This document shows positions 1 to 64,000 of a stretch of DNA of 64,000 bases, in pieces (within the stretch, counting starts at the first letter, position 1; each line of letters begins with the position of its first letter). The position numbers and the translations under genes are program-made. The notes beneath the pieces were generated by a model. The model saw only the letters and a list, made by a program, of their open reading frames with translations. It made no database searches and had not been told where the DNA came from. The DNA is from Microcoleus sp. AS-A8 (GTDB lineage Bacteria > Cyanobacteriota > Cyanobacteriia > Cyanobacteriales > Coleofasciculaceae), in NCBI GenBank assembly GCA_039962225.1, contig JAMPKV010000001.1, forward strand, positions 1 to 64,000, given 5' to 3'.

Positions 1-113
1 GGTAATGAGGTATGCATGACAAGCACCAAATCATTGAGGAGCCGTGTGAAGGGAAACTTTCACGCACGGTTTTGAAGACCAGCGGGACTGGTGACAGTCT
101 CGCTGAGTTTAAT
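1..113 (+). mobile_element. 3' end of an inner group II intron (domains V and VI)
   Basis: Positions 39-72 form a 34-nt group II intron domain V. It begins GAGCCGTGTGAA and ends TTCACGCACGGTTT, with the GGGAAAC tip. A domain VI hairpin follows at about 81-104 (AGCGGGACTG, loop GTGA, CAGTCTCGCT), then the usual tail GAGTTTAAT ending at about 113. The rest of the intron lies left of the window. Immediately downstream the reading frame resumes inside a reverse-transcriptase domain at the RSVHDAI motif, which normally follows a GFRPG motif. This intron is therefore inserted in another intron's maturase gene. The exact 3' splice junction is inferred from the tail consensus and could be off by 1-2 nt. 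Confidence 0.85.
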
Positions 114-1364
114 AGATCGGTTCATGATGCTATCGGAGCCATCTATACCAGCATTAACAAAAAGCCTAAATATGTGTTCGACGCGGATATAAGCAAATGC
201 TTTGACCGAATAGACCACAAGGCACTGCTGTACAAATTAAATACCTTCCCGGCATTACGCCGCCAAGTTAAATCTTGGTTAAGGGCAGGATACATCCTTG
301 ACCACCAATGGGAACCAACCTATGCAAACACACCTCAGGGGGGAGTCATAAGCCCCCTCCTGGCGAACATTGCCCTGCATGGAATGGAACAGCATATTAG
401 AAGCTGCTTCAAGTCCAACGCTACTACAAAGTACGAGCTTGGGGTAGTGAGATATGCCGACGACTTTGTGATTCTTCACAAAGACCTAAAGGTTATAGAG
501 GATTGCATAAAGGGCGCATCGGAGTTCCTAGCATCAATCGGTCTTGAGTTACACCCCGAAAAGACAAGGATTGTCCATACCTTAAACAGTCATGGCAACC
601 AGACGCCAGGGTTTAACTTCCTTGGTTTCAACATCCGCCAATACAAAATTGGCAAACATCAGGGTAGCAAACAGGGATTTGTAACTCTCATCAAGCCCCA
701 GAAAGAAAAGATACAAGCTCACCATCACAAACTGTCAAACATCATAGTAGAAATGCTAGCAGCGCCCCAAGAAGCACTAATCGGGAGACTTAACCCGATA
801 ATCAGAGGCTGGTCAAACTACTACAGCGCAGTCGTGAGCAAGGAGACATTTAGGAAACTAGATTCCCTCCTATATTGGAACCTTAGAAACTGGGGAAAAC
901 ACCGTCACTCAACCCATACAGGTAAATGGGTATACGAACGGTACTGGCACAGAATCCGACAAGGTGAATACGATGCCATGACCTTCTCCACCAGTCAGGA
1001 AGGAAAAAATCCCTGCTGGCTACTATCCCATGCCCGAACACCTATAGTAAGGCACAAGAAAGTTAAAGGAGCCAAAAGCCCATTTGACGGTGATTTAATC
1101 TACTGGAGTTCGCGCCTTGGGGAACATCCCGAAATGGACAGGACAGTTGCAAGACTACTGAAAAATCAAGACGGTAAATGCGCCTATTGTCGCCTCAACT
1201 TCATGGATGGAGACTTAATGGAAAAAGACCATATCATTGAAAAGCGCTTTGGGGGTAAAAACTCCAGAGACAACTTCCAACTTCTCCATCGCCATTGCCA
1301 CGATAAAAAGACTGCGATGATGACAGTCTTGACTTGCTCCAATATCAAGGAAGCGGGCAAATGA
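114..1364 (+). CDS. Group II intron reverse transcriptase/maturase, 3' exon (5' part outside window)
   Basis: This is the C-terminal 416 or so residues of an intron-encoded protein that promotes splicing and retrohoming of its host intron. The frame enters at RSVHDAIGAIYTSI in the early RT blocks. It contains FDADISKCFDRIDH (first catalytic Asp), TPQGGVISPLLANI and the YADD catalytic motif in VVRYADDFVILH. A maturase X domain follows (LNPIIRGWSNYYS), then a C-terminal HNH endonuclease with CAYC, EKDHI and HRHCHDKK. I see no frameshift or stop. The reading frame extends upstream to position 12, but that part is intron RNA, so no genuine start codon exists in the window. A full protein would require splicing of the inner intron. 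The stop codon lies one base before the next domain V, so the ORF fills domain IV of its own intron. Confidence 0.85.
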   Translation, partial: RSVHDAIGAIYTSINKKPKYVFDADISKCFDRIDHKALLYKLNTFPALRRQVKSWLRAGYILDHQWEPTYANTPQGGVISPLLANIALHGMEQHIRSCFKSNATTKYELGVVRYADDFVILHKDLKVIEDCIKGASEFLASIGLELHPEKTRIVHTLNSHGNQTPGFNFLGFNIRQYKIGKHQGSKQGFVTLIKPQKEKIQAHHHKLSNIIVEMLAAPQEALIGRLNPIIRGWSNYYSAVVSKETFRKLDSLLYWNLRNWGKHRHSTHTGKWVYERYWHRIRQGEYDAMTFSTSQEGKNPCWLLSHARTPIVRHKKVKGAKSPFDGDLIYWSSRLGEHPEMDRTVARLLKNQDGKCAYCRLNFMDGDLMEKDHIIEKRFGGKNSRDNFQLLHRHCHDKKTAMMTVLTCSNIKEAGK

Positions 1365-1365
1365 G

Positions 1366-1440
1366 GAGCGGAATGATGCGAAAGTATCACGTTCCGTTCT
1401 GGAGAGCAGCGGCTCTCGTAAGGGAGTCGCTGACTTTAAT
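1366..1440 (+). ncRNA. Domains V-VI and 3' end of the outer group II intron
   Basis: A second 34-nt domain V runs 1366-1399 (GAGCGGAATGAT, tip GCGAAAGT, ATCACGTTCCGTTC). A domain VI hairpin follows (AGCGGCTCTC, loop GTAA, GGGAGTCGCT), then the tail GACTTTAAT ending at about 1440. This is the ribozyme core of the intron whose maturase lies just upstream. The two domain V copies differ in sequence, so the inner and outer introns are different elements and not a tandem copy. The 3' exon that follows reads as a TnpB C-terminus. Confidence 0.85.
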
Positions 1441-1954
1441 TAGCGGTAATAGCCTAGTTGCGGGTGAGAAGCTAAACATCAAGGGGATGACAGCCACAGT
1501 TAAAAAAGGGAAGCGGAAAGCCCAAAAAGCAGGGCTTAACCGTTCCATTTTAGATGTTGGCTTTGGCCTGATTGGACAAATGCTTGAGTATAAATTAGCT
1601 GAGGCAGGAGGATTCTATGTGGAGTCTCCAACTCAAACACTCAAGCCTACTCAGCGGTGTGCAACATGTTGGGAGTTAACGCCTAAAACATTAGCTGACA
1701 CAGTTCATGTTTGCTCTAATCCCAACTGCAACCACACCGAAGATAGAGATGTTAATGCTGCTCAAGTCAATATCACTTGGGCAAGGGGGCAGGAACTGTC
1801 CTCTTTAGGCGCAGAGTCGCTTAGCTCTACCGCTTGCGATCGTCAAGCGGCAACTAGGGGCGAAGAAGCGCTACTAAACGACAATCTGCTGCTGGGTCTG
1901 GAAACTCCGACCTCAGCGATAGCAGGTCGGAGTAGTTCATTTAAACTCCAATAA
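1441..1954 (+). pseudogene. tnpB: TnpB (IS200/IS605-type nuclease), 3' exon interrupted by group II introns
   Basis: About 170 codons of the TnpB C-terminal half. AGEKLNIKGM matches the region of the second RuvC acidic residue. LNRSILDVGFG and an LEYKLAEAGG segment follow, then a zinc ribbon (CATC then CSNPNC) and the final RuvC motif in EDRDVNAAQVNI. TnpB is an RNA-guided nuclease that helps retain IS200/IS605 elements. The N-terminal half and the start lie left of the intron insertions, outside the window. An ATG at 1334 in the same frame is intron sequence and is not a start. Whether the gene is dead or restored by splicing cannot be decided from the window, so I label it pseudogene provisionally. 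Confidence 0.75.
1905..1932 (+). other. Hairpin at the right end of the interrupted tnpB element
   Basis: CTCCGACCT and AGGTCGGAG form a perfect 9-bp stem around a 10-nt loop, inside the last codons of tnpB, followed by TAGTTCA. In IS200/IS605 elements such a hairpin near the right end serves transposition, and the 3' end of the guide RNA overlaps the tnpB end. By analogy the element probably ends near 1940. The exact boundary is inference. Confidence 0.5.
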
Positions 1955-2030
1955 TCCTCAAATCGTTGTTCATCCATATCTAATACAGGGAAACCAATCC
2001 AAAATCTAAAATCCTTGCATCCAAAATCGA

Positions 2031-2810
2031 TTAAGCAGTTACCCTGTAAGCCATCCGCAGAACTTGACAATCACGGGCAAGATTCAGATATTCCAATAAA
2101 CCCGTCAAATGCCCTTCCCGCAATTGCAACAACGGTTCACCGGGTTTAGGCAACCAGTCCAACCTTGGCATGTCCTTCGTAATCACCGCTACTATTTCCT
2201 CCTGCCCCGGACTGCCAGTTAACTTAAAATACTTGTGGCGCGAACTTGCTTGCGGTAAACTCACCCATCCCCCAAGATGCTGCGCTTGGGGCGCAAACCC
2301 GGACGGACACAAGCACCACATTTTCCCCGACGTGCCTTTCTCCAACAGCAGCAAATACCCAGCGCTATCCAGATTGACCTCAAGCCGAATCCTACTGTTT
2401 AAGCGAAAAGAGAAAGAGTCTTCCTCCGTCATTTCCGCCTCTCCCATCTCCAGAGGTAACGGGGATTTAAGCAAAACTGGCTTCACTTTGTCCGTAGGCG
2501 TTGCGGTTTCCCAAAGTTGCTGCCACAGTTGGTCACAGGTTAAGGGGATTAAGTGACGCTGTTTTAGCCATTCGGGAAACTTCGCGTCTCGTAGCCACTT
2601 TCTCGCATCTTTCCATTTCCCCTTGCCACTTAATTGAGGACAACCCACCTCAGCCAGCTTCGGACAAATTGCCTTATCCCAGCGATCGCGCAGAATCTTA
2701 ACAGGGTCGGCATCTTCATTTCTGGCTCCCGCTATTAAATTGTCTCTCAAAACATCAGCAAGACGCTCCCACGTCCCTAAATCACTATTGGCTAAGAGGA
2801 GGCGCTCCAC
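2031..2810 (-). CDS. DUF4384-domain protein, possibly 5'-truncated
   Basis: 259 codons from a GTG at 2810. The C-terminal half (about residues 140-235) has the DUF4384 pattern of alternating strands: RIRLEVNLDSAGYLLLLEKG, a CPSGF segment, a WVSLPQ segment, then GQEEIVAVITKDMP. In cyanobacteria this domain is often the last module of multi-domain signalling or effector proteins. The N-terminal part (ERLLLANSDLGTWERLADVL) is helical and unassigned. The frame stays open upstream to a TAG at 2907-2909 (FGLPSYEEYEKPFLKDIAIE and so on) with no ATG and no convincing ribosome site. This is either a small stand-alone protein with a GTG start or the surviving tail of a larger gene. Function unknown. 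Confidence 0.55.
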   Translation of the reverse strand: MERLLLANSDLGTWERLADVLRDNLIAGARNEDADPVKILRDRWDKAICPKLAEVGCPQLSGKGKWKDARKWLRDAKFPEWLKQRHLIPLTCDQLWQQLWETATPTDKVKPVLLKSPLPLEMGEAEMTEEDSFSFRLNSRIRLEVNLDSAGYLLLLEKGTSGKMWCLCPSGFAPQAQHLGGWVSLPQASSRHKYFKLTGSPGQEEIVAVITKDMPRLDWLPKPGEPLLQLREGHLTGLLEYLNLARDCQVLRMAYRVTA

Positions 2811-3099
2811 AAATGCCAGCTCTGTATTATCGGAGAAACCAAATTCTATAGCAATATCTTTGAGAAATGGTTTCTCATATTCTTCATAGCTTGGCAGGCC
2901 AAACTCCTAAAACAGTGGAAACAATAGGAGTGTCCTGTAGAACCCATTAGGGAAGGGGAGTAAGAATCAAAGCCTCTGTGGGCTAAAAAAATTATCCGCT
3001 ACCCTCTCCTATACAGGAGAGGGTTAGCCAGAGGTGGAGAGAGGTTTTCCAGAGAGGTCAGAGTGTACAGCATCCAATCGAGAAGGGCTATATAACTCC

Positions 3100-3651
3100 T
3101 CACCGACTCAAAGTAAGGCACTCTTGCTGGAGATTCGCTGGCACAACAACCGTATGCTGAACATCTATCGCCGTAACTCTGGTTCTGCTCAAAGCTAAAA
3201 GCTTCCTAGAAACCTCCTGCGGTTTGGATTTACCCAATATTTCATAGACAGCAAGCATAAAATCTGGGGTGATGCTGTTCAATCCAAATGTCAAAATTTT
3301 AGGATTTCGCGTCACGACCATCAAGGGTTGGCCTGAGCAAGAAATGAAGGGCGGGTTGGGGCAATTTGGATTAAAAGGGCTATAAATTCCCTTTAAGCCA
3401 CCGTACTGACTGGAGCTATTACGGATACTCGTTGAAGAAGTGGAACTACCGTAGAACCCCTGAACGTTAATGATGGAGTAGAAAGAATAAGGCTTGCTCT
3501 CTAATCGACCCAAGAATTGACCGGAGGGAGACCGCAGTTCTGCGATACCATCGAGCTTTTTGAGATATTCGATATAAGTCTCTACAGTCATCATGCTTTT
3601 TGTCGGTGACCCTATAATTGCCGTTGGTGTCTTCAGCTCCATTTGGCTCAT
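3100..3651 (-). CDS. Hypothetical protein with Ser/Gly/Asn/Tyr-rich middle
   Basis: 183 residues. Residues 38-105 hold SPSGQFLGRL followed by a low-complexity segment rich in Ser, Tyr, Gly and Asn. This resembles cyanobacterial hypothetical proteins with repeated NPYG/YGS-like units, but I cannot name a family. The C-terminal third (FGLNSITPDFMLAVYEILGK) looks globular. No signal peptide or membrane segment is evident. The start may be M1 or M4, and neither has a clear ribosome site. It stands alone, with about 0.3 kb and 0.6 kb of gene-free DNA on its two sides. Confidence 0.5.
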   Translation of the reverse strand: MSQMELKTPTAIIGSPTKSMMTVETYIEYLKKLDGIAELRSPSGQFLGRLESKPYSFYSIINVQGFYGSSTSSTSIRNSSSQYGGLKGIYSPFNPNCPNPPFISCSGQPLMVVTRNPKILTFGLNSITPDFMLAVYEILGKSKPQEVSRKLLALSRTRVTAIDVQHTVVVPANLQQECLTLSR

Positions 3652-4285
3652 CTATAAGAATCGCTGTTCCTGCCGTGAATTTGCATAAAGTAACTTTGAT
3701 CACGAGAAGAAATTGAATGAAGATTTAGTAAAGCGCTCTTGAGATCGCTGATTTTTTGCGTATTTGTGTTGACTTAAATTTCATTAGGCTTGAATATTCT
3801 GTATAGCAGTTTACAGTTTTCTAATTTTCATCAAGTCTTATAGCTTTCCTAAGTTTGATGTTGTTTGGGTGAAATGTCGTTATCCAACTATGATTCTACC
3901 TTTAGATGGATTATTATGGTACTTGTCAGATGATATAAAGTATCCTCTATATTTAACCTCTAATTCGCAAAATTGTTTATAGAAGCCGCTCACTAAGGGC
4001 GGCTTTTATAATTTAGAGCTGACTCAGAACGCAGGATCAGCATAGGCTGGCTCAGCAGTTCTTGTTACTGCCGTGTCGAAGTATTTTCCGAATCTACGCC
4101 TAAACGTATCCAGCACCGATGAGCTGGAGAGCAATTTTGCAATGCCTGACTCTATAGGTCGAAGAGTGTTTCTGCGGTAGAGTGGTAATCTACGAAGGTT
4201 AACAGGGCTAGGCTTGGTGAGGTGTCGTGCTGCCAACCACCTATCATCACCCTCTATACAGGTGCAAGCGAAACCTGTTCCTCAG
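3652..4285. other. Gene-free AT-rich region
   Basis: No convincing gene on either strand. The stretch is AT-rich up to about 3980. The only structured element I see is the hairpin at 3983-4005. Short frames near 4024-4236 lack any recognisable protein character. Confidence 0.5.
3983..4015 (+). terminator. Orphan terminator-like hairpin
   Basis: AAGCCGC and GCGGCTT form a 7-bp GC-rich stem with a 9-nt loop, followed on the + strand by TTATAATTT. It has the form of a rho-independent terminator, but no + strand gene lies upstream of it in the preceding 2 kb. It might end an unannotated small RNA or be a remnant. Confidence 0.4.
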
Positions 4286-4744
4286 ATGATGAAACTTGAA
4301 AGTACAGCTTTTACTGCAAATGGGATGATTCCCTTCCTCTACACTTGTGACGGTCAAGACATCTCCCCAGAACTTCGATGGGACGAACCACCCGCAGGCA
4401 CACAAAGCCTTGCCTTAATTGTCGATGACCCAGATGCTCCGAGTGGAATCTTTGTGCACTGGGTACTCTATGACCTTTCTCCGGAAACTCGCCACTTACC
4501 CGAAGCTGTGGCGGCTACCCCTACACTCCTAAATGGGGGTACACAGGGTAAAAATGATTTTGGTCAACTGGGCTATGGTGGCCCTTGCCCACCCAGTGGC
4601 GTCCACCGTTACTTTTTTAAACTCTACGCCCTCGACCGAGAACTGGGACTCAAATCCGGTGCCACAAAAGCTCAGCTAGAGGCCGCAATGAATGGTCATA
4701 TTCTCGCTGCTGCCGAACTCATCGGACGCTATGCCCGTTCTTAG
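4286..4744 (+). CDS. YbhB/YbcL family (PEBP-like) protein
   Basis: A 152-residue protein of the phosphatidylethanolamine-binding/Raf kinase inhibitor-like fold. It has the typical bacterial blocks: FTANGMIPFLYTCDGQDISP near the start, then LALIVDDPDAPSG, FVHWVLYDLSP, a GKNDFGQLGYGGPCPP ligand-pocket loop, and HRYFFKLYALD. The bacterial members have no firmly established role. The frame is open from 4214, but the family begins at MMKLESTAF, so the start is placed at the first of two adjacent ATGs (4286, 4289). No strong ribosome site is visible. It is convergent with the downstream YbjQ-like gene. Confidence 0.88.
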   Translation: MMKLESTAFTANGMIPFLYTCDGQDISPELRWDEPPAGTQSLALIVDDPDAPSGIFVHWVLYDLSPETRHLPEAVAATPTLLNGGTQGKNDFGQLGYGGPCPPSGVHRYFFKLYALDRELGLKSGATKAQLEAAMNGHILAAAELIGRYARS

Positions 4745-4843
4745 AGAGTGGCAAAAACAGTTGAAAGATGGCACCTTGGGAAGTTGAAAGTTCTAATATA
4801 AGCTTCTAACCTTGTAACTTTCAACCGACTCCCCTACTGAACC

Positions 4844-5179
4844 CTAACGCCTGATTGCCAACTTAACTGCTGTACCAGTAGCGGTAATCAGCAGCAGTGC
4901 ACCTTTTTGGTCAACATTAATCGTGCCGGTGTCAATTTCAATCCCAATTACAGCATCAGCACCTAAACGTTGAGCGCGTTTTTGCAGTTCTGCTATGGCT
5001 TCCTGCTGCCCTTTCTCAAATACCCGCTCATAACTGCCAGTGCGTCCACCAACCACATCGCGAATTCCTGCAAAGAAATCTCTCAGGGCGTTAGTGCCAT
5101 AGACAACCTCTGCTGTGACAATCCCTAAATACGCTTCAATGGTCGCACCTTGAATAATATCGGTGGTCGTTACAATCAT
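4844..5179 (-). CDS. YbjQ/UPF0145 family protein
   Basis: 111 residues, the full length of the small YbjQ (UPF0145, putative heavy-metal-binding) family. Diagnostic segments are MIVTTTDIIQGATIEAYLGI at the start, then AEVVYGTNALRDFFAGIRD, a GGRTGSYE turn, LGADAVIGIEIDTGTI and the C-terminal TATGTAVKL. Biochemical role is not established; the family fold forms oligomers. It is transcribed towards the YbhB-like gene. Confidence 0.88.
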   Translation of the reverse strand: MIVTTTDIIQGATIEAYLGIVTAEVVYGTNALRDFFAGIRDVVGGRTGSYERVFEKGQQEAIAELQKRAQRLGADAVIGIEIDTGTINVDQKGALLLITATGTAVKLAIRR

Positions 5180-5305
5180 TCAAAGATCCTCTGGTAGAAT
5201 GAATGTCGCTCATTTCTTGGCAAGAGAAATGGTGATTATCAATGCCATTTCCCAAGCCGATTTAATCCGCACTAACAGTTTCAGTTTACTGGTGCAGGAG
5301 AATTA

Positions 5306-5440
5306 GTGAAAGCGATTATTGCCTATCGCCGTTTGATTGAACTCGCACCCCAAGACCGGCAAACCTACTACAATCTGGGTGTTGCCCTAAAAAAATGCGA
5401 TAGTGCTAATACATGGCGGAAGAAAGTGTGGAAGCGATGA
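5306..5440 (+). pseudogene. TPR-repeat protein remnant
   Basis: The frame reads VKAIIAYRRLIELAPQDRQT then YYNLGVALKK before ending at TGA. This is one clear tetratricopeptide repeat, with the A-Y-x3-I-x-L-x-P and Y-x2-L-G-x-A-L signatures. The upstream frame (QFTGAGEL) has no start, and the sequence after ALKK loses the TPR pattern. It is probably a decayed piece of a TPR gene. Confidence 0.45.
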
Positions 5441-5474
5441 CCAGAATAGGGTAAGGCGGCTCCAAGGGAAGGCC

Positions 5475-5615
5475 CTACTGGAAACTCAGCACTAGTTTTG
5501 GACTCATCGCCGGGGACGATACGTGACTAGACTGATGACGCTCTGCCGGACTGATATGTGCCAGTAGATTCAGCAAGAACGTTAGGGTGGCGGCTTGAAG
5601 AAGTCTGTTGAACAT
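5475..5615 (-). CDS. Possible small secreted or membrane peptide (46 aa)
   Basis: Starts MFNRLLQAATLTFLLNLLAH, which is a basic residue followed by a hydrophobic helix as in a signal or membrane segment, then a Ser-rich polar tail. GAGGAA lies 8 nt before this ATG at 5615; an in-frame ATG at 5624 has no room for a site. No family recognised. It lies in the gap between a TPR relic and clpP on the opposite strand and may be spurious. Confidence 0.35.
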   Translation of the reverse strand: MFNRLLQAATLTFLLNLLAHISPAERHQSSHVSSPAMSPKLVLSFQ

Positions 5616-5905
5616 AGTGGGCATTCCTCAATTTCTAGCTTCATTCCTAGATTACGATAGACGACGAAAACCAGGGTTTACCTGATCAACTCACCGTTGG
5701 GGTGGTTTGTTGGTCATGGTATCTAAGGATCAAGGGAGCGCTAAACACCCACGTTCCGCCTTTTAAACTGTCACAAAAGAAAAAAGAGGCAATAGCAGAA
5801 AGTCAACCCTCCAAATTGTCACCCCCACTCCATCCCCTGAGCCGACTGTAAATCGTGTCAATCGCTACAATCAATCTAAAGAAATACAAACATTCGCTGT
5901 AACGC

Positions 5906-6514
5906 ATGATTCCTACAGTTATTGAGCAATCCGGTCGTGGCGAACGCGCCTTTGACATCTACTCTCGTCTGTTGCGAGAGCGAATTGTCTTTCTCGGACA
6001 ACCTGTTGATTCTGACTTGGCTAACTTAATCGTTGCCCAACTGTTGTTTTTAGAAGCCGAGGATGCCGAAAAAGACATTTACCTCTATATCAACTCTCCC
6101 GGAGGTTCGGTAACAGCAGGCATGGGAATTTTCGATACGATGAATCAAGTCCGTCCAGACGTTTGCACCATCTGTGTAGGCTTGGCGGCTAGTATGGGGG
6201 CGTTCTTGCTCAGTGCGGGTGCTAAGGGCAAGCGCATGAGCTTACCGCATTCCCGGATCATGATTCACCAACCTTTGGGAGGTGCCCAAGGACAGGCGAC
6301 GGATATTGAAATTCAGGCTAGAGAAATCCTGTATCACAAGCGGCGGCTCAATGAGTTTTTGGCAGAACACACCGGCCAACCTATTGAACGAATTGAGGAA
6401 GATACCGAACGTGACTTCTTTATGTCCGCTGAGGAAGCCAAGGACTATGGTTTGATCGATCAGGTGATTGATCGCCGTGTTTCAGCTACACGTACCCCCG
6501 TCGGCGTGGCGTAA
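5906..6514 (+). CDS. clpP: ATP-dependent Clp protease proteolytic subunit ClpP
   Basis: 202 residues. This is the serine peptidase that forms the ClpP barrel and degrades proteins fed in by ClpA/C/X-type ATPases. The catalytic Ser is in [14 protein letters not shown], the His in [10 protein letters not shown] and the Asp in the [20 protein letters not shown] block. The oligomer-handle region [14 protein letters not shown] is intact. Cyanobacteria carry several clpP paralogs; which one this is cannot be told here. ATG start at 5906. It is a single gene with no partner ATPase beside it. Confidence 0.95.
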
Positions 6515-6768
6515 GGGCAATGACCATAGACAGAAGTGGGAGATCAGGAGATGGGTACAATGGCTCAACTTAAACCCAAAAGTCTGTTAGCTAGATTTTG
6601 ATGGGTTTGTAGTCAGTGATTCACGCGCTAATGGCAGACTACGAAAGGAATAAGTACCCCTCGAATCAACTTCGACACTTTATTCGTGGTTCATTGCATT
6701 ATTTTTGTTGGGTTGTAGGGGTAGCGCCTCGTCACTCTTATCTCCGGGTGCCTACCCCCAACGTTACT

Positions 6769-7578
6769 CTAGTCTTCGGGTGTTGGCTCAGATTCAAGAT
6801 GATGCAAGAAGTCCAGCAATTCGCCATCTGTCAAGAGCTGGCGCGATCGCTTCCCGTAAGTTTGCAGCAGATAATCTTTCCCCTGCTGAGTTGTCCAGCC
6901 CAAACGCTTGAGTTCCACATTCGTTCTGGCAATGATGTCAGAAAAATCAACGGGAGTATCAGGGGCGGTTGTGGTAATCGTGTCTACTTCCGGTTGCCGT
7001 TTCCGTTTACTCTGGGCGGAAGAAGTGACGGCCAGCTCCTCTAATGGCGCTGGGGAGGAATCCTCTGGTGCCCTCCAAAGTGGCTGTTCAACATCCTGGG
7101 ATAGGGAAACTTCAGGGGACGCTTCATCAGCCAGCGTCATTTCATCGGCTCCCCATGAAGCCGTTACCGCCACACCCGCGACTTCTTCCCGGTTTGAGTC
7201 ATGCGAGGCAAAACGGCTGATGTCTGTGACGAGCGAGGGTTCTGGAAACCGAGTGGATGGGGTCGAGTGCAGAGTTTCAGAGGAAAAAGCGGTGGCAGCG
7301 ACGGCTGTTGGCAGTGGCGGTTGCGGTACCTCCCGATGCACAACAGGCATTTCTGGCTCGGCTGTAATGGTTGTGGCAGAAATATCTAAAAGAGCTAAGG
7401 CTCGACTTCTAGCCTGATCTTCTGCCAATTCGACGGTTTCAGCCGCAGCAAGTGCTGTAACAAGAGTCGTTCCCTCCACTTGCACCAAGCAACGCACGAT
7501 GTATTTCCCGTGATCGATCGCCGCTAGCTCCGTAACCAAGCTCCCTTTGGGATAATCCCTTCTGAATTGATTAAACAT
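6769..7578 (-). CDS. Conserved hypothetical protein with disordered middle
   Basis: 269 residues in three parts. Residues 1-66 look globular (FRRDYPKGSLVTELAAIDHG, then YIVRCLVQVEGTTLVTALAAAETVE), with the alpha/beta look of a small nucleic-acid-binding or dsRBD-like domain, though this is only a guess. Residues 70-205 are Pro/Ser/Thr/Glu-rich and probably disordered. Residues 212-262 form a helical C-terminus (IIARTNVELKRLGWTTQQG and TYGKRSRQLLTDGELLDFL). Globular ends around a disordered linker suggest a conserved adaptor-like protein. ATG at 7578 is preceded by AAGAGAG about 9 nt upstream. Confidence 0.65.
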   Translation of the reverse strand: MFNQFRRDYPKGSLVTELAAIDHGKYIVRCLVQVEGTTLVTALAAAETVELAEDQARSRALALLDISATTITAEPEMPVVHREVPQPPLPTAVAATAFSSETLHSTPSTRFPEPSLVTDISRFASHDSNREEVAGVAVTASWGADEMTLADEASPEVSLSQDVEQPLWRAPEDSSPAPLEELAVTSSAQSKRKRQPEVDTITTTAPDTPVDFSDIIARTNVELKRLGWTTQQGKDYLLQTYGKRSRQLLTDGELLDFLHHLESEPTPED

Positions 7579-8289
7579 ATATATACTCTCTTTTCAAGAA
7601 CATTTCGTGAACAGACGCCTACAACCTAAAATAATTAAAGACAGTCCATTGTCACTGTAACTCATTGCCTTTGCTGCAAAGCGATTCAGTCCGAAGAGCA
7701 GCAACAATTCATAAAAGGCAGCGTGTCAAGGTACGTGTCTGTTAGCAAGTAACTGGGTGGATCAAGTCCTCTTTACTCGGTATTTGTGACTTCTCCAGCC
7801 TCAACTGTATCGATCGTTCCCGTTTTATAACAGTTGTGGTGTTCCAGAGAAGTCATCAAACTGGGTAGGAAGATCGCTAGTTGTGTAAATGAGCCATTGT
7901 CGTTGAAACACTGCTACAAGTGGGCACGTCCCTAGGCATCCGGCAAATTTCACAGCGAGTTATCCACTCTCAAAGAGTGGCTTGAGGCTCAGTTTCGCTA
8001 CAGAACACAACGGATACAGTCGGCCACCCTGTTTGGGCAATGAACGCACTTTCTCGACAGTGAACGCCCTTCTCAGGGTTAAAAGTTGGCAAGTTGAACG
8101 TTGAAAGTTCTCACCTACCCCGCGAGTCCTCAAGTGAGGAGTCCAACCTTAAGAGCGTTCAACCAACCCTTTGAGATGGGCTACGGTCAACAACCCTTCA
8201 GAGTAGGCTCTGTCGCAGTAGGTGAGCACAAAAGCCAACAGGGCAAGAGTAGAAAAAACCCGATTCAGATCAATCAAAAGGATTGTTGG
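7579..8289. other. Gene-free region upstream of the RNase gene
   Basis: About 0.7 kb between divergent genes, so it should hold promoters for both. I see no conserved gene. A short inverted repeat (CCACTCT CAA AGAGTGG) lies at 7965-7981, next to a single DnaA-box-like TTATCCAC, which alone means little. Repeats of the TTGAACGTTGAAAGTT/CAACC type occur near 8090-8180. The frame of the downstream RNase is open from 8101 but lacks protein character before 8290. Confidence 0.5.
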
Positions 8290-10539
8290 ATGGAATTTTC
8301 AATCGCTACATTACTTTCTAATTTCACCGATGAAAAATCAGTGGCTCCCAAGAATTTGGAAAAAAAGCTGGGTTGCCAGGACGAAGAAAATCTGGAAAAA
8401 CTCCAAATTGCTCTGGATGCTCTAGAAAAAATTGGAGTTTTGGTCAAAGAGCGTGGCAGGTATCGGCGCATCTATGAAGAAGATGTGGTTGAAGCCAAGC
8501 TGCGTTGTTCGAGTAAGGGATTTTGTTTCGCGATTCAAGATGTAGAGGGCGCTGATGATATTTACATCCAGAAAAGCCATTTGAGTACTGCCTGGAATGG
8601 CGATCGCGTTCTGGTCAAAATCACCAAAGAAGGTAGCCGCCGTCGGAGTCCCGAAGGCCAGGTGAAATTAATCCTGGAACGAGCTAATCCTTCGGTGCTC
8701 GCACGAGTCCGGCGCGCCAATGAAAGCTTTCAAGCCGTTCCCCTGGATGACCGACTTTTGTTTGAACTCGACCTCAAGCCGAATCACGAAAATCTAGAAG
8801 AAGCCATCGATCATCTGGTTCATGTCGAAGTGTTACGCTACCCCCTAGGACACAATAACCCAATTGGTAAGGTAGCACGCGTCCTAGGAAGTGACGCCGA
8901 AGACGCGGCTGACACGGACATCGTTTGTTGTAAGCACGATTTGCGCCGCAACTTTCCCCCCAACGCGCTGAAAGCCGCTGAGGAGATACCCAAACAACTC
9001 CGCAAGGCGGACTTAAAAAAGCGCCTCGATTTACGGGAACGTTTGACGTTGGCGATTGAGGGGGAGCAACCCAGCGACAGTGGGGTCGTTGAGAACGCCT
9101 TCACCTTGGAAAAAACCAAGACGGGATACTGGGAGTTGGGTGTCCATATCGCAGATGTCGCCAGCTTTATTTCCTTGGACTCCCCCTTGGATCGAGAAGC
9201 CAGAAAGCGCTGTACAGCGGTTTATCTGGGAGATATTGTGCTGCCCCTACTGCCAGAGGCAGTGCAAGAGCGTTGCTCCTTAGTTCCCGGTGAAGACCGT
9301 TTGGCTATTTCTGTCATGCTCACCCTCAAGGAAGACGGTGAATTGGTGGAGTTTGAAATTCACCCTTCCGTGATTCGGGTAGACCATCAGCTCAGTTACT
9401 CTCAGGCACAGTCGCTGTTAGGAGAACATCAAGAAGCTGACCCCGAATTGGCTTCGGGATTAGAAATGCTCAAGCACCTGTTTTTTGAACTCAGTGCAGC
9501 GGTTCGCACGAAACGGCAACAGCGGGGGGCGTTTGACTTAAATGTATCGGAAACTCAGTATCCCTTCAAGGATGAAGGGCGCATGGGAGCGATTATCCTA
9601 TCTTCCACACTGCCGGTACGGTCTCTGTTAATGGAATTAACGATTTTAGCCAACCAAGCCGTTGCTTCCCATTTGCACGCGCTCGCCCTACCTGCCATTT
9701 ACTGTGTGCAACCGATACCGGATCTCGATGAGCTTCAGGATTTGATTAAGTTGGGCAACAATCTCCACCTCGATATGCAGATGGATGAGGAGGAGGACGT
9801 GACTCCCCAGGATTATCAACGCTTTACCCAGCTATTTGCCAAATCAACCGCTCCCAAAGTCCTGAATTATTTATTGCAATCCACGTTAAAGCTATCCGGG
9901 TACAGTTCTAAGCCTGGTGTTCACTTTGGTTTAGCGTTGGATACAGGCTATACCCACTGCGTATCTCCCCTACGGCGTTATGCGGATTTGTTCGTGCAAC
10001 GAGTGCTGCTGGCGTTATTTGAGAAAGGGCGCGATCGCCGCTCCACCCGTTCCAAAGACCGTGTCAATCTTAACCATAGTAGCAGCCACGGCAACGTGAA
10101 CTGGAATATTTTGCCGCCTGATACTCAGCAAGAGTTAGAAACGGAGGTCACCATCTTAGTCCCTCATCTCAATGATCGGGAGAAACTGGCGCAGGATGCG
10201 GAAGTGGATTTGCAGGGTTTAAAGAAAGCCGAACAGATGAAAGAACGCACGGGAGATGTTTTCAGTGGACTGATTACGGGCGTCCAATCCTACGGCTTTT
10301 TTGTGGAAATTGAAGACCTTTTAGTAGAAGGACTCGTTCACGTTAGTTCCCTGAAAGATGACTGGTACGAGTATCGCTCTCGACACGCCTGCCTCGTGGG
10401 TCGGAAAAACCGCACCGCCTATCGATTGGGCGATCGCGTGGAAGTCCAAGTCAAGAGCGTTGATTACTACCGTCAACAAATCGACCTCGTCACCGTGGGT
10501 GGCGGTAGCGTTGCGTTTAACGAAGACTTAGAGGAGTAA
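8290..10539 (+). CDS. Exoribonuclease, RNase II/RNase R family
   Basis: 749 residues. A processive 3'-5' exoribonuclease for mRNA turnover and RNA quality control. An N-terminal winged-helix/cold-shock portion (residues 1-190) precedes the catalytic RNB domain. That domain holds ELGVHIADVASFISLDSPLD with the metal-binding Asp residues and HPSVIRVDHQLSYSQAQSLL. Further on are a CVSPLRRYADLFVQR motif and a C-terminal S1 domain (GDVFSGLITGVQSYGFFVEI). The start is set at ATG 8290 because AAAAGGA lies about 7 nt upstream; the open frame from TTG 8101 has no such support. Whether it is best called RNase II or RNase R cannot be settled by motifs alone. Confidence 0.93.
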   Translation: MEFSIATLLSNFTDEKSVAPKNLEKKLGCQDEENLEKLQIALDALEKIGVLVKERGRYRRIYEEDVVEAKLRCSSKGFCFAIQDVEGADDIYIQKSHLSTAWNGDRVLVKITKEGSRRRSPEGQVKLILERANPSVLARVRRANESFQAVPLDDRLLFELDLKPNHENLEEAIDHLVHVEVLRYPLGHNNPIGKVARVLGSDAEDAADTDIVCCKHDLRRNFPPNALKAAEEIPKQLRKADLKKRLDLRERLTLAIEGEQPSDSGVVENAFTLEKTKTGYWELGVHIADVASFISLDSPLDREARKRCTAVYLGDIVLPLLPEAVQERCSLVPGEDRLAISVMLTLKEDGELVEFEIHPSVIRVDHQLSYSQAQSLLGEHQEADPELASGLEMLKHLFFELSAAVRTKRQQRGAFDLNVSETQYPFKDEGRMGAIILSSTLPVRSLLMELTILANQAVASHLHALALPAIYCVQPIPDLDELQDLIKLGNNLHLDMQMDEEEDVTPQDYQRFTQLFAKSTAPKVLNYLLQSTLKLSGYSSKPGVHFGLALDTGYTHCVSPLRRYADLFVQRVLLALFEKGRDRRSTRSKDRVNLNHSSSHGNVNWNILPPDTQQELETEVTILVPHLNDREKLAQDAEVDLQGLKKAEQMKERTGDVFSGLITGVQSYGFFVEIEDLLVEGLVHVSSLKDDWYEYRSRHACLVGRKNRTAYRLGDRVEVQVKSVDYYRQQIDLVTVGGGSVAFNEDLEE

Positions 10540-10685
10540 GTCATTGGTCAGAAGGGTTGGAATGTTAGCAGGTTGGAACGCTCTTCAGGTTGCGAAGTAG
10601 GCCGGTTGGAAATTCAAACCTTGAACCTTCAACCTTTCAGCCTTCAACCTTACTAACCTTCAAACTCTCACTTCATCACTAACAA

Positions 10686-11294
10686 ATGACAAATCCTCTC
10701 ATTTTAGGCGTCACCGGAGCCTCCGGCTTAATTTATGCTGTACGGGCGTTAAAATTTCTGCTGGAGGCTGACTATGCGATCGAACTGGTGGCCTCAAAAT
10801 CAGCTTACATGGTCTGGCAAGCCGAGCAGGATATTCGGATGCCCCCAGAACCCGAACAACAAGAGCATTTCTGGCGTCAGCAAGCGGGGGTAGCGGAGGG
10901 GGGGAAGCTCATGTGTCACCGTTCGGGTGATGTGGGAGCCGCGATCGCCAGTGGCTCTTTCCGTACTTTAGGCATGGTAATTATGCCTTGTAGTATGAGT
11001 ACCGTCGCCAAATTAGCCGCCGGCTTAAGTTCCGACTTGCTGGAGCGTGCGGCGGATGTTCAGCTCAAAGAAGGGCGTCAACTGGTGATCGTGCCTCGCG
11101 AGACACCGTTTAGTTTGATTCACCTGCGTAACCTAACCACCCTCGCCGAAGCCGGAGCCAGAATTGTTCCCGCTATCCCCGCTTGGTACCACAATCCCCA
11201 AACAATTGAGGATTTGGTGGACTTTGTGGTAGCGCGTGCCTTTGACCAACTCGACATTGATTGCATTCCCATGAAGCGGTGGCAAGGAGGTTGA
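10686..11294 (+). CDS. ubiX: Flavin prenyltransferase UbiX
   Basis: 202 residues. Makes prenylated FMN, the cofactor of UbiD-type decarboxylases, used in cyanobacteria for plastoquinone-type quinone synthesis. Recognised by the N-terminal GVTGASGLIYAVRAL nucleotide-binding motif, the MVIMPCSMSTVAKLAAG block, RAADVQLKEGRQLVIVPRET and the closing PAIPAWYHNPQTIEDLVDF. Length matches the family. No ubiD lies in the window. Repeats of AACCTTCAACC type fill the 140 bp before it. Confidence 0.93.
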   Translation: MTNPLILGVTGASGLIYAVRALKFLLEADYAIELVASKSAYMVWQAEQDIRMPPEPEQQEHFWRQQAGVAEGGKLMCHRSGDVGAAIASGSFRTLGMVIMPCSMSTVAKLAAGLSSDLLERAADVQLKEGRQLVIVPRETPFSLIHLRNLTTLAEAGARIVPAIPAWYHNPQTIEDLVDFVVARAFDQLDIDCIPMKRWQGG

Positions 11295-11374
11295 AGAGTT
11301 TTCGATTTGGATTTATGAGTTTTGTGCTAAAGGAGTAACGTAGAGATAGCAATTAAGCCTCAAAACTCTTTAAA

Positions 11375-12124
11375 ATGCCTGTGATTCGGATTGTGCTACT
11401 GGTGGTGGTTGGGGGCGGACTGGCCTTATTTGCCTTTTCAAATTTGTCGCCAGTACTGCCATTGGTATTTTTGGGGACGCAGACGCTGGCTTTACCCGTC
11501 GCGGCGTGGATTGGTTTGGCGATCGCAGCCGGAGCGTTTACTAGCTTTTTCTTACAAGTTCTGAGTTCCCTGCAAAAAGGCTACTCGACTCAAAGGCGAG
11601 AAGAACGCGACGAAGTGCCACGCCGAAGGAGGACTTATCGTCGTGAATCGCCCGAAAACCCTGAGCCTGAACCTCAAACTCAATTCACTTCACCCCCTCC
11701 TCCGCCACCTCCACAAACGCCAAGCAACAGGGTTACTTCCGATTGGGAGGAACGCCGTCGAGAGGACTGGGACTTTGAGGATGAGCCTACTGCACCCCAA
11801 TCAAGGTCACAAGATGTTGATGATTGGCAAGGGAGTCGCCCTAGTTCCTCCCCACGGGACACTCCACCGATGGATAGCACGAACTACGAAGTCCCACAAG
11901 AGCCAAAAACTAGCTCTCAGAGTGGCTCTGTCTATTCCTTCAGCTACCGAGATACCCCAGAATCAGGCGTCGGCAAACCTGACCAAGTCTATGATGCTAA
12001 CTATCGAGTGATTTCGCCGCCCTATCAGAAACCACCGGAACCAAGTGAAGACGAGGAAGACTGGGGATTTGAAGAGGATGAGGATTTTGATGATGAAACA
12101 CGGAGCAAGCGAGGGCGGCGATAA
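11375..12124 (+). CDS. Membrane-anchored protein with acidic disordered tail
   Basis: 249 residues. Two hydrophobic segments at the N-terminus (residues 4-24 and 36-68, with a Pro-Val break) form a LapA-like hairpin anchor. An Arg-rich stretch (RREERDEVPRRRRTYRRES) follows. The long tail is rich in Pro, Asp, Glu and Ser and must be cytosolic if the positive-inside rule holds; it includes a PPPPPPPQ run. The C-terminus is strongly acidic (EDEEDWGFEEDEDFDDE) before a final basic RSKRGRR. No catalytic motif is visible. Function unknown. Confidence 0.6.
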   Translation: MPVIRIVLLVVVGGGLALFAFSNLSPVLPLVFLGTQTLALPVAAWIGLAIAAGAFTSFFLQVLSSLQKGYSTQRREERDEVPRRRRTYRRESPENPEPEPQTQFTSPPPPPPPQTPSNRVTSDWEERRREDWDFEDEPTAPQSRSQDVDDWQGSRPSSSPRDTPPMDSTNYEVPQEPKTSSQSGSVYSFSYRDTPESGVGKPDQVYDANYRVISPPYQKPPEPSEDEEDWGFEEDEDFDDETRSKRGRR

Positions 12125-12254
12125 TTCCAGAATTAATTTTTCTTTATAGGCAGGGGAGAAACTCGGCCTCAAAGAGCTGTGGGTTCATCGGTCGAGAGAC
12201 TTGCCAGAACCGGTGAAACCCAGGAGGGTGTAAGATCGCAAAGCTGCTCAATTG

Positions 12255-12833
12255 GTGAGGTGCAATCTCTCCGTGAAGGAATTACAAGGAAGTAATATTT
12301 TTCTCGTTGGCATGATGGGTACCGGAAAGACAACGGTAGGAGATTTATTAGCCCGTCAGCTAGGTTACAGTTTTGTGGACACGGATGGTGTCATCGAGAA
12401 AGCAGCAGGTAAAACCATTAATCAGATTTTTGCTGATGAGGGTGAAGAGGCATTTCGCCAACTAGAATCTGAAGTACTTTCCCACTTATCAGCTCACACG
12501 CGGTTGACTGTTGCCACAGGGGGTGGCATCGTGCTACGGCGATTTAACTGGAGTTATCTGCATCACGGCTTAGTGATTTGGTTAGATTCACCCGTGGAGG
12601 TGTTAATGGTTCGCCTGCAAAACGATACAACTCGCCCTTTACTACAAAACGATAATCCCGCGCAAGCCTTGCAAAAAATTCTTGACCAACGACGCAATCT
12701 GTACGCCGAAGCTGACCTTCATATCCAAATCAGCGTGGAGGATAGGCCGGAACAGATTGTCTCACGCATCATGACTGAGATTCCTAACAGGCTGAAATCC
12801 CAGGGTGAGCGATCGCATGAAAACGGCAGCTGA
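12255..12833 (+). CDS. aroK: Shikimate kinase
   Basis: 192 residues. Phosphorylates shikimate in the chorismate pathway to aromatic amino acids. The P-loop is GMMGTGKTT. Substrate-binding residues follow in FVDTDGVIEKAAGKTI, ATGGGIVLRR and the QRRNLYAEAD segment with the adenine/lid arginines. No ATG precedes the P-loop in frame except the one within it. The start must be TTG 12252, GTG 12255 or GTG 12273; I use 12255. GTG 12273 would leave only a short lead before GSNIFLVGMMG and is also plausible. A GAGGTG-like site near 12257 would suit 12273. Confidence 0.9.
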   Translation: MRCNLSVKELQGSNIFLVGMMGTGKTTVGDLLARQLGYSFVDTDGVIEKAAGKTINQIFADEGEEAFRQLESEVLSHLSAHTRLTVATGGGIVLRRFNWSYLHHGLVIWLDSPVEVLMVRLQNDTTRPLLQNDNPAQALQKILDQRRNLYAEADLHIQISVEDRPEQIVSRIMTEIPNRLKSQGERSHENGS

Positions 12834-12990
12834 AATCGTATCGCACACAGTGCAGTACCACAAGTGGTTAAGGCTTGCGCGATCGCTCCTGCTCCTCCTA
12901 ATGAAGGATTTCCAGATCACACCCTCCCCTATTTAAAAGTAAGGCGCTATACAGATAAGTGGACGTGATAAGCAGACAGAAGCAAATAGG

Positions 12991-14391
12991 ATGATCGCAA
13001 CAACAGTCAATCCTTTTCTAGAGGGCAATTTTGCGCCGATACGCAACGAAATCACAGCGGATTCCCTCACCGTTATAGGTCAATTGCCTCCTGACTTATC
13101 CGGGATGTTCGTGCGTAATGGCCCTAATCCCCAATTTTCACCGATGGGTCATTATCACTGGTTTGATGGGGACGGGATGTTGCATGGGGTGCAAATTGGC
13201 AACGGTCAAGCCCAATATCACAACCGCTATATCCAAACCCAAGGCTTTAACATTGAACGGGATGCGGGTCATGCCATCTGGACTGGACTATTAGAACCTC
13301 CCCAACTGGATAACCCTCACGGCCCCGGTAAGAATACGGCAAACACCGCTCTGGTGTGGCACGCAGGTCAATTTTTCGCCTTGTGGGAAGGGGGTGCGCC
13401 TCACGCGATTCAGCTTCCTGGCTTAGATACAGCGGGTGTTTACACCTATGATCACAAGCTGGTTTCTGCCTTCACGGCTCATCCTAAGGTAGATCCGGTC
13501 ACAGGTGAGATGATGTTCTTTGGTTACTCGCCTGCTGCACCTCCCTACTTGCACTATGGCATCGTCTCCGCTTCTGGTGAACTGTTGCGAACTGTACCCA
13601 TTGACCTGCCAATCGGTGTGATGATGCATGACTTTGCCATCACGGAGCATTACACCATTTTTATGGATTTGCCCCTAACCTTCAGTCCGCAACGGATGCA
13701 ACGGGGAGAGCCAGTGTTAATGTTTGAGCCAGAACGTCCCAGTCGTTTCGGTATCGTCCCTCGATATGGCGACAATAACAACATCCGCTGGTTTGAGAGT
13801 CCAGCCTGCTATGTCTTCCATACTCTCAACGCCTATGAGGAGGGAGATGAGGTGGTGCTTGTTGCCTGCCGTATGAGTACCACTACCGTTTTAGTCTCTG
13901 AACCAACACCCGGTGAAACGGATGGAGATAAGGCTCGCCTGTATCGCTGGCGGTTTAACCTCAGTACTGGCAGTGTTCGGGAAGAGGCTCTTGATGATCG
14001 CCCCTCGGATTTTCCTCGCGTGAATGAACAGTACTTGGGACGACCCACACGGTACGGTTATACGGCAAGGTTAGCACCCGATCCGATGCCCTTATTCGAT
14101 AGTCTAATTAAGTACGACTTGAGCAATGGCAGTTCCCAGACTCACGAATTTGGCGCGGGACGCTATGGCGGCGAGGCGGTATTTGTCCCTCGCCCTGGAG
14201 CAACCACTGAGGATGACGGCTGGCTCGTTACTTTTGTTTATGATACGGGTGAGGAGACTTCTGAACTCGTGGTGGTGAATGCCCAAGATGTAAGCGCTGA
14301 GCCTGTGGCGCGAATCTTGATGCCACAGCGGGTACCTTATGGTTTTCATGGTGCTTGGGTTTCGCAGGAACAGCTCATGAATACTAAGTGA
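12991..14391 (+). CDS. Carotenoid cleavage oxygenase (apocarotenoid type)
   Basis: 466 residues of the carotenoid oxygenase (RPE65/CCD) family. These are Fe(II) enzymes that oxidatively cleave carotenoids or apocarotenoids. The N-terminal GMFVRNGPNPQFSP and HYHWFDGDGMLHGV blocks are typical. The four iron-binding histidines fit the segments TAHPKVDP, MMHDFAITEHY, VFHTLNAYEEGD and the final YGFHGAWV. The size and the absence of an N-terminal extension match the cyanobacterial apocarotenoid 15,15'-oxygenases that make retinal. Substrate is inferred from similarity only. ATG at 12991 follows an AAATAGG stretch; the gene stands alone. Confidence 0.9.
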   Translation: MIATTVNPFLEGNFAPIRNEITADSLTVIGQLPPDLSGMFVRNGPNPQFSPMGHYHWFDGDGMLHGVQIGNGQAQYHNRYIQTQGFNIERDAGHAIWTGLLEPPQLDNPHGPGKNTANTALVWHAGQFFALWEGGAPHAIQLPGLDTAGVYTYDHKLVSAFTAHPKVDPVTGEMMFFGYSPAAPPYLHYGIVSASGELLRTVPIDLPIGVMMHDFAITEHYTIFMDLPLTFSPQRMQRGEPVLMFEPERPSRFGIVPRYGDNNNIRWFESPACYVFHTLNAYEEGDEVVLVACRMSTTTVLVSEPTPGETDGDKARLYRWRFNLSTGSVREEALDDRPSDFPRVNEQYLGRPTRYGYTARLAPDPMPLFDSLIKYDLSNGSSQTHEFGAGRYGGEAVFVPRPGATTEDDGWLVTFVYDTGEETSELVVVNAQDVSAEPVARILMPQRVPYGFHGAWVSQEQLMNTK

Positions 14392-14410
14392 TGGTTGGAT
14401 GTCTTTCGGG

Positions 14411-14461
14411 GTAATGGGTAATGGGTAATGGGTAATGGGTAATGGGTAATGGGTAATGGGT
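14411..14461. repeat. Tandem heptamer array GTAATGG
   Basis: Seven perfect consecutive copies of GTAATGG plus a partial copy directly after the carotenoid oxygenase gene. Heptameric short tandem repeats of this kind are common in filamentous cyanobacteria and change copy number by slippage. A related GGTAATC array occurs at 36703. Confidence 0.95.
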
Positions 14462-14610
14462 CAAAATCAAATTGACCTGTTACCGAGGCTACGGGTACGC
14501 ACCAAGCCAGAAGCAAGATACACTTCAGACTCTTTCCTCAGACTCAAGCTTTTGACATGCAACGAAATGTAAACTAATAATGAAGAAAGCCTGATAGAAG
14601 ACTCAAACCT

Positions 14611-15438
14611 GTGAATTCTTTGCTTCCGCTTCCGTTAAGCAAAACCCCGAAAGGCTTACAGTTCCAAACCATTCTGGCAGACACTCTCACGATTTTTTGG
14701 GGAGAGTGGTTAGATTTACGGGTGCGAATTGTACAAGTCGCGGCGGCTGGCTTGGTGTCACCCCTGATTTACATTGTCGGATTTGGTTTGGGGCTGGGGA
14801 GTGCGTTGGACGCAACCATGAAACCTGCCGCCGGTGATAACTATTTGCAGTTTATTCTACCGGGAATGATTGCTCTGTCTTCGATGACGATTAGTTTTGG
14901 CGGCACCACTTTTTCCATTTGTGGCGATCGCATTTTTACTAAAACGTTTGAGGAAACGCTACTCGTACCTGTACATCCCTTAGCGCTGTATTTAGGTAGA
15001 ATGCTGGCTGGAATTGTGCGCGGGATGATGACATCCTGTTCTGTGATTTTAGTCGCCCTGATCTTCACGGGCAAGTTTGGCAGTTTCTTAAACCCCTTGT
15101 TTTTGCTATTACTGGTACTTAACTGTGCTGTATTTGCGGGTTTGGGGGTAATTGTCGGATTGAATGTGAAGTCACTGGAATCGGTTGGACTTTACAACAA
15201 CTTCGTGATTGTTCCCATGTCGTTTTTGGGAGCAACGTTTTTTGATCCAGCCACGTTACCCACGGTACTCAAAGGAGTTGTGTATCTGCTGCCTCTTACC
15301 TATACCAGTATTGGGCTACGTGCGGCGGCTTACTTACCGCTGTCACAATTTCCCTGGTATTCTATACCGATTCTCGTAGTGGTTGCGATCGCGCTTGCCC
15401 TGGCTGGAGCTTACCAATTCGCTCACCAACAGGATTAA
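14611..15438 (+). CDS. ABC-2 type transporter permease
   Basis: 275 residues with about six hydrophobic segments. The pattern is that of DrrB/NodJ-like ABC-2 permeases: a start outside the membrane (WGEWLDLRVRIVQVAAAGLV), an IVGFGLGLGSAL loop, QFILPGMIALSSMTISFGG, a cytoplasmic TFEETLLVPV coupling segment, and the late motif PMSFLGATFFDPATLP. It would export a polyketide, lipid or polysaccharide with a separate ATPase. No ATPase gene adjoins it here, so the partner must be encoded elsewhere. Translation is assigned from GTG 14611; no better start is seen. Confidence 0.88.
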   Translation: MNSLLPLPLSKTPKGLQFQTILADTLTIFWGEWLDLRVRIVQVAAAGLVSPLIYIVGFGLGLGSALDATMKPAAGDNYLQFILPGMIALSSMTISFGGTTFSICGDRIFTKTFEETLLVPVHPLALYLGRMLAGIVRGMMTSCSVILVALIFTGKFGSFLNPLFLLLLVLNCAVFAGLGVIVGLNVKSLESVGLYNNFVIVPMSFLGATFFDPATLPTVLKGVVYLLPLTYTSIGLRAAAYLPLSQFPWYSIPILVVVAIALALAGAYQFAHQQD

Positions 15439-15811
15439 TCTCAACGAGTTGCCCTATTTGTTGAATGTTCGTTTCCTGAAGAAACTGAACAGCAATCTCA
15501 ACGCTAATATTTGTATTTAGATAAGCTTAATACCAAAAAAATACAGTTTTTACACATTAGGTGTGACAGTTAATTGATTGTCCACCCCAAATTCTCATCT
15601 AACTAGCCACTAAGTCAGACAGTGAAGCGTTGCAAAACCAAAGCCACATCGGTCAGACAATGACAACGCAGAAACTGTGCCATTGAATCCCCTGCCAGGG
15701 TAGACTTCAGCGTAGGGTTAGACAGTGAAAGCCAAGTTTTAGCTATCAAACCCAGCTTGTCACAGGGTTTTCCCCAATATCCCTGCAAGTCCTACTCAGG
15801 CAGAATTGACC
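15439..15811. other. Gene-free region
   Basis: No gene seen. Contains an AT-rich stretch near 15505-15560 that may hold the promoter of the acyltransferase. Variants of the phrase CAGACAGTGAA/CAGACAATGA recur at about 15617, 15655 and 15722, which may be a degenerate direct repeat. No hairpin terminator was recognised. Confidence 0.45.
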
Positions 15812-16753
15812 ATGAGTACCCAGTTACACAACGCGCAGAGGGAGCAGAACCTCCTACCAGCTGTCACACCCGCAACCATCCAAAGGGTGAGGGAAGGGGT
15901 GGCAGCATCACGCAATCGCACGGTTCGCCAGTGTATCCAGAACGCCTTTGGCAATATCGAAACTATTGCACACGGAGGTTGCGAGCGCCGCGCTAGTGGG
16001 TGGCTGCGTCGTTGGGTACTGCGATCGCTCCTTCACACTTTTTTCCGGGTGAAAGTCGAACACCCAGAACGGATGCCCAAACAACCCGCCATCCTCGCCG
16101 CTAACCATCTCAGCCATATTGACCCTTTCCTCATCCTGTCTGAAGTCCCCGCGCATCCTTACTATTACATCCCAGGCGATGCTCGCACTCTGTATAACCG
16201 ATGGTGGAAGCGCCAAGTCTTAGGGTGGGCTGGAGGTGTCATTCCCTTGGAACGCCGATGGAAAGAAGAGATTGCTGTGATTGAAGCGGCTAAGGCAGGA
16301 TGCAAGGAACTCGCTGACTTGGCGGCAGCCATTGAACAGGATGTGCCAACGGGTGCCGATTTACATACTCTACGCTGGATAGACCGTGCGGTTCAGGCTA
16401 TTTTTGCCCGTGGGGATGGGATGATGATTTTTCCAGAAGGAAAATTGGGAAGTGTTGAGGGGGAGTTGCAACTGCCGTTGGCTCGTGGAGTTGGCATCTA
16501 TGCCCTACGTGCCGGTGTGCCAATTGTGCCAGTAGTGCTGATTGGAACACAAGACCTCTATTTCCGTAAAGAATTAACCATTCGGTTTGGTGAACCGTTA
16601 CGCTTTCCTCAATGCGATCGACCTAAGCCGCAGCAAGTAAAAATAGCGTTGGAAGCTTTGCAAGATGCGCTGATGGCGCTTTTGCCTAAAGATTATCAGG
16701 AACCGAACGGGCTAAAGTTGTTGCGTTATTTCTTCAATCACTTCTTTTGGTAA
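15812..16753 (+). CDS. 1-acylglycerol-3-phosphate acyltransferase-like (PlsC family)
   Basis: 313 residues. Acyltransferase of the PlsC family, which transfers acyl chains to lysophosphatidate or related acceptors in membrane lipid synthesis. The catalytic NHLSHID motif (HX4D) lies in AILAANHLSHIDPFLIL, the second block in GGVIPLERRW and the acceptor-binding block in GMMIFPEGKLGS; the last motif is GVPIVPVVLIGTQD. An N-terminal extension of about 85 residues is less conserved. The upstream in-frame TTG (15806) is rejected for the ATG at 15812. Acceptor specificity is unknown. Confidence 0.87.
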   Translation: MSTQLHNAQREQNLLPAVTPATIQRVREGVAASRNRTVRQCIQNAFGNIETIAHGGCERRASGWLRRWVLRSLLHTFFRVKVEHPERMPKQPAILAANHLSHIDPFLILSEVPAHPYYYIPGDARTLYNRWWKRQVLGWAGGVIPLERRWKEEIAVIEAAKAGCKELADLAAAIEQDVPTGADLHTLRWIDRAVQAIFARGDGMMIFPEGKLGSVEGELQLPLARGVGIYALRAGVPIVPVVLIGTQDLYFRKELTIRFGEPLRFPQCDRPKPQQVKIALEALQDALMALLPKDYQEPNGLKLLRYFFNHFFW

Positions 16754-16784
16754 GACTCCTGATTGGGAATAGTATGTTTTTTTA

Positions 16785-16825
16785 ACGCAGAGGTCGCAGA
16801 GGAAAGCGCAGAGGGTCGCAGAGGG
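16785..16825. repeat. CGCAGAGG repeats
   Basis: CGCAGAGG occurs four times in 41 bp (ACGCAGAGGTCGCAGAGG, then GCGCAGAGGGTCGCAGAGGG). This is a common intergenic low-complexity repeat of cyanobacterial genomes. It lies between the acyltransferase and amidase genes. Confidence 0.85.
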
Positions 16826-16896
16826 TTTGAAGCTAATTTTCGGTGATTTTCTAGGGATGTGCAAACGATTTGACTCTTAATTTTTAAGGAAACCTG

Positions 16897-18312
16897 ATGA
16901 ATAAAGTTGATTTAGCTTTTACACCAGCTCTCGAACAAGCCCAGCTGATCCGCCAACGTGAAGTATCCCCGTTGGAGTTAGTTGAAGTTTACTTGGAACG
17001 CATTCAGCGGTTAGATTCCCAGTTAGGTAGTTACTTCACGGTGGTAGCAGAGATGGCTCTGGCAGAGGCGAAAGCTAAGACGGAGCAGTTGGCACAAACC
17101 AAGGATATTTTAGAACTAGCGCCATTTTTTGGTGTACCCATTGCTATCAAAGACCTCAATCCTGTTGAAGGGATTCGCTGCACCTACGGGACACCCCTAC
17201 TAATGGAGAAAATTGCCGCCTACAGTGATGCTGTGGTCACACGAATTAAGCACGCTGGCTTTACGATTCTCGGCAAAACGGCAACTTCGGAACTGGGTTC
17301 TTTGCCGTATATTGAGCAACCTGGATTTCCACCCAGTCGCAATCCCTGGAATCTGGACTACACCGCCGGGGGGTCGAGTGGGGGTGCCGCCGCAGCGGTA
17401 GCCGCAGGCTTAACTCCTATTGCCCAAGGTTCTGATGCTGGAGGTTCGATTCGGGGGCCGGCATTCTGTTGTGGATTAGTGGGGATTAAACCCGCACGGG
17501 GTCGAGTGTCCTATGCACCACTAGGCGATCATCTCAGTGGCATTGCCACGAATGGCCCGATCGCGCGGACGGTTGCAGATGCGGCGGCGTTATTGGATGT
17601 GATGTCAGGTTATGTCACGGGCGATCCCTACTGGTTACCGAATCCAGGAACTTCGTTTTTAGAGGCTACTCGTCAAGCCCCTGCTCCGTTGCGAATTGCT
17701 TACTCTCCTTCTGTCCAGCCGATCGGTGAAGCGGCAGAAATTTGTCAACAAAGCGTTCAACAAACGGTGCAATTACTGCAAGGAATGGGACATAGTGTTG
17801 AACAAAGCTGTCCTGATTTCACAGGTTTGATTGAACCGTTTAAGAAAGTTTGGTCGGCAAGCGTGACGGTAGCGGGGATTCCCAAAGAGGTACTCAGCCC
17901 CATGAATCGCTGGATTGCTGAGCAGTCGGGTTCTGCTGGGGAGTATTTGCAAGCAGTTCACCAGATGCAAATTGTGGCGCGGCAGATTGTGGCGTTCTTT
18001 GAGGTTTTTGATGTCTTGGTGCTACCAACCTATTTACACCCACAAATTCGGGTGGGCGAGTGGGCTAATTTGAGTCCGGCAGAGACATTGGAGAAAATTA
18101 TTGCTTGGATTGCGCCCTGTCCACCGTTTAATGCCAGTGGTTTACCTGCGATCGCACTTCCCACGGGTTTTGACAACTCCACCGGCTTACCCATTGGGGT
18201 TCAATTAGTCGGACGCCCCGCCGCTGAAGCGACACTCATTTCCCTAGCCGCCCAGATAGAAGCTGCCCAGCCTTGGATTGGGCATCGTCCGGGTTTATTC
18301 AGCGCTGAGTAA
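16897..18312 (+). CDS. Amidase (amidase signature family)
   Basis: 471 residues. Hydrolyses carboxamides through a Ser-cisSer-Lys triad. The Lys lies in [11 protein letters not shown], the bridging Ser in [18 protein letters not shown] and the nucleophile Ser in [12 protein letters not shown]. The family is broad and also includes GatA. The absence of gatB/gatC neighbours and a divergent C-terminus ([14 protein letters not shown], then [19 protein letters not shown]) argue for a stand-alone amidase of unknown substrate. ATG 16897 is preceded by TAAGGAAA about 7 nt upstream. Confidence 0.9.
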
Positions 18313-18320
18313 CTCTACGA

Positions 18321-18464
18321 ATACCAAATCCGGATTAACTACCCCCTTTTGGGTGGAGACAAGGCAGAAGGCTTTTATGCAGTTCGCGCCCCGTTCTCCG
18401 CAGGAGTAGGCAGAAGAAAAAAATACTTAAGCTGAAACGGGACTGATCAAAGCGGATTTGGTAT
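18321..18464. mobile_element. MITE-like element with 12-bp perfect terminal inverted repeats
   Basis: A 144-bp block begins ATACCAAATCCG and ends CGGATTTGGTAT, an exact inverted repeat. It has no coding capacity. This is the layout of a miniature inverted-repeat transposable element that would be moved by a transposase encoded elsewhere. It lies 8 bp after the amidase stop codon. No target duplication is obvious. Confidence 0.65.
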
Positions 18465-18626
18465 AACTACAAGCTCAGCCACTGGATTGGGGAATAAATA
18501 GCGCCGAAAGAATAAAGCTTCATCATGTGATGAAGACTTAATTAAGCCCATTAAAAAGTGAACAACTTTTAGTCGGCGAGGAGAAAAATAGGATTAAGCC
18601 TGTAGCCCACTTAATCTGAATTAGTT

Positions 18627-18782
18627 ATGCGCCTTAACCGTACTTTTACAAATCTCCTCATCCTATCTGTGCTATTTATTTCCTTTGGCGATCGCGTGTT
18701 TCCCCAACCGATGAGTACAGTCAGCACTCAGTCTAGAGAGAGTGTCAATCAATTCTTCAACCACATATTTCCTAAAGTGTAA
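18627..18782 (+). CDS. Small exported-peptide candidate (51 aa)
   Basis: The frame begins MRLNRTFTNLLILSVLFISF, with two basic residues and a hydrophobic stretch, as in a signal peptide or single anchor. A Ser/Gln-rich middle and SVNQFFNHIFPKV at the end follow. No recognised domain. There is no strong ribosome site. It may be a truncated form of a longer exported protein. Confidence 0.4.
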   Translation: MRLNRTFTNLLILSVLFISFGDRVFPQPMSTVSTQSRESVNQFFNHIFPKV

Positions 18783-19142
18783 CCAGGAAACCATAGTACT
18801 TAAAAATATTTCGTTCTTGTTCCTCCTTTTTAAGGGATGCTAGGCTGTGTTTTCACATCCGGAGAGCCTCCCTAACCCCCCTTGAGAAAGGGGGAAAAAC
18901 TCAAAGTCCTCCTTGTTAAGCCGGAGCGACCGCCGGAGCTCATACGAGGACTTTAGTGAGGATGAGGAGATTTAGGGAGATCTTCTAAGATGATTACATC
19001 CTAAGGAAAGGTTTGAAAATATGCCCTAGGGGGAGCTGCTAGGATTGACGCAACCTGTCCGATCCCCCCAACCCCCCTTAAAAGGGGGGCTAAGAAGAAA
19101 TTGCAGATTACTTTACGACTAATAGCCTTCTTTGGGATACTC
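18783..19142. other. Gene-free region with C/G-tract inverted repeats
   Basis: Holds two copies of a widespread cyanobacterial intergenic repeat of the form CCCCC-TT-N-A-GGGGG. They lie at 18876-18894 and at 19072-19089 (CCCCCCTTAAAAGGGGGG). The second copy lies about 50 nt after the ilvC stop on the minus strand and may act as its terminator, although no T-run follows. No other gene seen. Confidence 0.6.
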
Positions 19143-20138
19143 CTAGACTTTCTTCAACCAGCTAAACATAGCGCGTAAATCTTTACCCACTTCCTCAATG
19201 GGATGTTCAGCTTCTTGACGCCGCATGGAAGTAAATCCAGGTTTACCGGATTGATTTTCTAACACAAATTCACGGGCAAATTGACCCGATTGAATCTCGC
19301 TGAGGATTTTACGCATCTCAGCCTTGGTTTGTTCGTTCACAATCCGAGGGCCACGAGTATAATCCCCATACTCAGCGGTATTGGAGATGCTATCCCGCAT
19401 TTTTGCCAGTCCACCTTCGACAACCAAGTCAACAATTAGCTTGACTTCATGTAGGCATTCAAAATACGCTAACTCTGGCTGATATCCGGCGGCGACTAAG
19501 GTTTCAAACCCGGCTTTAATTAAGGCACTTAAACCGCCACACAAGACGGCTTGCTCTCCGAATAAATCGGTTTCGGTTTCTTCACGGAAGCTGGTTTCTA
19601 AGATACCAGCACGGGTACCACCAATCCCTTTAGCGTAGGCCATTGCGCGATCGCGGGCTTGACCCGTGGCATCTTGATACACGGCAAACAAACAAGGAAC
19701 GCCTTCTCCCTGCTCATAGGTGCGCCGGACTAAATGCCCTGGCCCTTTTGGCGCAACCATGACCACATCCACATTGGCTGGGGGAACAACTTGACCAAAG
19801 TGAATGTTAAAGCCGTGAGCAAACGCAAGGACTTTTCCTTCGGTTAAATTGGGTGCAATTTCGTTCGTGTAAACGGTTCTTTGTACTTCATCAGGCAGCA
19901 AAATCATAATCAGGTCAGCGGCTTTTGCAGCATCAGAAACTGAGTGAACTTTCAACCCAGCTTCTTCAGCTTTCGCGACAGATTTACTACCCGGATACAG
20001 CCCGACAATTACATTTATGCCACTATCTTTAAGATTGAGGGCGTGAGCGTGACCTTGAGAACCATAACCGATGATCGCGACTGTTTTATCGGCGAGTAGG
20101 TCTAAGTTGGCATCAGCGTCGTAGTACATCCGGGCCAT
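19143..20138 (-). CDS. ilvC: Ketol-acid reductoisomerase
   Basis: 331 residues, a class I (short) KARI. Converts acetolactate or acetohydroxybutyrate to dihydroxy acids in valine, leucine and isoleucine synthesis with NADPH and Mg. The nucleotide-binding motif is [15 protein letters not shown]. The catalytic block includes [40 protein letters not shown] and [16 protein letters not shown]. The start is ATG 20138, because AAGGAG lies 8 nt upstream and the family begins MARMYYD; the open frame from 20162 is not needed. It is monocistronic as far as visible. Confidence 0.96.
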
Positions 20139-20304
20139 AGAGGCATCTCCTTGAGCAAGCATTATGAGTTTGCGGACTCTTGATTCTACCGCGATGTGTA
20201 TGCAGTTACGACGTGATCGTGCCTTGATTTTCTCTAGCTAATGCCAATGCTGGAATTGCTAGAGGATACGCCTTTATCACTGCTTTATCCGTTCGCCCTC
20301 CTAA

Positions 20305-20880
20305 TTACGGAATCAGTTCGGTATAGGTGAGGTTGATGGTGGTAAACTTCCCTTGAGTTACTTTAATGGTCTTGAGTTTATCCCTACTACCCAACACTAG
20401 GTAATTAGAGTCCTGGAATTTAGGAACAAGTCTGTACGTTCCTGGCTTGAGAGTAAGGCGGAAGTATCCTTCTTTATTGGGTTGAATGTCAGCGACTTTG
20501 CGCCCTGCCTGATTCAGAACGGTGATTGGGATAGGCATCCCAGAGATGACAGGTTGAACCTTTGGTTCACTCCCATCGGGGTTACGCTGTATAATTCCAG
20601 GCAATCTACTGCTGGTTGAGCGTCCCTCAATCCCACTCACTGATAACTTACGGGATGGAGATGGCGAATTGCCTGCTAAAGCCAGTTGCGCTGCATCTTG
20701 CCGAAATTGCTGTTTAACTGAGTTGGCGGCTTGGGAATCCTGTGTCTGTAGGGACTGAGCAAGGCAGCGACTCGATATGAGTGGTAAGTGAGTTGGCAAG
20801 AGGGCGTTGGTTGAAGTCGCGGTTATCCCTAAGGTGGTTAGTACCAGGACACCAGTTGTCAAGTGGCGAACATCTAGCAT
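20305..20880 (-). CDS. Exported protein with carboxypeptidase-regulatory-like domain
   Basis: 191 residues. A signal peptide is likely (hydrophobic LTTGVLVLTTLGITATSTNA). The middle is Ser/Gln-rich. Residues 110-190 look like a small beta-sandwich of the carboxypeptidase-regulatory or transthyretin-like type (PITVLNQAGRKVADIQPN, then GYFRLTLKPGTYRLVP, then GKFTTINLTYTEL). Such domains often decorate cell-envelope proteins. No catalytic residues. Function unknown; the domain call rests on the strand pattern only. Confidence 0.6.
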   Translation of the reverse strand: MLDVRHLTTGVLVLTTLGITATSTNALLPTHLPLISSRCLAQSLQTQDSQAANSVKQQFRQDAAQLALAGNSPSPSRKLSVSGIEGRSTSSRLPGIIQRNPDGSEPKVQPVISGMPIPITVLNQAGRKVADIQPNKEGYFRLTLKPGTYRLVPKFQDSNYLVLGSRDKLKTIKVTQGKFTTINLTYTELIP

Positions 20881-21635
20881 GAATTTCTAGTTTTAGTTTA
20901 CAGATAAAGGATTATTGTCCCCAGCCAAAGGCGATCGCACAAAGCGCAGCACCTTGGAGGAGCGATCGCACTCATTGACACTCAATTCGTTATCTTGTAT
21001 CACTCTTTACAAGCCAGGTGATTTTAAAGATAACCAGATACGCACAATTAAACCCAAAACTCTCAGGGTTGAGAAGTCGGGTTTCTTGAAGAAACCTGAC
21101 TTCTGGGCGCAAGGTTTATTTACACCCACCTGCTTAGGAATAATTGGCTGTGTTCTCTCCCAAATTGGCATCGAAACTGGAAAGTATTGAGCGAGTTGCA
21201 AATTTGGTAACCAGGAGTAACTACATGAGGACTTTTGTCAAGCCGAGGGAACTCTCTGCATGGGTAGAGTACAGACGCCTAAGGTAACACGCGCTACACA
21301 AGGAACTCTCTTAAAAAACGCCTATTCCCGCTACATCCTGGTTTGATAGGAAACTCTCTAATCTCTTCCAAGAGAAAGATGCTCTACTGTTTCAAACAGG
21401 AGAAAATCAAAATCAATTTGCCTCAACCTCTCAGCCCTTCTCAGAAAAAAGCTGTAACCGGAAAGACTATTTTTCATAAACAGGAGTCTTTGTCAGGAGT
21501 TAGCTGCACCTGCTTTGGAGCTGCTATTTTTATTGTAAAATACAGTTCGGAATGAGAGCGTTGATGACCCTTTAACAAGATAAAAGCTTTAGTGATTCGA
21601 TTTCCATAAACCTAGATCCACCAAGGAAATTCAAC
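20881..21635. other. Gene-free region upstream of treZ
   Basis: No credible gene. It carries two HIP1-type GCGATCGC sites (near 20930 and 20962) and a 33-bp palindrome (21072-21104). AAGGAAA at about 21624 is the ribosome site of treZ. The phrase CTCTTCCAAGAGAAAGATG near 21360 recurs before the second treZ at about 23615, so the leaders of the two copies appear to be duplicated too. Confidence 0.55.
21072..21104. repeat. 33-bp palindromic repeat
   Basis: AGAAGTCGGGTTTCTT followed by GAAGAAACCTGACTTCT forms a near-perfect hairpin with one G-T pair. It resembles short palindromic elements scattered between genes of filamentous cyanobacteria. No T-run follows, so it is not a classical terminator. 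Confidence 0.75.
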
Positions 21636-23465
21636 GTGAAAATAGGCTCTAATTATTTGGGTAATGGTCGTTGTGAGTTTACAGTTTGGGCACCTTCCCA
21701 TGATGAGGTGGCTGTGCAAATTGTGTCTCCTGAAAACCGCCTCATCCCGCTGCAAAAGGATGAACAGGGATACTTCAAAGCACTAGCTGAAGGCATTGAG
21801 CCAGGAACCCTTTATTTTTACAAAATAGCAGGGGATGATAGACCCGATCCTGCGTCTCATTATCAACCCAAGGATGTACATGGGCCTTCTGAGGTGGTCG
21901 ATCATAGCCAGATGAATTGGACTGACGCTGATTGGTCTGGGATTCCCTTAGAGGAAATGATTATCTATGAATTGCACGTCGGCACATTCACCCCAGAAGG
22001 GACGTTTGAATCGATGATTCCCCGATTAAGGGAATTGCGCGAGTTTGGAGTTAATGCGATCGAAATTATGCCAGTTGCTCAATTTCCGGGCGATCGCAAC
22101 TGGGGTTACGATGGGGCTTATACCTACGCCGTACAGAATTCTTATGGTGGCCCTGAAGGCTTGAAAAAACTCGTGGATGCCGCTCACCGTGAGGGACTAT
22201 CTGTCATTCTCGATGTCGTTTACAACCACTTTGGCCCCGAAGGAGCCTATTACAGTCTATATGGCCCTTACTTTACAGAGATGTACAAAACGCCTTGGGG
22301 CATGGCGATGAATTTTGATGATAAGTACAGCGACGGGGTGCGTAATTACTTTATTGAAAATGCCCTGTATTGGTTCCAAAACTATCACTTTGATGCTCTG
22401 CGATTAGATGCCGTCCATGCTATTTATGATTTGGGGGCGAAACACATCTTACAAGAAATGGCAGACAAGGTTGAAGCTCTTTCCCAATCTGGAGGCAGAA
22501 AACTTTATTTAATTGCTGAAAGCGATTTAAATGATGTTCGCGTCATTCGCGAGAAACAGTTGGGTGGACATGGTATGGATGCCCAATGGAGTGACGATTT
22601 CCATCACGTTCTTCATGTATTACTCACAGGAGAAAAGAGGGGATATTACCAAGATTTTGGCAGCGTTGAACAGCTAGCTAAAGCTTATAAAGATAGCTTT
22701 GTTTACGACTGGAAATACGCTCCTCATCGTGGAAGATATCACGGCAGTGATGCGAGCGATCGCCCCGGTCATCAATTCGTCATTTGCACCCAAAATCATG
22801 ACCAAGTTGGTAATCGTATGCTAGGTGAACGCTTAACTCATCTAGTATCGTTTGAAGCGTTAAAACTGGCGGCGGGTGCCCTACTGCTTTCTCCCTACAT
22901 CCCCATGCTATTTATGGGTGAAGAGTATGGGGAAGATTCGCCTTTCCTCTACTTTGTGAGTCATACCGATCAGGATTTAGTTGAGGCAGTCAGACAGGGC
23001 AGGAAAAGAGAGTTTGCCGACTTCCATGCAGAAGGAGAATTCATCGATCCTTTCAGCATGGATGCTTTCCAGCAATCTACTCTGAAATGGGATAAACGGC
23101 AAGAAGGCAAACACAAAGCGCTGTTAGAACTTTATCAGCATTTAATTCAGTTACGCCGCACCTTGCCTGCCCTCAAGCAACTCGATAAGCAAAATTTAGA
23201 AGCCTCTGCGGTTGAAGAAGATAAGCTCCTGTTTCTCCGGCGTGGAAGCAGTGGCGACCAAATCTTCTGCATCATGAACTTCAATGACAAAGAGGTCACT
23301 TGTCAAACGTCTCCCGGTGGAATCTGGAGAAAAATTCTGGATTCGTCTGATGAGAAGTGGATGGGTTCAGGCTCTACTGTGCCGGAAAAACTAATTCGAG
23401 AGCAGGAAGTAAAAATTCCTCCCCAAAGTTTTGTCGTCTACGAGCTAGAAACATTAGCACAATGA
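21636..23465 (+). CDS. treZ: Malto-oligosyltrehalose trehalohydrolase, copy 1
   Basis: 609 residues. Cleaves trehalose from the end of malto-oligosyltrehalose made by TreY. An N-terminal beta-sandwich (residues 1-95, GRCEFTVWAPSHDEVAVQIV) precedes a GH13 barrel. Segments include YELHVGTFTPEGTF, DRNWGYDGAYTYAVQNSYGG and VVYNHFGPEGAYY. The nucleophile Asp is in LRLDAVHAIYD, the acid Glu in LIAESDLND and the third Asp in CTQNHDQVGNRMLGERL. GTG start with AAGGAAA about 7 nt before. The canonical RLDAVHAI motif is kept, so this is the copy most likely to be a standard TreZ. It is followed by a close paralog and then treY. Confidence 0.93.
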   Translation: MKIGSNYLGNGRCEFTVWAPSHDEVAVQIVSPENRLIPLQKDEQGYFKALAEGIEPGTLYFYKIAGDDRPDPASHYQPKDVHGPSEVVDHSQMNWTDADWSGIPLEEMIIYELHVGTFTPEGTFESMIPRLRELREFGVNAIEIMPVAQFPGDRNWGYDGAYTYAVQNSYGGPEGLKKLVDAAHREGLSVILDVVYNHFGPEGAYYSLYGPYFTEMYKTPWGMAMNFDDKYSDGVRNYFIENALYWFQNYHFDALRLDAVHAIYDLGAKHILQEMADKVEALSQSGGRKLYLIAESDLNDVRVIREKQLGGHGMDAQWSDDFHHVLHVLLTGEKRGYYQDFGSVEQLAKAYKDSFVYDWKYAPHRGRYHGSDASDRPGHQFVICTQNHDQVGNRMLGERLTHLVSFEALKLAAGALLLSPYIPMLFMGEEYGEDSPFLYFVSHTDQDLVEAVRQGRKREFADFHAEGEFIDPFSMDAFQQSTLKWDKRQEGKHKALLELYQHLIQLRRTLPALKQLDKQNLEASAVEEDKLLFLRRGSSGDQIFCIMNFNDKEVTCQTSPGGIWRKILDSSDEKWMGSGSTVPEKLIREQEVKIPPQSFVVYELETLAQ

Positions 23466-23699
23466 ACTGAACCTACGTGAGTTGAGTAGTTGCTTCCTTC
23501 TCGCTATAAGATTATCGATAATACTCGTGGATTTCCGAGAAGCATTGGCTAGTCATTGCCTAGTAGATAATTTTGTGTGGGAAGGAAGTAAGTAGAAAAT
23601 CTTGATGCTCAACTTTCTTCCAAGAGAAAGATGCGCGATCGGTTTAAAAGGGAGAAAATCAAAACCGACTTCCCCTTTTCCAATTGCGTGGAATTAAAG

Positions 23700-25532
23700 A
23701 TGAAAATCGGCGCTAATTATCTTGGTGACGGTCGTTGTGAATTTACGGTTTGGGCACCCGCTCACGAAGAAGTAGCTGTACAAATAGTATCCCCTGCTCA
23801 GCGTTTGCTTCCCATGCAAAAAGATGAATGGGGGTACTTTAAAGTACTAGCTGAAGATATGGAGCCAGGAACACTTTACTTCTACAAACTCTCAGGAGAG
23901 GTAGATAGACCCGATCCCGCTTCCAACTCTCAACCCAAGGACGTACATGGGCCTTCTGAAGTGGTCGCTCACACTCAGATAAACTGGACTGATGCCGATT
24001 GGTCGGGCGTTCCCTTAGAGGAAATGATTATCTATGAATTGCACGTTGGCACGTTTACCCCGGAAGGTACTTTTGAAGCGATTATTCCCCGGTTAAGAGA
24101 GTTGCACGAGTTTGGGGTGAATGCGATCGAACTAATGCCAATCGGACAATTTCCAGGCAATCGCAACTGGGGCTATGATGGCGTTTTTCCCTTCGCACCG
24201 CAGCATTCCTATGGCGGTTCTGAAGGATTAAAAAAACTGGTCGATGCGGCTCACAAACAAGGGATAGCAATTATTCTAGACGTAATTTACAATCACTTTG
24301 GTCCAGAAGGAAACTACTTCAGTGATTATGCACCGTACCTCACAAACCACTACCAAACAGCTTGGGGGAATGCCATTAACTTTGATGGTGAATATAGTTA
24401 CGGCGTGCGTAACTACTTTATTGAAAACGCCCTGTATTGGTTTGAGAATTTTCACATTGACGCTCTACGCTTAGATGCTAGCGACCACCTATACGATATC
24501 GGTGTCAAACACTTCTTACAAGAACTAGCAGAAAACGTTGATGCCCTTTCCAAAACACTAGGTCGTAAACTTTATCTAACTGCCGAAAACGATTTAAGCG
24601 ATATTAAAATAATTCGCCCCATTGAGTTAGGTGGCTATGGTATAGATGCTCAGTGGAACGATGCTTTCCACCATTCTCTGCATACCCTGCTAACCGATGA
24701 AGAGTCTGGGTATTACGAAGATTACGGCACCTGTGAACAGATGGCAAAGGCTTTTAAACAAGGGTTTGTCTACTCTGGGCAATACTCGCCGTTTCGCAAA
24801 AAATTTCATGGCAGTGATTCAAGCGCTATCCCCGGTCATCAATTTGTCGTTTTTACCCAAAATCACGACCAAATTGGCAATCGAGCGTTAGGTGAACGCT
24901 TAACTCATCTAGTATCATTTGAAGCGCTTAAGCTGGCAGCTGGCGTACTCCTACTTGCTCCCAATATTCCTTTAATATTTATGGGAGAAGAGTATGCAGA
25001 AGATGCACCGTTTCTCTACTTTGTGAGTCATACAGACCCGGAATTAGTTGAGGTAGTGAGAGAGGGGAGAAAGAAAGACTTTGCCGCTTTTCATATAGAA
25101 GGAGAGTTTATCGACCCCTTCAGTTCTGATACGTTCCAAAAATGTCAGTTGAACTGGGAGAAACGACAAGAAGGTAAACACAAGGCGCTGTTAGAACTTT
25201 ATCAGCATTTAATTCAACTACGTCGCACCTTGCCTGCGCTGAAACAACTCGATAAGCAAAATCTAGAAGCCTCTGCCGTTGAAGAACATAAGCTCCTGTT
25301 CCTCCGGCGTGGAAGTAGTGGCGACCAAATCTTCTGCATTATGAATTTCAATAAAAAAGAAGTCACTTGTCAACCGTCTTCCGGTGGAATCTGGCGAAAA
25401 ATTCTGGATTCAACCGATGATAAATGGATGGGTTCAGGCTCTACCTTGCCAGAAAAACTAATTCGAGAGGAGAAAGTGACAATCGCTCCCCAAAGTTTTG
25501 TCCTCTATGAGCTGGAAACTCTAGCAGAATGA
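23700..25532 (+). CDS. treZ: Malto-oligosyltrehalose trehalohydrolase paralog, copy 2
   Basis: 610 residues, aligned along its whole length with copy 1. It has the same N-terminal sandwich and GH13 barrel, with GNRNWGYDGVFPFAPQHSYGG and IYNHFGPEGNYFSDY. The catalytic triad is intact: Asp in LRLDASDHLYD, Glu in YLTAENDLSD and Asp in FTQNHDQIGNRALGERL. After the nucleophile, however, the residues are SDHL instead of the canonical VHAI, so the substrate pocket may differ. The C-terminal 120 residues are almost identical to copy 1, while the middle is clearly diverged. The start is ATG 23700 by alignment with copy 1; the open frame from 23631 adds 23 residues of leader. Confidence 0.88.
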   Translation: MKIGANYLGDGRCEFTVWAPAHEEVAVQIVSPAQRLLPMQKDEWGYFKVLAEDMEPGTLYFYKLSGEVDRPDPASNSQPKDVHGPSEVVAHTQINWTDADWSGVPLEEMIIYELHVGTFTPEGTFEAIIPRLRELHEFGVNAIELMPIGQFPGNRNWGYDGVFPFAPQHSYGGSEGLKKLVDAAHKQGIAIILDVIYNHFGPEGNYFSDYAPYLTNHYQTAWGNAINFDGEYSYGVRNYFIENALYWFENFHIDALRLDASDHLYDIGVKHFLQELAENVDALSKTLGRKLYLTAENDLSDIKIIRPIELGGYGIDAQWNDAFHHSLHTLLTDEESGYYEDYGTCEQMAKAFKQGFVYSGQYSPFRKKFHGSDSSAIPGHQFVVFTQNHDQIGNRALGERLTHLVSFEALKLAAGVLLLAPNIPLIFMGEEYAEDAPFLYFVSHTDPELVEVVREGRKKDFAAFHIEGEFIDPFSSDTFQKCQLNWEKRQEGKHKALLELYQHLIQLRRTLPALKQLDKQNLEASAVEEHKLLFLRRGSSGDQIFCIMNFNKKEVTCQPSSGGIWRKILDSTDDKWMGSGSTLPEKLIREEKVTIAPQSFVLYELETLAE

Positions 25533-25632
25533 ATCAAAACCAGAATGGGTATTGAATGTTAGGGGAACGGAGCTTCATCTCTTCTGAATTGAGAAGAGAG
25601 ATTATCAGGACATGCGCCATTCCGACAGCAGT

Positions 25633-27006
25633 CTAGCCAAGGGGGGTGGGGTAATTTAATAGTTCATACTTCATGAGTTCTTCTCTATCTCTGGGGAGAT
25701 GCTTTTTGATCAGCTCACTACGTTCGTGGAAGACCGCTTGATCATTAAAGCGGGCTCCGTTGTTGCCAGCCTGTTGGATTAGTTTTGACAAACGTTTTCG
25801 GTCGTTCGACAATTTAGCAATCAGATTGCCGAGTTGTTCCCAGTCTTCTAGGGGCACGAACAGACCTCCACCGAGGTCATTCACCAGGTCATCAGCGTAC
25901 TCGCTTTGATAGCCAATAATCGGCGTGCCGCGAACTAGGGACTCAATCAGGCAGCGTGGCGATTCTGGGGTGACATGAGTAAACAACATGATGTGAGATT
26001 CCCCTATTTTCTTAAACAACTTTTTTCGATCTGACTCAAATCCCGTCAGTTCGATGAAAGAACTTAAGTCCATCTCTGCAATCATGGCTTTCATTTCCTG
26101 CATCAAAGGCCCATCACCCATCCAAGTGGCGTGCAGTTTCACACCCAAATCCCTCGCCCTTCCTACAGCTTTTACCCAGTCCAAGGGGGCTTTCATCGAA
26201 TCCATACGTCCGGCATAACAAATGCGAATTGTCTCATCCCTCTTCGCACGCCGCACTTTTTGAAACAGATCAAAATCGCTGATGCAATCTGAAGGTTTTG
26301 TGTGGATGTCGTGAATCAGATGGCTGTTCTTGCAAAAGGGGCTATAAGCTGAATAGCAATCTTGACCATGCCACAGACCTAGGGAGCAATTCTTGATAAT
26401 TTGTTTGTGGTAGATCGCCATCAGCGGTGCCATGATTCTCGACTTCAGTCGGGTTTTGAGTTTTGCACCCTGGCTCGATCGCAGCATGACCTCATGTTCG
26501 ACGCGATCCGTATGAATGCTATAGGGTCTACCCTGTTTGTGAGCTTCCAAGGCGGCAACCGCCGCCCAGTCGCCAAACAAGCCGCCAATCGCAAATTGAA
26601 GATAACGGCAGCGTGAGATTAATTCGCCCAGAGAGGCTCGTACCGAACGATAGCAAAAAAAGAACTTGAGGGGGGAATAAGCCCAAGGGAGTGGCACAAA
26701 TTCAAAGCGATGGGGTTTGGCTAAGGTGGCTGTGTCCTGCCAAGTTATGGTTTTTTCGTGGGTGGCTAGGGCTTCGGGCAATAGAGGTGCGGCGACGATC
26801 ACTGACTCAAAGTTATCAGCCCACTGCTCTAAGCCGTTGCAAGCCTGGGAGTCAAACAATAGTTGGTTTCCTTTAACTCGAAGGGGAACGGGCAGAACGA
26901 GCAGCATTCCTTTTTGTTGTACAGATTGGCCATTCCTGGCAAGCTCATATTCTCTGGGCTTAGTCAACATAAAATAGCTGTTCTTCGTGTTTTGATCTAT
27001 CTCCAC
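25633..27006 (-). CDS. Glycosyltransferase, GT4-like
   Basis: 457 residues, opposite in orientation to the flanking treZ and treY. The C-terminal half is a GT-B nucleotide-sugar domain: IRICYAGRMDSMKAPLDWVK, TWMGDGPLMQEMKAMI, FIELTGFESDRKKLFKKIG, then PESPRCLIESLVRGTPIIGY with the E-x7-E-like donor site. The N-terminal half is poorly conserved, as is usual for acceptor domains. Donor and acceptor are unknown. Its position suggests a link to trehalose or glucan metabolism or to an envelope glycan, but nothing in the sequence proves it. GTG 27006 is the only start for the full frame; an ATG at 26970 is an alternative. Confidence 0.75.
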   Translation of the reverse strand: MEIDQNTKNSYFMLTKPREYELARNGQSVQQKGMLLVLPVPLRVKGNQLLFDSQACNGLEQWADNFESVIVAAPLLPEALATHEKTITWQDTATLAKPHRFEFVPLPWAYSPLKFFFCYRSVRASLGELISRCRYLQFAIGGLFGDWAAVAALEAHKQGRPYSIHTDRVEHEVMLRSSQGAKLKTRLKSRIMAPLMAIYHKQIIKNCSLGLWHGQDCYSAYSPFCKNSHLIHDIHTKPSDCISDFDLFQKVRRAKRDETIRICYAGRMDSMKAPLDWVKAVGRARDLGVKLHATWMGDGPLMQEMKAMIAEMDLSSFIELTGFESDRKKLFKKIGESHIMLFTHVTPESPRCLIESLVRGTPIIGYQSEYADDLVNDLGGGLFVPLEDWEQLGNLIAKLSNDRKRLSKLIQQAGNNGARFNDQAVFHERSELIKKHLPRDREELMKYELLNYPTPLG

Positions 27007-27214
27007 TAATAAGTTTGGCTTGTCATTTATGTCAGGACTCTCTGTCCCAAGAAAGATGTTTTATATTTCCTAAAAAGAGAATATTAAAATAACTCCAATT
27101 GTTGCAGCTAAATTCCCTTTACAAGAAAAATACAATGGCTTTTTGAAATCTTAAAAATCCCAAATACCAGTTGATGATAATTAGTTTAAATTAATTAGGA
27201 GTCCCTCTTAAAAT

Positions 27215-30004
27215 ATGCGAATTCCCACAGCCACTTACCGGATTCAATTTCAGTCAGAATTTAAGTTTGAAGCAGCAAAAAATATCATTAATTATCTGGC
27301 TGAATTAGGAATTTCTGACCTCTACGCCTCGCCAATCTTTAAAGCTACACCCGGCAGTACCCACGGCTATGATGTCGTTGACCCCACTCAACTGAATCCT
27401 GAACTGGGAACAGCAGAGGATTTTGAAGCACTGGTGAGTGAAATCAAGAATCATGACATGGGGTGGGTACAGGATATTGTGCCCAACCACATGGCTTATC
27501 ATAGCCAAAATGCTTGGCTAATGGATGTTCTAGAAAATGGGCTTGATTCTGAATTTTCTGACTACTTCGACATTGAATGGGAACATACTTACGAAGACAT
27601 TAAGGGGCGAGTACTTGCTCCCATGATGGGTAGTTTTTATGGAGAAGCTTTGGAGAATGGTGAAATTCAGCTTAACTATGAGGAGAGTGGGTTAAGCGTC
27701 AATTATTATGCTTTGAAATTGCCTGTCCGAATAGAATCTTATGGTCGGTTTATCGGTCAGAATTTGGGACAGTTAGCAAGAGAACTGGGTAAGCGCCATC
27801 CCGATTTTCTCAAGTTATTAGGTATTCTTTATCTAATAAAAAGCATACCTAACGAAACCAAGGGTAAGGAACGATATGCCCAGATAGCCTTTGTAAAAGT
27901 ACTATTGTGGGAACTCTACACCCAAAATCCGGAAGTCAAAGAATTTATTGATAGCAATGTAAAGCTTTTTAATGGAGAAAAGGGAAACCCTGATAGTTTT
28001 CATTTTCTGGATAGTTTGCTAAAAGACCAGTTCTACCGACTATCGTTTTGGAAAGTCGGTGCGGAAGAAATCAATTATCGAAGATTTTTTACCGTTAATG
28101 AACTGATTTCGATGAGGGTGCAAGAACTCAAAGTCTTTAACAAAACTCACGATTTAGTAAGCCAGCTTGTTGAGCAAGGAAAAGTCACTGGATTACGAAT
28201 CGACCACATTGATGGACTTTATGACCCAACGCAATATCTGAAGCGACTCCGGGAAAAAACAGGGGATGTCTATATCACTGTTGAAAAGATTTTGGAACTT
28301 GAAGAAGATTTACCTAAGGGCTGGCCTGTTGAGGGGACAAGCGGCTATGATTTTTTAAATTACGTCAATGGAATTTTCTGCAAAACCGAGAGTGAGAAAA
28401 AGTTTACAGAGATCTACACTCAACTCAGTAGCTCCCAAAGCGATTACGAGCAGCTATTTTTTGATAAGAAACACCTAATTGTCGAGAAGAACTTGGCGGG
28501 AGATGTCGATAATCTGGCTCAGATCCTGAAAAAAATCGCAGGTCAATCTCGACTGGGGATTGACTTTACCATGAATGGTTTGAAAAGAACCCTTTCAGAA
28601 GTACTGTGCCTTTTCCCGGTTTATCGCACCTACGTAAATGGAGATGGGTTGAGTGAAGACGATCGCACCTACATCAAGGAAGCAATTGAAGAAGCCAGAG
28701 GGCGAATTCCGCTGCTTTTGAATGAACTTAACTATATTGAAAAGTTGCTCTTGCTGGAATGGGAGGAGTCGTTAACGGAAGAGCAAAAAGCTTTACGGCT
28801 TCACTTCGTGATGAGGTTCCAACAGTTGAGTGGACCTCTAATGGCGAAAGGGATTGAGGACACACTATTTTATTTGTATAACCGACTTCTAGCTTTGAAC
28901 GAAGTGGGGGGGAATCCTGGAAAATTTGGCATCACCCTCAATGAGTTTCATGAGGTCAATCAACAACAAATGACGGCTTGGCCTCACAAGATGAATGCTA
29001 CGGCAACTCATGACACCAAACGAGGTGAGGATGTGCGGTCAAGATTGAATGTGCTTTCAGAAATCCCAGAAGAATGGGAAAAACAGGTGAAACGTTGGAG
29101 TGAAATTAATCGCTCTAAAAAACATGAGGTCAGGGGAAAAGCGGTTCCTGTTGGCAATGATGAATACTTCTTCTATCAGACCTTGGTGGGTTCTTATCCG
29201 TTTAATGAAAGTGAGAATGCTTCGTTTCTGGGACGGGTGAAAGACTATATGCTTAAGTCCGTAAGAGAGGCTAAACTGCATACGGCTTGGCTACGCCCTG
29301 ATAGTGCTTATGAAGAGGAATTTCTGGCTTTTGTGGAAAGAGTTTTAGAGCCTTCTGACTCGAATGAATTCATGAAGGAGTTTCTGCCTTTCCAGAAGTG
29401 GGTAGCAGGCTATGGGATCTTTAATTCACTGTCACAGGTATTGCTGAAATATACAGCGCCCGGTGTACCGGATACCTATCAGGGAACGGAGTTATGGGAC
29501 TTGAGCATGGTAGACCCGGATAACCGACGTCCGGTTGATTACGACCAGCGAATTTCTTGTTTGCAGGAGATTCAACAGAACCTACAAACCGATAGTCTGA
29601 AGCTGATAGATGAGTTATTGTCGAGTAAGGAAGATGGTCGAGTTAAACTGTTCCTAACTTACCGAGTTCTTCAGGCTAGAAAAGAGAATTTGACAGTGTT
29701 CCAGAAGGGAGATTATCTGCCTCTAGAAGTGACGGGAAAGTTCAAGGAGCATATTGTGGCATTTGCCAGACGCGATGGTGAAACGACAGTCATTGCGATC
29801 GCACCTCGCTTCCTGACAAGCTTGATCGAACCCGGAACACTCCCCCTAGGGGAATCGGTATGGGAGGATACCCGCATCGAGTTACCTCAAGGAATGCCGA
29901 CATCCTGGACAAATGCTATTTCTTTGCAGACGTTTTCTGAAGATGGCATTGTGTCCATTGGCAAGGCATTGCAACACTTTCCCGTAGCGTTGCTGACAAG
30001 CTAG
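27215..30004 (+). CDS. treY: Malto-oligosyltrehalose synthase
   Basis: 929 residues, the usual length of TreY. Isomerises the reducing end of an alpha-glucan chain to an alpha,alpha-1,1 linkage, giving malto-oligosyltrehalose for TreZ. It starts with the classic TATYRIQFQSEFKFEAAKN and has GISDLYASPIFKATPGSTHG and VQDIVPNHMAYH. Asp is in TGLRIDHIDGLYDP, Glu in YITVEKILELEEDLPKG and the third Asp in ATATHDTKRGEDVRSRL. The end has the TAPGVPDTYQGTELWDLSMV motif. ATG 27215 follows TTAGGAGTCCCTC, a good ribosome site. It lies downstream of the treZ pair with a gene on the opposite strand between. Confidence 0.96.
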   Translation: MRIPTATYRIQFQSEFKFEAAKNIINYLAELGISDLYASPIFKATPGSTHGYDVVDPTQLNPELGTAEDFEALVSEIKNHDMGWVQDIVPNHMAYHSQNAWLMDVLENGLDSEFSDYFDIEWEHTYEDIKGRVLAPMMGSFYGEALENGEIQLNYEESGLSVNYYALKLPVRIESYGRFIGQNLGQLARELGKRHPDFLKLLGILYLIKSIPNETKGKERYAQIAFVKVLLWELYTQNPEVKEFIDSNVKLFNGEKGNPDSFHFLDSLLKDQFYRLSFWKVGAEEINYRRFFTVNELISMRVQELKVFNKTHDLVSQLVEQGKVTGLRIDHIDGLYDPTQYLKRLREKTGDVYITVEKILELEEDLPKGWPVEGTSGYDFLNYVNGIFCKTESEKKFTEIYTQLSSSQSDYEQLFFDKKHLIVEKNLAGDVDNLAQILKKIAGQSRLGIDFTMNGLKRTLSEVLCLFPVYRTYVNGDGLSEDDRTYIKEAIEEARGRIPLLLNELNYIEKLLLLEWEESLTEEQKALRLHFVMRFQQLSGPLMAKGIEDTLFYLYNRLLALNEVGGNPGKFGITLNEFHEVNQQQMTAWPHKMNATATHDTKRGEDVRSRLNVLSEIPEEWEKQVKRWSEINRSKKHEVRGKAVPVGNDEYFFYQTLVGSYPFNESENASFLGRVKDYMLKSVREAKLHTAWLRPDSAYEEEFLAFVERVLEPSDSNEFMKEFLPFQKWVAGYGIFNSLSQVLLKYTAPGVPDTYQGTELWDLSMVDPDNRRPVDYDQRISCLQEIQQNLQTDSLKLIDELLSSKEDGRVKLFLTYRVLQARKENLTVFQKGDYLPLEVTGKFKEHIVAFARRDGETTVIAIAPRFLTSLIEPGTLPLGESVWEDTRIELPQGMPTSWTNAISLQTFSEDGIVSIGKALQHFPVALLTS

Positions 30005-30126
30005 AGCCACGATGTAGGGGTTTGGGTGTAGAACTATCTTGAATCAGCAAGAATTCCCTAAAACTTTGAGTAGCTTAGCGCTAACATACTCATTTGCAGG
30101 AGGATAGCACTGAACTAGGGAGTGGC

Positions 30127-30747
30127 ATGGTGGATCTCAGGTGGCTTGAATGGGCAAAGAAATTACAGGCGATCGCTCAAAACGGCCTCACGTACACTGA
30201 AAACCCGTTTGATCTTGAGCGATACCAGTCAATCCGCAAAATTGCGGCTGACATGATGGCTACCTACTCTCAAACAGATCCACTCTACATCCTCAATCTA
30301 TTTGCGGATGAAGTAGGCCCTGCTACTCCTAAGGTTGATGTGCGAGGCGTAGTATTTAAAGAGAATAAAATCTTGTTGGTCAAAGAGCGACTCGATGGCG
30401 GTTGGACGCTACCCGGAGGATGGGCGGATGTGGGTGAAAGTCCTAGAGAGTCTGTGGAACGAGAAGTGTATGAAGAGTCTGGGTTTCAAACTCGCGCTGT
30501 CAAATTACTCGCCGTTTATGACAGAAACCGACACCCCCATTCCCCCAGTCCCTATTATGTCTACAAGCTGTTTTTTCAATGCGAGTTAGTTAGTGGTGAA
30601 CCATCGCCGAGCCTAGAGACAACAGAAGTGGAATTCTTTGCTGAACATGAGATTCCCGAATTATCTCACGCTCGCGTGACACCGAGTCAAATTGCTCTAA
30701 TTTTCGAGTATTCTCGGCATCCTGAGTGGTATACAAGCTTCGATTAA
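30127..30747 (+). CDS. Nudix hydrolase
   Basis: 206 residues. The Nudix box is exact: GWADVGESPRESVEREVYEESGF (G-x5-E-x7-REVYEE-SGF), preceded by LPGG. The N-terminal 60 residues (WLEWAKKLQAIAQNGLTYTE) form the extra helical domain seen in a subgroup of Nudix ADP-ribose or nucleoside-diphosphate-sugar hydrolases. A role on ADP-glucose would fit the neighbourhood but is not shown. The frame opens at a TTG (30094) with AGGAGG just after it. ATG 30127 and GTG 30130 are nearer to the conserved start; GGGAG lies 4 or 7 nt before them. Confidence 0.85.
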   Translation: MVDLRWLEWAKKLQAIAQNGLTYTENPFDLERYQSIRKIAADMMATYSQTDPLYILNLFADEVGPATPKVDVRGVVFKENKILLVKERLDGGWTLPGGWADVGESPRESVEREVYEESGFQTRAVKLLAVYDRNRHPHSPSPYYVYKLFFQCELVSGEPSPSLETTEVEFFAEHEIPELSHARVTPSQIALIFEYSRHPEWYTSFD

Positions 30748-30861
30748 ATAATATTAAATCAGGCTAGTAGACCCCTTTTTTCAGTGTCTAAAATATCTCT
30801 TCCCCACTCCCCCCTCCTTGGCGGAATAAGGCGGTGAGCGAAACGGATTGGGTTATAAATT

Positions 30862-30899
30862 AAAAATCCCCCATTATCGACGATAACGGGGGATTTTTT
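30862..30899. terminator. Bidirectional rho-independent terminator
   Basis: AAAAATCCCCCATTATCG and CGATAACGGGGGATTTTTT form a long hairpin with a T-run on each strand. It sits between the 3' ends of the convergent Nudix and glgB genes and can end both transcripts. Confidence 0.92.
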
Positions 30900-30915
30900 C
30901 CGGCAAAAGCCGCGT

Positions 30916-32856
30916 TTAACAACGCTTGAAAAAAGCGATCGCCAAAGGCGGTAAAGTAAGATTCACCGAGTAGGGCTGACCGTGATGAGCCATTTCCTCT
31001 GCATGGACGCCACCCATATTGCCCAAACCGCTACCGCCGTAGTCCCCAGCATCACTGTTGAGTAACTCCCGCCAGAAGCCTGCTGCCGGGACACCGATGC
31101 GGTAGTTGTAGCGCGGTACAGGGGTAAAGTTACAAACGGCTAACACCACATCTTCGGGAGACTTACCCTTGCGAACCAAACTAATCACACTTTGTTCTGA
31201 GTCGTTGCAATCAATCCAGTCAAAACCTTGCCAGTCAAAATCTAATTCGTGCATGGCAGGTTCAGTGCGATAAGTGTGGTTCAAGTCAGCCACCCACTTT
31301 TGCAGACCTGAGTGCATGGGATACTCTAGAAGATTCCAGTCTAAGCTCCGATCATGGTTCCATTCCGACCATTGACCGATTTCCCCGCCCATAAACAACA
31401 GTTTCTTTGCGGCTTGAGCATACATGTATCCAAAAAGCAAGCGCAAATTGGCAAATTTCTGCCAGTAATCTCCCGGCATTTTGCCAATCAGTGAACCCTT
31501 ACCATGAACCACTTCATCATGAGAAAGGGGCAGGGCGAAGTTCTCGTTAAAGGCGTAGAGCATCCGGAAGGTGAGTTTATTGTGATGGTACTTCCGGTGG
31601 ATAGGTTCTTGGGACATATAGCTGAGGGTGTCATGCATCCAACCCATGTCCCATTTCATTCCAAATCCTAGACCCCCCACATACAGGGGGCGGGCAACCA
31701 TCGGCCAAGAGGTGGACTCTTCCGCAATGGTTTGGATACCTGGAAAATGCTTGTAAACCGCTTCATTAAAGCGCCGCAGAAACTCGATCGCCTCAAAATT
31801 TTCCCTACCACCGTGATGATTGGGAATCCACTCTCCTTCTTTGCGGGAATAGTCTAAATACAGCATCGATGCTACGGCATCCACCCGCAGTCCATCAATA
31901 TGGCACTTGTCGAGCCAGAAAAAGGCACTGCTAATTAAGAAACTGCGGACTTCATGGCGACCGTAGTTAAAAATACTGCTTTGCCAGTCAGGATGGAACC
32001 CTTTGCGGGGGTCGGCGTGTTCGTACAGGTTTGTCCCATCAAAATAACTCAGTCCATGCTGATCGGTGGGGAAATGAGACGGCACCCAATCCAAAATCAC
32101 ACCAATTCCATGCTGATGCAGGTAGTCCACCAAGTACATAAAGTCTTGAGGAGTCCCATAGCGGCCGGTTGGCGCAAAGTAGCCTGTTGTTTGGTAACCC
32201 CACGATCCGTAAAAGGGATGCTCAGTAATCGGCATCAATTCAACGTGGGTAAATCCCATCTGCTGGACATACTCAGCCAGTTTTGAAGCCAGTTCCCGGT
32301 ACGTGAGGAAACGATCACCCTCTTCTGGGACTCGCATCCAGGAGCCTAAGTGTACCTCGTAGACGGACATGGGTGCGTCGAGGGCTTGTATGCGATCGCG
32401 TTTTTCCATCCACTCTTGGTCTTGCCAAGTGTATTCAGTGTCCCAAACGACTGAACCTGTCCTCGGCGGAAGTTCGGCTAAAAAGGCAACTGGATCGGCT
32501 TTATCCACCGCATAGCCAGTATTGTGATTGACGACGCGGTACTTGTAGAGGTTGCCTTTGGTCAGGCCAGGAATAAAGCCTTCCCAAATCCCGGAGTTTC
32601 CTTTCAGAGATAGGCAGTGACCGTAATCTTGCCACCCGTTGAAATCTCCTTTAACACAGACCTCAGTTGCATTGGGTGCCCAAACGGCAAAGTAAGTTCC
32701 CTCTACGCCATTGACCACGACGGGGTGAGACCCTAATTTTTCATAAAGGTGGAAGTGTGACCCTTCATTAAACAGATAGAGGTCATCCTCAGTTAGCAGG
32801 CTGACATAACCGTTTGTCACCTCTTGTTGGTTTGGATTAACTGATGTTTGTGTCAT
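30916..32856 (-). CDS. glgB: 1,4-alpha-glucan branching enzyme
   Basis: 646 residues. Makes alpha-1,6 branches in glycogen. An N-terminal CBM48 module (residues 55-130, [20 protein letters not shown]) precedes a GH13 barrel. Nucleophile Asp is in [18 protein letters not shown], Glu in [10 protein letters not shown] and the third Asp in [14 protein letters not shown]. The [20 protein letters not shown] motif is typical of branching enzymes. It lacks the extra N-terminal domain of the longer enzymes (about 730-770 residues), so it belongs to the shorter form. It may be co-transcribed with the treS-maltokinase gene 150 nt upstream. Confidence 0.95.
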
Positions 32857-33008
32857 GATTTCTTAAAAGCTTTACGTTGACTCGTTCGTCATTACACTTC
32901 TTGCGCTAAGTCAGGGGAAAGGTTAAAGGGGGGAGATGCCTTTACCCTTTGACCTTTTCCCTCTTCTTGCAAAAGGGACTTGTTCAATTGATGACTAATG
33001 ACTCATCA

Positions 33009-36000
33009 CTAGTGACTCCGCGAAGCGGTTTGACTGTAATTCCCCCTCGACGCGGACTCCTGCAACTGGAGAATCCGTCGTAGTGGAATTTCCACCCAAG
33101 TCGGGCGGTTGTTGAGTTCGTAACCTAATTCGTAGATCACTTTCTCCAACAGATAGTTATCCAGAAGCACTTGCAGCTCTGCTTTTGTTTGGGGTAAGAA
33201 AGAGTCCTTGCCTGCCGTTGTGAGATAGGCATTCAGGAAAGCCGCACTTACCCAGCGATACCAGAACTGCGCCCATTGCTCCATGATCGGGAAATTGTCA
33301 GGGCGGATCATCCCACTTTCGACTTCATTGCGAAGTGCCATGCTGACAGCGTAGTTGAATGATTGCAGCATTCCTGCTACGTCTCGTAAAGCCGATCGCT
33401 TCATGCGTCGTTCGCTCAAGCTGCGAGCCGGTTCTCCCTCAAAGTCAATGATGATAAAGTCCTTACCCGTGTACAGCACTTGTCCTAAGTGGTAGTCCCC
33501 GTGGGTACGGGTTCGCATTGCCGTGATTTTTTGATTCAGGAGTAACTGGAAGCGCCCCATAATCTGCTCACTGGCCTCAAGGACAGCTTGCCCCAACTCT
33601 TGGGTGCCGGGTGGCAGTTGTTTCAGGCGATTTTTCAACAACAAAAACACTTGCCCTGCTAAGTTGCGTGAGTATTGGTAAATCGATCGCTGATAGAACG
33701 ATGTAAAGGGTTCTGGGGCAAAGTCGGGATTCTCTGGAGCAGAAGTGAGGGCAAGATGGAGTTCCGCCGTGCGCTGACCCAGCAATTGAGCGCTACTCAA
33801 GTAGGAACCGATGGTTTGGGAAACTAAGGAATCCATCGGCACCGATGAGACGTGGGGCCAGGGGGACGCCGAGAATTGCCCATTCCCATCCTCTGCATCT
33901 GGGCTGAGTGTTTCCGGCTCATTGAAAGCTGCCTGCAAATCTAACAGGGAGTCTGATGGCACGGGGACTTCGGTAATATCCGCCTGCTGCACCGCTACAT
34001 GCTCGAAGTAACTACGCAGGCTATCGAGGGTATACTCCCAGCTACTGCGGGTATCGAGGATAAACTCCTGCAATATCCCCACAGTCATGGGTTCGGCTTT
34101 GGGACGGCGATACTCCAGCGCCCCACCAATGGAGGCAAAGTGTTCCAAGACTTTTTTCTCGGTGAGGAAACGCCCAATTTCCAAATCGGGGTTAATGCCC
34201 TCTTCAAGCTTACGGAAGAGTTTAAGGATGAGGCGATCGCCATAAATAATCGAAGTATTGCTCTGCTCACCCTTAATCAGGGAAGGCTCCAAGTCAGTTG
34301 TCCCACCGCTCAAGCTTTGGAAGATATCAGTAGCCGTGGCAAGCAATTCCCCTGCCATCCCTTTGTAGCGGCGCTGGTGAGCGATCGCATTCAACGGGAA
34401 GGTCAAAAAGTTCTTGTCTGCTGCGGCATCGAAGAGAACTCCAGCTTCTTCTTTTCCGGCAATTTGGAGGCGAGCCAGCACAAATCGAGGCATGTCTGCC
34501 AAAAGGTGCAGCGCTTGCTCACCCTCTGCATAGGACAAGAGCAGCAGGTATGTTTCCGGGTCTCCCTGGATATAGTCCACACGCAACCAAACTAGCTGAG
34601 CAGACGTTCGCGCACTCGCTACGCCTTCCCTATCTGTGTCCTTGCAGGGCACCGGGATCACTTCAGTAATGTGTGTAGATTGAATCTTCCGGGCTTTGCC
34701 ACCAAACCAGCGACAGGTATACAGGTAATCCGGCAGGATAGATTCCAAAGTCCCTCTCGACTGGGGTTGGGAAAAAATGTTCTGCCACTGACCAGTAACC
34801 GCTAGACTCCGTAGCTCTGCTTGAGGTTGAGACGGCTGAAGCGCACTGGGTTTAAGTTGTAGGGTAAGCCAGTAGAACGAGTAAGGCCCAACACTGAGGA
34901 AGTAGGACGAGTCTCCAATGGGTGGGAACTCCGTGCGACCAAAAATCTCAACGGGCACCATTCCCTTGAGGTGGGATAAGTCTAATTCCACCGTTTGCAC
35001 AAAGCGGGACAAGTTCGCCACGACCAAGATGTGTTCATCATTGTAGGTGCGCGTGAAGGCCAGAACTTTGCGGTTCTCCGGGTGTAGGAATTCAAAGGTT
35101 CCTTTACCAAAAGCGTCAAAACGCTTGCGGGTGGCAATCAAACGTTTCATCCAATACCAGAGGGAATTGGGGTTAGCCCGTTGTGCCTCGACGTTAATCG
35201 CTTCGTAGTGATATTCCGACTCAACGATGACGGGTAAATATAACTTATGAGGGTTAGCACGACTAAAACCCGCGTTCCGGTCAGCACTCCAGTGCATCGG
35301 GGTGCGGACGCCGTTGCGATCGCCAACATAAACGTTATCTCCCATGCCAATTTCATCCCCGTAGTAGAGGACGGGAGTTCCTGGCATCGACAACAGCAGC
35401 GCATTCAGCAACTCAATCTGGCGGCGGTCATTTCCCAATAGGGGAGCCAGACGGCGGCGGATGCCTAAGTTTACCCTCATTTCCGGGTCTTGAGCGTAGA
35501 CCCTCCACATGTAATCCCGGTCTTCATCACTGACCATTTCCAGCGTTAGTTCATCGTGATTCCGCAGGAACAATCCCCACTGACAGTTATCGGGGATCGC
35601 AGGCGTTTGCTGGAGGATGTCACTAATCGGGAAACTATCCTCCATCCGTAGGGACATGAACAAGCGAGGCATCAGGGGAAAATGGAAGTTCATGTGGCAT
35701 TCGTCCCCAGCCCCATAATATTGCACAGCATCCTCAGGCCATTGATTCGCCTCCGCCAGCAGCATCCGATTGGGGAACTTTTCGTCTACATGCGATCGCA
35801 TCTGCTTCAGGAAGGCATGGGTTTCTGCCAAGTTCTCGCAGTTCGTCCCTTGTCGCTCATACAGATAAGGCACCGCATCCATGCGTAGCCCATCAACGCC
35901 CATCTCTAACCAAAAATCCAGAACCTCAAAGACGGCTTGGCGCACGGCAGGATTGTCGTAATTTAAATCCGGTTGATGCGAGTAAAAGCGATGCCAGTAG

Positions 36001-36506
36001 TAACCTTTGGCGATGGGGTCCCAAGCCCAGTTCGAGGTTTCAAAATCCTGGAAAATAATCCGCGCTTCTTGGTACTTGTCGGGAGTATCGCTCCAGACGT
36101 AAAAATCTCGTTCTACACTGCCTTTGGGTGCCCGTCGCGCCCGCTGAAACCAGGGATGTTGGTCGGAGGTATGGTTGATAATTAACTCGATAATGACGCG
36201 AATGCCACGCTGATGAGCCGCCTCTAAAAATTCTTTGAAGTCGTCTAATGTGCCATAGATGGGGTTAACACTGGTGTAATCGGCAATATCGTATCCATCA
36301 TCTCGCAGGGGTGACGGGAAAAATGGGAGTACCCAGAGTGCCGTGACGCCTAAATCTTGTAAGTAATCCAGTTTTTCTGTCAGTCCGCGAAAGTCACCAA
36401 TGCCATCACCATTGCTATCAGCAAAGGCACGAACAGGCACCTCGTAAATGATGGCGTTCTTAAACCACAGGGGATCGTCTTTTAATATCGAGTGAGCGGT
36501 TTGCAT
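33009..36506 (-). CDS. treS: Trehalose synthase-maltokinase fusion
   Basis: 1165 residues. The N-terminal 550 residues are TreS, a GH13 isomerase of trehalose and maltose (DPLWFKNAIIYEVPVRAFAD; Asp in GLRMDAVPYLYERQGTN, Glu in LLAEANQWPEDAV, third Asp in LRNHDELTLEMV). Residues about 590-1150 are a maltokinase with a Leu-rich N-cap (YLYTCRWFGGKARKIQSTHI) and the kinase site THGDYHLGQVLYTGKDFIII followed by DFEGEPARSLSERRMKRSAL. The fusion converts trehalose through maltose and ATP to maltose 1-phosphate, the donor for GlgE, whose gene lies next upstream. The fused form is known in several bacteria and is full-length here. Confidence 0.94.
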   Translation of the reverse strand: MQTAHSILKDDPLWFKNAIIYEVPVRAFADSNGDGIGDFRGLTEKLDYLQDLGVTALWVLPFFPSPLRDDGYDIADYTSVNPIYGTLDDFKEFLEAAHQRGIRVIIELIINHTSDQHPWFQRARRAPKGSVERDFYVWSDTPDKYQEARIIFQDFETSNWAWDPIAKGYYWHRFYSHQPDLNYDNPAVRQAVFEVLDFWLEMGVDGLRMDAVPYLYERQGTNCENLAETHAFLKQMRSHVDEKFPNRMLLAEANQWPEDAVQYYGAGDECHMNFHFPLMPRLFMSLRMEDSFPISDILQQTPAIPDNCQWGLFLRNHDELTLEMVSDEDRDYMWRVYAQDPEMRVNLGIRRRLAPLLGNDRRQIELLNALLLSMPGTPVLYYGDEIGMGDNVYVGDRNGVRTPMHWSADRNAGFSRANPHKLYLPVIVESEYHYEAINVEAQRANPNSLWYWMKRLIATRKRFDAFGKGTFEFLHPENRKVLAFTRTYNDEHILVVANLSRFVQTVELDLSHLKGMVPVEIFGRTEFPPIGDSSYFLSVGPYSFYWLTLQLKPSALQPSQPQAELRSLAVTGQWQNIFSQPQSRGTLESILPDYLYTCRWFGGKARKIQSTHITEVIPVPCKDTDREGVASARTSAQLVWLRVDYIQGDPETYLLLLSYAEGEQALHLLADMPRFVLARLQIAGKEEAGVLFDAAADKNFLTFPLNAIAHQRRYKGMAGELLATATDIFQSLSGGTTDLEPSLIKGEQSNTSIIYGDRLILKLFRKLEEGINPDLEIGRFLTEKKVLEHFASIGGALEYRRPKAEPMTVGILQEFILDTRSSWEYTLDSLRSYFEHVAVQQADITEVPVPSDSLLDLQAAFNEPETLSPDAEDGNGQFSASPWPHVSSVPMDSLVSQTIGSYLSSAQLLGQRTAELHLALTSAPENPDFAPEPFTSFYQRSIYQYSRNLAGQVFLLLKNRLKQLPPGTQELGQAVLEASEQIMGRFQLLLNQKITAMRTRTHGDYHLGQVLYTGKDFIIIDFEGEPARSLSERRMKRSALRDVAGMLQSFNYAVSMALRNEVESGMIRPDNFPIMEQWAQFWYRWVSAAFLNAYLTTAGKDSFLPQTKAELQVLLDNYLLEKVIYELGYELNNRPTWVEIPLRRILQLQESASRGNYSQTASRSH

Positions 36507-37018
36507 GAAATACTTTTTAGACTTTAGGTTTTAGTTTCAGCTAATATGATGTTGCAGTAGTTAAGTTCAGGGGACAACCGTCAATCGAAAGATGCCTTTG
36601 AACTTACCTTACTCAAAGAAATATATCTAACTCCCAATCGTCAGATATATTCCTTTAGTGGGATATAGCCCGTCTAAATCCGGCGTGAAAACGACAAGAG
36701 ACGGTAATCGGTAATCGGTAATCGGCACGTCTTCCCCATTACCGTTTGCGTAACTTTTCAATTAACGCCTTGACCCATTACCCACATCGCTCAATAGGTT
36801 TCACAATTCATTGAGAGCCGCTCTATAAATACCTGTTCTATTGCACAACCCGTCGCTGCTCAAAAGCGAGACATTAATCAACTTAGGTAAATAGAAATAG
36901 ATACCAGATTTCCTCCCCTGAATCAGGGGAGGAGTTGGATGGAGTTCACTCTTTCTACAAAAACGTGAGGCTCCTGACTTTTTTAGCCCGTCATTTGGAT
37001 TTTCACCGATTTATCGGG
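36507..37018. other. Gene-free region between treS-maltokinase and glgE
   Basis: No gene. Contains three copies of GGTAATC at 36703-36725, a heptamer array like the one at 14411. A hairpin TCCTCCCCTGA/TCAGGGGAGGA lies at 36911-36933, about 90 nt after the glgE stop on the minus strand, and may end that transcript. The promoter of the treS-maltokinase gene should lie near 36520-36660. Confidence 0.6.
36703..36725. repeat. Tandem heptamer GGTAATC, three copies
   Basis: GGTAATC repeated three times plus GG. A short tandem heptamer array of the kind frequent in filamentous cyanobacteria. Confidence 0.9.
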
Positions 37019-38977
37019 CTACTGTTGAATCCAAAAAAGATGGGCTGGAGTGATATGGGGATTGAGTTCAACATAGTTATATTCACCCTCCCAAGTGTAT
37101 TGAGCATTATTGAGCAAATCATGAAGCTGGTAGGGTTGATCGGGTTTGATTCCCAATGACTCTAATGGTAAATGAATCCAGCCAGAGTGGGTATGGTAAG
37201 GATTTAGATTTACCACCATCAGCATCACATCTCTCAAATCTTCAGTTTGTTTGGTGTAACAGATAATCTCCTCGTTATCAATGTGATGGAATCGGATGCT
37301 ATTGTTACTCTGCAAGGCTGGATGCTCTCGACGGCTGCGATTCACCCGTGCAATGTAATCTTTGATGGTGTAAGGACTATTCAAGTCCCATTCCCGGATT
37401 TGATATTTCTCCGAATCTAAATATTCTTCGCTTCCTTCTCGAATGGGTCGGTTTTCACATACATCAAAGGCTGGCCCATAAATACCGTAATTGGCGGTTA
37501 AGGTGCCGGCGAGAACTAACCGGAGAATAAAAGCCGGTCGTCCGCCGTTTTGGAGAAATGCATGGAGAATATCTGGCGTATTCGGCCAAAAATTGGGTCG
37601 AAAGAACTCGCGTACCTCACTCTGGGTGAGTTCCTTCATGTACTCGGTCAATTCCCACTTACTATTGCGCCAAGTGAAATAAGTATAGGACTGGCTAAAG
37701 CCCATCTTGGCGAGGCGAGACATCACCTTGGGACGGGTAAAGGCTTCTGCCAGGAAGAGGACATCGGGATAAGCTTGTTTGACTTCTCCAATCATCCACT
37801 CCCAAAACGGAAACGCTTTGGTATGGGGATTATCCACGCGGAAGATGTGTACCCCTTGGTCAATCCAAAACAGCACAATACTTTTTAACTCTTCCCACAG
37901 GTTTTGCCAGTCTTCGGTTTCAAAGTCTATGGGGTAAATATCTTGATACTTTTTGGGAGGGTTTTCTGCATGTTGAATCGTGCCATCGGGTCTACGCTTA
38001 AACCATTGGGGATTCTCCCGCGCATAGGGATGGTCGGGGGAACACTGGTAAGCGAGGTCTAAGGCTATCTCAATGCCATACTCCGCCGCTTTACTCACTA
38101 AATTTCGGAAGTCTTCAATCGTACCGAGTTGGGTATGAATCGCTTTGTGCCCTCCCTCTGGAGCACCGATTCCCCAAGGCACTCCCACATCTCCCGGTTC
38201 GGCGACAACAGTGTTGTTTTTTCCTTTGCGAAAGGTAATGCCAATCGGGTGAATGGGCGGTAGGTAGAGGACATCAAAGCCCAAATCGGCAATGTAGGGG
38301 AGACGGGCGATACAGTCGGCGAAGGTACCATGTTCTCCGGGTGCGCCACAGGAGCGGGGAAACAGTTCGTACCAAGTGCTGAAGCGGGCTTTTTCTCGAT
38401 CAACTGTAACTTTGAGGAGTTTTTCGTAAGTGCTGGCCAATTGTCGGTCAGGATACTTGGCCATGAGGAAAGCCAGTTGCGGTGACACGATTTTGTCCTC
38501 AAGGATGCCATTGCCAGCCTTGGCATGGGAACGCAGAGCCTCCGACCAAGTTTTTAATTGTTCGGCATCATCCCCTGAGGCTCGCTGACTCGCTTGCTCA
38601 ATTAATTGAGCTCCAATCAGCCAATCAACGGGTACAACCTGTACCGCGTCGATCTTTTTCTGAATGTCTCGCCGCCAAGACTTAAAATGGTCTACCCAAG
38701 CCATGATGGTATAGACATAACTCCCCATCTCGGAAACGGTGAATTCCCCTTCCCATCGGTCATTGACCAAGGCGGACAGTGGTGTTTCCTGCCACTGTTG
38801 GGATGTTTCTGGACGGTACAAAATCACACCCGCGATCACATCGTGTCCATCACAAAACATATCGGCTTCAACATGGATTTTCTCACCGATGGTTCGCTTG
38901 ATGGGAAAACGACCCCCATCAATTTCTGGCGAGACTCCCTCAATCTGGACTCGTTGTCTACCATCCCTAGGCAGCAT
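37019..38977 (-). CDS. glgE: Alpha-1,4-glucan:maltose-1-phosphate maltosyltransferase
   Basis: 652 residues, family GH13_3. Extends alpha-glucans by two glucose units from maltose 1-phosphate. The N-terminal domain begins QRVQIEGVSPEIDGGRFPIK, typical of GlgE. The barrel holds TWYELFPRSCG, VLYLPPIHPIG and the nucleophile region HIFRVDNPHTKAFPFWEWMI. Glu lies in LFLAEAFTRPKVMSRLA, and the third acid region in NFWPNTPDILHAFLQ. Length and all motifs are intact. Together with the treS-maltokinase fusion on the same strand this forms the GlgE pathway. Confidence 0.95.
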   Translation of the reverse strand: MLPRDGRQRVQIEGVSPEIDGGRFPIKRTIGEKIHVEADMFCDGHDVIAGVILYRPETSQQWQETPLSALVNDRWEGEFTVSEMGSYVYTIMAWVDHFKSWRRDIQKKIDAVQVVPVDWLIGAQLIEQASQRASGDDAEQLKTWSEALRSHAKAGNGILEDKIVSPQLAFLMAKYPDRQLASTYEKLLKVTVDREKARFSTWYELFPRSCGAPGEHGTFADCIARLPYIADLGFDVLYLPPIHPIGITFRKGKNNTVVAEPGDVGVPWGIGAPEGGHKAIHTQLGTIEDFRNLVSKAAEYGIEIALDLAYQCSPDHPYARENPQWFKRRPDGTIQHAENPPKKYQDIYPIDFETEDWQNLWEELKSIVLFWIDQGVHIFRVDNPHTKAFPFWEWMIGEVKQAYPDVLFLAEAFTRPKVMSRLAKMGFSQSYTYFTWRNSKWELTEYMKELTQSEVREFFRPNFWPNTPDILHAFLQNGGRPAFILRLVLAGTLTANYGIYGPAFDVCENRPIREGSEEYLDSEKYQIREWDLNSPYTIKDYIARVNRSRREHPALQSNNSIRFHHIDNEEIICYTKQTEDLRDVMLMVVNLNPYHTHSGWIHLPLESLGIKPDQPYQLHDLLNNAQYTWEGEYNYVELNPHITPAHLFWIQQ

Positions 38978-39469
38978 TAACCATCTCCCTCTACTTGATG
39001 GAAAAGTTTTAAAGAATTATAGAAATCAAACTCGAAAGTCTACTCCTTCCAAGGGCGGAATGCATGGCAATATGACCCAAAATGATGCCAATTTTTTAAC
39101 GACCTTGGCGTTACTTTTTTGCTCTAATTTGAGATACTTTCAATGAGCCGATCTGTCTTTTGTGTATCTAGCCTATCATTGATATCTGGATCAAGGGTAT
39201 TGTAAGTGGCTAAAGGCTTATTAATATCTATCTGAAGTATTATTGAGATTGTTATAGGTAAGTTATAAGTCCAGCTTTTTTAGGTTGAGCTGAAATCATT
39301 ACTATATCAGAGTAAATTTTAGGCAGTTTTTTGGGCGCAATAAACGCTTTTTATTCTAAAAATTTTCAGGTTTGTATTGTAATTTGAGCTAGGGCTAAAA
39401 GCAGGTCATTATTCAAGTTTGTAATCAGAGCAGTACCAAGCGATCGCCGACAGTGATCACAGGGGCAAG
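38978..39469. other. Gene-free AT-rich region
   Basis: Separates glgE from the oxidase genes. It is strongly AT-rich between 39180 and 39380. It should hold the glgE promoter near its left side. No gene or repeat family recognised; one GCGATCGC-like site lies near 39440. Confidence 0.5.
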
Positions 39470-39490
39470 AAAAAACCCCCTGTTGGGGGC
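39470..39490 (-). terminator. Terminator of the cta operon
   Basis: On the minus strand GCCCCCAACAGGGGG is followed by TTTTTT, about 32 nt after the ctaE stop codon. A short GC-rich hairpin with a T-run is the standard form. Confidence 0.85.
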
Positions 39491-39521
39491 TGATTCTTTA
39501 ACAAAGCGTCGCAGAAAATAC

Positions 39522-40145
39522 TTAAAGCAGATACACCAGGGTAAACAGAACAATCCAGACTACATCAACAAAGTGCCAGTAAAGCTCTGCCGCTTCTGGG
39601 CCAAAGTGTTCTTCAGCAGAGTAGTGGCTTGGATTTCGCGAGCGCCACAATACTGACAAGATTAGCAGCAGACCCACGGTGACGTGCAAACCGTGGAAGC
39701 CGGTGAGAACAAAAAAGGAGCTGGTAAACACATTGTTGGTGAGGCCAAATCCAAGATGAGCATACTCATAAGCCTGTCCAGCCAGAAAGATTGCCCCCAT
39801 AATCGCGGTGATAGCGTACCAGAACCGCAGCCCGGAAACATCGTTTTTCTTAATAGCCGTGTCACCTCGATGCATCACAAAACTGCTGGAAATCAGAATT
39901 AAGGTATTGATTCCGGGCAACAGCAGCTCTAATTCTGGCGTTCCTTCGGGAGGCCAAGCTGGTAGGATCGCACGATAGATCAAAAAAGCGGTAAACAAGC
40001 CGAGAAAAATCATACTCTCAGCCACCAGGAACACCGCCACCCCAAACATCCGGAAGTCGGGATGTTCCTCGTGCTCAGCACTTGCCGCAGGCGCATTGTG
40101 ATAATTTAGGGCTGTCTTCGATTCGTCAATGGTTGAACCTTGCAT
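39522..40145 (-). CDS. ctaE: Cytochrome c oxidase subunit III
   Basis: 207 residues, the short bacterial form with five predicted membrane helices. Stabilises the heme-copper core. Seen: HPDFRMFGVAVFLVAESMIF at the first helix, GINTLILISSSFVMHRGDTA, TGFHGLHVTVGLLLI and the C-terminal YWHFVDVVWIVLFTLVYLL. It is the last gene of ctaC-ctaD-ctaE, with a clear terminator just after it. Confidence 0.95.
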   Translation of the reverse strand: MQGSTIDESKTALNYHNAPAASAEHEEHPDFRMFGVAVFLVAESMIFLGLFTAFLIYRAILPAWPPEGTPELELLLPGINTLILISSSFVMHRGDTAIKKNDVSGLRFWYAITAIMGAIFLAGQAYEYAHLGFGLTNNVFTSSFFVLTGFHGLHVTVGLLLILSVLWRSRNPSHYSAEEHFGPEAAELYWHFVDVVWIVLFTLVYLL

Positions 40146-40200
40146 AAACCTCTATTGAAGTGTGAAGTATGAAGTCATGAGACCTCTGGCAAAAGCCGAA

Positions 40201-41961
40201 TCAACTTTTATCCTTAGGTTGACGGTCTTCGGGATTGACAGCCACCGTGGGATCGGGTTCTGCGCGTAAAGCGGAGTTGGGGCCAGCCGCTAATGCAGGT
40301 TCCCGTTCATCGGATAAGGGGACATAGGTCTGATATTCGCGATCGCCCATACCATAGTCATAAGGGCCAGTCGCCAAAACAGGCACTCCTTCAAAGTTTT
40401 CAATCGCTGGTGGTGAAGAGGTCATCCACTCTAGAGTCAAAGCTCTCCAAGGATTGTCACCCGCTTTTTTCCCACGAGCTAAACTCCAAAACACATTAAT
40501 AATGAAGGGAATAATCGACGTATCCATGAGGATCGCACCGATTGTGGCTAACTCATTAAGGGCTTGAAACTTCGGGTCGTAAACGGCAATGCGTCGATTC
40601 ATGCCCAACAAACCCAACTCATGCATGGGCATGAAGGTTAAGTTAAAGCCAATAAAGGTGAGAACAAAGTGCATTCGACCCAGGGTTTCGTTGTACATCC
40701 GCCCTGTGACTTTCGGGAACCAGTGGTAGAAACCGGCATAAAGCCCCAGAACACTACCGCCAAACAACACGTAATGGAGGTGAGCAACGATAAAGTAGGT
40801 GTCGTGAACGTGAATGTCAAAGGGCACTGAGGCCACCATCACCCCGGTAATGCCGCCGATCACAAACACGGAGATAAATCCCATGGCAAACAGCATGGGA
40901 CTCTCCAAGGCGAGTTTGCCTCCCCAGAGAGTTGCCAACCAGCTAAAGATTTTAATCCCAGTGGGCACGGCAATGATCATACTGGCGATCATGAAAAACA
41001 TCCGCATCCAGCCTGGGGTGCCACTGGTAAACATGTGGTGTGCCCACACCAGTAGTCCTAGGAAGCTAATGGCGATACTGGAATAGGCAATTGCCCGATA
41101 GCCAAAAATGGGCTTGCGAGCATGTACTGGAATCACTTCCGAAATCGCCCCAAAGAAGGGCAAAATCATGATATAAACCGCTGGGTGGGAGTAAAACCAG
41201 AACATATGCTGGTAAACTACTGGGTCTCCCCCGCCTGTCGGATTAAAAAACGTTGTCCCGGCGAGTAAGTCAAAGGAAAGTAGAATCAAAGCCGCTGCCA
41301 GCACCGGCGTAGCGAGGAGCTGAAGGGCTGTTGTTGCCAGCATCGACCAGCAGAACAACGGCATCTGATTTAAGCTCATTCCTGGCACCCGCATCTTGAG
41401 GATGGTGACGCCAATGTTCAGACCCCCCAAAATCGAGGAAGTCCCGGCAATCAGGATGCTGAGAATCCAAATCGCCTCACCCGCCTTGCTTGCGATCGTA
41501 CTCAAGGGGGGATAAGATGTCCAACCCGCCTCGGCTGGCCCGACAAAGAAGCTGGTGAGGAGCAATATTCCACCAACGGCATTCATCCAAAAGGCGACGG
41601 CATTCAACTTCGGGAATGCCATATCCTTTGCGCCAATCATCAGGGGAATCAGATAGTTGGCGAAGGCACCCGTTCCCGCCGGGACGACCCACAGGAAGAT
41701 CATGATCGTCCCGTGCATGGTAAAGATGCGGTTGTAATTTTCAGGGCTAACAAAATCGGAAGCTGGGGTTGCCAGTTCCACACGAATGATGGTTGCTAGT
41801 ATCCCACCGACGAAGAAAAAGAAGAATGCAGCCACCAGGTATTGAATCCCAATGACTTTGTGATCGGTGTTGAAGGTGAAATAATCTTGCCATTTCGTCG
41901 CGCCATGTCCTGGGGCATGGGCAGGCTTATTGGCTTGTTCTTGAAGCTCTGCTTGTGTCAT
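40201..41961 (-). CDS. ctaD: Cytochrome c oxidase subunit I
   Basis: 586 residues with 12 helices. Binds heme a, heme a3 and CuB, the site of oxygen reduction. Heme a ligand lies in FTMHGTIMIFLWV, CuB and crosslink residues in FYSHPAVYIMILP, the two CuB histidines in VWAHHMFTSG, and the heme ligands in DTYFIVAHLHYVLFGG. The ATG at 41961 (MTQAELQEQ) is chosen because the frame further upstream to 42078 has no family character. The C-terminal 60 residues after the last helix are polar. It lies between ctaC and ctaE on the minus strand. Confidence 0.96.
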   Translation of the reverse strand: MTQAELQEQANKPAHAPGHGATKWQDYFTFNTDHKVIGIQYLVAAFFFFFVGGILATIIRVELATPASDFVSPENYNRIFTMHGTIMIFLWVVPAGTGAFANYLIPLMIGAKDMAFPKLNAVAFWMNAVGGILLLTSFFVGPAEAGWTSYPPLSTIASKAGEAIWILSILIAGTSSILGGLNIGVTILKMRVPGMSLNQMPLFCWSMLATTALQLLATPVLAAALILLSFDLLAGTTFFNPTGGGDPVVYQHMFWFYSHPAVYIMILPFFGAISEVIPVHARKPIFGYRAIAYSSIAISFLGLLVWAHHMFTSGTPGWMRMFFMIASMIIAVPTGIKIFSWLATLWGGKLALESPMLFAMGFISVFVIGGITGVMVASVPFDIHVHDTYFIVAHLHYVLFGGSVLGLYAGFYHWFPKVTGRMYNETLGRMHFVLTFIGFNLTFMPMHELGLLGMNRRIAVYDPKFQALNELATIGAILMDTSIIPFIINVFWSLARGKKAGDNPWRALTLEWMTSSPPAIENFEGVPVLATGPYDYGMGDREYQTYVPLSDEREPALAAGPNSALRAEPDPTVAVNPEDRQPKDKS

Positions 41962-42089
41962 GCGCTTTATCTGTTGTCTGTGCGTTTGTTGGTTAAAGAG
42001 TTGAAGCTTTAAAGGGCTGAAGGTTATGAACAACGTGCCAACCTGTAACCTGTTAACCTGCAACTCGGTCAAGGACAACCCATAACCAA

Positions 42090-43127
42090 TTACAGCTGAT
42101 TAGTAACAGCTAAATGCTGAGTCATATGCTCAGCAGAAGAGTGCAACTGCTCCAGAGTTTTCGACGAAATCCCCATGTCTTGGGTATAGGGAGCCAGAAA
42201 TTCATGACTCGATTGCTCCGCCGGATTGGTAGCGGCAAGGGTTTTATCTAACGTTTCGTTGCCGGCAACAGCTTGCTGTTCTTGAAGCCATCCCTGGAAT
42301 TCTTCTGGGGTTTGGACGAAAAGCTGAGCTCCCATTGCGCCGTGATAAGCACCGCAAAGTTCGGCACAGACGATGGGGTACTGACCCACTTTATTGGGCG
42401 TGAAGCGTAGTTGAGTGTCCCGTCCGGGGATCGCATCTTGCTTGAGGCGGAACTCTGGTAGCCAGAAGGCGTGTAGAACGTCTTGTGCGCTGATGTTGAG
42501 CTGTACTTCTTGTCCAACTGGGATATGCAATTCCCCTGTGGTAATACCCGTGTCTGGATAGGTAAAAAGCCAAGCATATTGCAGACCCATGACATTAACC
42601 GTCATGGGGACGGTTTCGCCTCGATGTTCTGGAGAAGCACCCAGTCCCAAGGCGATGGAGCCGCGACTGGGGTCGAGGGCAATCAGATTTTTGCCAGCAT
42701 TGGCTGAAGACGGTGACATCCCAGCGGTTTGGGCAACCGGAGCTTGATGGTGGTCATGAGACACCATGGGATCGAGTCCTCCCATGGCGTTATAAATTTC
42801 AAAGCTATAGACCGCGATGATCAGGACGGTGACAGCAGGAATCGCTGTCCAAACAATTTCTAGAGGAATATTGCCATGAATCGGTGGTCCATCGCTGTTG
42901 TCACCTGGGCGGCGGCGATATCGAATCGCTGCGACAATGAGTGTGCCCTCTACCAGCAGAAACAGACCTGTGGCAATGGTCATCATCATGTTGAAGAGTG
43001 CGTCCACTTGGGCCGCTTCGTCTGATGCTGCCACTGGCATGAGACCGTGGTTTTGTCCATACCACAGGCTGATCAGAGTCAAGACGATGCCAGCCAGCAG
43101 GGTTGCAATTTGACTTGGAATGTTCAC
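42090..43127 (-). CDS. ctaC: Cytochrome c oxidase subunit II
   Basis: 345 residues. Takes electrons from plastocyanin or cytochrome c6 through the CuA centre. Two helices (residues 5-25 and 48-70) precede the periplasmic or lumenal cupredoxin domain. CuA ligands are in VLHAFWLPEFRLKQD and CAELCGAYHGAMGAQ (C-x3-C-x3-H-x2-M). About 40 residues between the second helix and the domain include a His/Ala/Ser-rich linker. The C-terminal tail of about 60 residues is not conserved. First gene of the ctaCDE operon. Confidence 0.95.
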   Translation of the reverse strand: MNIPSQIATLLAGIVLTLISLWYGQNHGLMPVAASDEAAQVDALFNMMMTIATGLFLLVEGTLIVAAIRYRRRPGDNSDGPPIHGNIPLEIVWTAIPAVTVLIIAVYSFEIYNAMGGLDPMVSHDHHQAPVAQTAGMSPSSANAGKNLIALDPSRGSIALGLGASPEHRGETVPMTVNVMGLQYAWLFTYPDTGITTGELHIPVGQEVQLNISAQDVLHAFWLPEFRLKQDAIPGRDTQLRFTPNKVGQYPIVCAELCGAYHGAMGAQLFVQTPEEFQGWLQEQQAVAGNETLDKTLAATNPAEQSSHEFLAPYTQDMGISSKTLEQLHSSAEHMTQHLAVTNQL

Positions 43128-43944
43128 GGTGTGAGCTAGTTTAGGAGTTTATACAAGACTTCGTTCACAACAGGAGTGGCGAGAATCAAAGCCCACAAGC
43201 AAAGCAGCGGAAGATGACCCTCCTAAAATCCCTGAACAGGTAATCATGTCAGATGGTTCGGTTCAGACCCCCTTCCCCTTAAAGGATGGGGCAGTTGAGG
43301 TCATACACTGGGGTGCCGCTTGTCGCTGCGACGAGTAACGTACTGGTGTTGCAACTTGCTCCTTATGGGTTAATCTGTTTATGCCCTAAGGTATGCTTTC
43401 CTAGCCTATTACACTGCTAGAATCGCTAATTGCACTCCCTCGAAAGGGATAAGTTCCGCCTTCAAGGAGGACGTTCCTCTCCCTGTTTTCCCCCATTTAG
43501 CTTCAGATTGACACTTTGAGCCTTTAAGTTTCTCTGTTGTGGTCATTTACTACGGTAAGCCAGGTTATCAGTAAAAGAGGATATACAGGCTTTTTTCTTA
43601 GTGATTTTTTAGCAATTTATTTGGGATCGAGCTCGTCAGAGCCAAGAGTTTTGACGCCAAATGAGTCAGGGAACACTTGGCTAAAGTCGAAAATGTGAAG
43701 TTTTATACAGAGTCTCTCCAGGTTGTATGGGTAAACTCACAATCTGAAAAATCTCTAAAACTCTATCAGCTCTAGCGATAGCGTCATTACAGTGGTAAGG
43801 GGAGTCTGCCCACCTTCCGACCTCAGATGTTAAGTGGCAGATGAGTCGATACTCTCTCGCGTCAGCATCTCCTGCTAGACCAGTAGAAGTAACGGCAGGC
43901 TTCTGCCAAAAAAAGTTAAGTTAAATTGGTTTGCAATTGGTGCT
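43128..43944. promoter_or_regulatory. Divergent intergenic region between ctaC and ctaA
   Basis: 817 bp separate the start of ctaC (minus) from the start of ctaA (plus), so both promoters must be here. I could not fix any -10/-35 pair or operator. A C-rich hairpin-like segment lies near 43268-43292 (CCCCTTCCCCTT, AAGGATGGGG). No gene seen in the rest. The unusual length suggests leader sequences or an unrecognised small RNA. Confidence 0.5.
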
Positions 43945-44895
43945 ATGGCTGAATCAGTGCTTTATCGGTCGGATACCACTCAAGAGCCATCTCAACCGAA
44001 AGACCGTATCCGTCGCTTTGTTTGGAAAATTGCGATCGCGACGCTACTGTTGATGGCTGTGGGTAGTGCCACACGGGTGATGAATGCAGGTCTCGCTTGT
44101 CCAGATTGGCCTCAATGCTTCGGTCAGTGGCTGCCACTCCAACAAATGAACCTCCAAGTGTTTTTGGAATGGTTTCACCGCCTGGACGCAGCTTTGATTG
44201 GTTTGAGTGCGATCGCCCTTTCAGGGCTATGCTGGTGGTATCGACGTTCTTTACCGAACTGGCTTCCTTGGGCGTCTACATTTGCTTTAGGTCTGATTAT
44301 TTTCCAAGGCGTTCTGGGTGGCTTAACGGTTACAGAACTGCTGCGGTTTGATATCGTTACCGCCCACCTGGGATGCGCGCTGTTATTTTTCAACACTATG
44401 CTAGTGATTGGTACAGCGCTCATGCCCTATCAAGGTACTGGCGCTGTTGGCAAGTTGCCTTGGGTCAGCCTCACGGCGGCGGTTCTGATTTATGTCCAGA
44501 GTTTGTTAGGTGGCTTGGTCGCCTCTCAGTGGGCATTACATCAATGCTTTGCCGGATATCAACTTTGCGTGGTAATGAATAGTCATATCGCGGGTGTGGT
44601 ACCCGCCACCTTGGCCACCTTAGCGGTTGTGTTTCTAGCATGGCGGACACCTGCACTCCATCCCACGCTGCGGAGATTGGCCTATTTGGCGGGAGTCATG
44701 GTGGTTTTACAGGTTATCCTCGGTGTCGCCACGTTTTGGTTACACTTGCAAGTGGAACTGTTGACCGTTTCACATCAAGCTGTGGGGGCGGCTTTACTGG
44801 GAATCCTGGTTGCGTTTACAGTCTTAGCGTTGCGTGACCGTGCTGCCGCTAATGAGACGAGTCCCATTACCCCAGATGCCGCCGCAGCTAGCTAA
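43945..44895 (+). CDS. ctaA: Heme A synthase
   Basis: 316 residues, eight predicted helices. Oxidises the C8 methyl of heme O to give heme A for cytochrome oxidase. The family motifs are GSATRVMNAGLACPDWPQCFG, EWFHRLDAALIGLSAIALSG, HLGCALLFFNTMLVIG and the second-half HQAVGAALLGILVAF with conserved heme-binding histidines. A Cys pair in the GL-ACPDWPQC-FG loop agrees with the family. Divergent from ctaCDE and followed by ctaB. Confidence 0.95.
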   Translation: MAESVLYRSDTTQEPSQPKDRIRRFVWKIAIATLLLMAVGSATRVMNAGLACPDWPQCFGQWLPLQQMNLQVFLEWFHRLDAALIGLSAIALSGLCWWYRRSLPNWLPWASTFALGLIIFQGVLGGLTVTELLRFDIVTAHLGCALLFFNTMLVIGTALMPYQGTGAVGKLPWVSLTAAVLIYVQSLLGGLVASQWALHQCFAGYQLCVVMNSHIAGVVPATLATLAVVFLAWRTPALHPTLRRLAYLAGVMVVLQVILGVATFWLHLQVELLTVSHQAVGAALLGILVAFTVLALRDRAAANETSPITPDAAAAS

Positions 44896-45161
44896 ACCGA
44901 TTGGGTCTGACCGCGTTACTTGCTGAATTAAAGGTTAAGGATCAAGGATGAAAAAACACCTAAGAATGAAGTATCAAGTCTGAACAAAGACTGCCCCAAC
45001 CTGGCTCTCCTTTTTGAGACAGGGAGTAGTTCCATGTCTGATACTTTATGCTTCATCCTTAGTACTTCATCCTGCGCTAACGCGCCACAACGCTTTCACA
45101 CTTCAGACTTCTGTGGAAAACCGTGCGCGTATTGTTTGAAAAAAAGGAAATTGGTGAAGTA

Positions 45162-46136
45162 ATGGTTGGGACTAGTGTCTCCCGTCAACATGAAAACTTC
45201 CTACAAGTTATTCAAAGCTACTATCAACTGACCAAGCCTCGGATTATCCCACTGCTACTGATTACTACAGCGGCGGGGATGTGGATGGCATCGGATGGAC
45301 GAGTAGACCCCTTTTTGCTGCTAGTAACCCTTGTTGGTGGAACCTTGGCGGCGGCTTCCGCCCAAGTCCTCAATTGCATTTATGATCGCGACATCGACTA
45401 CGATATGGAGCGCACACGTCATCGCCCCATTCCGTCGGGTAGGGTGCAGCCCCGTGATGCCCTGTTGTTTGCGATCACTTTAGGCTTGCTCTCCTTCACC
45501 CTACTCACGGTATTCGCCAACCTGCTGTCTGCCCTTTTGGCCATGTCCGGTATTGTCTTCTACATGGCTATTTATACTCACTTACTCAAACGCCATACTC
45601 CCCAAAATATTGTGATTGGTGGTGCTGCCGGAGCGATCCCAGCACTGGTAGGTTGGGCTGCCGTGACGGGTGAGTTGAGTTGGGTGGCTTGGTTACTGTT
45701 TGCCATTGTCTTCCTGTGGACGCCTCCCCACTTCTGGGCATTAGCGTTGATGATTCGCGATGACTATGCCAAGGTTGGGATTCCGATGCTGCCAGTTGTG
45801 GCGGGTGAAGAGTCCACCACTCGTCAGATTTGGGTTTACACCCTGTTAGTTGTCCCGGCTTCCCTCTTGCTGATATATCCCTTGAGAGCCTTGGGTGTGG
45901 TGTATGGTGCGATCGCCATATGGTTGGGCATCATTTTTCTCCAAAAAGCGTGGCAACTCTTACAGGCACCCACTGATAAGCAATTAGCCCGTTCCCTGTT
46001 TAAATACTCCATCCTTTACATGATGCTTTTATGTACGGGAATGGTCGTCGATAGCTTGCCCATCATGCAACAACTCACAACGGGTTTAACGGAAAATCTG
46101 CACACCCTAGTCAGCGCTATCTTCATTGGTGGTTAA
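45162..46136 (+). CDS. ctaB: Protoheme IX farnesyltransferase (heme O synthase)
   Basis: 324 residues, UbiA-type prenyltransferase with about nine helices. Adds farnesyl to protoheme to form heme O, the substrate of CtaA. Asp-rich prenyl-diphosphate sites lie in [20 protein letters not shown] (first) and [18 protein letters not shown] (second); [19 protein letters not shown] starts the first helix. The frame opens at GTG 45123, but homologous proteins begin near [10 protein letters not shown], so ATG 45162 is preferred. A hairpin terminator follows the stop. Confidence 0.94.
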
Positions 46137-46171
46137 CGGGTAGATTCTGTTTGGATCAAAAGACAACTATT

Positions 46172-46200
46172 GGGAGCCTTAGGCTCCCTTATTTTATTTT
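46172..46200 (+). terminator. Terminator of ctaB
   Basis: GGGAGCC TTA GGCTCCC makes a 7-bp stem with a 3-nt loop, followed by TTATTTTATTTT. It lies 35 nt after the ctaB stop. Confidence 0.92.
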
Positions 46201-46378
46201 GAGAAACCTCTCTCCGTCTTCCATTGGCATAGCGTTCGACTCAATCAGTTGCCGAAATAACTATCCGAATCAAAGACTTTCACGACTTGTCAGAAAGTTT
46301 TTATAAAAAAATTAACTGTTAAAAACCATCTTCCAGCTTAGCGACATTGTTGTAATTTAGCTAAAACTAGAAGTAAGG

Positions 46379-46437
46379 AGGCACCCAACGGGTGTGTGAC
46401 TAGAGATAACTAGTCGTGGCAAAGAGCCGAAGCTAAG
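46379..46437. ncRNA. Possible structured RNA beside a small gene
   Basis: Two stable hairpins in tandem: GCACCC AAC GGGTGT and GACTAG AGATA ACTAGTC, preceded by AAGTAAGGAG. A TGTTGTAATTT extended -10-like element lies about 45 nt before (46350-46360). The tract is unlike the neighbouring repeats and ends at the 3' end of a minus-strand gene. It might be a small RNA, a leader or an attenuator. No family assigned; strand is uncertain. Confidence 0.35.
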
Positions 46438-46441
46438 TGAC

Positions 46442-46654
46442 TCATGCCTTAACTACCTGAGTCTTTAAAAACTGTCGTTTGTGAGATTCAATCCTTACCT
46501 CACCATTCATCGCTGCCAGTTGCAGCTTTATAAAGCTCTTTAAGTCCTCTACATCATATTTAGTGGCTAAAAGTTGCCGCAGTTGGTTTTCAGCTTCTAA
46601 ATCTAAATAACCGACATCAAGCGCTTGTTGGGCAAGTTCACGAATCCGAATCAT
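46442..46654 (-). CDS. Small conserved-looking hypothetical protein (70 aa)
   Basis: Begins MIRIRELAQQALDVGYLDLE, then AENQLRQLLATKYDVEDLKSF. The predicted structure is helical and amphipathic, with charged residues spread evenly. GGGAG lies 6 nt before the ATG at 46654, a good ribosome site. No domain recognised. The well-formed start and codon usage make it a likely real gene of unknown role. Confidence 0.6.
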   Translation of the reverse strand: MIRIRELAQQALDVGYLDLEAENQLRQLLATKYDVEDLKSFIKLQLAAMNGEVRIESHKRQFLKTQVVKA

Positions 46655-46900
46655 ACACAGCTCCCTGGAAAAATTTTTGGAAATTGAGACTAGGGGTTAG
46701 GTCAGGAGATGAGTATTTACAGGCAGAAGAGAGAAAATCGAACAGAGAAGTCTCATCAACCTAATAATTTTCTGTTTTATGACCAAAATACACTAAATCT
46801 ATTGATTAAGAATATCTACCGGACTCAAGAGATTAACATCTATCCTAAGATAGGTTACTTTCGGGTGTTGGTATCACAGAACACTCTTCTGTTCGGATAG
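46655..46900. other. Gene-free region
   Basis: AT-rich DNA between the small minus-strand gene and a relic. A 63-codon frame (46709-46900) has no ribosome site and no protein character, so it is not called. Confidence 0.4.
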
Positions 46901-47068
46901 ATGAAAGTAAAGCAATTTAGCGATTCGGGATTCGCTCTCGCTCTCCATGTCTTATTTAAAGAACTGGGAATTGACTACATTGATGTGTTTTTTTGGGGCT
47001 GGATTGGAAGCGATGATGGCCCGCGTTTTAAAGACTGCTTGGATATTTCTAACTTACAGAGAGGTTGA
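46901..47068 (+). pseudogene. Aldo/keto reductase-like fragment
   Basis: 55 codons that include ALHVLFKELGIDYIDVFFWG then GSDDGPRFKDCLDIS. The LGIDYIDVF phrase matches the region after the catalytic Lys/Tyr part of aldo/keto reductases. The rest of a barrel is missing on both sides. I take it as a remnant, not an active enzyme. Confidence 0.4.
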
Positions 47069-47198
47069 GCAAAGCACTTCTGCTATCGTGCTTAAATAAT
47101 CAATCCCTTCTTTTGAATTCAACAAAAAATCTAAAAGAGGGAAGTAGTTCGCGCAGTGTTTACGCAAACTACTTTCCTATTAAAAGCTTCGTGAAAAA

Positions 47199-47933
47199 TC
47201 AATATGATTCTGGTTCTGTGGTATAAGCAGGGGGCTTGGTGTCAGGAGCAAATAACCCCAATAAGGGGCCAAGAATTGCGCCAAAAACGAAGCCGCCAGC
47301 ATGTGCCCAGTAGGCAACTCCACCACTTTCCATCCCAACATTCGCGGGTGCTTCTAGCATGGCTACCCCATTAAAGGCTTGCTGCAAAAACCAAAAACCT
47401 AGGTAAAACAGGGCAGGAACTCTTAGGGTGGTGAAAAAGAAACCAAGAGGAAGGAATGTAACGACCTTAGCCTTAGGGAACTTCAGGATATAGGCTCCCA
47501 TAACGCCTGCAATCGCACCGCTGGCACCTAGGGAAGGAATCAAAGAGTTAGTTGCAAAAAACCACTGGGTAAGAGCCGCTAATGCCCCACAACCTAGATA
47601 AAAAATCAAAAACTTAACCCTACCCAGTTCCTCTTCAATATTGTTACCAAAAATCCACAGAAACAACATATTAAACCCCACATGAGTAAAGCTCGCATGG
47701 AGGAACTGTGAAGTGAGCAAAGTCAGGGGTTCTGGCACTGGCTGATTGACAGAAATGCCGTTAAAACTGTATGTGAGTTCTTTGGGAACAACCGCAAAAA
47801 GATGGAAAAATCCATCAAGCTGAGGCCCAGCCAAAGTCAGCTCATAGATAAAAATCAAAATATTGGCAGCTATCAGGGCGTAAGTGACATACGGAGTTAT
47901 TCTTATCGGATTTTCGTCACGTAGGGGAACCAC
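47199..47933 (-). CDS. Rhomboid family intramembrane serine protease, copy 1
   Basis: 244 residues, six predicted helices. Cleaves substrates within the membrane with a Ser-His dyad. The Ser is in SLGASGAIAGVMGAYIL and the His in GVAYWAHAGGFVFGAILG. The FLHASFTHVGFNMLFLWIFGNNIEE segment holds the conserved helix-2 histidines and Asn. Substrate unknown. Its upstream paralog lies 170 nt away on the same strand, and the two share nearly identical catalytic segments, pointing to tandem duplication. Confidence 0.93.
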   Translation of the reverse strand: MVPLRDENPIRITPYVTYALIAANILIFIYELTLAGPQLDGFFHLFAVVPKELTYSFNGISVNQPVPEPLTLLTSQFLHASFTHVGFNMLFLWIFGNNIEEELGRVKFLIFYLGCGALAALTQWFFATNSLIPSLGASGAIAGVMGAYILKFPKAKVVTFLPLGFFFTTLRVPALFYLGFWFLQQAFNGVAMLEAPANVGMESGGVAYWAHAGGFVFGAILGPLLGLFAPDTKPPAYTTEPESY

Positions 47934-48103
47934 AAGCGTTTTTCCTATTGATTTACTAAACTAAAAGAAACATAACTTAATGTGGCTTTCCCTGACGGCC
48001 TGCTGTAGATAGATTTCTGATTTTTTTCTATCAAAAACAATTGAACTCTAGATAGAGGAATTCATTCCTTATCCGGCATTTGATGCTTTGGCCGGTAGAA
48101 GGT

Positions 48104-48808
48104 TCATAGCCTAGAATCCTCAGAAAACAGCCCTAGCAAGGGGCCAATAATTGCCCCGAAAACAAATCCACCCGCGTGCGCCCAGTAAGCCACTCCCCCA
48201 CTCTCCATCCCGATATTACTGGGTACATTCAAACTGGCAATGCCGTATAACGCTTGCTGTAAGAACCAAATGCCCAAAAAGAAAATAGCTGGAATATCCG
48301 GAAAAACGATGAAAGGGCCGAGAAAGACTAAAGTCCGGATTTTAGCATGGGGAAACCTGAGAATATAGGCTCCCATCACGCCAGCGATCGCGCCACTAGC
48401 ACCCAAGGAAGGAATACCCGATTGCATGGAGAAAAACCACTGAGCCAAAGCAGCTAGAGAACCACAAGTAATATAGAAAATGACGTACTTAATGTGTCCT
48501 AACTTATCTTCTATATTGTTGCCAAAAATCCACAAAAACAGCATATTGCCCAAAATATGCAAAAAACCACCATGTAAAAACTGAGACGTTACCAAGGTTA
48601 GAGGTTCCGGCACGGTTTGATTGACTGGGATGCCACCGAAACTTGCGGTTAACTCTTTAGGAACAACAGCATATAACTGGAAAAACTGCTCCAGTTGGGG
48701 CGACGTTAATCTTAGCTGATACAGAAAAATAAAGATATTTGCGCCAATCAGGGCATAAGTGACGTAGGGAGTGATGCGCGTCGGATTGTGATCGCTAATG
48801 GGAAACAC
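48104..48808 (-). CDS. Rhomboid family intramembrane serine protease, copy 2
   Basis: 234 residues, paralog of the downstream copy. It keeps the Ser in SLGASGAIAGVMGAYIL, the His in GVAYWAHAGGFVFGAIIG and the FLHGGFLHILGNMLFLWIFG segment. It starts MFPISDHNPTRITPYVTYAL, parallel to the other copy. It ends shorter (LLGLFSEDSRL). Both copies are intact and probably functional, so they may differ in substrate or expression. Confidence 0.93.
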   Translation of the reverse strand: MFPISDHNPTRITPYVTYALIGANIFIFLYQLRLTSPQLEQFFQLYAVVPKELTASFGGIPVNQTVPEPLTLVTSQFLHGGFLHILGNMLFLWIFGNNIEDKLGHIKYVIFYITCGSLAALAQWFFSMQSGIPSLGASGAIAGVMGAYILRFPHAKIRTLVFLGPFIVFPDIPAIFFLGIWFLQQALYGIASLNVPSNIGMESGGVAYWAHAGGFVFGAIIGPLLGLFSEDSRL

Positions 48809-48889
48809 TACAGTTCTTTCCTATCTATCCAAACATGAAAAAACCCTATCTTAACTCTCTTGATTTGTCTTCTCTCCTATCTCATAAAA

Positions 48890-48915
48890 AAAACCTCTCT
48901 CTAAAGAGAGGTTTT
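48890..48915 (-). terminator. Terminator between petE and rhomboid copy 2
   Basis: AAAACCTCTCTCT/AGAGAGGTTTT forms a hairpin. Read on the minus strand it is followed by a run of T (AAAAAAAACC on the plus strand). It lies about 190 nt after the petE stop, and also between petE and the rhomboid pair, so it would separate the two transcription units. Confidence 0.7.
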
Positions 48916-49103
48916 AATTTTTGGCAAAAGAGGGAATTGAAAAAATGGCTCGCCCTATTGAATTACATTCAAACATGGGCAGAGATATCCTTGGTTTGAT
49001 TAACACTTACCCCATGAATAGAGGAATATCCATGCAGTTGAGGAAAACCAATCCCCAAAACAACCGAGTAATTAGCAATTTCGACACAATAATTAAGGTC
49101 TAA

Positions 49104-49517
49104 TTATTGGACAATGATCTTGCCTGCCATGCCCGCACCCCGGTGAGGTTGGCAGTAGAAAGGATAGGTTCCGGCTGCGGTATCGGCTGGGAAGGTCGTC
49201 TCAAAAGACTCACCTGGAGTGAACAATAACTTATCGTGAGATAACTTTTTAGCCAATGCCTTGTCGCCGAGCTTAGCATCATCAAAGACAGCGTTGTGAG
49301 GAGGAACTTTGTTCATCACCCACTTAACTGTGTCACCCGCCTTAATTGTGACAGTTGGCGGATAGAACTGAAGCATTCCGCTGTCAGTACCCATCTTGAC
49401 TGTGTAGGTTTCGGCAGCAGCAGGTGTTGCCGACAACGCAAAGCTAGCCACTATCAGCAGAATTGTAGACAGTAGCAACCCGACACTGCGTGAAATTGCG
49501 GCTTTAAATTTCATCAT
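49104..49517 (-). CDS. petE: Plastocyanin
   Basis: 137 residues with an N-terminal thylakoid-lumen signal peptide ([19 protein letters not shown] to ATPAAA). Copper protein that carries electrons from cytochrome b6f to photosystem I or cytochrome oxidase. The mature part starts [20 protein letters not shown]. Copper ligands are the His in PPHNAVFDD and Cys, His and Met in [19 protein letters not shown]. Two adjacent ATGs begin it; GGAG lies 3 and 6 nt before them, so the second (49514) may be used. It lies next to psbV2 and psbV. Confidence 0.95.
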
Positions 49518-49606
49518 TTTCTCCGAAAATTCGCCATTGAATTCTTTATTAATATCTTAGAACAAGTCTTTACCGTTCTTTCCTTTGTTTACTTGTCTAG
49601 CGGCTC

Positions 49607-50143
49607 CTAGAAATTGGAGGTACCCCATCCAGGTGCTTTTTGTGCCGCTCTCAGAACAAAGGCGGCTAACTTCTCGATTTGCTCTTGTGGCATCCAACTT
49701 TCTGAGACTTGACGGCACCAAAAGCTCAGATCGCTGCCGTCATAGGTCATGGGTGCTCTCAAGAAATTCACGATGCCATCGATATTATCACGAGGTGGTG
49801 TGGCACCCGCCAGGGTATTCAGCGCCAGAGACACGGTTGGATCTGGCAAGGTTGCTCCCCCAACATGACAATTGAGGCAATGAGCCTCAAACAGCTCTTT
49901 CCCAAAGGACAAGTCTTCGCCAGAGAACGGCTTGGTTTGACCCTTTCCATCTAACGCCAGAGAGATTGGCTCTTTGACATCGAGGTAGCGCCTAACGTAG
50001 GTATCTGTAGCCGCCTGAGCCGGTGAGCTAACCAGAAAAACGCCCAAGACAGTGATTAAACAGGCTAGTAAAAAGTGAACTGAGAACAGTTGACGCCGTA
50101 AGGCGTGTAAAACTTGAGTGATTTGGATGGATCGGGTCAGCAT
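49607..50143 (-). CDS. psbV2: Cytochrome c-550-like protein PsbV2
   Basis: 178 residues with a signal peptide ending SSPAQA. c-type heme is bound at CLNCH. It shares LNTLAGATPPRDNIDGIVNF with psbV, but after the MTYDG phrase it reads SDLSFWCRQVSESWMP. PsbV has a His at this place; in the thermophilic homolog PsbV2 the sixth heme ligand is reported to be Cys, so Cys in FWCRQV is the expected ligand. Role is unknown, with some photosystem II or electron-transfer function proposed for the family. AAGGAT lies about 9 nt before the start. It is downstream of psbV. Confidence 0.9.
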   Translation of the reverse strand: MLTRSIQITQVLHALRRQLFSVHFLLACLITVLGVFLVSSPAQAATDTYVRRYLDVKEPISLALDGKGQTKPFSGEDLSFGKELFEAHCLNCHVGGATLPDPTVSLALNTLAGATPPRDNIDGIVNFLRAPMTYDGSDLSFWCRQVSESWMPQEQIEKLAAFVLRAAQKAPGWGTSNF

Positions 50144-50315
50144 GAGTCGTTTATCCTTAGTCGTTGGTCATGAGTCATTAGCCATTAGTCGTTTATCCTT
50201 AGTCATCAGTCATCAGTCATGAGTACTTCAGTTTGTCAGCCCATGTCTAACGACTAGAGGAATCACCAATGACTAATGACCCCATGACCCATGACCCAAT
50301 CACACAAGCTGGATA
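50144..50315. repeat. Degenerate short repeats between psbV and psbV2
   Basis: Repeated variants of GTCATNAGTCAT, TCGTTTATCCTTAGTC and ATGACCCATGACC fill 50150-50300. Similar sequence occurs at 53600-53670 and at 32985-33010. It appears to be a dispersed low-complexity family with no gene. Confidence 0.7.
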
Positions 50316-50804
50316 TTAGTTATAGACTTTTCCACCTCCCCACATTCTGCCAAGGATTTTTGGCTGGAAGAGGATATGACCCGCGATCGCTTCCAGGTCA
50401 TCATCGGTGAGATTTCTCATTTCGGGATAGATATCAGCACTCTTGAGACTGGGGTGTAATTCAGGAATTTCAGTCTCCCCGTCGTAGGTCGTGGGATTCT
50501 TCATGTAATCCACCAACGCGGCAATATTATCGCGTGGTGGCGTTGCTCCAGCCAGTGACTCAGTTCCTAACCCCACGTTGGGGTCAGTCTTCGTTCTGCC
50601 GCCACCATGACATTGTGCACAGGTATCGTTAAACAAGCGCTTGCCTTTTTGCACTTGCTGGAGGCTGAGGGTAATGGTGTCACCCGCTTCAGTGGCTTTC
50701 ACCGTGCGTACTTCAGGGGTCAGTTCAACAGCGGCTGCACTCCCGACAGCGATTTGAAAGGCAAAAAAGACAACTGCCAACGCAAGCAAGATGAATCGCT
50801 TCAT
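50316..50804 (-). CDS. psbV: Cytochrome c-550 (PsbV), photosystem II extrinsic protein
   Basis: 162 residues. Extrinsic lumenal subunit that stabilises the oxygen-evolving cluster. Signal peptide MKRFILLALAVVFFAFQIAV, cleaved near SAAA before VELTPE. Heme site CAQCH with axial His in EIPELHPSLKSADIYPEM. The characteristic GGGRTKTDPNVGLGTESLAG and final GRMWGGGKVYN agree. The ATG at 50804 is used because AAGGAGA lies 7 nt before it; the frame is open to 50834 without a ribosome site. psbV2 and petE follow on the same strand. Confidence 0.96.
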   Translation of the reverse strand: MKRFILLALAVVFFAFQIAVGSAAAVELTPEVRTVKATEAGDTITLSLQQVQKGKRLFNDTCAQCHGGGRTKTDPNVGLGTESLAGATPPRDNIAALVDYMKNPTTYDGETEIPELHPSLKSADIYPEMRNLTDDDLEAIAGHILFQPKILGRMWGGGKVYN

Positions 50805-51016
50805 TCTTGGTTCTCCTTCAAAAATATGGCTCATTTGTTTTAGCTACTCAACACACGGACTCAATCTGGAGCCTATCCTCTATCTGAGGGGCATCGCCGT
50901 CAACCCAGCAATCGGCAAAAGAAGATTCTTTGGAGTGCTCTCGTAAACGCGCACTGGCTTAGTGGGAGCTTTCCCAAAGAAATTACTCACTGATGGTAGG
51001 TGGAGCTTAATCTCCC

Positions 51017-51211
51017 CTACTCTCGAGGTGTAACTGAACCCTCTGTTTCGGACAAAATCATAGAAATAATTGCCTTGGCATCCTCCAGAGCCAGACGGGT
51101 TTCTTGAGTTTTGTAAGCAATTCCCAACTGCTTGCATCGATGGCAAACTTCCTCAGGAGGAAGATTATACTCTGCGGCAATCTCCGCAATTGACAGGTCT
51201 GCAAACCCCAT
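51017..51211 (-). CDS. Small cyanobacterial conserved-type protein (64 aa)
   Basis: MGFADLSIAEIAAEYNLPPE then EVCHRCKQLGIAYKTQETRL and ALEDAKAIISMIL. It looks like a helix-turn-helix-like small domain with two conserved Cys. The frame is open to 51364, but the upstream part is Pro/Cys-poor filler from the G-rich tract, so the ATG 51211 is taken as start. No strong ribosome site. Its place next to psbV suggests it could be a regulator or assembly factor, but I cannot name it. Confidence 0.6.
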   Translation of the reverse strand: MGFADLSIAEIAAEYNLPPEEVCHRCKQLGIAYKTQETRLALEDAKAIISMILSETEGSVTPRE

Positions 51212-51309
51212 AATTATTGGCTGGCAACAAACAAGATCGAGTCTCTTAAAATATGATGCCACTCTTGCGACGCCTTTCCCTAACTTGCCAAGAGTGGGTT
51301 GGGAGCAAT

Positions 51310-51380
51310 TGCATGGGGAGAGGGGGAACAGGAGTGGGGAGGGGGAGTGGCAGAGTGGGGGCAAGGGAGAGGGGGAGTGA
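51310..51380. repeat. G-rich purine tract
   Basis: Runs of 3-5 G separated by short A/T/C spacers on the + strand (GGGGAG, AGGGGGAAC, GTGGGGAGGGGGAG, GTGGGGGCAAGGGAGAGGGGGAG). It has the composition needed for G-quadruplex formation. It lies between a small gene and accD, upstream of the start of the former on the minus strand. Confidence 0.8.
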
Positions 51381-51468
51381 GACCGTGAGGGAATAGCTCA
51401 ACTTTCATCCCCCAATGATTCCGATAACTTTACCAACGTTCCTCCTCTGCCCTACTTTGTTGCTTTTC

Positions 51469-52398
51469 TTAGCCACCACTTCCCTTAGTGACACTCAAGC
51501 GCATCGCTTCGGGTAAGGGAAACATCGACGGTGACGTAGAGAGGGGTTGATGTAGGCGAATCAGTTGAGCCAAGGTTTTTTTCAACTGAGTGCGGGGCAC
51601 GATCGCATCCACAAACCCATGCTGTAATAAATACTCAGACGTCTGAAAGTCGTCTGGCAGTTTTTCTCGCAGGGTTTGCTCAATCACCCGACGGCCGGCA
51701 AAGCCTATCGTTGCTTCAGGTTCTGCCACAATGATGTCTCCCAGCATGGCGAAGCTCGCCGTGACGCCACCTGTGGTGGGATGAGTCAGAACCGGAATGT
51801 AAAGCAGTCTGGCTTCACGATGGCGTTCTAAGGCTCCTGATATTTTGGCCATCTGCATCAGACTGAGCATCCCCTCTTGCATCCTGGCTCCCCCGGAGGC
51901 ACAGATAATCACAACGGGTAGGCTGCGTAGCGTGGCATGTTCGATCAGACGGGTGAGTTTTTCGCCCACCACAGAACCCATACTGCCCCCCATAAAGCGG
52001 AAATCCATCACCCCCAACGCCAGGGGTAAGCTATCGAGTTGACCTGTGCCGGTTTGAACCGCGTCTACCAGATGGATTTTATCTTGGGTTTCTCGCAAGC
52101 GATCCGCATATTGTTTGCGATCGCGAAACTTCAAGGGATCGGTCGGACACAAATGCTCATCCAGAGGAATCCAAGTGTTAGGGTCGATCAGTTGCCCAAT
52201 GCGCTCGTCACTATAGACCCGCATATGATGCTTGCATTCTAGACAGACCATTTGATTGGCTTGCAGGTCTTTTGTATAAGCCAAGACCCCGCATTCCGGG
52301 CACTTTGTCCATAGCCCGTCCGCAATCTCACGCTCCGGCCTTTCTTGATTAGTGGGTTCTGATTTTCGTCGATTTGCAAACCAATCGAATAGAGACAT
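51469..52398 (-). CDS. accD: Acetyl-CoA carboxylase carboxyltransferase subunit beta
   Basis: 309 residues. With AccA it transfers CO2 from biotin to acetyl-CoA, the first step in fatty acid synthesis. An N-terminal zinc ribbon (CPEC at about 33-36, CLEC at about 52-55) precedes the crotonase-like carboxyltransferase fold. Seen: [61 protein letters not shown] and [20 protein letters not shown]. Overall length fits cyanobacterial AccD. accA is not in the window. The DUF2007 gene lies 16 nt upstream on the same strand and may be co-transcribed. Confidence 0.96.
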
Positions 52399-52414
52399 GA
52401 AATTTTTTTATTCC

Positions 52415-52645
52415 TTAATTGTTATCTGATGCCCCTGCTTGCTCCTCTTCGGGACAACTCAACAGAAGTAAGGCTGTCCATTGGTCTTGGGGGCGAACTT
52501 GCAATGCTGCGGAGCTACCCGCACCGAAATAAGGAGTTATCCCCGTATCGAGAATTCGACTTGGAATCTCATGAGCCGCTAGCACCTGCTGCATCAGCTC
52601 GGCTTCCCAGCGGGCATTAGTGGTTTTTAGGGTTATCCAGGGCAC
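52415..52645 (-). CDS. DUF2007-domain protein
   Basis: 76 residues, MPWITLKTTNARWEAELMQQ then VLAAHEIPSRILDTGITPYFG. The pattern is that of the small DUF2007 (putative signal-transducing) domain, which resembles a P-II-like fold. No catalytic site. It lies 16 nt before accD on the same strand. Function unknown. Confidence 0.7.
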   Translation of the reverse strand: MPWITLKTTNARWEAELMQQVLAAHEIPSRILDTGITPYFGAGSSAALQVRPQDQWTALLLLSCPEEEQAGASDNN

Positions 52646-52764
52646 AGGTTAATCTTATCAAGACTCAAGACGCATATTTTTGGGTCAATAATACAAGGGA
52701 TTGGGAATAAAGGTTAAAGTTGAAGGCTAAAGGTTAAAAATTTAGAGCCGTTTTCCCATCGATT

Positions 52765-53586
52765 TCAGCTCCAAGGGAAAAATAGCTGCATATAGGTAGA
52801 AACAATCACCTCACCCCAAAAAACTGTCAAGCCTGCTCCTAATGCGAGGAAAGGGCCAAAGGGCATCGGTTGTCTTCGGTCTATCCAGCCCAGAGCGATC
52901 GCGCCTGTGCCAACAAAGGCTCCTAAGGCGCAGGCGATAAACCCACTCAACAGCAGATATTTCCATCCCAACCAGGCTCCCATCATCGCCGCTAATTTAG
53001 CATCACCCCCACCCATCGCGGTTTGTCCAAACACAATCGAGCCGGCAAAGGCAATCAGATCGAATAACCAAATTCCCAGCACGGCACCGACTAGGCCAGT
53101 CATTAGCTGCTGGGACATTCCTGACCATTGAGACGAGTGGAAAAAACCGACAGTTCCTTGAAATACTAAACCCAAAATTAATCCTGATTGAGTCAAGGAA
53201 TTCGGTAGGGTCAGGGTGTCTAGGTCAATTAGAGAAAGCACCAATAACCAACTCACAAAAGCCCAATATCCTAACGTTTGCCCACTAAAACCATAGAACC
53301 AAAATACCAGCAAAAACAGCAGACCCGTTACGGCCTCGACTACGGGATAGCGCCAAGAAATCCGACGTTTACAGTAACGACAACGTCCTTTCAACCACAG
53401 CCAGCCTAGGACGGGAACATTATCCCGCTTTTTTAACCGATGCAAGCAATCAGGGCAGCGAGAGGGCGGCCAAAACAGCGATAATTTTGCCGGCAGTCGG
53501 TAAACCACAACATTGAGGAAGCTGCCAAACGATGCACCTACAGCAAAAACAATTAAAGATGTTACAGCAGTAAACAGCGCTTCCAT
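52765..53586 (-). CDS. pilD: Prepilin peptidase (A24 family)
   Basis: 273 residues. Membrane aspartic peptidase and N-methylase that matures type IV pilins. N-terminal zinc-binding Cys pairs CPDC and CRYC lie in the cytoplasmic loop. The catalytic Asp residues are in LIDLDTLTLPNSLTQSG and MGGGDAKLAAMMGAWLGW. Eight hydrophobic segments agree with the family. No pilin genes lie in the window. Cyanobacteria use type IV pili for motility and DNA uptake, so that is the likely role. Confidence 0.94.
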   Translation of the reverse strand: MEALFTAVTSLIVFAVGASFGSFLNVVVYRLPAKLSLFWPPSRCPDCLHRLKKRDNVPVLGWLWLKGRCRYCKRRISWRYPVVEAVTGLLFLLVFWFYGFSGQTLGYWAFVSWLLVLSLIDLDTLTLPNSLTQSGLILGLVFQGTVGFFHSSQWSGMSQQLMTGLVGAVLGIWLFDLIAFAGSIVFGQTAMGGGDAKLAAMMGAWLGWKYLLLSGFIACALGAFVGTGAIALGWIDRRQPMPFGPFLALGAGLTVFWGEVIVSTYMQLFFPWS

Positions 53587-53668
53587 GTCATGTCCTAGGC
53601 ATAGTCTTTAGTTCCTAGTTCTTAGTCTTTAGTTTAATGACCCATGACCTATAACTAATGATTCATCA

Positions 53669-53887
53669 CTAATAAATTTCTGCCTCAAGTTGACTAAAAG
53701 GCACAAAACATTCCTGAGGCAAAAGAATCGGTCTTTTCTTAAAAATTAGCTTTCCGCGATGGGTATATCGGTCAATGGCTACACCAGTAGGACGCTGTGT
53801 GAGGTCTGGATGCACTTCATAATAAGTCCGATAAATCTGTCGAGCTGACCTCAGTAAAACGGGGTCTAGCAACATCGGGATATCCAT
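53669..53887 (-). CDS. Hypothetical protein (72 aa)
   Basis: MDIPMLLDPVLLRSARQIYR then TYYEVHPDLTQRPTGVAIDR. It is mixed alpha/beta without known domain. The frame is open to 54016, but that N-terminal part (Arg/Cys/Ser-rich) looks non-coding, so the ATG at 53887 is preferred. It lies between the prepilin peptidase and leuB on the same strand. Confidence 0.5.
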   Translation of the reverse strand: MDIPMLLDPVLLRSARQIYRTYYEVHPDLTQRPTGVAIDRYTHRGKLIFKKRPILLPQECFVPFSQLEAEIY

Positions 53888-54032
53888 CCGCTCTATGTAA
53901 TTTTCTGGCCATTGCTGTGATGATGTATATACCACCCGCCTACCCCTATTATTTAAGCTCGACTTTAATCCAACAGCGTAATTACAGCAAGAGGCTTGAG
54001 CGCGTTTACGCGACAAGCGCCAGTCCTATGAT

Positions 54033-55121
54033 TTAGCCTCCAGATAGTGCCTGGATCAGGGCATTTCCCATGGCTTGGCAACCCAGTGGGTTCATTCCTT
54101 CTGACATGATGTCCCCGGTGCGATCGCCTTGATCCAAAACCCTGAGTACGGCTTGCTCAATTCGGTCAGCCGCCGTCGGCTGATTTAAACCATAGCGTAG
54201 CATCATTGCTGCACTGAGAACCTGAGCTAGAGGGTTAGCTTTATCTTGTCCAGCAATATCAGGGGCAGACCCATGAACAGGTTCAAAAACCCCAGGCCCT
54301 TTTTCGCCTAAACTCGCGGAGGGTAACATCCCAATACTACCGGTCAGCATGGCCGCGGCGTCCGAGAGAATATCTCCGAACAGATTGCCCGTCACAATGG
54401 TGTCAAACTGCTTAGGTGCCCTCAAAAGCTGCATCGCAGCATTATCAACATACAGGTGAGAGAGCTCTACATCCGGATACTCAGCCGCGAGTTGAGTCAT
54501 GTGTTCGCGCCACATCTGGGACACTTCCAGCACATTTGATTTATCCACCGAGCAGAGTTTTTTCCGGCGTTTTCGAGCCGTTTCAAAGGCTACCCGCCCA
54601 ATTCGGTCAATTTCGGCTTCCGTATAAGCCATTGTATTGACGCCTCGCTTCTCGCCCGTTTCTGTGGTAAAAATTCCCCTGGGTTGACCAAAGTAGATCC
54701 CCCCAGTGAGTTCTCGCACCACCATAATATCAACGCCCTCCACCACCTCTCGTTTCAAACTTGAGGCATCAATCAGTTGGGGTAAAATCGTCGCGGGTCG
54801 TAGATTGGCAAATAAACCCAAACCCGCTCTGAGTCCCAACAGTCCAGTTTCAGGGCGTAAATGCCGAGGCAGTGTATCCCACTTGTATCCACCAATCGCC
54901 GCGAGTAAGACAGCCTCGCTGTTACGGCAAATTTCCAAGGTTTGGGCAGGGAGAGGTTCACCTGTTGCATCAATTGCCGCCCCCCCGATTAAGGCTTCGG
55001 TGAATTCAAACGTTATATTAAGCTGTTCACCGACAACTTTTAAGGCATCAACTGCGACTGCCATGATTTCCGGACCAATGCCATCACCTGGCAAAAGAGT
55101 TATACGGTAATGTTGTGCCAT
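54033..55121 (-). CDS. leuB: 3-isopropylmalate dehydrogenase
   Basis: 362 residues. NAD-dependent oxidative decarboxylation in leucine synthesis. Seen: [19 protein letters not shown], the [20 protein letters not shown] loop, [30 protein letters not shown] and the metal/substrate block [20 protein letters not shown]. The last part [16 protein letters not shown] is the NAD-binding segment typical of LeuB rather than isocitrate dehydrogenase. It is separate from ilvC in the window. Confidence 0.96.
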
Positions 55122-55591
55122 GCTGGTTGTTTGCTCCGTAGATGATGCGAGAAGTGAAATCGGTAAACAGCGGGTAACCCCAACCGGTTTAATATCATAG
55201 CGGGGAAAGGAACGGTTTCAACCATTCGTCGCATTTTCCTGTTGATCGTTTCTGCAAAACCTCCTGTCACAGAGGCTCAGGAAAAGATAGGATTGGCGTT
55301 AATTGGAGAGGAGGGGATTGGGCAGGTATTAAGTCTGAAAATTGAGCAAAAGGCTCAGAAGACTTTCCTAGTAGCCTCTTGAGGCTTAAGCTGATGCTCC
55401 CCTTAAGTGCAGGCTACGCCAATGGCTTGTGCTGTTCCACAAATCCTTCAGTTTTACTTTTTATCTGTCACAGATGGGCGAAATACCTCAGCTTTCTTGC
55501 ATAAGAGGCGAACTGCAAGGAGATAAATACTATTACTAGGTAGCCATAATTGACTTGGAGCAAGAATTCTCTTGCCTTGGAGACATTATCA
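55122..55591. other. Gene-free region between leuB and the permease pair
   Basis: Divergent intergenic DNA that must hold the leuB promoter and the promoter for the + strand permeases. GGAG near 55580 serves the first permease. No other gene seen; no strong hairpin. Confidence 0.45.
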
Positions 55592-57175
55592 ATGGAACTA
55601 AAGCGCTTAAATCAACTGGGCGAGTGGAATCCGCAACTGTTTCGGGAACTAAAAGGTCAACTCACTACCCGAAACCTCTTTTTGGGAGTCACTATCTCCT
55701 TAGTGTGTCAACTCTTTCTCATGCTCATGGGGAGTGAGATGGTCGGCGACAGCACGAATAGCTGGTATATCCGATGGGAGAGTGTGTTTATCATTCTCAA
55801 CTGGATACTGCCTTTTCTCCTGCTAACTTGTGGGGTTTACCTGCTCATGAGTGATTTGGGGAAAGAAGAGCATCGCGGCACTCTTAACTTTATTCGCTTG
55901 AGTCCACAGTCGAGCCAAAGCATTCTGAGCGGGAAAATGCTAGGGGTTCCTGCTGTACTCTATTTGGGGATAATTCTCGCCATTCCATTGCATTTCGGCT
56001 CTGCCTTAGCAGTGGATTTCCCGTTAGGCTGGCTCTTGGAAATTTATCTCCTCTGGGGCGTCGGTTGTGGCTTGTTCTATAGTAGTGGTGTCCTGATGAC
56101 ATTGCTCTATGGAGCTAAAAACGGAATTCAAGCTCTAGCTTGGAGTGGTAGCTTTTTAGGCTTTTTATTGGGATGGGTTTATATTTATGTAATTAATGTC
56201 ATTTTCGATAGCTCTGGGTGGAGTAATGGGTTAGGAAACTGGTACTGGTTCTCGCTGCCCGTGGGATATTCGCCACAACTTATTTTTCTGTGGATGCTGA
56301 TTACTTTGAGTGTGGCAACCTACTGGATTTGGCAAGCGGCTAATCGAATTTTTCGTAACCCAAATTCAACCGTTGTGAGCAAGTCACAAAGTTACTGGTT
56401 AGTCGCTAGTGTTCAAGTGTGTCTGTTAGGGTTCTTTGTCCCACCCTTGAATGACTTTCGTCCAGATTCTCAGATATTTCTAGATTCTCAGGTCTTTCTG
56501 GGTGGACTTACTCTGTTTGTTTTCAACCCTGTAGGATTGCTCTGTATGAGTGGGGTATTGTCTCCTCGTCCCCAAGTCTTGCGAGATTGGGCACGCTATC
56601 GACACACAAGCAATTTTACTGACAAGAGTTTGTTGCATCGCTCTTTGATACAGGATTTAATTTGGGGCGAAAAGAGTCCGGGATTAGTTGCGATCGCCAT
56701 TAATTTCCTGCTTACGGCTGCAATTTGGTTACCTTGGATTTTACTGGGACTCGGACAGGTTGAGTCTAACAAGGATTTCACCGTGCCAATGGCACTCTTG
56801 GGTTTACTCCTCACCCTGAATGTCATTTTGATTTATGTGGCGATCGCCCAAATCATGGTTTTTATGAGCAAATGGCAGCAATCGGCTTGGATTGTTGGTA
56901 CGGTAGGGGTTTTAGTAGGAGGGTTATTGGCAATTTGGGCAACCATGGGCATGAGTCCGCTAGACATGCCGTTTTTGTGGCTGTTGTCACCCTTACCCAT
57001 AGTCGCCTTTACCAATGCCTCCGCAACAACTATTTTCCTGGGTTTGCTGACTCAAGTGGGTATACTCGGATTATTAACTCTACAGTTGACACGACAATTC
57101 CAAAAGCTGGGTGAATCTACCTCAAAGAAGCTTTTTACTCAGTCACGTTCCCGACCCTTCAGTGGCGTGAAATAA
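55592..57175 (+). CDS. ABC-2 type permease-like membrane protein, paralog 1
   Basis: 527 residues with about 12 hydrophobic segments. The N-terminus ELKRLNQLGEWNPQLFRELK is cytosolic. The motif KEEHRGTLNFIRLSPQSSQS between helices matches the coupling loop of ABC-2 exporters, in which a permease works with a separate ATPase. A partner ATPase is not adjacent here. The next gene repeats the whole architecture. The ATG at 55592 is chosen; 14 residues upstream to 55550 have no support. Confidence 0.78.
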   Translation: MELKRLNQLGEWNPQLFRELKGQLTTRNLFLGVTISLVCQLFLMLMGSEMVGDSTNSWYIRWESVFIILNWILPFLLLTCGVYLLMSDLGKEEHRGTLNFIRLSPQSSQSILSGKMLGVPAVLYLGIILAIPLHFGSALAVDFPLGWLLEIYLLWGVGCGLFYSSGVLMTLLYGAKNGIQALAWSGSFLGFLLGWVYIYVINVIFDSSGWSNGLGNWYWFSLPVGYSPQLIFLWMLITLSVATYWIWQAANRIFRNPNSTVVSKSQSYWLVASVQVCLLGFFVPPLNDFRPDSQIFLDSQVFLGGLTLFVFNPVGLLCMSGVLSPRPQVLRDWARYRHTSNFTDKSLLHRSLIQDLIWGEKSPGLVAIAINFLLTAAIWLPWILLGLGQVESNKDFTVPMALLGLLLTLNVILIYVAIAQIMVFMSKWQQSAWIVGTVGVLVGGLLAIWATMGMSPLDMPFLWLLSPLPIVAFTNASATTIFLGLLTQVGILGLLTLQLTRQFQKLGESTSKKLFTQSRSRPFSGVK

Positions 57176-57224
57176 AAAGCTCCAGCTAACTCAATCCCCA
57201 AGTTTTGTAGTTGAGAAAACTTTT

Positions 57225-58961
57225 ATGGCTTTACCTAGAATCAATCAAATCGGTGAATGGAATCCGCAACTATTCCGAGAAATCAAAGGACGTCTTTTGC
57301 CCCGCAATATTCTGATTGCCACAGCCGTTTCTCTTGTCAGTCAACTCATATTGTTGATCAGTTTCTCCACTCAGCTACCGGTGCCGAACGACAGTGCGAC
57401 GGCTATATCCCACCGATATTGTACGGGTACAGCAGCCTCAGAGTACGCTCTCCCTATCTGCCTTACAGATGGCTTCAATGGTTTTGTGATTAACTGGTCG
57501 CTGTGGTGGAAAGATGTATTTGTGTGGCTGAGCATTATGGGCATTTTTGCCCTGTTGGTGGTCGGCACCTATATGCTGATTGTTGACTTAGCAAAAGAAG
57601 AGCGTCGTGGCACGTTGAACTTTCTGCGCCTCACGCCTCAGTCCAGCCCAAGCATCTTGATGGGGAAAATGCTAGGAGTCCCGATGTTGCTCTATTTAGT
57701 GGGCTTTTTGGCTTTACCTTTACATTTGCTCGCTGGGTTGTCGGGTGGAATTTCCTTATCTCTGATTTTGAGTTATTACGTTGTCCTGGCTGCTAGCTGC
57801 TGGTTTTTCTACAGTGTGGCACTGCTATTGGGCTTAACAGGTAAATGGTTAGGGGGTTTTCAAGCTTGGTTGGGTAGTGGTGTGGTTCTGATGCTCCTAT
57901 TCCCGATGACGATAATGCTAATGAATGGCAGCGACGCCACCGATTCTTCCTTCGACTGGTTAATGCTGTTTAATCCAGAGATGGTTTTGCCCTATTTGAT
58001 GGGTTCCTATTCGCTAGATGCTTCCACTACGGCGAATTACAGCTCTACCTTACAACAGTTGACCTATTTCTTTGTGCCTGTAGGGAGCAGCATTTGGAGT
58101 ATTGTGGGTTTGATGGTACTCAACTTCGGGTTGTGGTCTTACTGGATTTGGCAAGGCGTCAATCGTTGCTTCCATAATCCCACTGGTACTCTCTTAGGTA
58201 AGCAACAGAGTTACTGGCTGACGGCTTGCTTTGAGGTGGTGATTCTTGGGTTTGCCGTGAACCCGGAAGTTGGGCAAGGGGAAAGTTATACCCAAGGTGC
58301 GTTTGAGAATTTTCAGCTTATACTCGTGTTTAATCTGCTGCTGTTTTTGAGCCTGATCGCCGCGCTCAGCCCACAGCGACAAGGGATGCAAGATTGGATA
58401 CGTTATCGCCACAAGCAACGTTCTGCTCACAAAAGAGGCGTATGGTTGGATTTGATCTGGGGTGAAAGAAGCCCTGCACTGGTAGCCATCGCCCTGAATT
58501 TAGCGATCGCATCTTCCATCTTGCTACCTTGGATATTGTTATGGCCTAACAGTGAACTGGAAATTCCAACACTTTTCAACATTCGAGCACTTTGGGGGCT
58601 ATTAGTCAGTTCGAGCTTAACGCTTCTTTATGCGGCGGTTGCACAATTCATGCTCTTGATGAAAACGCCAAAGCGTGCTGTTTGGGCGACTACCAGCGTC
58701 GGAAGCTTGATTGTTGTACCCCCCATAATTTTCGGATTCTTGTGGATGACAGCGACGAACAACCCTGGCGTTTGGCTGTTCTCAGCCTTTCCTGGGGAGA
58801 GTTTAGCATATACCACCGGATTCAGTGTTTTTCTCGCTGTTATCGGTCAATCACTGACGTTTGCACTGTTGAGCCTCCAGCTCACGCGACAGTTGCAAAA
58901 AGTTGGGGAATCGGATCTGAAAGCGCTGCTGTCGGAGCGTTCTTCCCTAGAACTTCGTTAA
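57225..58961 (+). CDS. ABC-2 type permease-like membrane protein, paralog 2
   Basis: 578 residues, paralog of the preceding gene, starting RINQIGEWNPQLFREIKGRL. The loop KEERRGTLNFLRLTPQSSPS is nearly the same as in paralog 1, as is GKMLGVPMLLYLVGF. It is longer by about 50 residues, mainly in the first extracellular loop, which contains two Cys (YCTGT and LPICLTDG). The genes are 49 nt apart and so probably co-transcribed. The pair could form a heterodimeric permease. No substrate known. Confidence 0.78.
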   Translation: MALPRINQIGEWNPQLFREIKGRLLPRNILIATAVSLVSQLILLISFSTQLPVPNDSATAISHRYCTGTAASEYALPICLTDGFNGFVINWSLWWKDVFVWLSIMGIFALLVVGTYMLIVDLAKEERRGTLNFLRLTPQSSPSILMGKMLGVPMLLYLVGFLALPLHLLAGLSGGISLSLILSYYVVLAASCWFFYSVALLLGLTGKWLGGFQAWLGSGVVLMLLFPMTIMLMNGSDATDSSFDWLMLFNPEMVLPYLMGSYSLDASTTANYSSTLQQLTYFFVPVGSSIWSIVGLMVLNFGLWSYWIWQGVNRCFHNPTGTLLGKQQSYWLTACFEVVILGFAVNPEVGQGESYTQGAFENFQLILVFNLLLFLSLIAALSPQRQGMQDWIRYRHKQRSAHKRGVWLDLIWGERSPALVAIALNLAIASSILLPWILLWPNSELEIPTLFNIRALWGLLVSSSLTLLYAAVAQFMLLMKTPKRAVWATTSVGSLIVVPPIIFGFLWMTATNNPGVWLFSAFPGESLAYTTGFSVFLAVIGQSLTFALLSLQLTRQLQKVGESDLKALLSERSSLELR

Positions 58962-59136
58962 AGCTCAAACGTAGGCGTTTGCCCTCTGCCTTTTGCTCAT
59001 CAGCTTTCCAGTTGCAGGGTAAGAGGCTGAGGTATTTAGATGAGGCAATTTCCATGCACATCCGCATGAGAACAGATTACCGATACGCCAATCCACTTAG
59101 AATGATTTCAAGACTGTTGTCTTGTTATCTTGACTA

Positions 59137-59466
59137 ATGGCTGAACCAATTCCACCGATTACACTCCCACCTCCTCAGAATGCCCAGCAAGAAGGGGAAT
59201 GGCTGCGAGAGGCTCTTGTCACTTGGCTGGATCGCGAATTTATCCCAGAGCCAGTGAATCAGCAGATAGCCCGAAGGGCATCCCAAATCTTTGTCCGCCA
59301 ACGGATGGAGGGGGAAAATGATTTGGGATCGTTGGTAATTGCGATTTTGACTGAAATGCAGGCGTTTGACTTTCGCGAGAGCTTTTATAGCGAGTTTGCG
59401 ATCGCGAATGCAGTCAGTGATTTACTGTTGCAAAGCCTGGGCATTGACCGCTGTTGTGGCAATTAG
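59137..59466 (+). CDS. Hypothetical protein, 109 aa
   Basis: MAEPIPPITLPPPQNAQQEG then EWLREALVTWLDREFIPEPV. A Pro-rich N-terminus and a helical C-terminal two thirds (NQQIARRASQIFVRQRMEG, SLVIAILTEMQAFDF). It ends with CC. No domain recognised. It follows the permease pair by 175 nt on the same strand. Confidence 0.6.
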   Translation: MAEPIPPITLPPPQNAQQEGEWLREALVTWLDREFIPEPVNQQIARRASQIFVRQRMEGENDLGSLVIAILTEMQAFDFRESFYSEFAIANAVSDLLLQSLGIDRCCGN

Positions 59467-59492
59467 GGGTTGAAGGTTGAAGGTTGAAGGTT
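59466..59492. repeat. Tandem GGTTGAA repeat
   Basis: GGTTGAA occurs three times in a row plus GGTT, directly after the stop codon of the preceding gene. It is a heptameric short tandem repeat like those at 14411 and 36703. Confidence 0.85.
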
Positions 59493-59737
59493 CAAAGGCT
59501 CAGACTAATCTTTTAACTGGCAACTTGCTCTCCCTGCAACCCGCCAACCGAATAACCTACCTAATCGTGGGGGTTTGGGGAAACGACCGGAGCCTTAGGT
59601 GAGGATGCTGCGTCCATGTCCGTAAGACCCTAGCGTAGGTACATGGACTTCCCCAAGCTAAATTTAAGCGGTCAATCCCGCTCAAATTAGCAGCCTACCA
59701 TGTCGCTTAATACGGGTAGAGGTTCTAAAATAATACA

Positions 59738-61003
59738 ATGCTGACCCTCACTTACTCGTACAAAATTAATCCAACATCAGAACAAACAGCAAGTATTGAC
59801 CAGACATTAGATGTGTGCCGAAAAGTCTGGAATTATGCCTTACGAGAACGCAGAGATTGGATTAATTCGCGCAAGTGCAGGGTAGACGCTTGCTCAATTC
59901 ATTTGGAATATATCATTCCAGCAGATGCTCCTTACCCAGGCAAAAGTTTTCAAGAAAAGGCGCTAACAGTCGCCAAGAAAACCAATCAAGAGTTAAAGAG
60001 TATCAACGCCCAAGTGTTACAGCAAGTATTGAGGAAACTAGACACCGCATTTGAAGACATGAAGCGCAAAGGACATGGTTTCCCACGCTTCAAGAAGTTC
60101 GGACAGATGCGATCTTTCGTTTATCCTCAAATGCTGAAAGACCCTTTAGGGCTAGGCTGGGTAAAACTTCCCCAGTTAGGAAAAGTCGAAGTCATCATGC
60201 ATCGATCCATCCCTAGCGGATTTGAATTGAAGCAAGCTCAGATTGTTAAGAAGGCGTCAGGGTATTACATCATGCTGTCATTGCAGCTTGATGTAAATAT
60301 CCCTGACGCTCCCCCATCAGGACGCCCACTGGGAATTGATTTGGGGCTAGAAAAGTTCTTGGCAACGTCCGATGGTGAGCTAATTAAAAAACCGAAATTC
60401 TTTAAGGCTTTGGCAAGTAAGCTTAAATTGCTACAACGCCGTTTGAAGCACAAGAAAAAGGGTTCTAAGAATAAAGCCAAGCTTGCTAGGAAGATAGCCT
60501 TAGTTCACGAACAAATACACGACACCCGAAAAGATTTTCAGTACAAGTTGGCTCATCATCTATGCGACCAAGCCGGGATGATATTTGCAGAACAGTTAAA
60601 CCTAAAAGGCATGGCTAAAGGGATGCTGGGTAAGCATACTTTAGATGCTGGATGGGGTCAGTTCTTACAATTGTTGTCTTGGGTCTGTTGGAAGCGTGGG
60701 GTGTATTTTGCCAAGGTAGCAGCGACAGGCACGTCGCAGACTTGTCCAGAATGTGATGCTCATGTATCCAAGAACTTATCGGTTCGAGTTCATGAGTGTC
60801 CTGAATGTGGATACAAGACTGACCGTGATGTAGCCGCCGCTCAAGTTGTCAGAAATAGAGGTGTCTCTGCCGTTGGACAGACGGTGGAAGAAATTGCCTG
60901 TGGACGGGATGCGTCGGGGGCTGGTTCGTCCAGTCTAGATGGCACCGAAAGAGACAGGAAAATCTTAGAAGCAATTCTAGGAAGCCCCTCCCATAATCGT
61001 TGA
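59738..61003 (+). CDS. tnpB: TnpB, RNA-guided nuclease of an IS200/IS605-family element
   Basis: 421 residues and apparently complete. An N-terminal helical and OB-like part with YSYKINPTSEQTASIDQTLD is followed by the RuvC core. Asp lies in GIDLGLEKFLATSDG, Glu in MIFAEQLNLKGMAKG and the final Asp in CGYKTDRDVAAAQVV. A zinc ribbon (CPEC, then CPEC) lies between. These are the residues of an active nuclease. TnpB enzymes cut DNA with a guide RNA encoded at the 3' end of their element. The C-terminal tail of about 45 residues after the last motif overlaps the right-end hairpin. Confidence 0.9.
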   Translation: MLTLTYSYKINPTSEQTASIDQTLDVCRKVWNYALRERRDWINSRKCRVDACSIHLEYIIPADAPYPGKSFQEKALTVAKKTNQELKSINAQVLQQVLRKLDTAFEDMKRKGHGFPRFKKFGQMRSFVYPQMLKDPLGLGWVKLPQLGKVEVIMHRSIPSGFELKQAQIVKKASGYYIMLSLQLDVNIPDAPPSGRPLGIDLGLEKFLATSDGELIKKPKFFKALASKLKLLQRRLKHKKKGSKNKAKLARKIALVHEQIHDTRKDFQYKLAHHLCDQAGMIFAEQLNLKGMAKGMLGKHTLDAGWGQFLQLLSWVCWKRGVYFAKVAATGTSQTCPECDAHVSKNLSVRVHECPECGYKTDRDVAAAQVVRNRGVSAVGQTVEEIACGRDASGAGSSSLDGTERDRKILEAILGSPSHNR

Positions 61004-61014
61004 TTGGGGAGGGG
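60985..61014. other. Right-end hairpin of the tnpB element / terminator candidate
   Basis: CCCCTCCC and GGGGAGGGG pair across the tnpB stop codon, which lies in the loop. The stem lies six to seven bases from the rpsN stop on the other strand, so it could also affect rpsN transcript ends. In TnpB elements this position also forms the 3' part of the guide RNA scaffold. Confidence 0.55.
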
Positions 61015-61020
61015 AGGATG

Positions 61021-61323
61021 TCACCAGCTAGATTTGACAACCCCTGGCAACAGACCTTGGTGTGCCCATTCCCGTAGCACATGGCGAGATAGTCCAAAAT
61101 CCCGGTAGTAAGCACGCGGACGTCCCGTGACCCAACAGCGGTTCCGTAGACGGTTTGGCGCACTGTTGCGAGGCAATTGTTGCAGCTTACGGTGAGCTTC
61201 TAACTTCTCGCGCTGAGTGGTAGCATTTTCAAATTGCGCTTTGAGCTCTTCTCGCTTGTCAGCATACTTATCGATCAGCTTTTGGCGCTTTTTTTCGCGC
61301 TCAATCATGCTTTTTTTCGCCAT
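61021..61323 (-). CDS. rpsN: 30S ribosomal protein S14
   Basis: 100 residues. Small-subunit head protein. It begins [20 protein letters not shown] and has [20 protein letters not shown], then [20 protein letters not shown] and ends [10 protein letters not shown]. It is the Zn-independent, long form with only one Cys. It stands alone, as in cyanobacteria, and is complete despite the tnpB element next to its stop codon. Confidence 0.97.
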
Positions 61324-61382
61324 GAATTTTTGAGTTTCCTAGAGTCCAGAAAAGACAGCATCTTCTATCTTATCCGATGGCT

Positions 61383-62099
61383 TCACTTGGTTGTAGGCAA
61401 AGAGGCAGCGGATTTTACAAGAGCGACCTCGATAGGCAGGGAGTTCGATAGCGCCGCACTAGGGCATAAATCGGCAAGAACACAGTCCTCACAAAGCGGT
61501 TTTCGTGCCTGACAAATCGCTCTACCGTGATAAATCAGCCGAATTGACCAATGTTCCCACTCCGCTTCGGGCAACAGGCGCATCAAATCTCGCTCAACGC
61601 GAATGGGGTCGGTATGCTCAGTCAAACCGAGTCGATGACTGAGGCGCTTGACATGAGTATCGACCGTAACACCGGCATGGATATCATAAGCATGAGCTAG
61701 AACGACATTCGCCGTTTTCCGAGCCACTCCAGGCAACTTTAAGAGTTCTTCCATGCGTTTGGGCACTTCACCCCCAAACTCGGTCATAATCATGCGGCAG
61801 GCACTTTGAATATTTTTCGCCTTGTTGCGATAAAAGCCAGTGGAACGAACTAGGGTTTCAAGTTCTTCTAAATTGGCGGCGGATAGAGCCACGGCTGTGG
61901 GAAAACGGCGAAACAACTCAGGTGTCACCTGATTCACCCGCTCATCGGTACATTGAGCTGAGAGGATAGTTGCAACTAGCAACTGTACAGGTGTTTCGTA
62001 GTTCAGCGTACAGGGCGCTTCTGGATACAAACGCTTGAGGCGAATCAATATCTCGATTGCTCGCTGCTGCTTGGCGGCCCATTTACGAGTGATGCTCAT
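61383..62099 (-). CDS. nth: Endonuclease III
   Basis: 238 residues. DNA glycosylase/AP lyase for oxidised pyrimidines. The HhH motif with catalytic Lys is in LLKLPGVARKTANVVLAHA, the catalytic Asp in GVTVDTHVKRLSHRLGL. The [4Fe-4S] cluster loop has four Cys: CQARKPLCEDCVLADLC (C-x6-C-x2-C-x5-C). It has a typical length, with a short extra C-terminus of about 20 residues. A 60-nt gap separates it from rpsN on the same strand. Confidence 0.96.
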   Translation of the reverse strand: MSITRKWAAKQQRAIEILIRLKRLYPEAPCTLNYETPVQLLVATILSAQCTDERVNQVTPELFRRFPTAVALSAANLEELETLVRSTGFYRNKAKNIQSACRMIMTEFGGEVPKRMEELLKLPGVARKTANVVLAHAYDIHAGVTVDTHVKRLSHRLGLTEHTDPIRVERDLMRLLPEAEWEHWSIRLIYHGRAICQARKPLCEDCVLADLCPSAALSNSLPIEVALVKSAASLPTTK

Positions 62100-62216
62100 A
62101 TAGTGTATGGGTAAGGAGGAATGGGTAATGAGATTACCCGTTCCCGGACAATCTTGTAGGGTCTACTTTCAAGTAAATATAGTAGGTCGGTTTTCGGTCT
62201 ATTGATGTCAACGACT

Positions 62217-64000
62217 TTAGCGTAAATCCAACTTAGAAACTGGCGGTTTCAATGGCAACGTCACGGTAAACGTCGTCCCGCCATCGACAACACTGTCCAC
62301 AATAATTTTGCCTTGGTGCGAATCCACACACTTTTTGACAATCGCCAAACCTAGACCCGTACCTGGAATTGTTTCAACATTACTGGCTCGATGAAAAGAC
62401 TCGAACAGTTGAGAAACATCTTCTGTGGGAATACCGATGCCTTTATCCTGAATCCTCAAAACAGCCACATCCTCTTCACATTCGAGGTTAAATTGAATGG
62501 TGCCGCCTTGAGGGGAATATTTAACAGCATTTGATAGCAAATTCGTCAAGATTTGTCGTAGTTGTTTTTCATCTAGACAAGCCTCAGTACAATTGCCTTT
62601 TGTCAAAAAAATAATGGCTGCTTGGTTCGGGATACTAAAGCGCATTTCTTCAATGAATTCTCGGCAGAATTCTTCTAGGTTAAGAGGGGCTGGATTAAAT
62701 TTCACTCGATCAGCCTCCGCTTGACCCATGAATAGTACATCACTCACTAATTCTGCCAAGTGTTTGCTACTGGTCTGAATGCGTTTGAGATGAAGAAACC
62801 TCCTCTCTTCTGTTATTTTATGACTATATTTTTCCAGGAATTCAGCAGAAGAAACTATGATGGTCAAGGGGGTACGATATTCGTGAGAAATTGTGGTAAT
62901 AATTCTAGATTTAAGCTCGCTGAGTTCTCTTTCTTTTTCCAGTGTTTTACGGAGTTCTTCTTCCGCTTTTTTGCGAATCCCAATGTCCCGAAGAACCACT
63001 TGAATGGCTGGTTGCTGTTGGTAGATGAAAGGAGCTGCCGCGACTTCTACATCGATGACCGTTCCATCAAAACTCAAAAACTTCTGTTCCATCAGCTCTA
63101 CTGACTTCCCCTCTTCCAGGATTTGCCGTATCCGCCCTTTAACGATTTCCCGATAGTCAGGATGTATCCTATCTAGAATCGGTTTGCCAATTAAATCCGA
63201 TGGACGGGTTGCACCAAAAATCTTGGCAGCAACGCTATTCACAAAGACAAATTGCCCACCGCTATTGATAAAAATGGCATCAGGGGATAATTCCACGAGA
63301 TGCCTGTAACGTTCTTCACTCTCACGCAGTCTCTCCTGTCCCTGTGCACGCTCTTGCATCTCTTTGAGCAGTTGCTCGTTGAGCTGGCGTAATTCCTGGG
63401 TACGTTCTGTAACTCGGCTTTCGAGTTCGTCCTTAGATCGTTTCAGTGCCTCTTGAACTAACTTACGCTCGGTGATGTCTTCGATTAATCCTTCCAGAAT
63501 CGGCTCACCTTCCGTAGTATTGAGCGGTTGATTCAAACATAGCCAGATAGAACGACCATCGGCTCGACAAAACTGTATCTCCTGTTCCAGGTTTCCCTGT
63601 TGGAGTTCCCCGGCTGGTAGTCGTAAAAGTGCCTGCAAATCCAGAGTTCGGGCTTCCTCCAAGGAACTCACGCCCAATAAACGTAAAAACGAAGCATTCC
63701 CTTCGAGTAAATGCCCCTGCAAGGTTGAACGAAAAACCCCCACATTCAATCGATTGAGCAGTGCTTGTAGCCGCATCTGCAAACGCTCTGCTCTGCGTTG
63801 AGACTCCGCTCGTTGCCAAGCTGAACGTACTGCACTTGGCAGACGAACATAATGCTTGGCTGACTTAATCAGGTAATCATCTAACCCAGCCTTCATGGCT
63901 TCGACCGCCACTTCTTGGTTACCGCTATCTGTAAACATAATCACGGGGCAGTCAGGATAGCGTGATTTGACTTCCCTGAGTACAGTCAACCCATCGTTCC
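62217..64000 (-). CDS. Hybrid sensor histidine kinase (REC-PAS-PAS-HisKA-HATPase), 5' end outside window
   Basis: About 594 residues are visible; the frame runs off the right edge. The C-terminal half of a receiver domain comes first (DCPVIMFTDSGNQEVAVEAM then KAGLDDYLIKSAKHYVRLP), then PAS 1 (LNVGVFRSTLQGHLLEGNAS), a coiled coil, PAS 2 (YRHLVELSPDAIFINSGGQF), and HisKA with H-box ISHEYRTPLTIIV. The HATPase domain has an N-box LTNLLSNAVKYSP, G1 in DKGIGIP and G2 in GTGLGLAIVKKC. All kinase motifs are intact. The phosphorylated Asp of the receiver is outside the window. The input signal is unknown; no heme or chromophore-binding GAF domain is present. Confidence 0.92.
   Translation of the reverse strand, partial: NDGLTVLREVKSRYPDCPVIMFTDSGNQEVAVEAMKAGLDDYLIKSAKHYVRLPSAVRSAWQRAESQRRAERLQMRLQALLNRLNVGVFRSTLQGHLLEGNASFLRLLGVSSLEEARTLDLQALLRLPAGELQQGNLEQEIQFCRADGRSIWLCLNQPLNTTEGEPILEGLIEDITERKLVQEALKRSKDELESRVTERTQELRQLNEQLLKEMQERAQGQERLRESEERYRHLVELSPDAIFINSGGQFVFVNSVAAKIFGATRPSDLIGKPILDRIHPDYREIVKGRIRQILEEGKSVELMEQKFLSFDGTVIDVEVAAAPFIYQQQPAIQVVLRDIGIRKKAEEELRKTLEKERELSELKSRIITTISHEYRTPLTIIVSSAEFLEKYSHKITEERRFLHLKRIQTSSKHLAELVSDVLFMGQAEADRVKFNPAPLNLEEFCREFIEEMRFSIPNQAAIIFLTKGNCTEACLDEKQLRQILTNLLSNAVKYSPQGGTIQFNLECEEDVAVLRIQDKGIGIPTEDVSQLFESFHRASNVETIPGTGLGLAIVKKCVDSHQGKIIVDSVVDGGTTFTVTLPLKPPVSKLDLR

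Follow-up and report, generated by a model that had tools for sequence, protein, structure and literature searches.

A Group II Twintron of Microcoleus sp. AS-A8 and Its Probable Origin from an Intron Lineage Specialised for a Conserved Reverse Transcriptase Motif

Nested Group II Introns

The nested group II introns of the archaeon Methanosarcina acetivorans were reportedly described by Dai and Zimmerly in 2003. In the cyanobacterium Thermosynechococcus elongatus, F3 introns are nested in F1 introns (Mohr 2010, PMC2882425), and the accessible part of that paper reveals a clear likeness to the locus reported here, in that cyanobacterial group II introns of one family occupy a conserved site in the reverse transcriptase (RT) gene of other group II introns. 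According to the same source, the inner introns of T. elongatus are ORF-less and lie between the first two start codons, and the maturase may form without splicing (PMC2882425). In contrast, the inner introns considered here encode a maturase, open or broken, cut a core motif of the RT (GFRPG|RS) and are found in many divergent hosts across genera. M. acetivorans resembles them in that group II introns have homed repeatedly, and site-specifically, into others of their kind, at several levels, but is one archaeal species with up to five introns nested, as far as the available text goes (PMC4424553, PMC2882425). The Porphyridium plastid intron mat1f is similar in being one inner intron, equipped with an IEP, that occupies the same site in each of two outer introns; it differs in that the outer introns keep only IEP remnants, that a third copy lies in a gene and that one algal species is concerned, and the accessible part of the report describes no targeting of a conserved motif (PMC4476101). 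In Trichodesmium, a cyanobacterial group II twintron has been shown to splice sequentially, but its host is the gene of a cellular protein, and the portion of the paper at hand describes no lineage tied to a maturase motif (PMC4649490).

Site-specific nesting of group II introns is, on the accessible text of these papers, already known from T. elongatus, M. acetivorans and the plastids of Porphyridium. No description of an intron lineage aimed at GFRPG was found in the partially accessible open-access literature, nor was there a match in it for GFRPG together with group II intron, the nests of M. acetivorans being covered here through later papers.

The Twintron at the Contig Edge

The window analysed comprises the first 64,000 nucleotides (1-64000) of contig C1 in the 7.75 Mb, 54-contig genome of Microcoleus sp. 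AS-A8; its features are collected in Table 1. What it contains is very probably the 3′ part of a group II twintron formed by an intron lineage specialised for a conserved RT motif. A preliminary description, made from the letters of this DNA, had claimed two pairs of domains V and VI, and this was borne out by Rfam, with RF00029 matching at 37-113 (54.9 bits, E 4.8e-8) and again at 1364-1440 (54.5 bits, E 6.1e-8), and RF04357 at 36-76 and 1363-1403. The inner intron accordingly shows domains V and VI at its 3′ end, both families falling within 36-113. In the frame that follows (114-1364), Pfam finds RVT_1 (PF00078) from about profile position 47-49 on, GIIM (maturase X) and HNH, i.e., the RT from the GFRPG|RS motif onwards, the X domain and the endonuclease. 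The preliminary description had called this frame intact, which holds for the C-terminal 416 aa, being open, and fails for the N-terminus of the RT, which lies outside the window. It had also placed a junction at about 113 between the codons for Gly and Arg; the Arg codon does follow directly after 113, and the Gly codon is seen not in the window but on contig C14 (GGA|GTGCG). The outer element thus has both the maturase (RT, X and endonuclease) and the domains V and VI of a group II intron, its N-terminal RT part being seen only on C14 and there probably belonging to a twin. Further on, a Cas12f1-like TNB match (PF07282, E 2.4e-10) was found on the frame 1334-1954, which reads on into the tnpB-like part. 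The outer intron itself lies within this tnpB-like gene, making an intron in an intron in a transposon gene, i.e., three layers of mobile elements.

In the mechanism proposed, the RNA of the inner intron and its own reverse transcriptase would recognise the DNA encoding GFRPG in other group II maturases, with EBS1 pairing to CCN-GGN and EBS2 to the stretch just before it, the Phe codon and its neighbours, and retrohoming would proceed by reverse-splicing exactly after the Gly codon. As the insertion separates two codons of the RT core, production of the outer maturase would require that the inner intron be spliced out, and the mobility of the outer intron would depend on that maturase. The part of the window's inner intron that lies beyond the contig edge is expected to carry the same kind of EBS1 and IEP.

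Table 1. Features of the window and of closed nests in related genomes.
Feature	Position or length	Strand	Basis or remark
Window: inner group II intron 3′ end (end of domain IV, domains V and VI, TTTAAT terminus)	1-113	+	RF00029, RF04357; 5′ part beyond contig edge
Window: inner intron domain V	39-72	+	Rfam alignment
Window: inner intron 3′ splice junction, Gly/Arg codons of GFRPG|RS	113-114	+	window reads TTTAAT|AGA
Window: outer maturase C-terminal part, 416 aa, the 3′ exon of the inner intron	114-1364	+	ORF and Pfam
Window: outer maturase stop TGA	1362-1364	+	ORF
Window: outer group II intron 3′ end, domains V and VI	1364-1440	+	RF00029, RF04357
Window: outer intron domain V	1366-1399	+	Rfam
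Window: TnpB-like transposon gene, C-terminal part, the 3′ exon of the outer intron	1441-1954	+	PF07282
Calothrix NIES-4101 chromosome: inner intron	2519 nt		outer frame 53 codons before, 403 after the junction
Calothrix NIES-4101 plasmid4: inner intron	2519 nt		outer frame 176 codons before, 434 after
NIES-4105 chromosome: inner intron	2527 nt		outer frame 103 codons before, 383 after
Spirirestis: inner intron	2053 nt		outer frame 171 codons before, 404 after
341R MAG: inner intron	2529 nt		outer frame 175 codons before, 405 after
Leptolyngbya plasmid1: inner intron	4892 nt		outer frame 164 codons before, 176 after

The Left Part of the Nest

The N-terminal half of the RT followed by an intron 5′ end, which had been predicted to lie to the left, was found on C14 of the same genome. 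The end of this contig carries the outer intron start GTGCGAATCG, then an RT N-half ending in NSYGFRPG, then GTGCGATTCGTTGGG; what follows the motif, GTGCGATTCG, is the 5′ end of the inner intron and has the GUGYG form in this twin copy. The 3′ sides of both contig C38 (CGC TCA TGT CAT GAT, RSCHD) and the window (AGA TCG GTT CAT GAT, RSVHD) continue in frame with the GGA of C14, and a relative without the interruption, on C8, reads GFRPGRSCHDA in an open frame. The twintron is thus split in this genome over contigs C14 and C38/C1, with the reading frame preserved across the inner junction on the C14/C38 side as well as in relatives.

The window begins at a contig edge, inside a repeat common to five contig edges, as might be seen if the contig start were an assembly chimera. 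The chance of this is minimal: C38 has the same junction in front of a C-half that has diverged (DNA identity is 81% over window positions 1-282, of which the first 113 are identical), 113|114 is internal to both C1 and C38 with differing flanks, and like junctions occur in closed Calothrix and Leptolyngbya records. The presence of the junction on both contigs with different C-halves means that it is not a one-off assembly join.

The 5′ half on C14 most likely belongs with C38 and not with the window. When the RT halves are compared with C8, identity is 87% for the N-half of C14, 79% for the C-half of C38 and 55% for that of the window, N-halves being generally conserved (80% between C14 and C7); when the 3′ ends are compared with C49, 102 of 111 nt agree for C38 and 51 of 77 for the outer intron of the window. 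Synteny was also considered for this pairing, the 3′ flank of C38 being present in 54 of 57 relatives and the 5′ flank of C14, a repeat-rich gene, in 16 of the 57; in the four relatives inspected, none of the flanks of C14, C24, C27 and C52 stands beside that of C38. The N-half on C14 contains an in-frame TAG, because of which the outer maturase of this copy is probably dead.

Searches with PF00078 and with the intron start did not find the window's own 5′ half or the middle of its inner intron in the assembly of this genome. PF00078 matches six places, the split halves on C1, C38 and C14 and others on C7, C8 and C4. In the form searched, the start of this intron family is present only on C14 (twice), C24, C27 and C52. 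The edges of C41, C49 and C9 match window bases 3-113 at 93%, and C27 and C52 each terminate in a stretch of exactly 113 bases that is identical to the start of the outer intron on C14; edges of this sort would result where an assembler using overlaps of 113 bases meets multi-copy introns. The two ends available in this genome can be compared with the inner intron of the 341R MAG, to which the window's 3′ end is identical at 106 of 113 nt and the 5′ end on C14 at 107 of 110.

The Same Site in Other Genomes

When about 85,000 genomes were scanned for exact matches to the pattern YGFRPG|GTGYG, 24 loci were obtained, 16 of them cyanobacterial, in 12 assemblies, and 8 in other phyla. All 16 cyanobacterial loci continue with GTGCGATTCGTT and none of the 8 others does; RT text is recognisable upstream in 15 of the 16 (L043 is degenerate) and in none of the 8. 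GTGCGATTCGTT is common to a wider intron family, so a single lineage is not proved by this start taken alone. Of the 16, 13 continue with GGGTA[G/T]AAACTA, the type seen on C14, the exceptions being two loci of Pleurocapsales LEGE 06147 (GGCTAG) and one of Okeania (CTTAG). Of 386 genomes from the phylum, 3 match the pattern and 0 its reversed control. Among 388 genomes of the order, starts similar to the inner 5′ end were found in 58, and the seven places in six genomes (own included, two in G354) where identity is 91% or higher across no fewer than 73 of the 113 nt are all at GFRPG; the weaker or shorter matches, among the matches listed, follow other 5′ exons except for one in a Pleurocapsales genome (G553, L075). 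G472 contributes two of these short matches (96%, 46 nt), of which L079 was read. Symploca sp. SIO2E6 (G400, the same as G672 via L047) belongs to the same family as the window's genome.

These results suggest that an entire intron lineage prefers GFRPG|RS as its site, which goes beyond what the preliminary description had claimed. The nest could also have arisen by chance, when a generic mobile intron without site specialisation landed in the ORF of another intron. The family is indeed mobile and multi-copy in this genome (contig edges C9, C41, C49, C24, C27 and C52), twintrons are known from other bacteria, as far as the accessible text tells (PMC2882425), and copies occur outside maturases, namely two of the five lineage copies in Calothrix NIES-4101 and one in G679 (=G354). 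However, with the window's genome and Leptolyngbya boryana plasmid1 added to the 12 scanned assemblies, the identical nucleotide site is occupied in 14 assemblies, 12 of them with the GGGTA-type start, those with a readable IEP fall into a single clade, and EBS1 fits the motif, whereas related introns with another EBS1 sit at other sites. Chance landing is thereby largely refuted and must be considered very improbable.

The intron of Okeania at this site (L046) starts differently, with GTGCGATTCGTTCTTAG, and its IEP is truncated; its 3′ junction was looked for and not found, and TCCTGG was seen by eye within a possible hairpin loop. Over a short distance, the copy of Tychonema (L043/L112) resembles a short ORF-less inner intron; over a longer stretch, the 5′ junction is followed by other RTs, and an IEP of the lineage and a 3′ junction that matches come 5-7 kb further on. 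In Desmonostoc vinosum, a truncated copy of the nested junction is followed, about 2 kb downstream, by densely arrayed tRNA genes (L040:6526-8374).

Closed Nests in Relatives

Six nests have both junctions on one contig, and in these twintrons both boundaries are seen directly (Table 1); in 6 of 6 the outer frame is open at the junction on both sides. The identity of the outer C-halves to the inner IEP is 62% for C38, 56% for plasmid4 of NIES-4101, 53% for the window, 38% for NIES-4105 and 35% for the NIES-4101 chromosome, so the hosts differ widely.

Another reading of the nest is that of a decaying pseudogene without splicing, in which the frame is simply inherited from an ancestral insertion. 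It would account for the TAG on C14 and for the several relatives with broken inner IEPs (the NIES-4105 chromosome, 341R and Spirirestis; frameshifts or truncations are seen in L053, L104, L109 and L098) and shortened outer frames (only 53 codons upstream on the NIES-4101 chromosome, only 176 downstream in Leptolyngbya), and on these grounds many copies may be dead. Against it, the C-halves of the window (416 aa) and of C38 (486 aa) are open to their stops, domains V and VI score well, and the plasmid4 nest of NIES-4101 has an open inner IEP of 611 aa together with open outer halves. As an account of the nest as such, decay is therefore a serious but rather unlikely reading, and a twintron from a specialised lineage remains the preferred one.

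The nest on plasmid1 of Leptolyngbya boryana NIES-2135 (L095:7036-11927) has three levels: the outer RT is split at GFRPG, and the inner IEP is in turn interrupted, directly after EGTPQGG, by a third element that has an RT-like frame of its own. At the same place, the inner IEPs of the Calothrix/Fischerella branch (L103, L104, L105 and L098) read PQGGT[N/I/L]S and not PQGGVIS, and the outer RT in L103 also reads PQGGTIS; the PQGG place is possibly a second avoided target. At L167:1777-4386, one and the same IEP match is shared by two introns lying nearly in tandem, the second beginning where the translated text upstream resembles the 3′ end of another intron.

Guide Pairing with the GFRPG Codons

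The guide sequences were sought by covariation, as places in the intron whose bases pair with those of the 5′ exon in related introns from many different sites, and against 20 permutations of the exons; the name of the motif and the numbering of IBS1 and IBS2 follow customary conventions. For IBS1, one intron position stands out with 20 exact pairings in 76 introns, the next best having 4. In 29 close relatives, EBS1 forms on average 5.38 of 6 pairs, compared to at most 3.41 in the permutations, and EBS2 4.28 of 5 compared to at most 2.90. Exon recognition by EBS and IBS is thus seen by covariation in these related introns, the inner EBS region of Microcoleus sp. AS-A8 itself lying outside its assembly. 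The lineage at the RT site has UCCUGG, ACCUGG or ACCGGG as EBS1 (8 rows), summarised as [U/A]CC[U/G]GG, which complements CCN-GGN, the Pro-Gly codons of GFRPG. At the targets of L098 and L095 only 4 of 6 EBS1 pairs are formed, and the copies outside maturases (two in NIES-4101, one in G679) have similar bases at the EBS1 place.

Other related introns were also seen next to conserved peptides. In five genomes (L076, L078, L083, L088 and L090) they follow nearly the same peptide, L[M/L]MDLAMMGC, which presumably belongs to a ribonucleotide reductase and would be another conserved enzyme motif as target; L081, L085, L087 and L091 lie in or adjoin GIDxG-like motifs at the 5′ junction, which we assume to resemble the RuvC motif I of TnpB/IscB.

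Intron Lineage and Loss of the Proline

A FastTree phylogeny was built from 84 IEP rows, leaving out the partial IEP of Okeania and the Pleurocapsales, which have no readable IEP. The GGGTA-type introns of the site come together in a single clade with an SH-like support of 0.998; of its 13 tips, 5 are from NIES-4101, 2 of those being ectopic, and one, Tychonema L112, owes its label to its 3′ junction only. The inner intron of the window was compared with this clade via its ends only, its IEP not being in the assembly. In an earlier tree, the partial IEP of Okeania groups with L174, away from the clade; if this placement is right, the site would have been reached by at least two intron lineages.

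The IEPs of the clade have themselves lost the proline of the motif: 12 of the 12 that are readable there, from 7 genomes, lack it (GFRAG in 11, GFRVG in 1), and the inner IEP of L109 also has Ala for Pro. In the 8 lineage rows, the pairing of EBS1 with the intron's own site is never above that with the target and is lower in 6, and 9 of 15 P-type relatives read CCAGGA, a full 6/6 target for the EBS1 UCCUGG. Loss of the proline in the inner RT is thus possibly a form of self-protection. Self-immunity as a proven trait was rejected, since 14 of the 71 other IEPs are also without Pro (P 57, A 12, V 1, I 1), parsimony requires 7 changes at this position over the whole tree, and the own site pairs equally to the real target in L098 and L095 (EBS1) and in L105 (EBS1 and EBS2). 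The loss of the proline thus fits self-protection but is seen elsewhere too, by descent, drift or escape. A more far-reaching interpretation, in which hyperparasitic introns are guided to the GFRPG of their prey, tell self from non-self by their own change of Pro to Ala or Val, and have been escaped by some prey in the same manner, so that an arms race is fought in one codon, is offered tentatively, as somewhat less probable than its opposite.

Significance

Split “reverse transcriptase” fragments in cyanobacterial annotations can be nests of this kind, and contigs from short reads break inside such nests. For the biology of these mobile introns, the niche would be a conserved stretch of codons in the enzymes of other mobile introns. 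Since the target lies in conserved codons of the RT, it would be present wherever introns spread, and losing it may cost the RT. Parasitism of one selfish element on another, self-avoidance and resistance would thereby become directly testable by the standard retrohoming assay.
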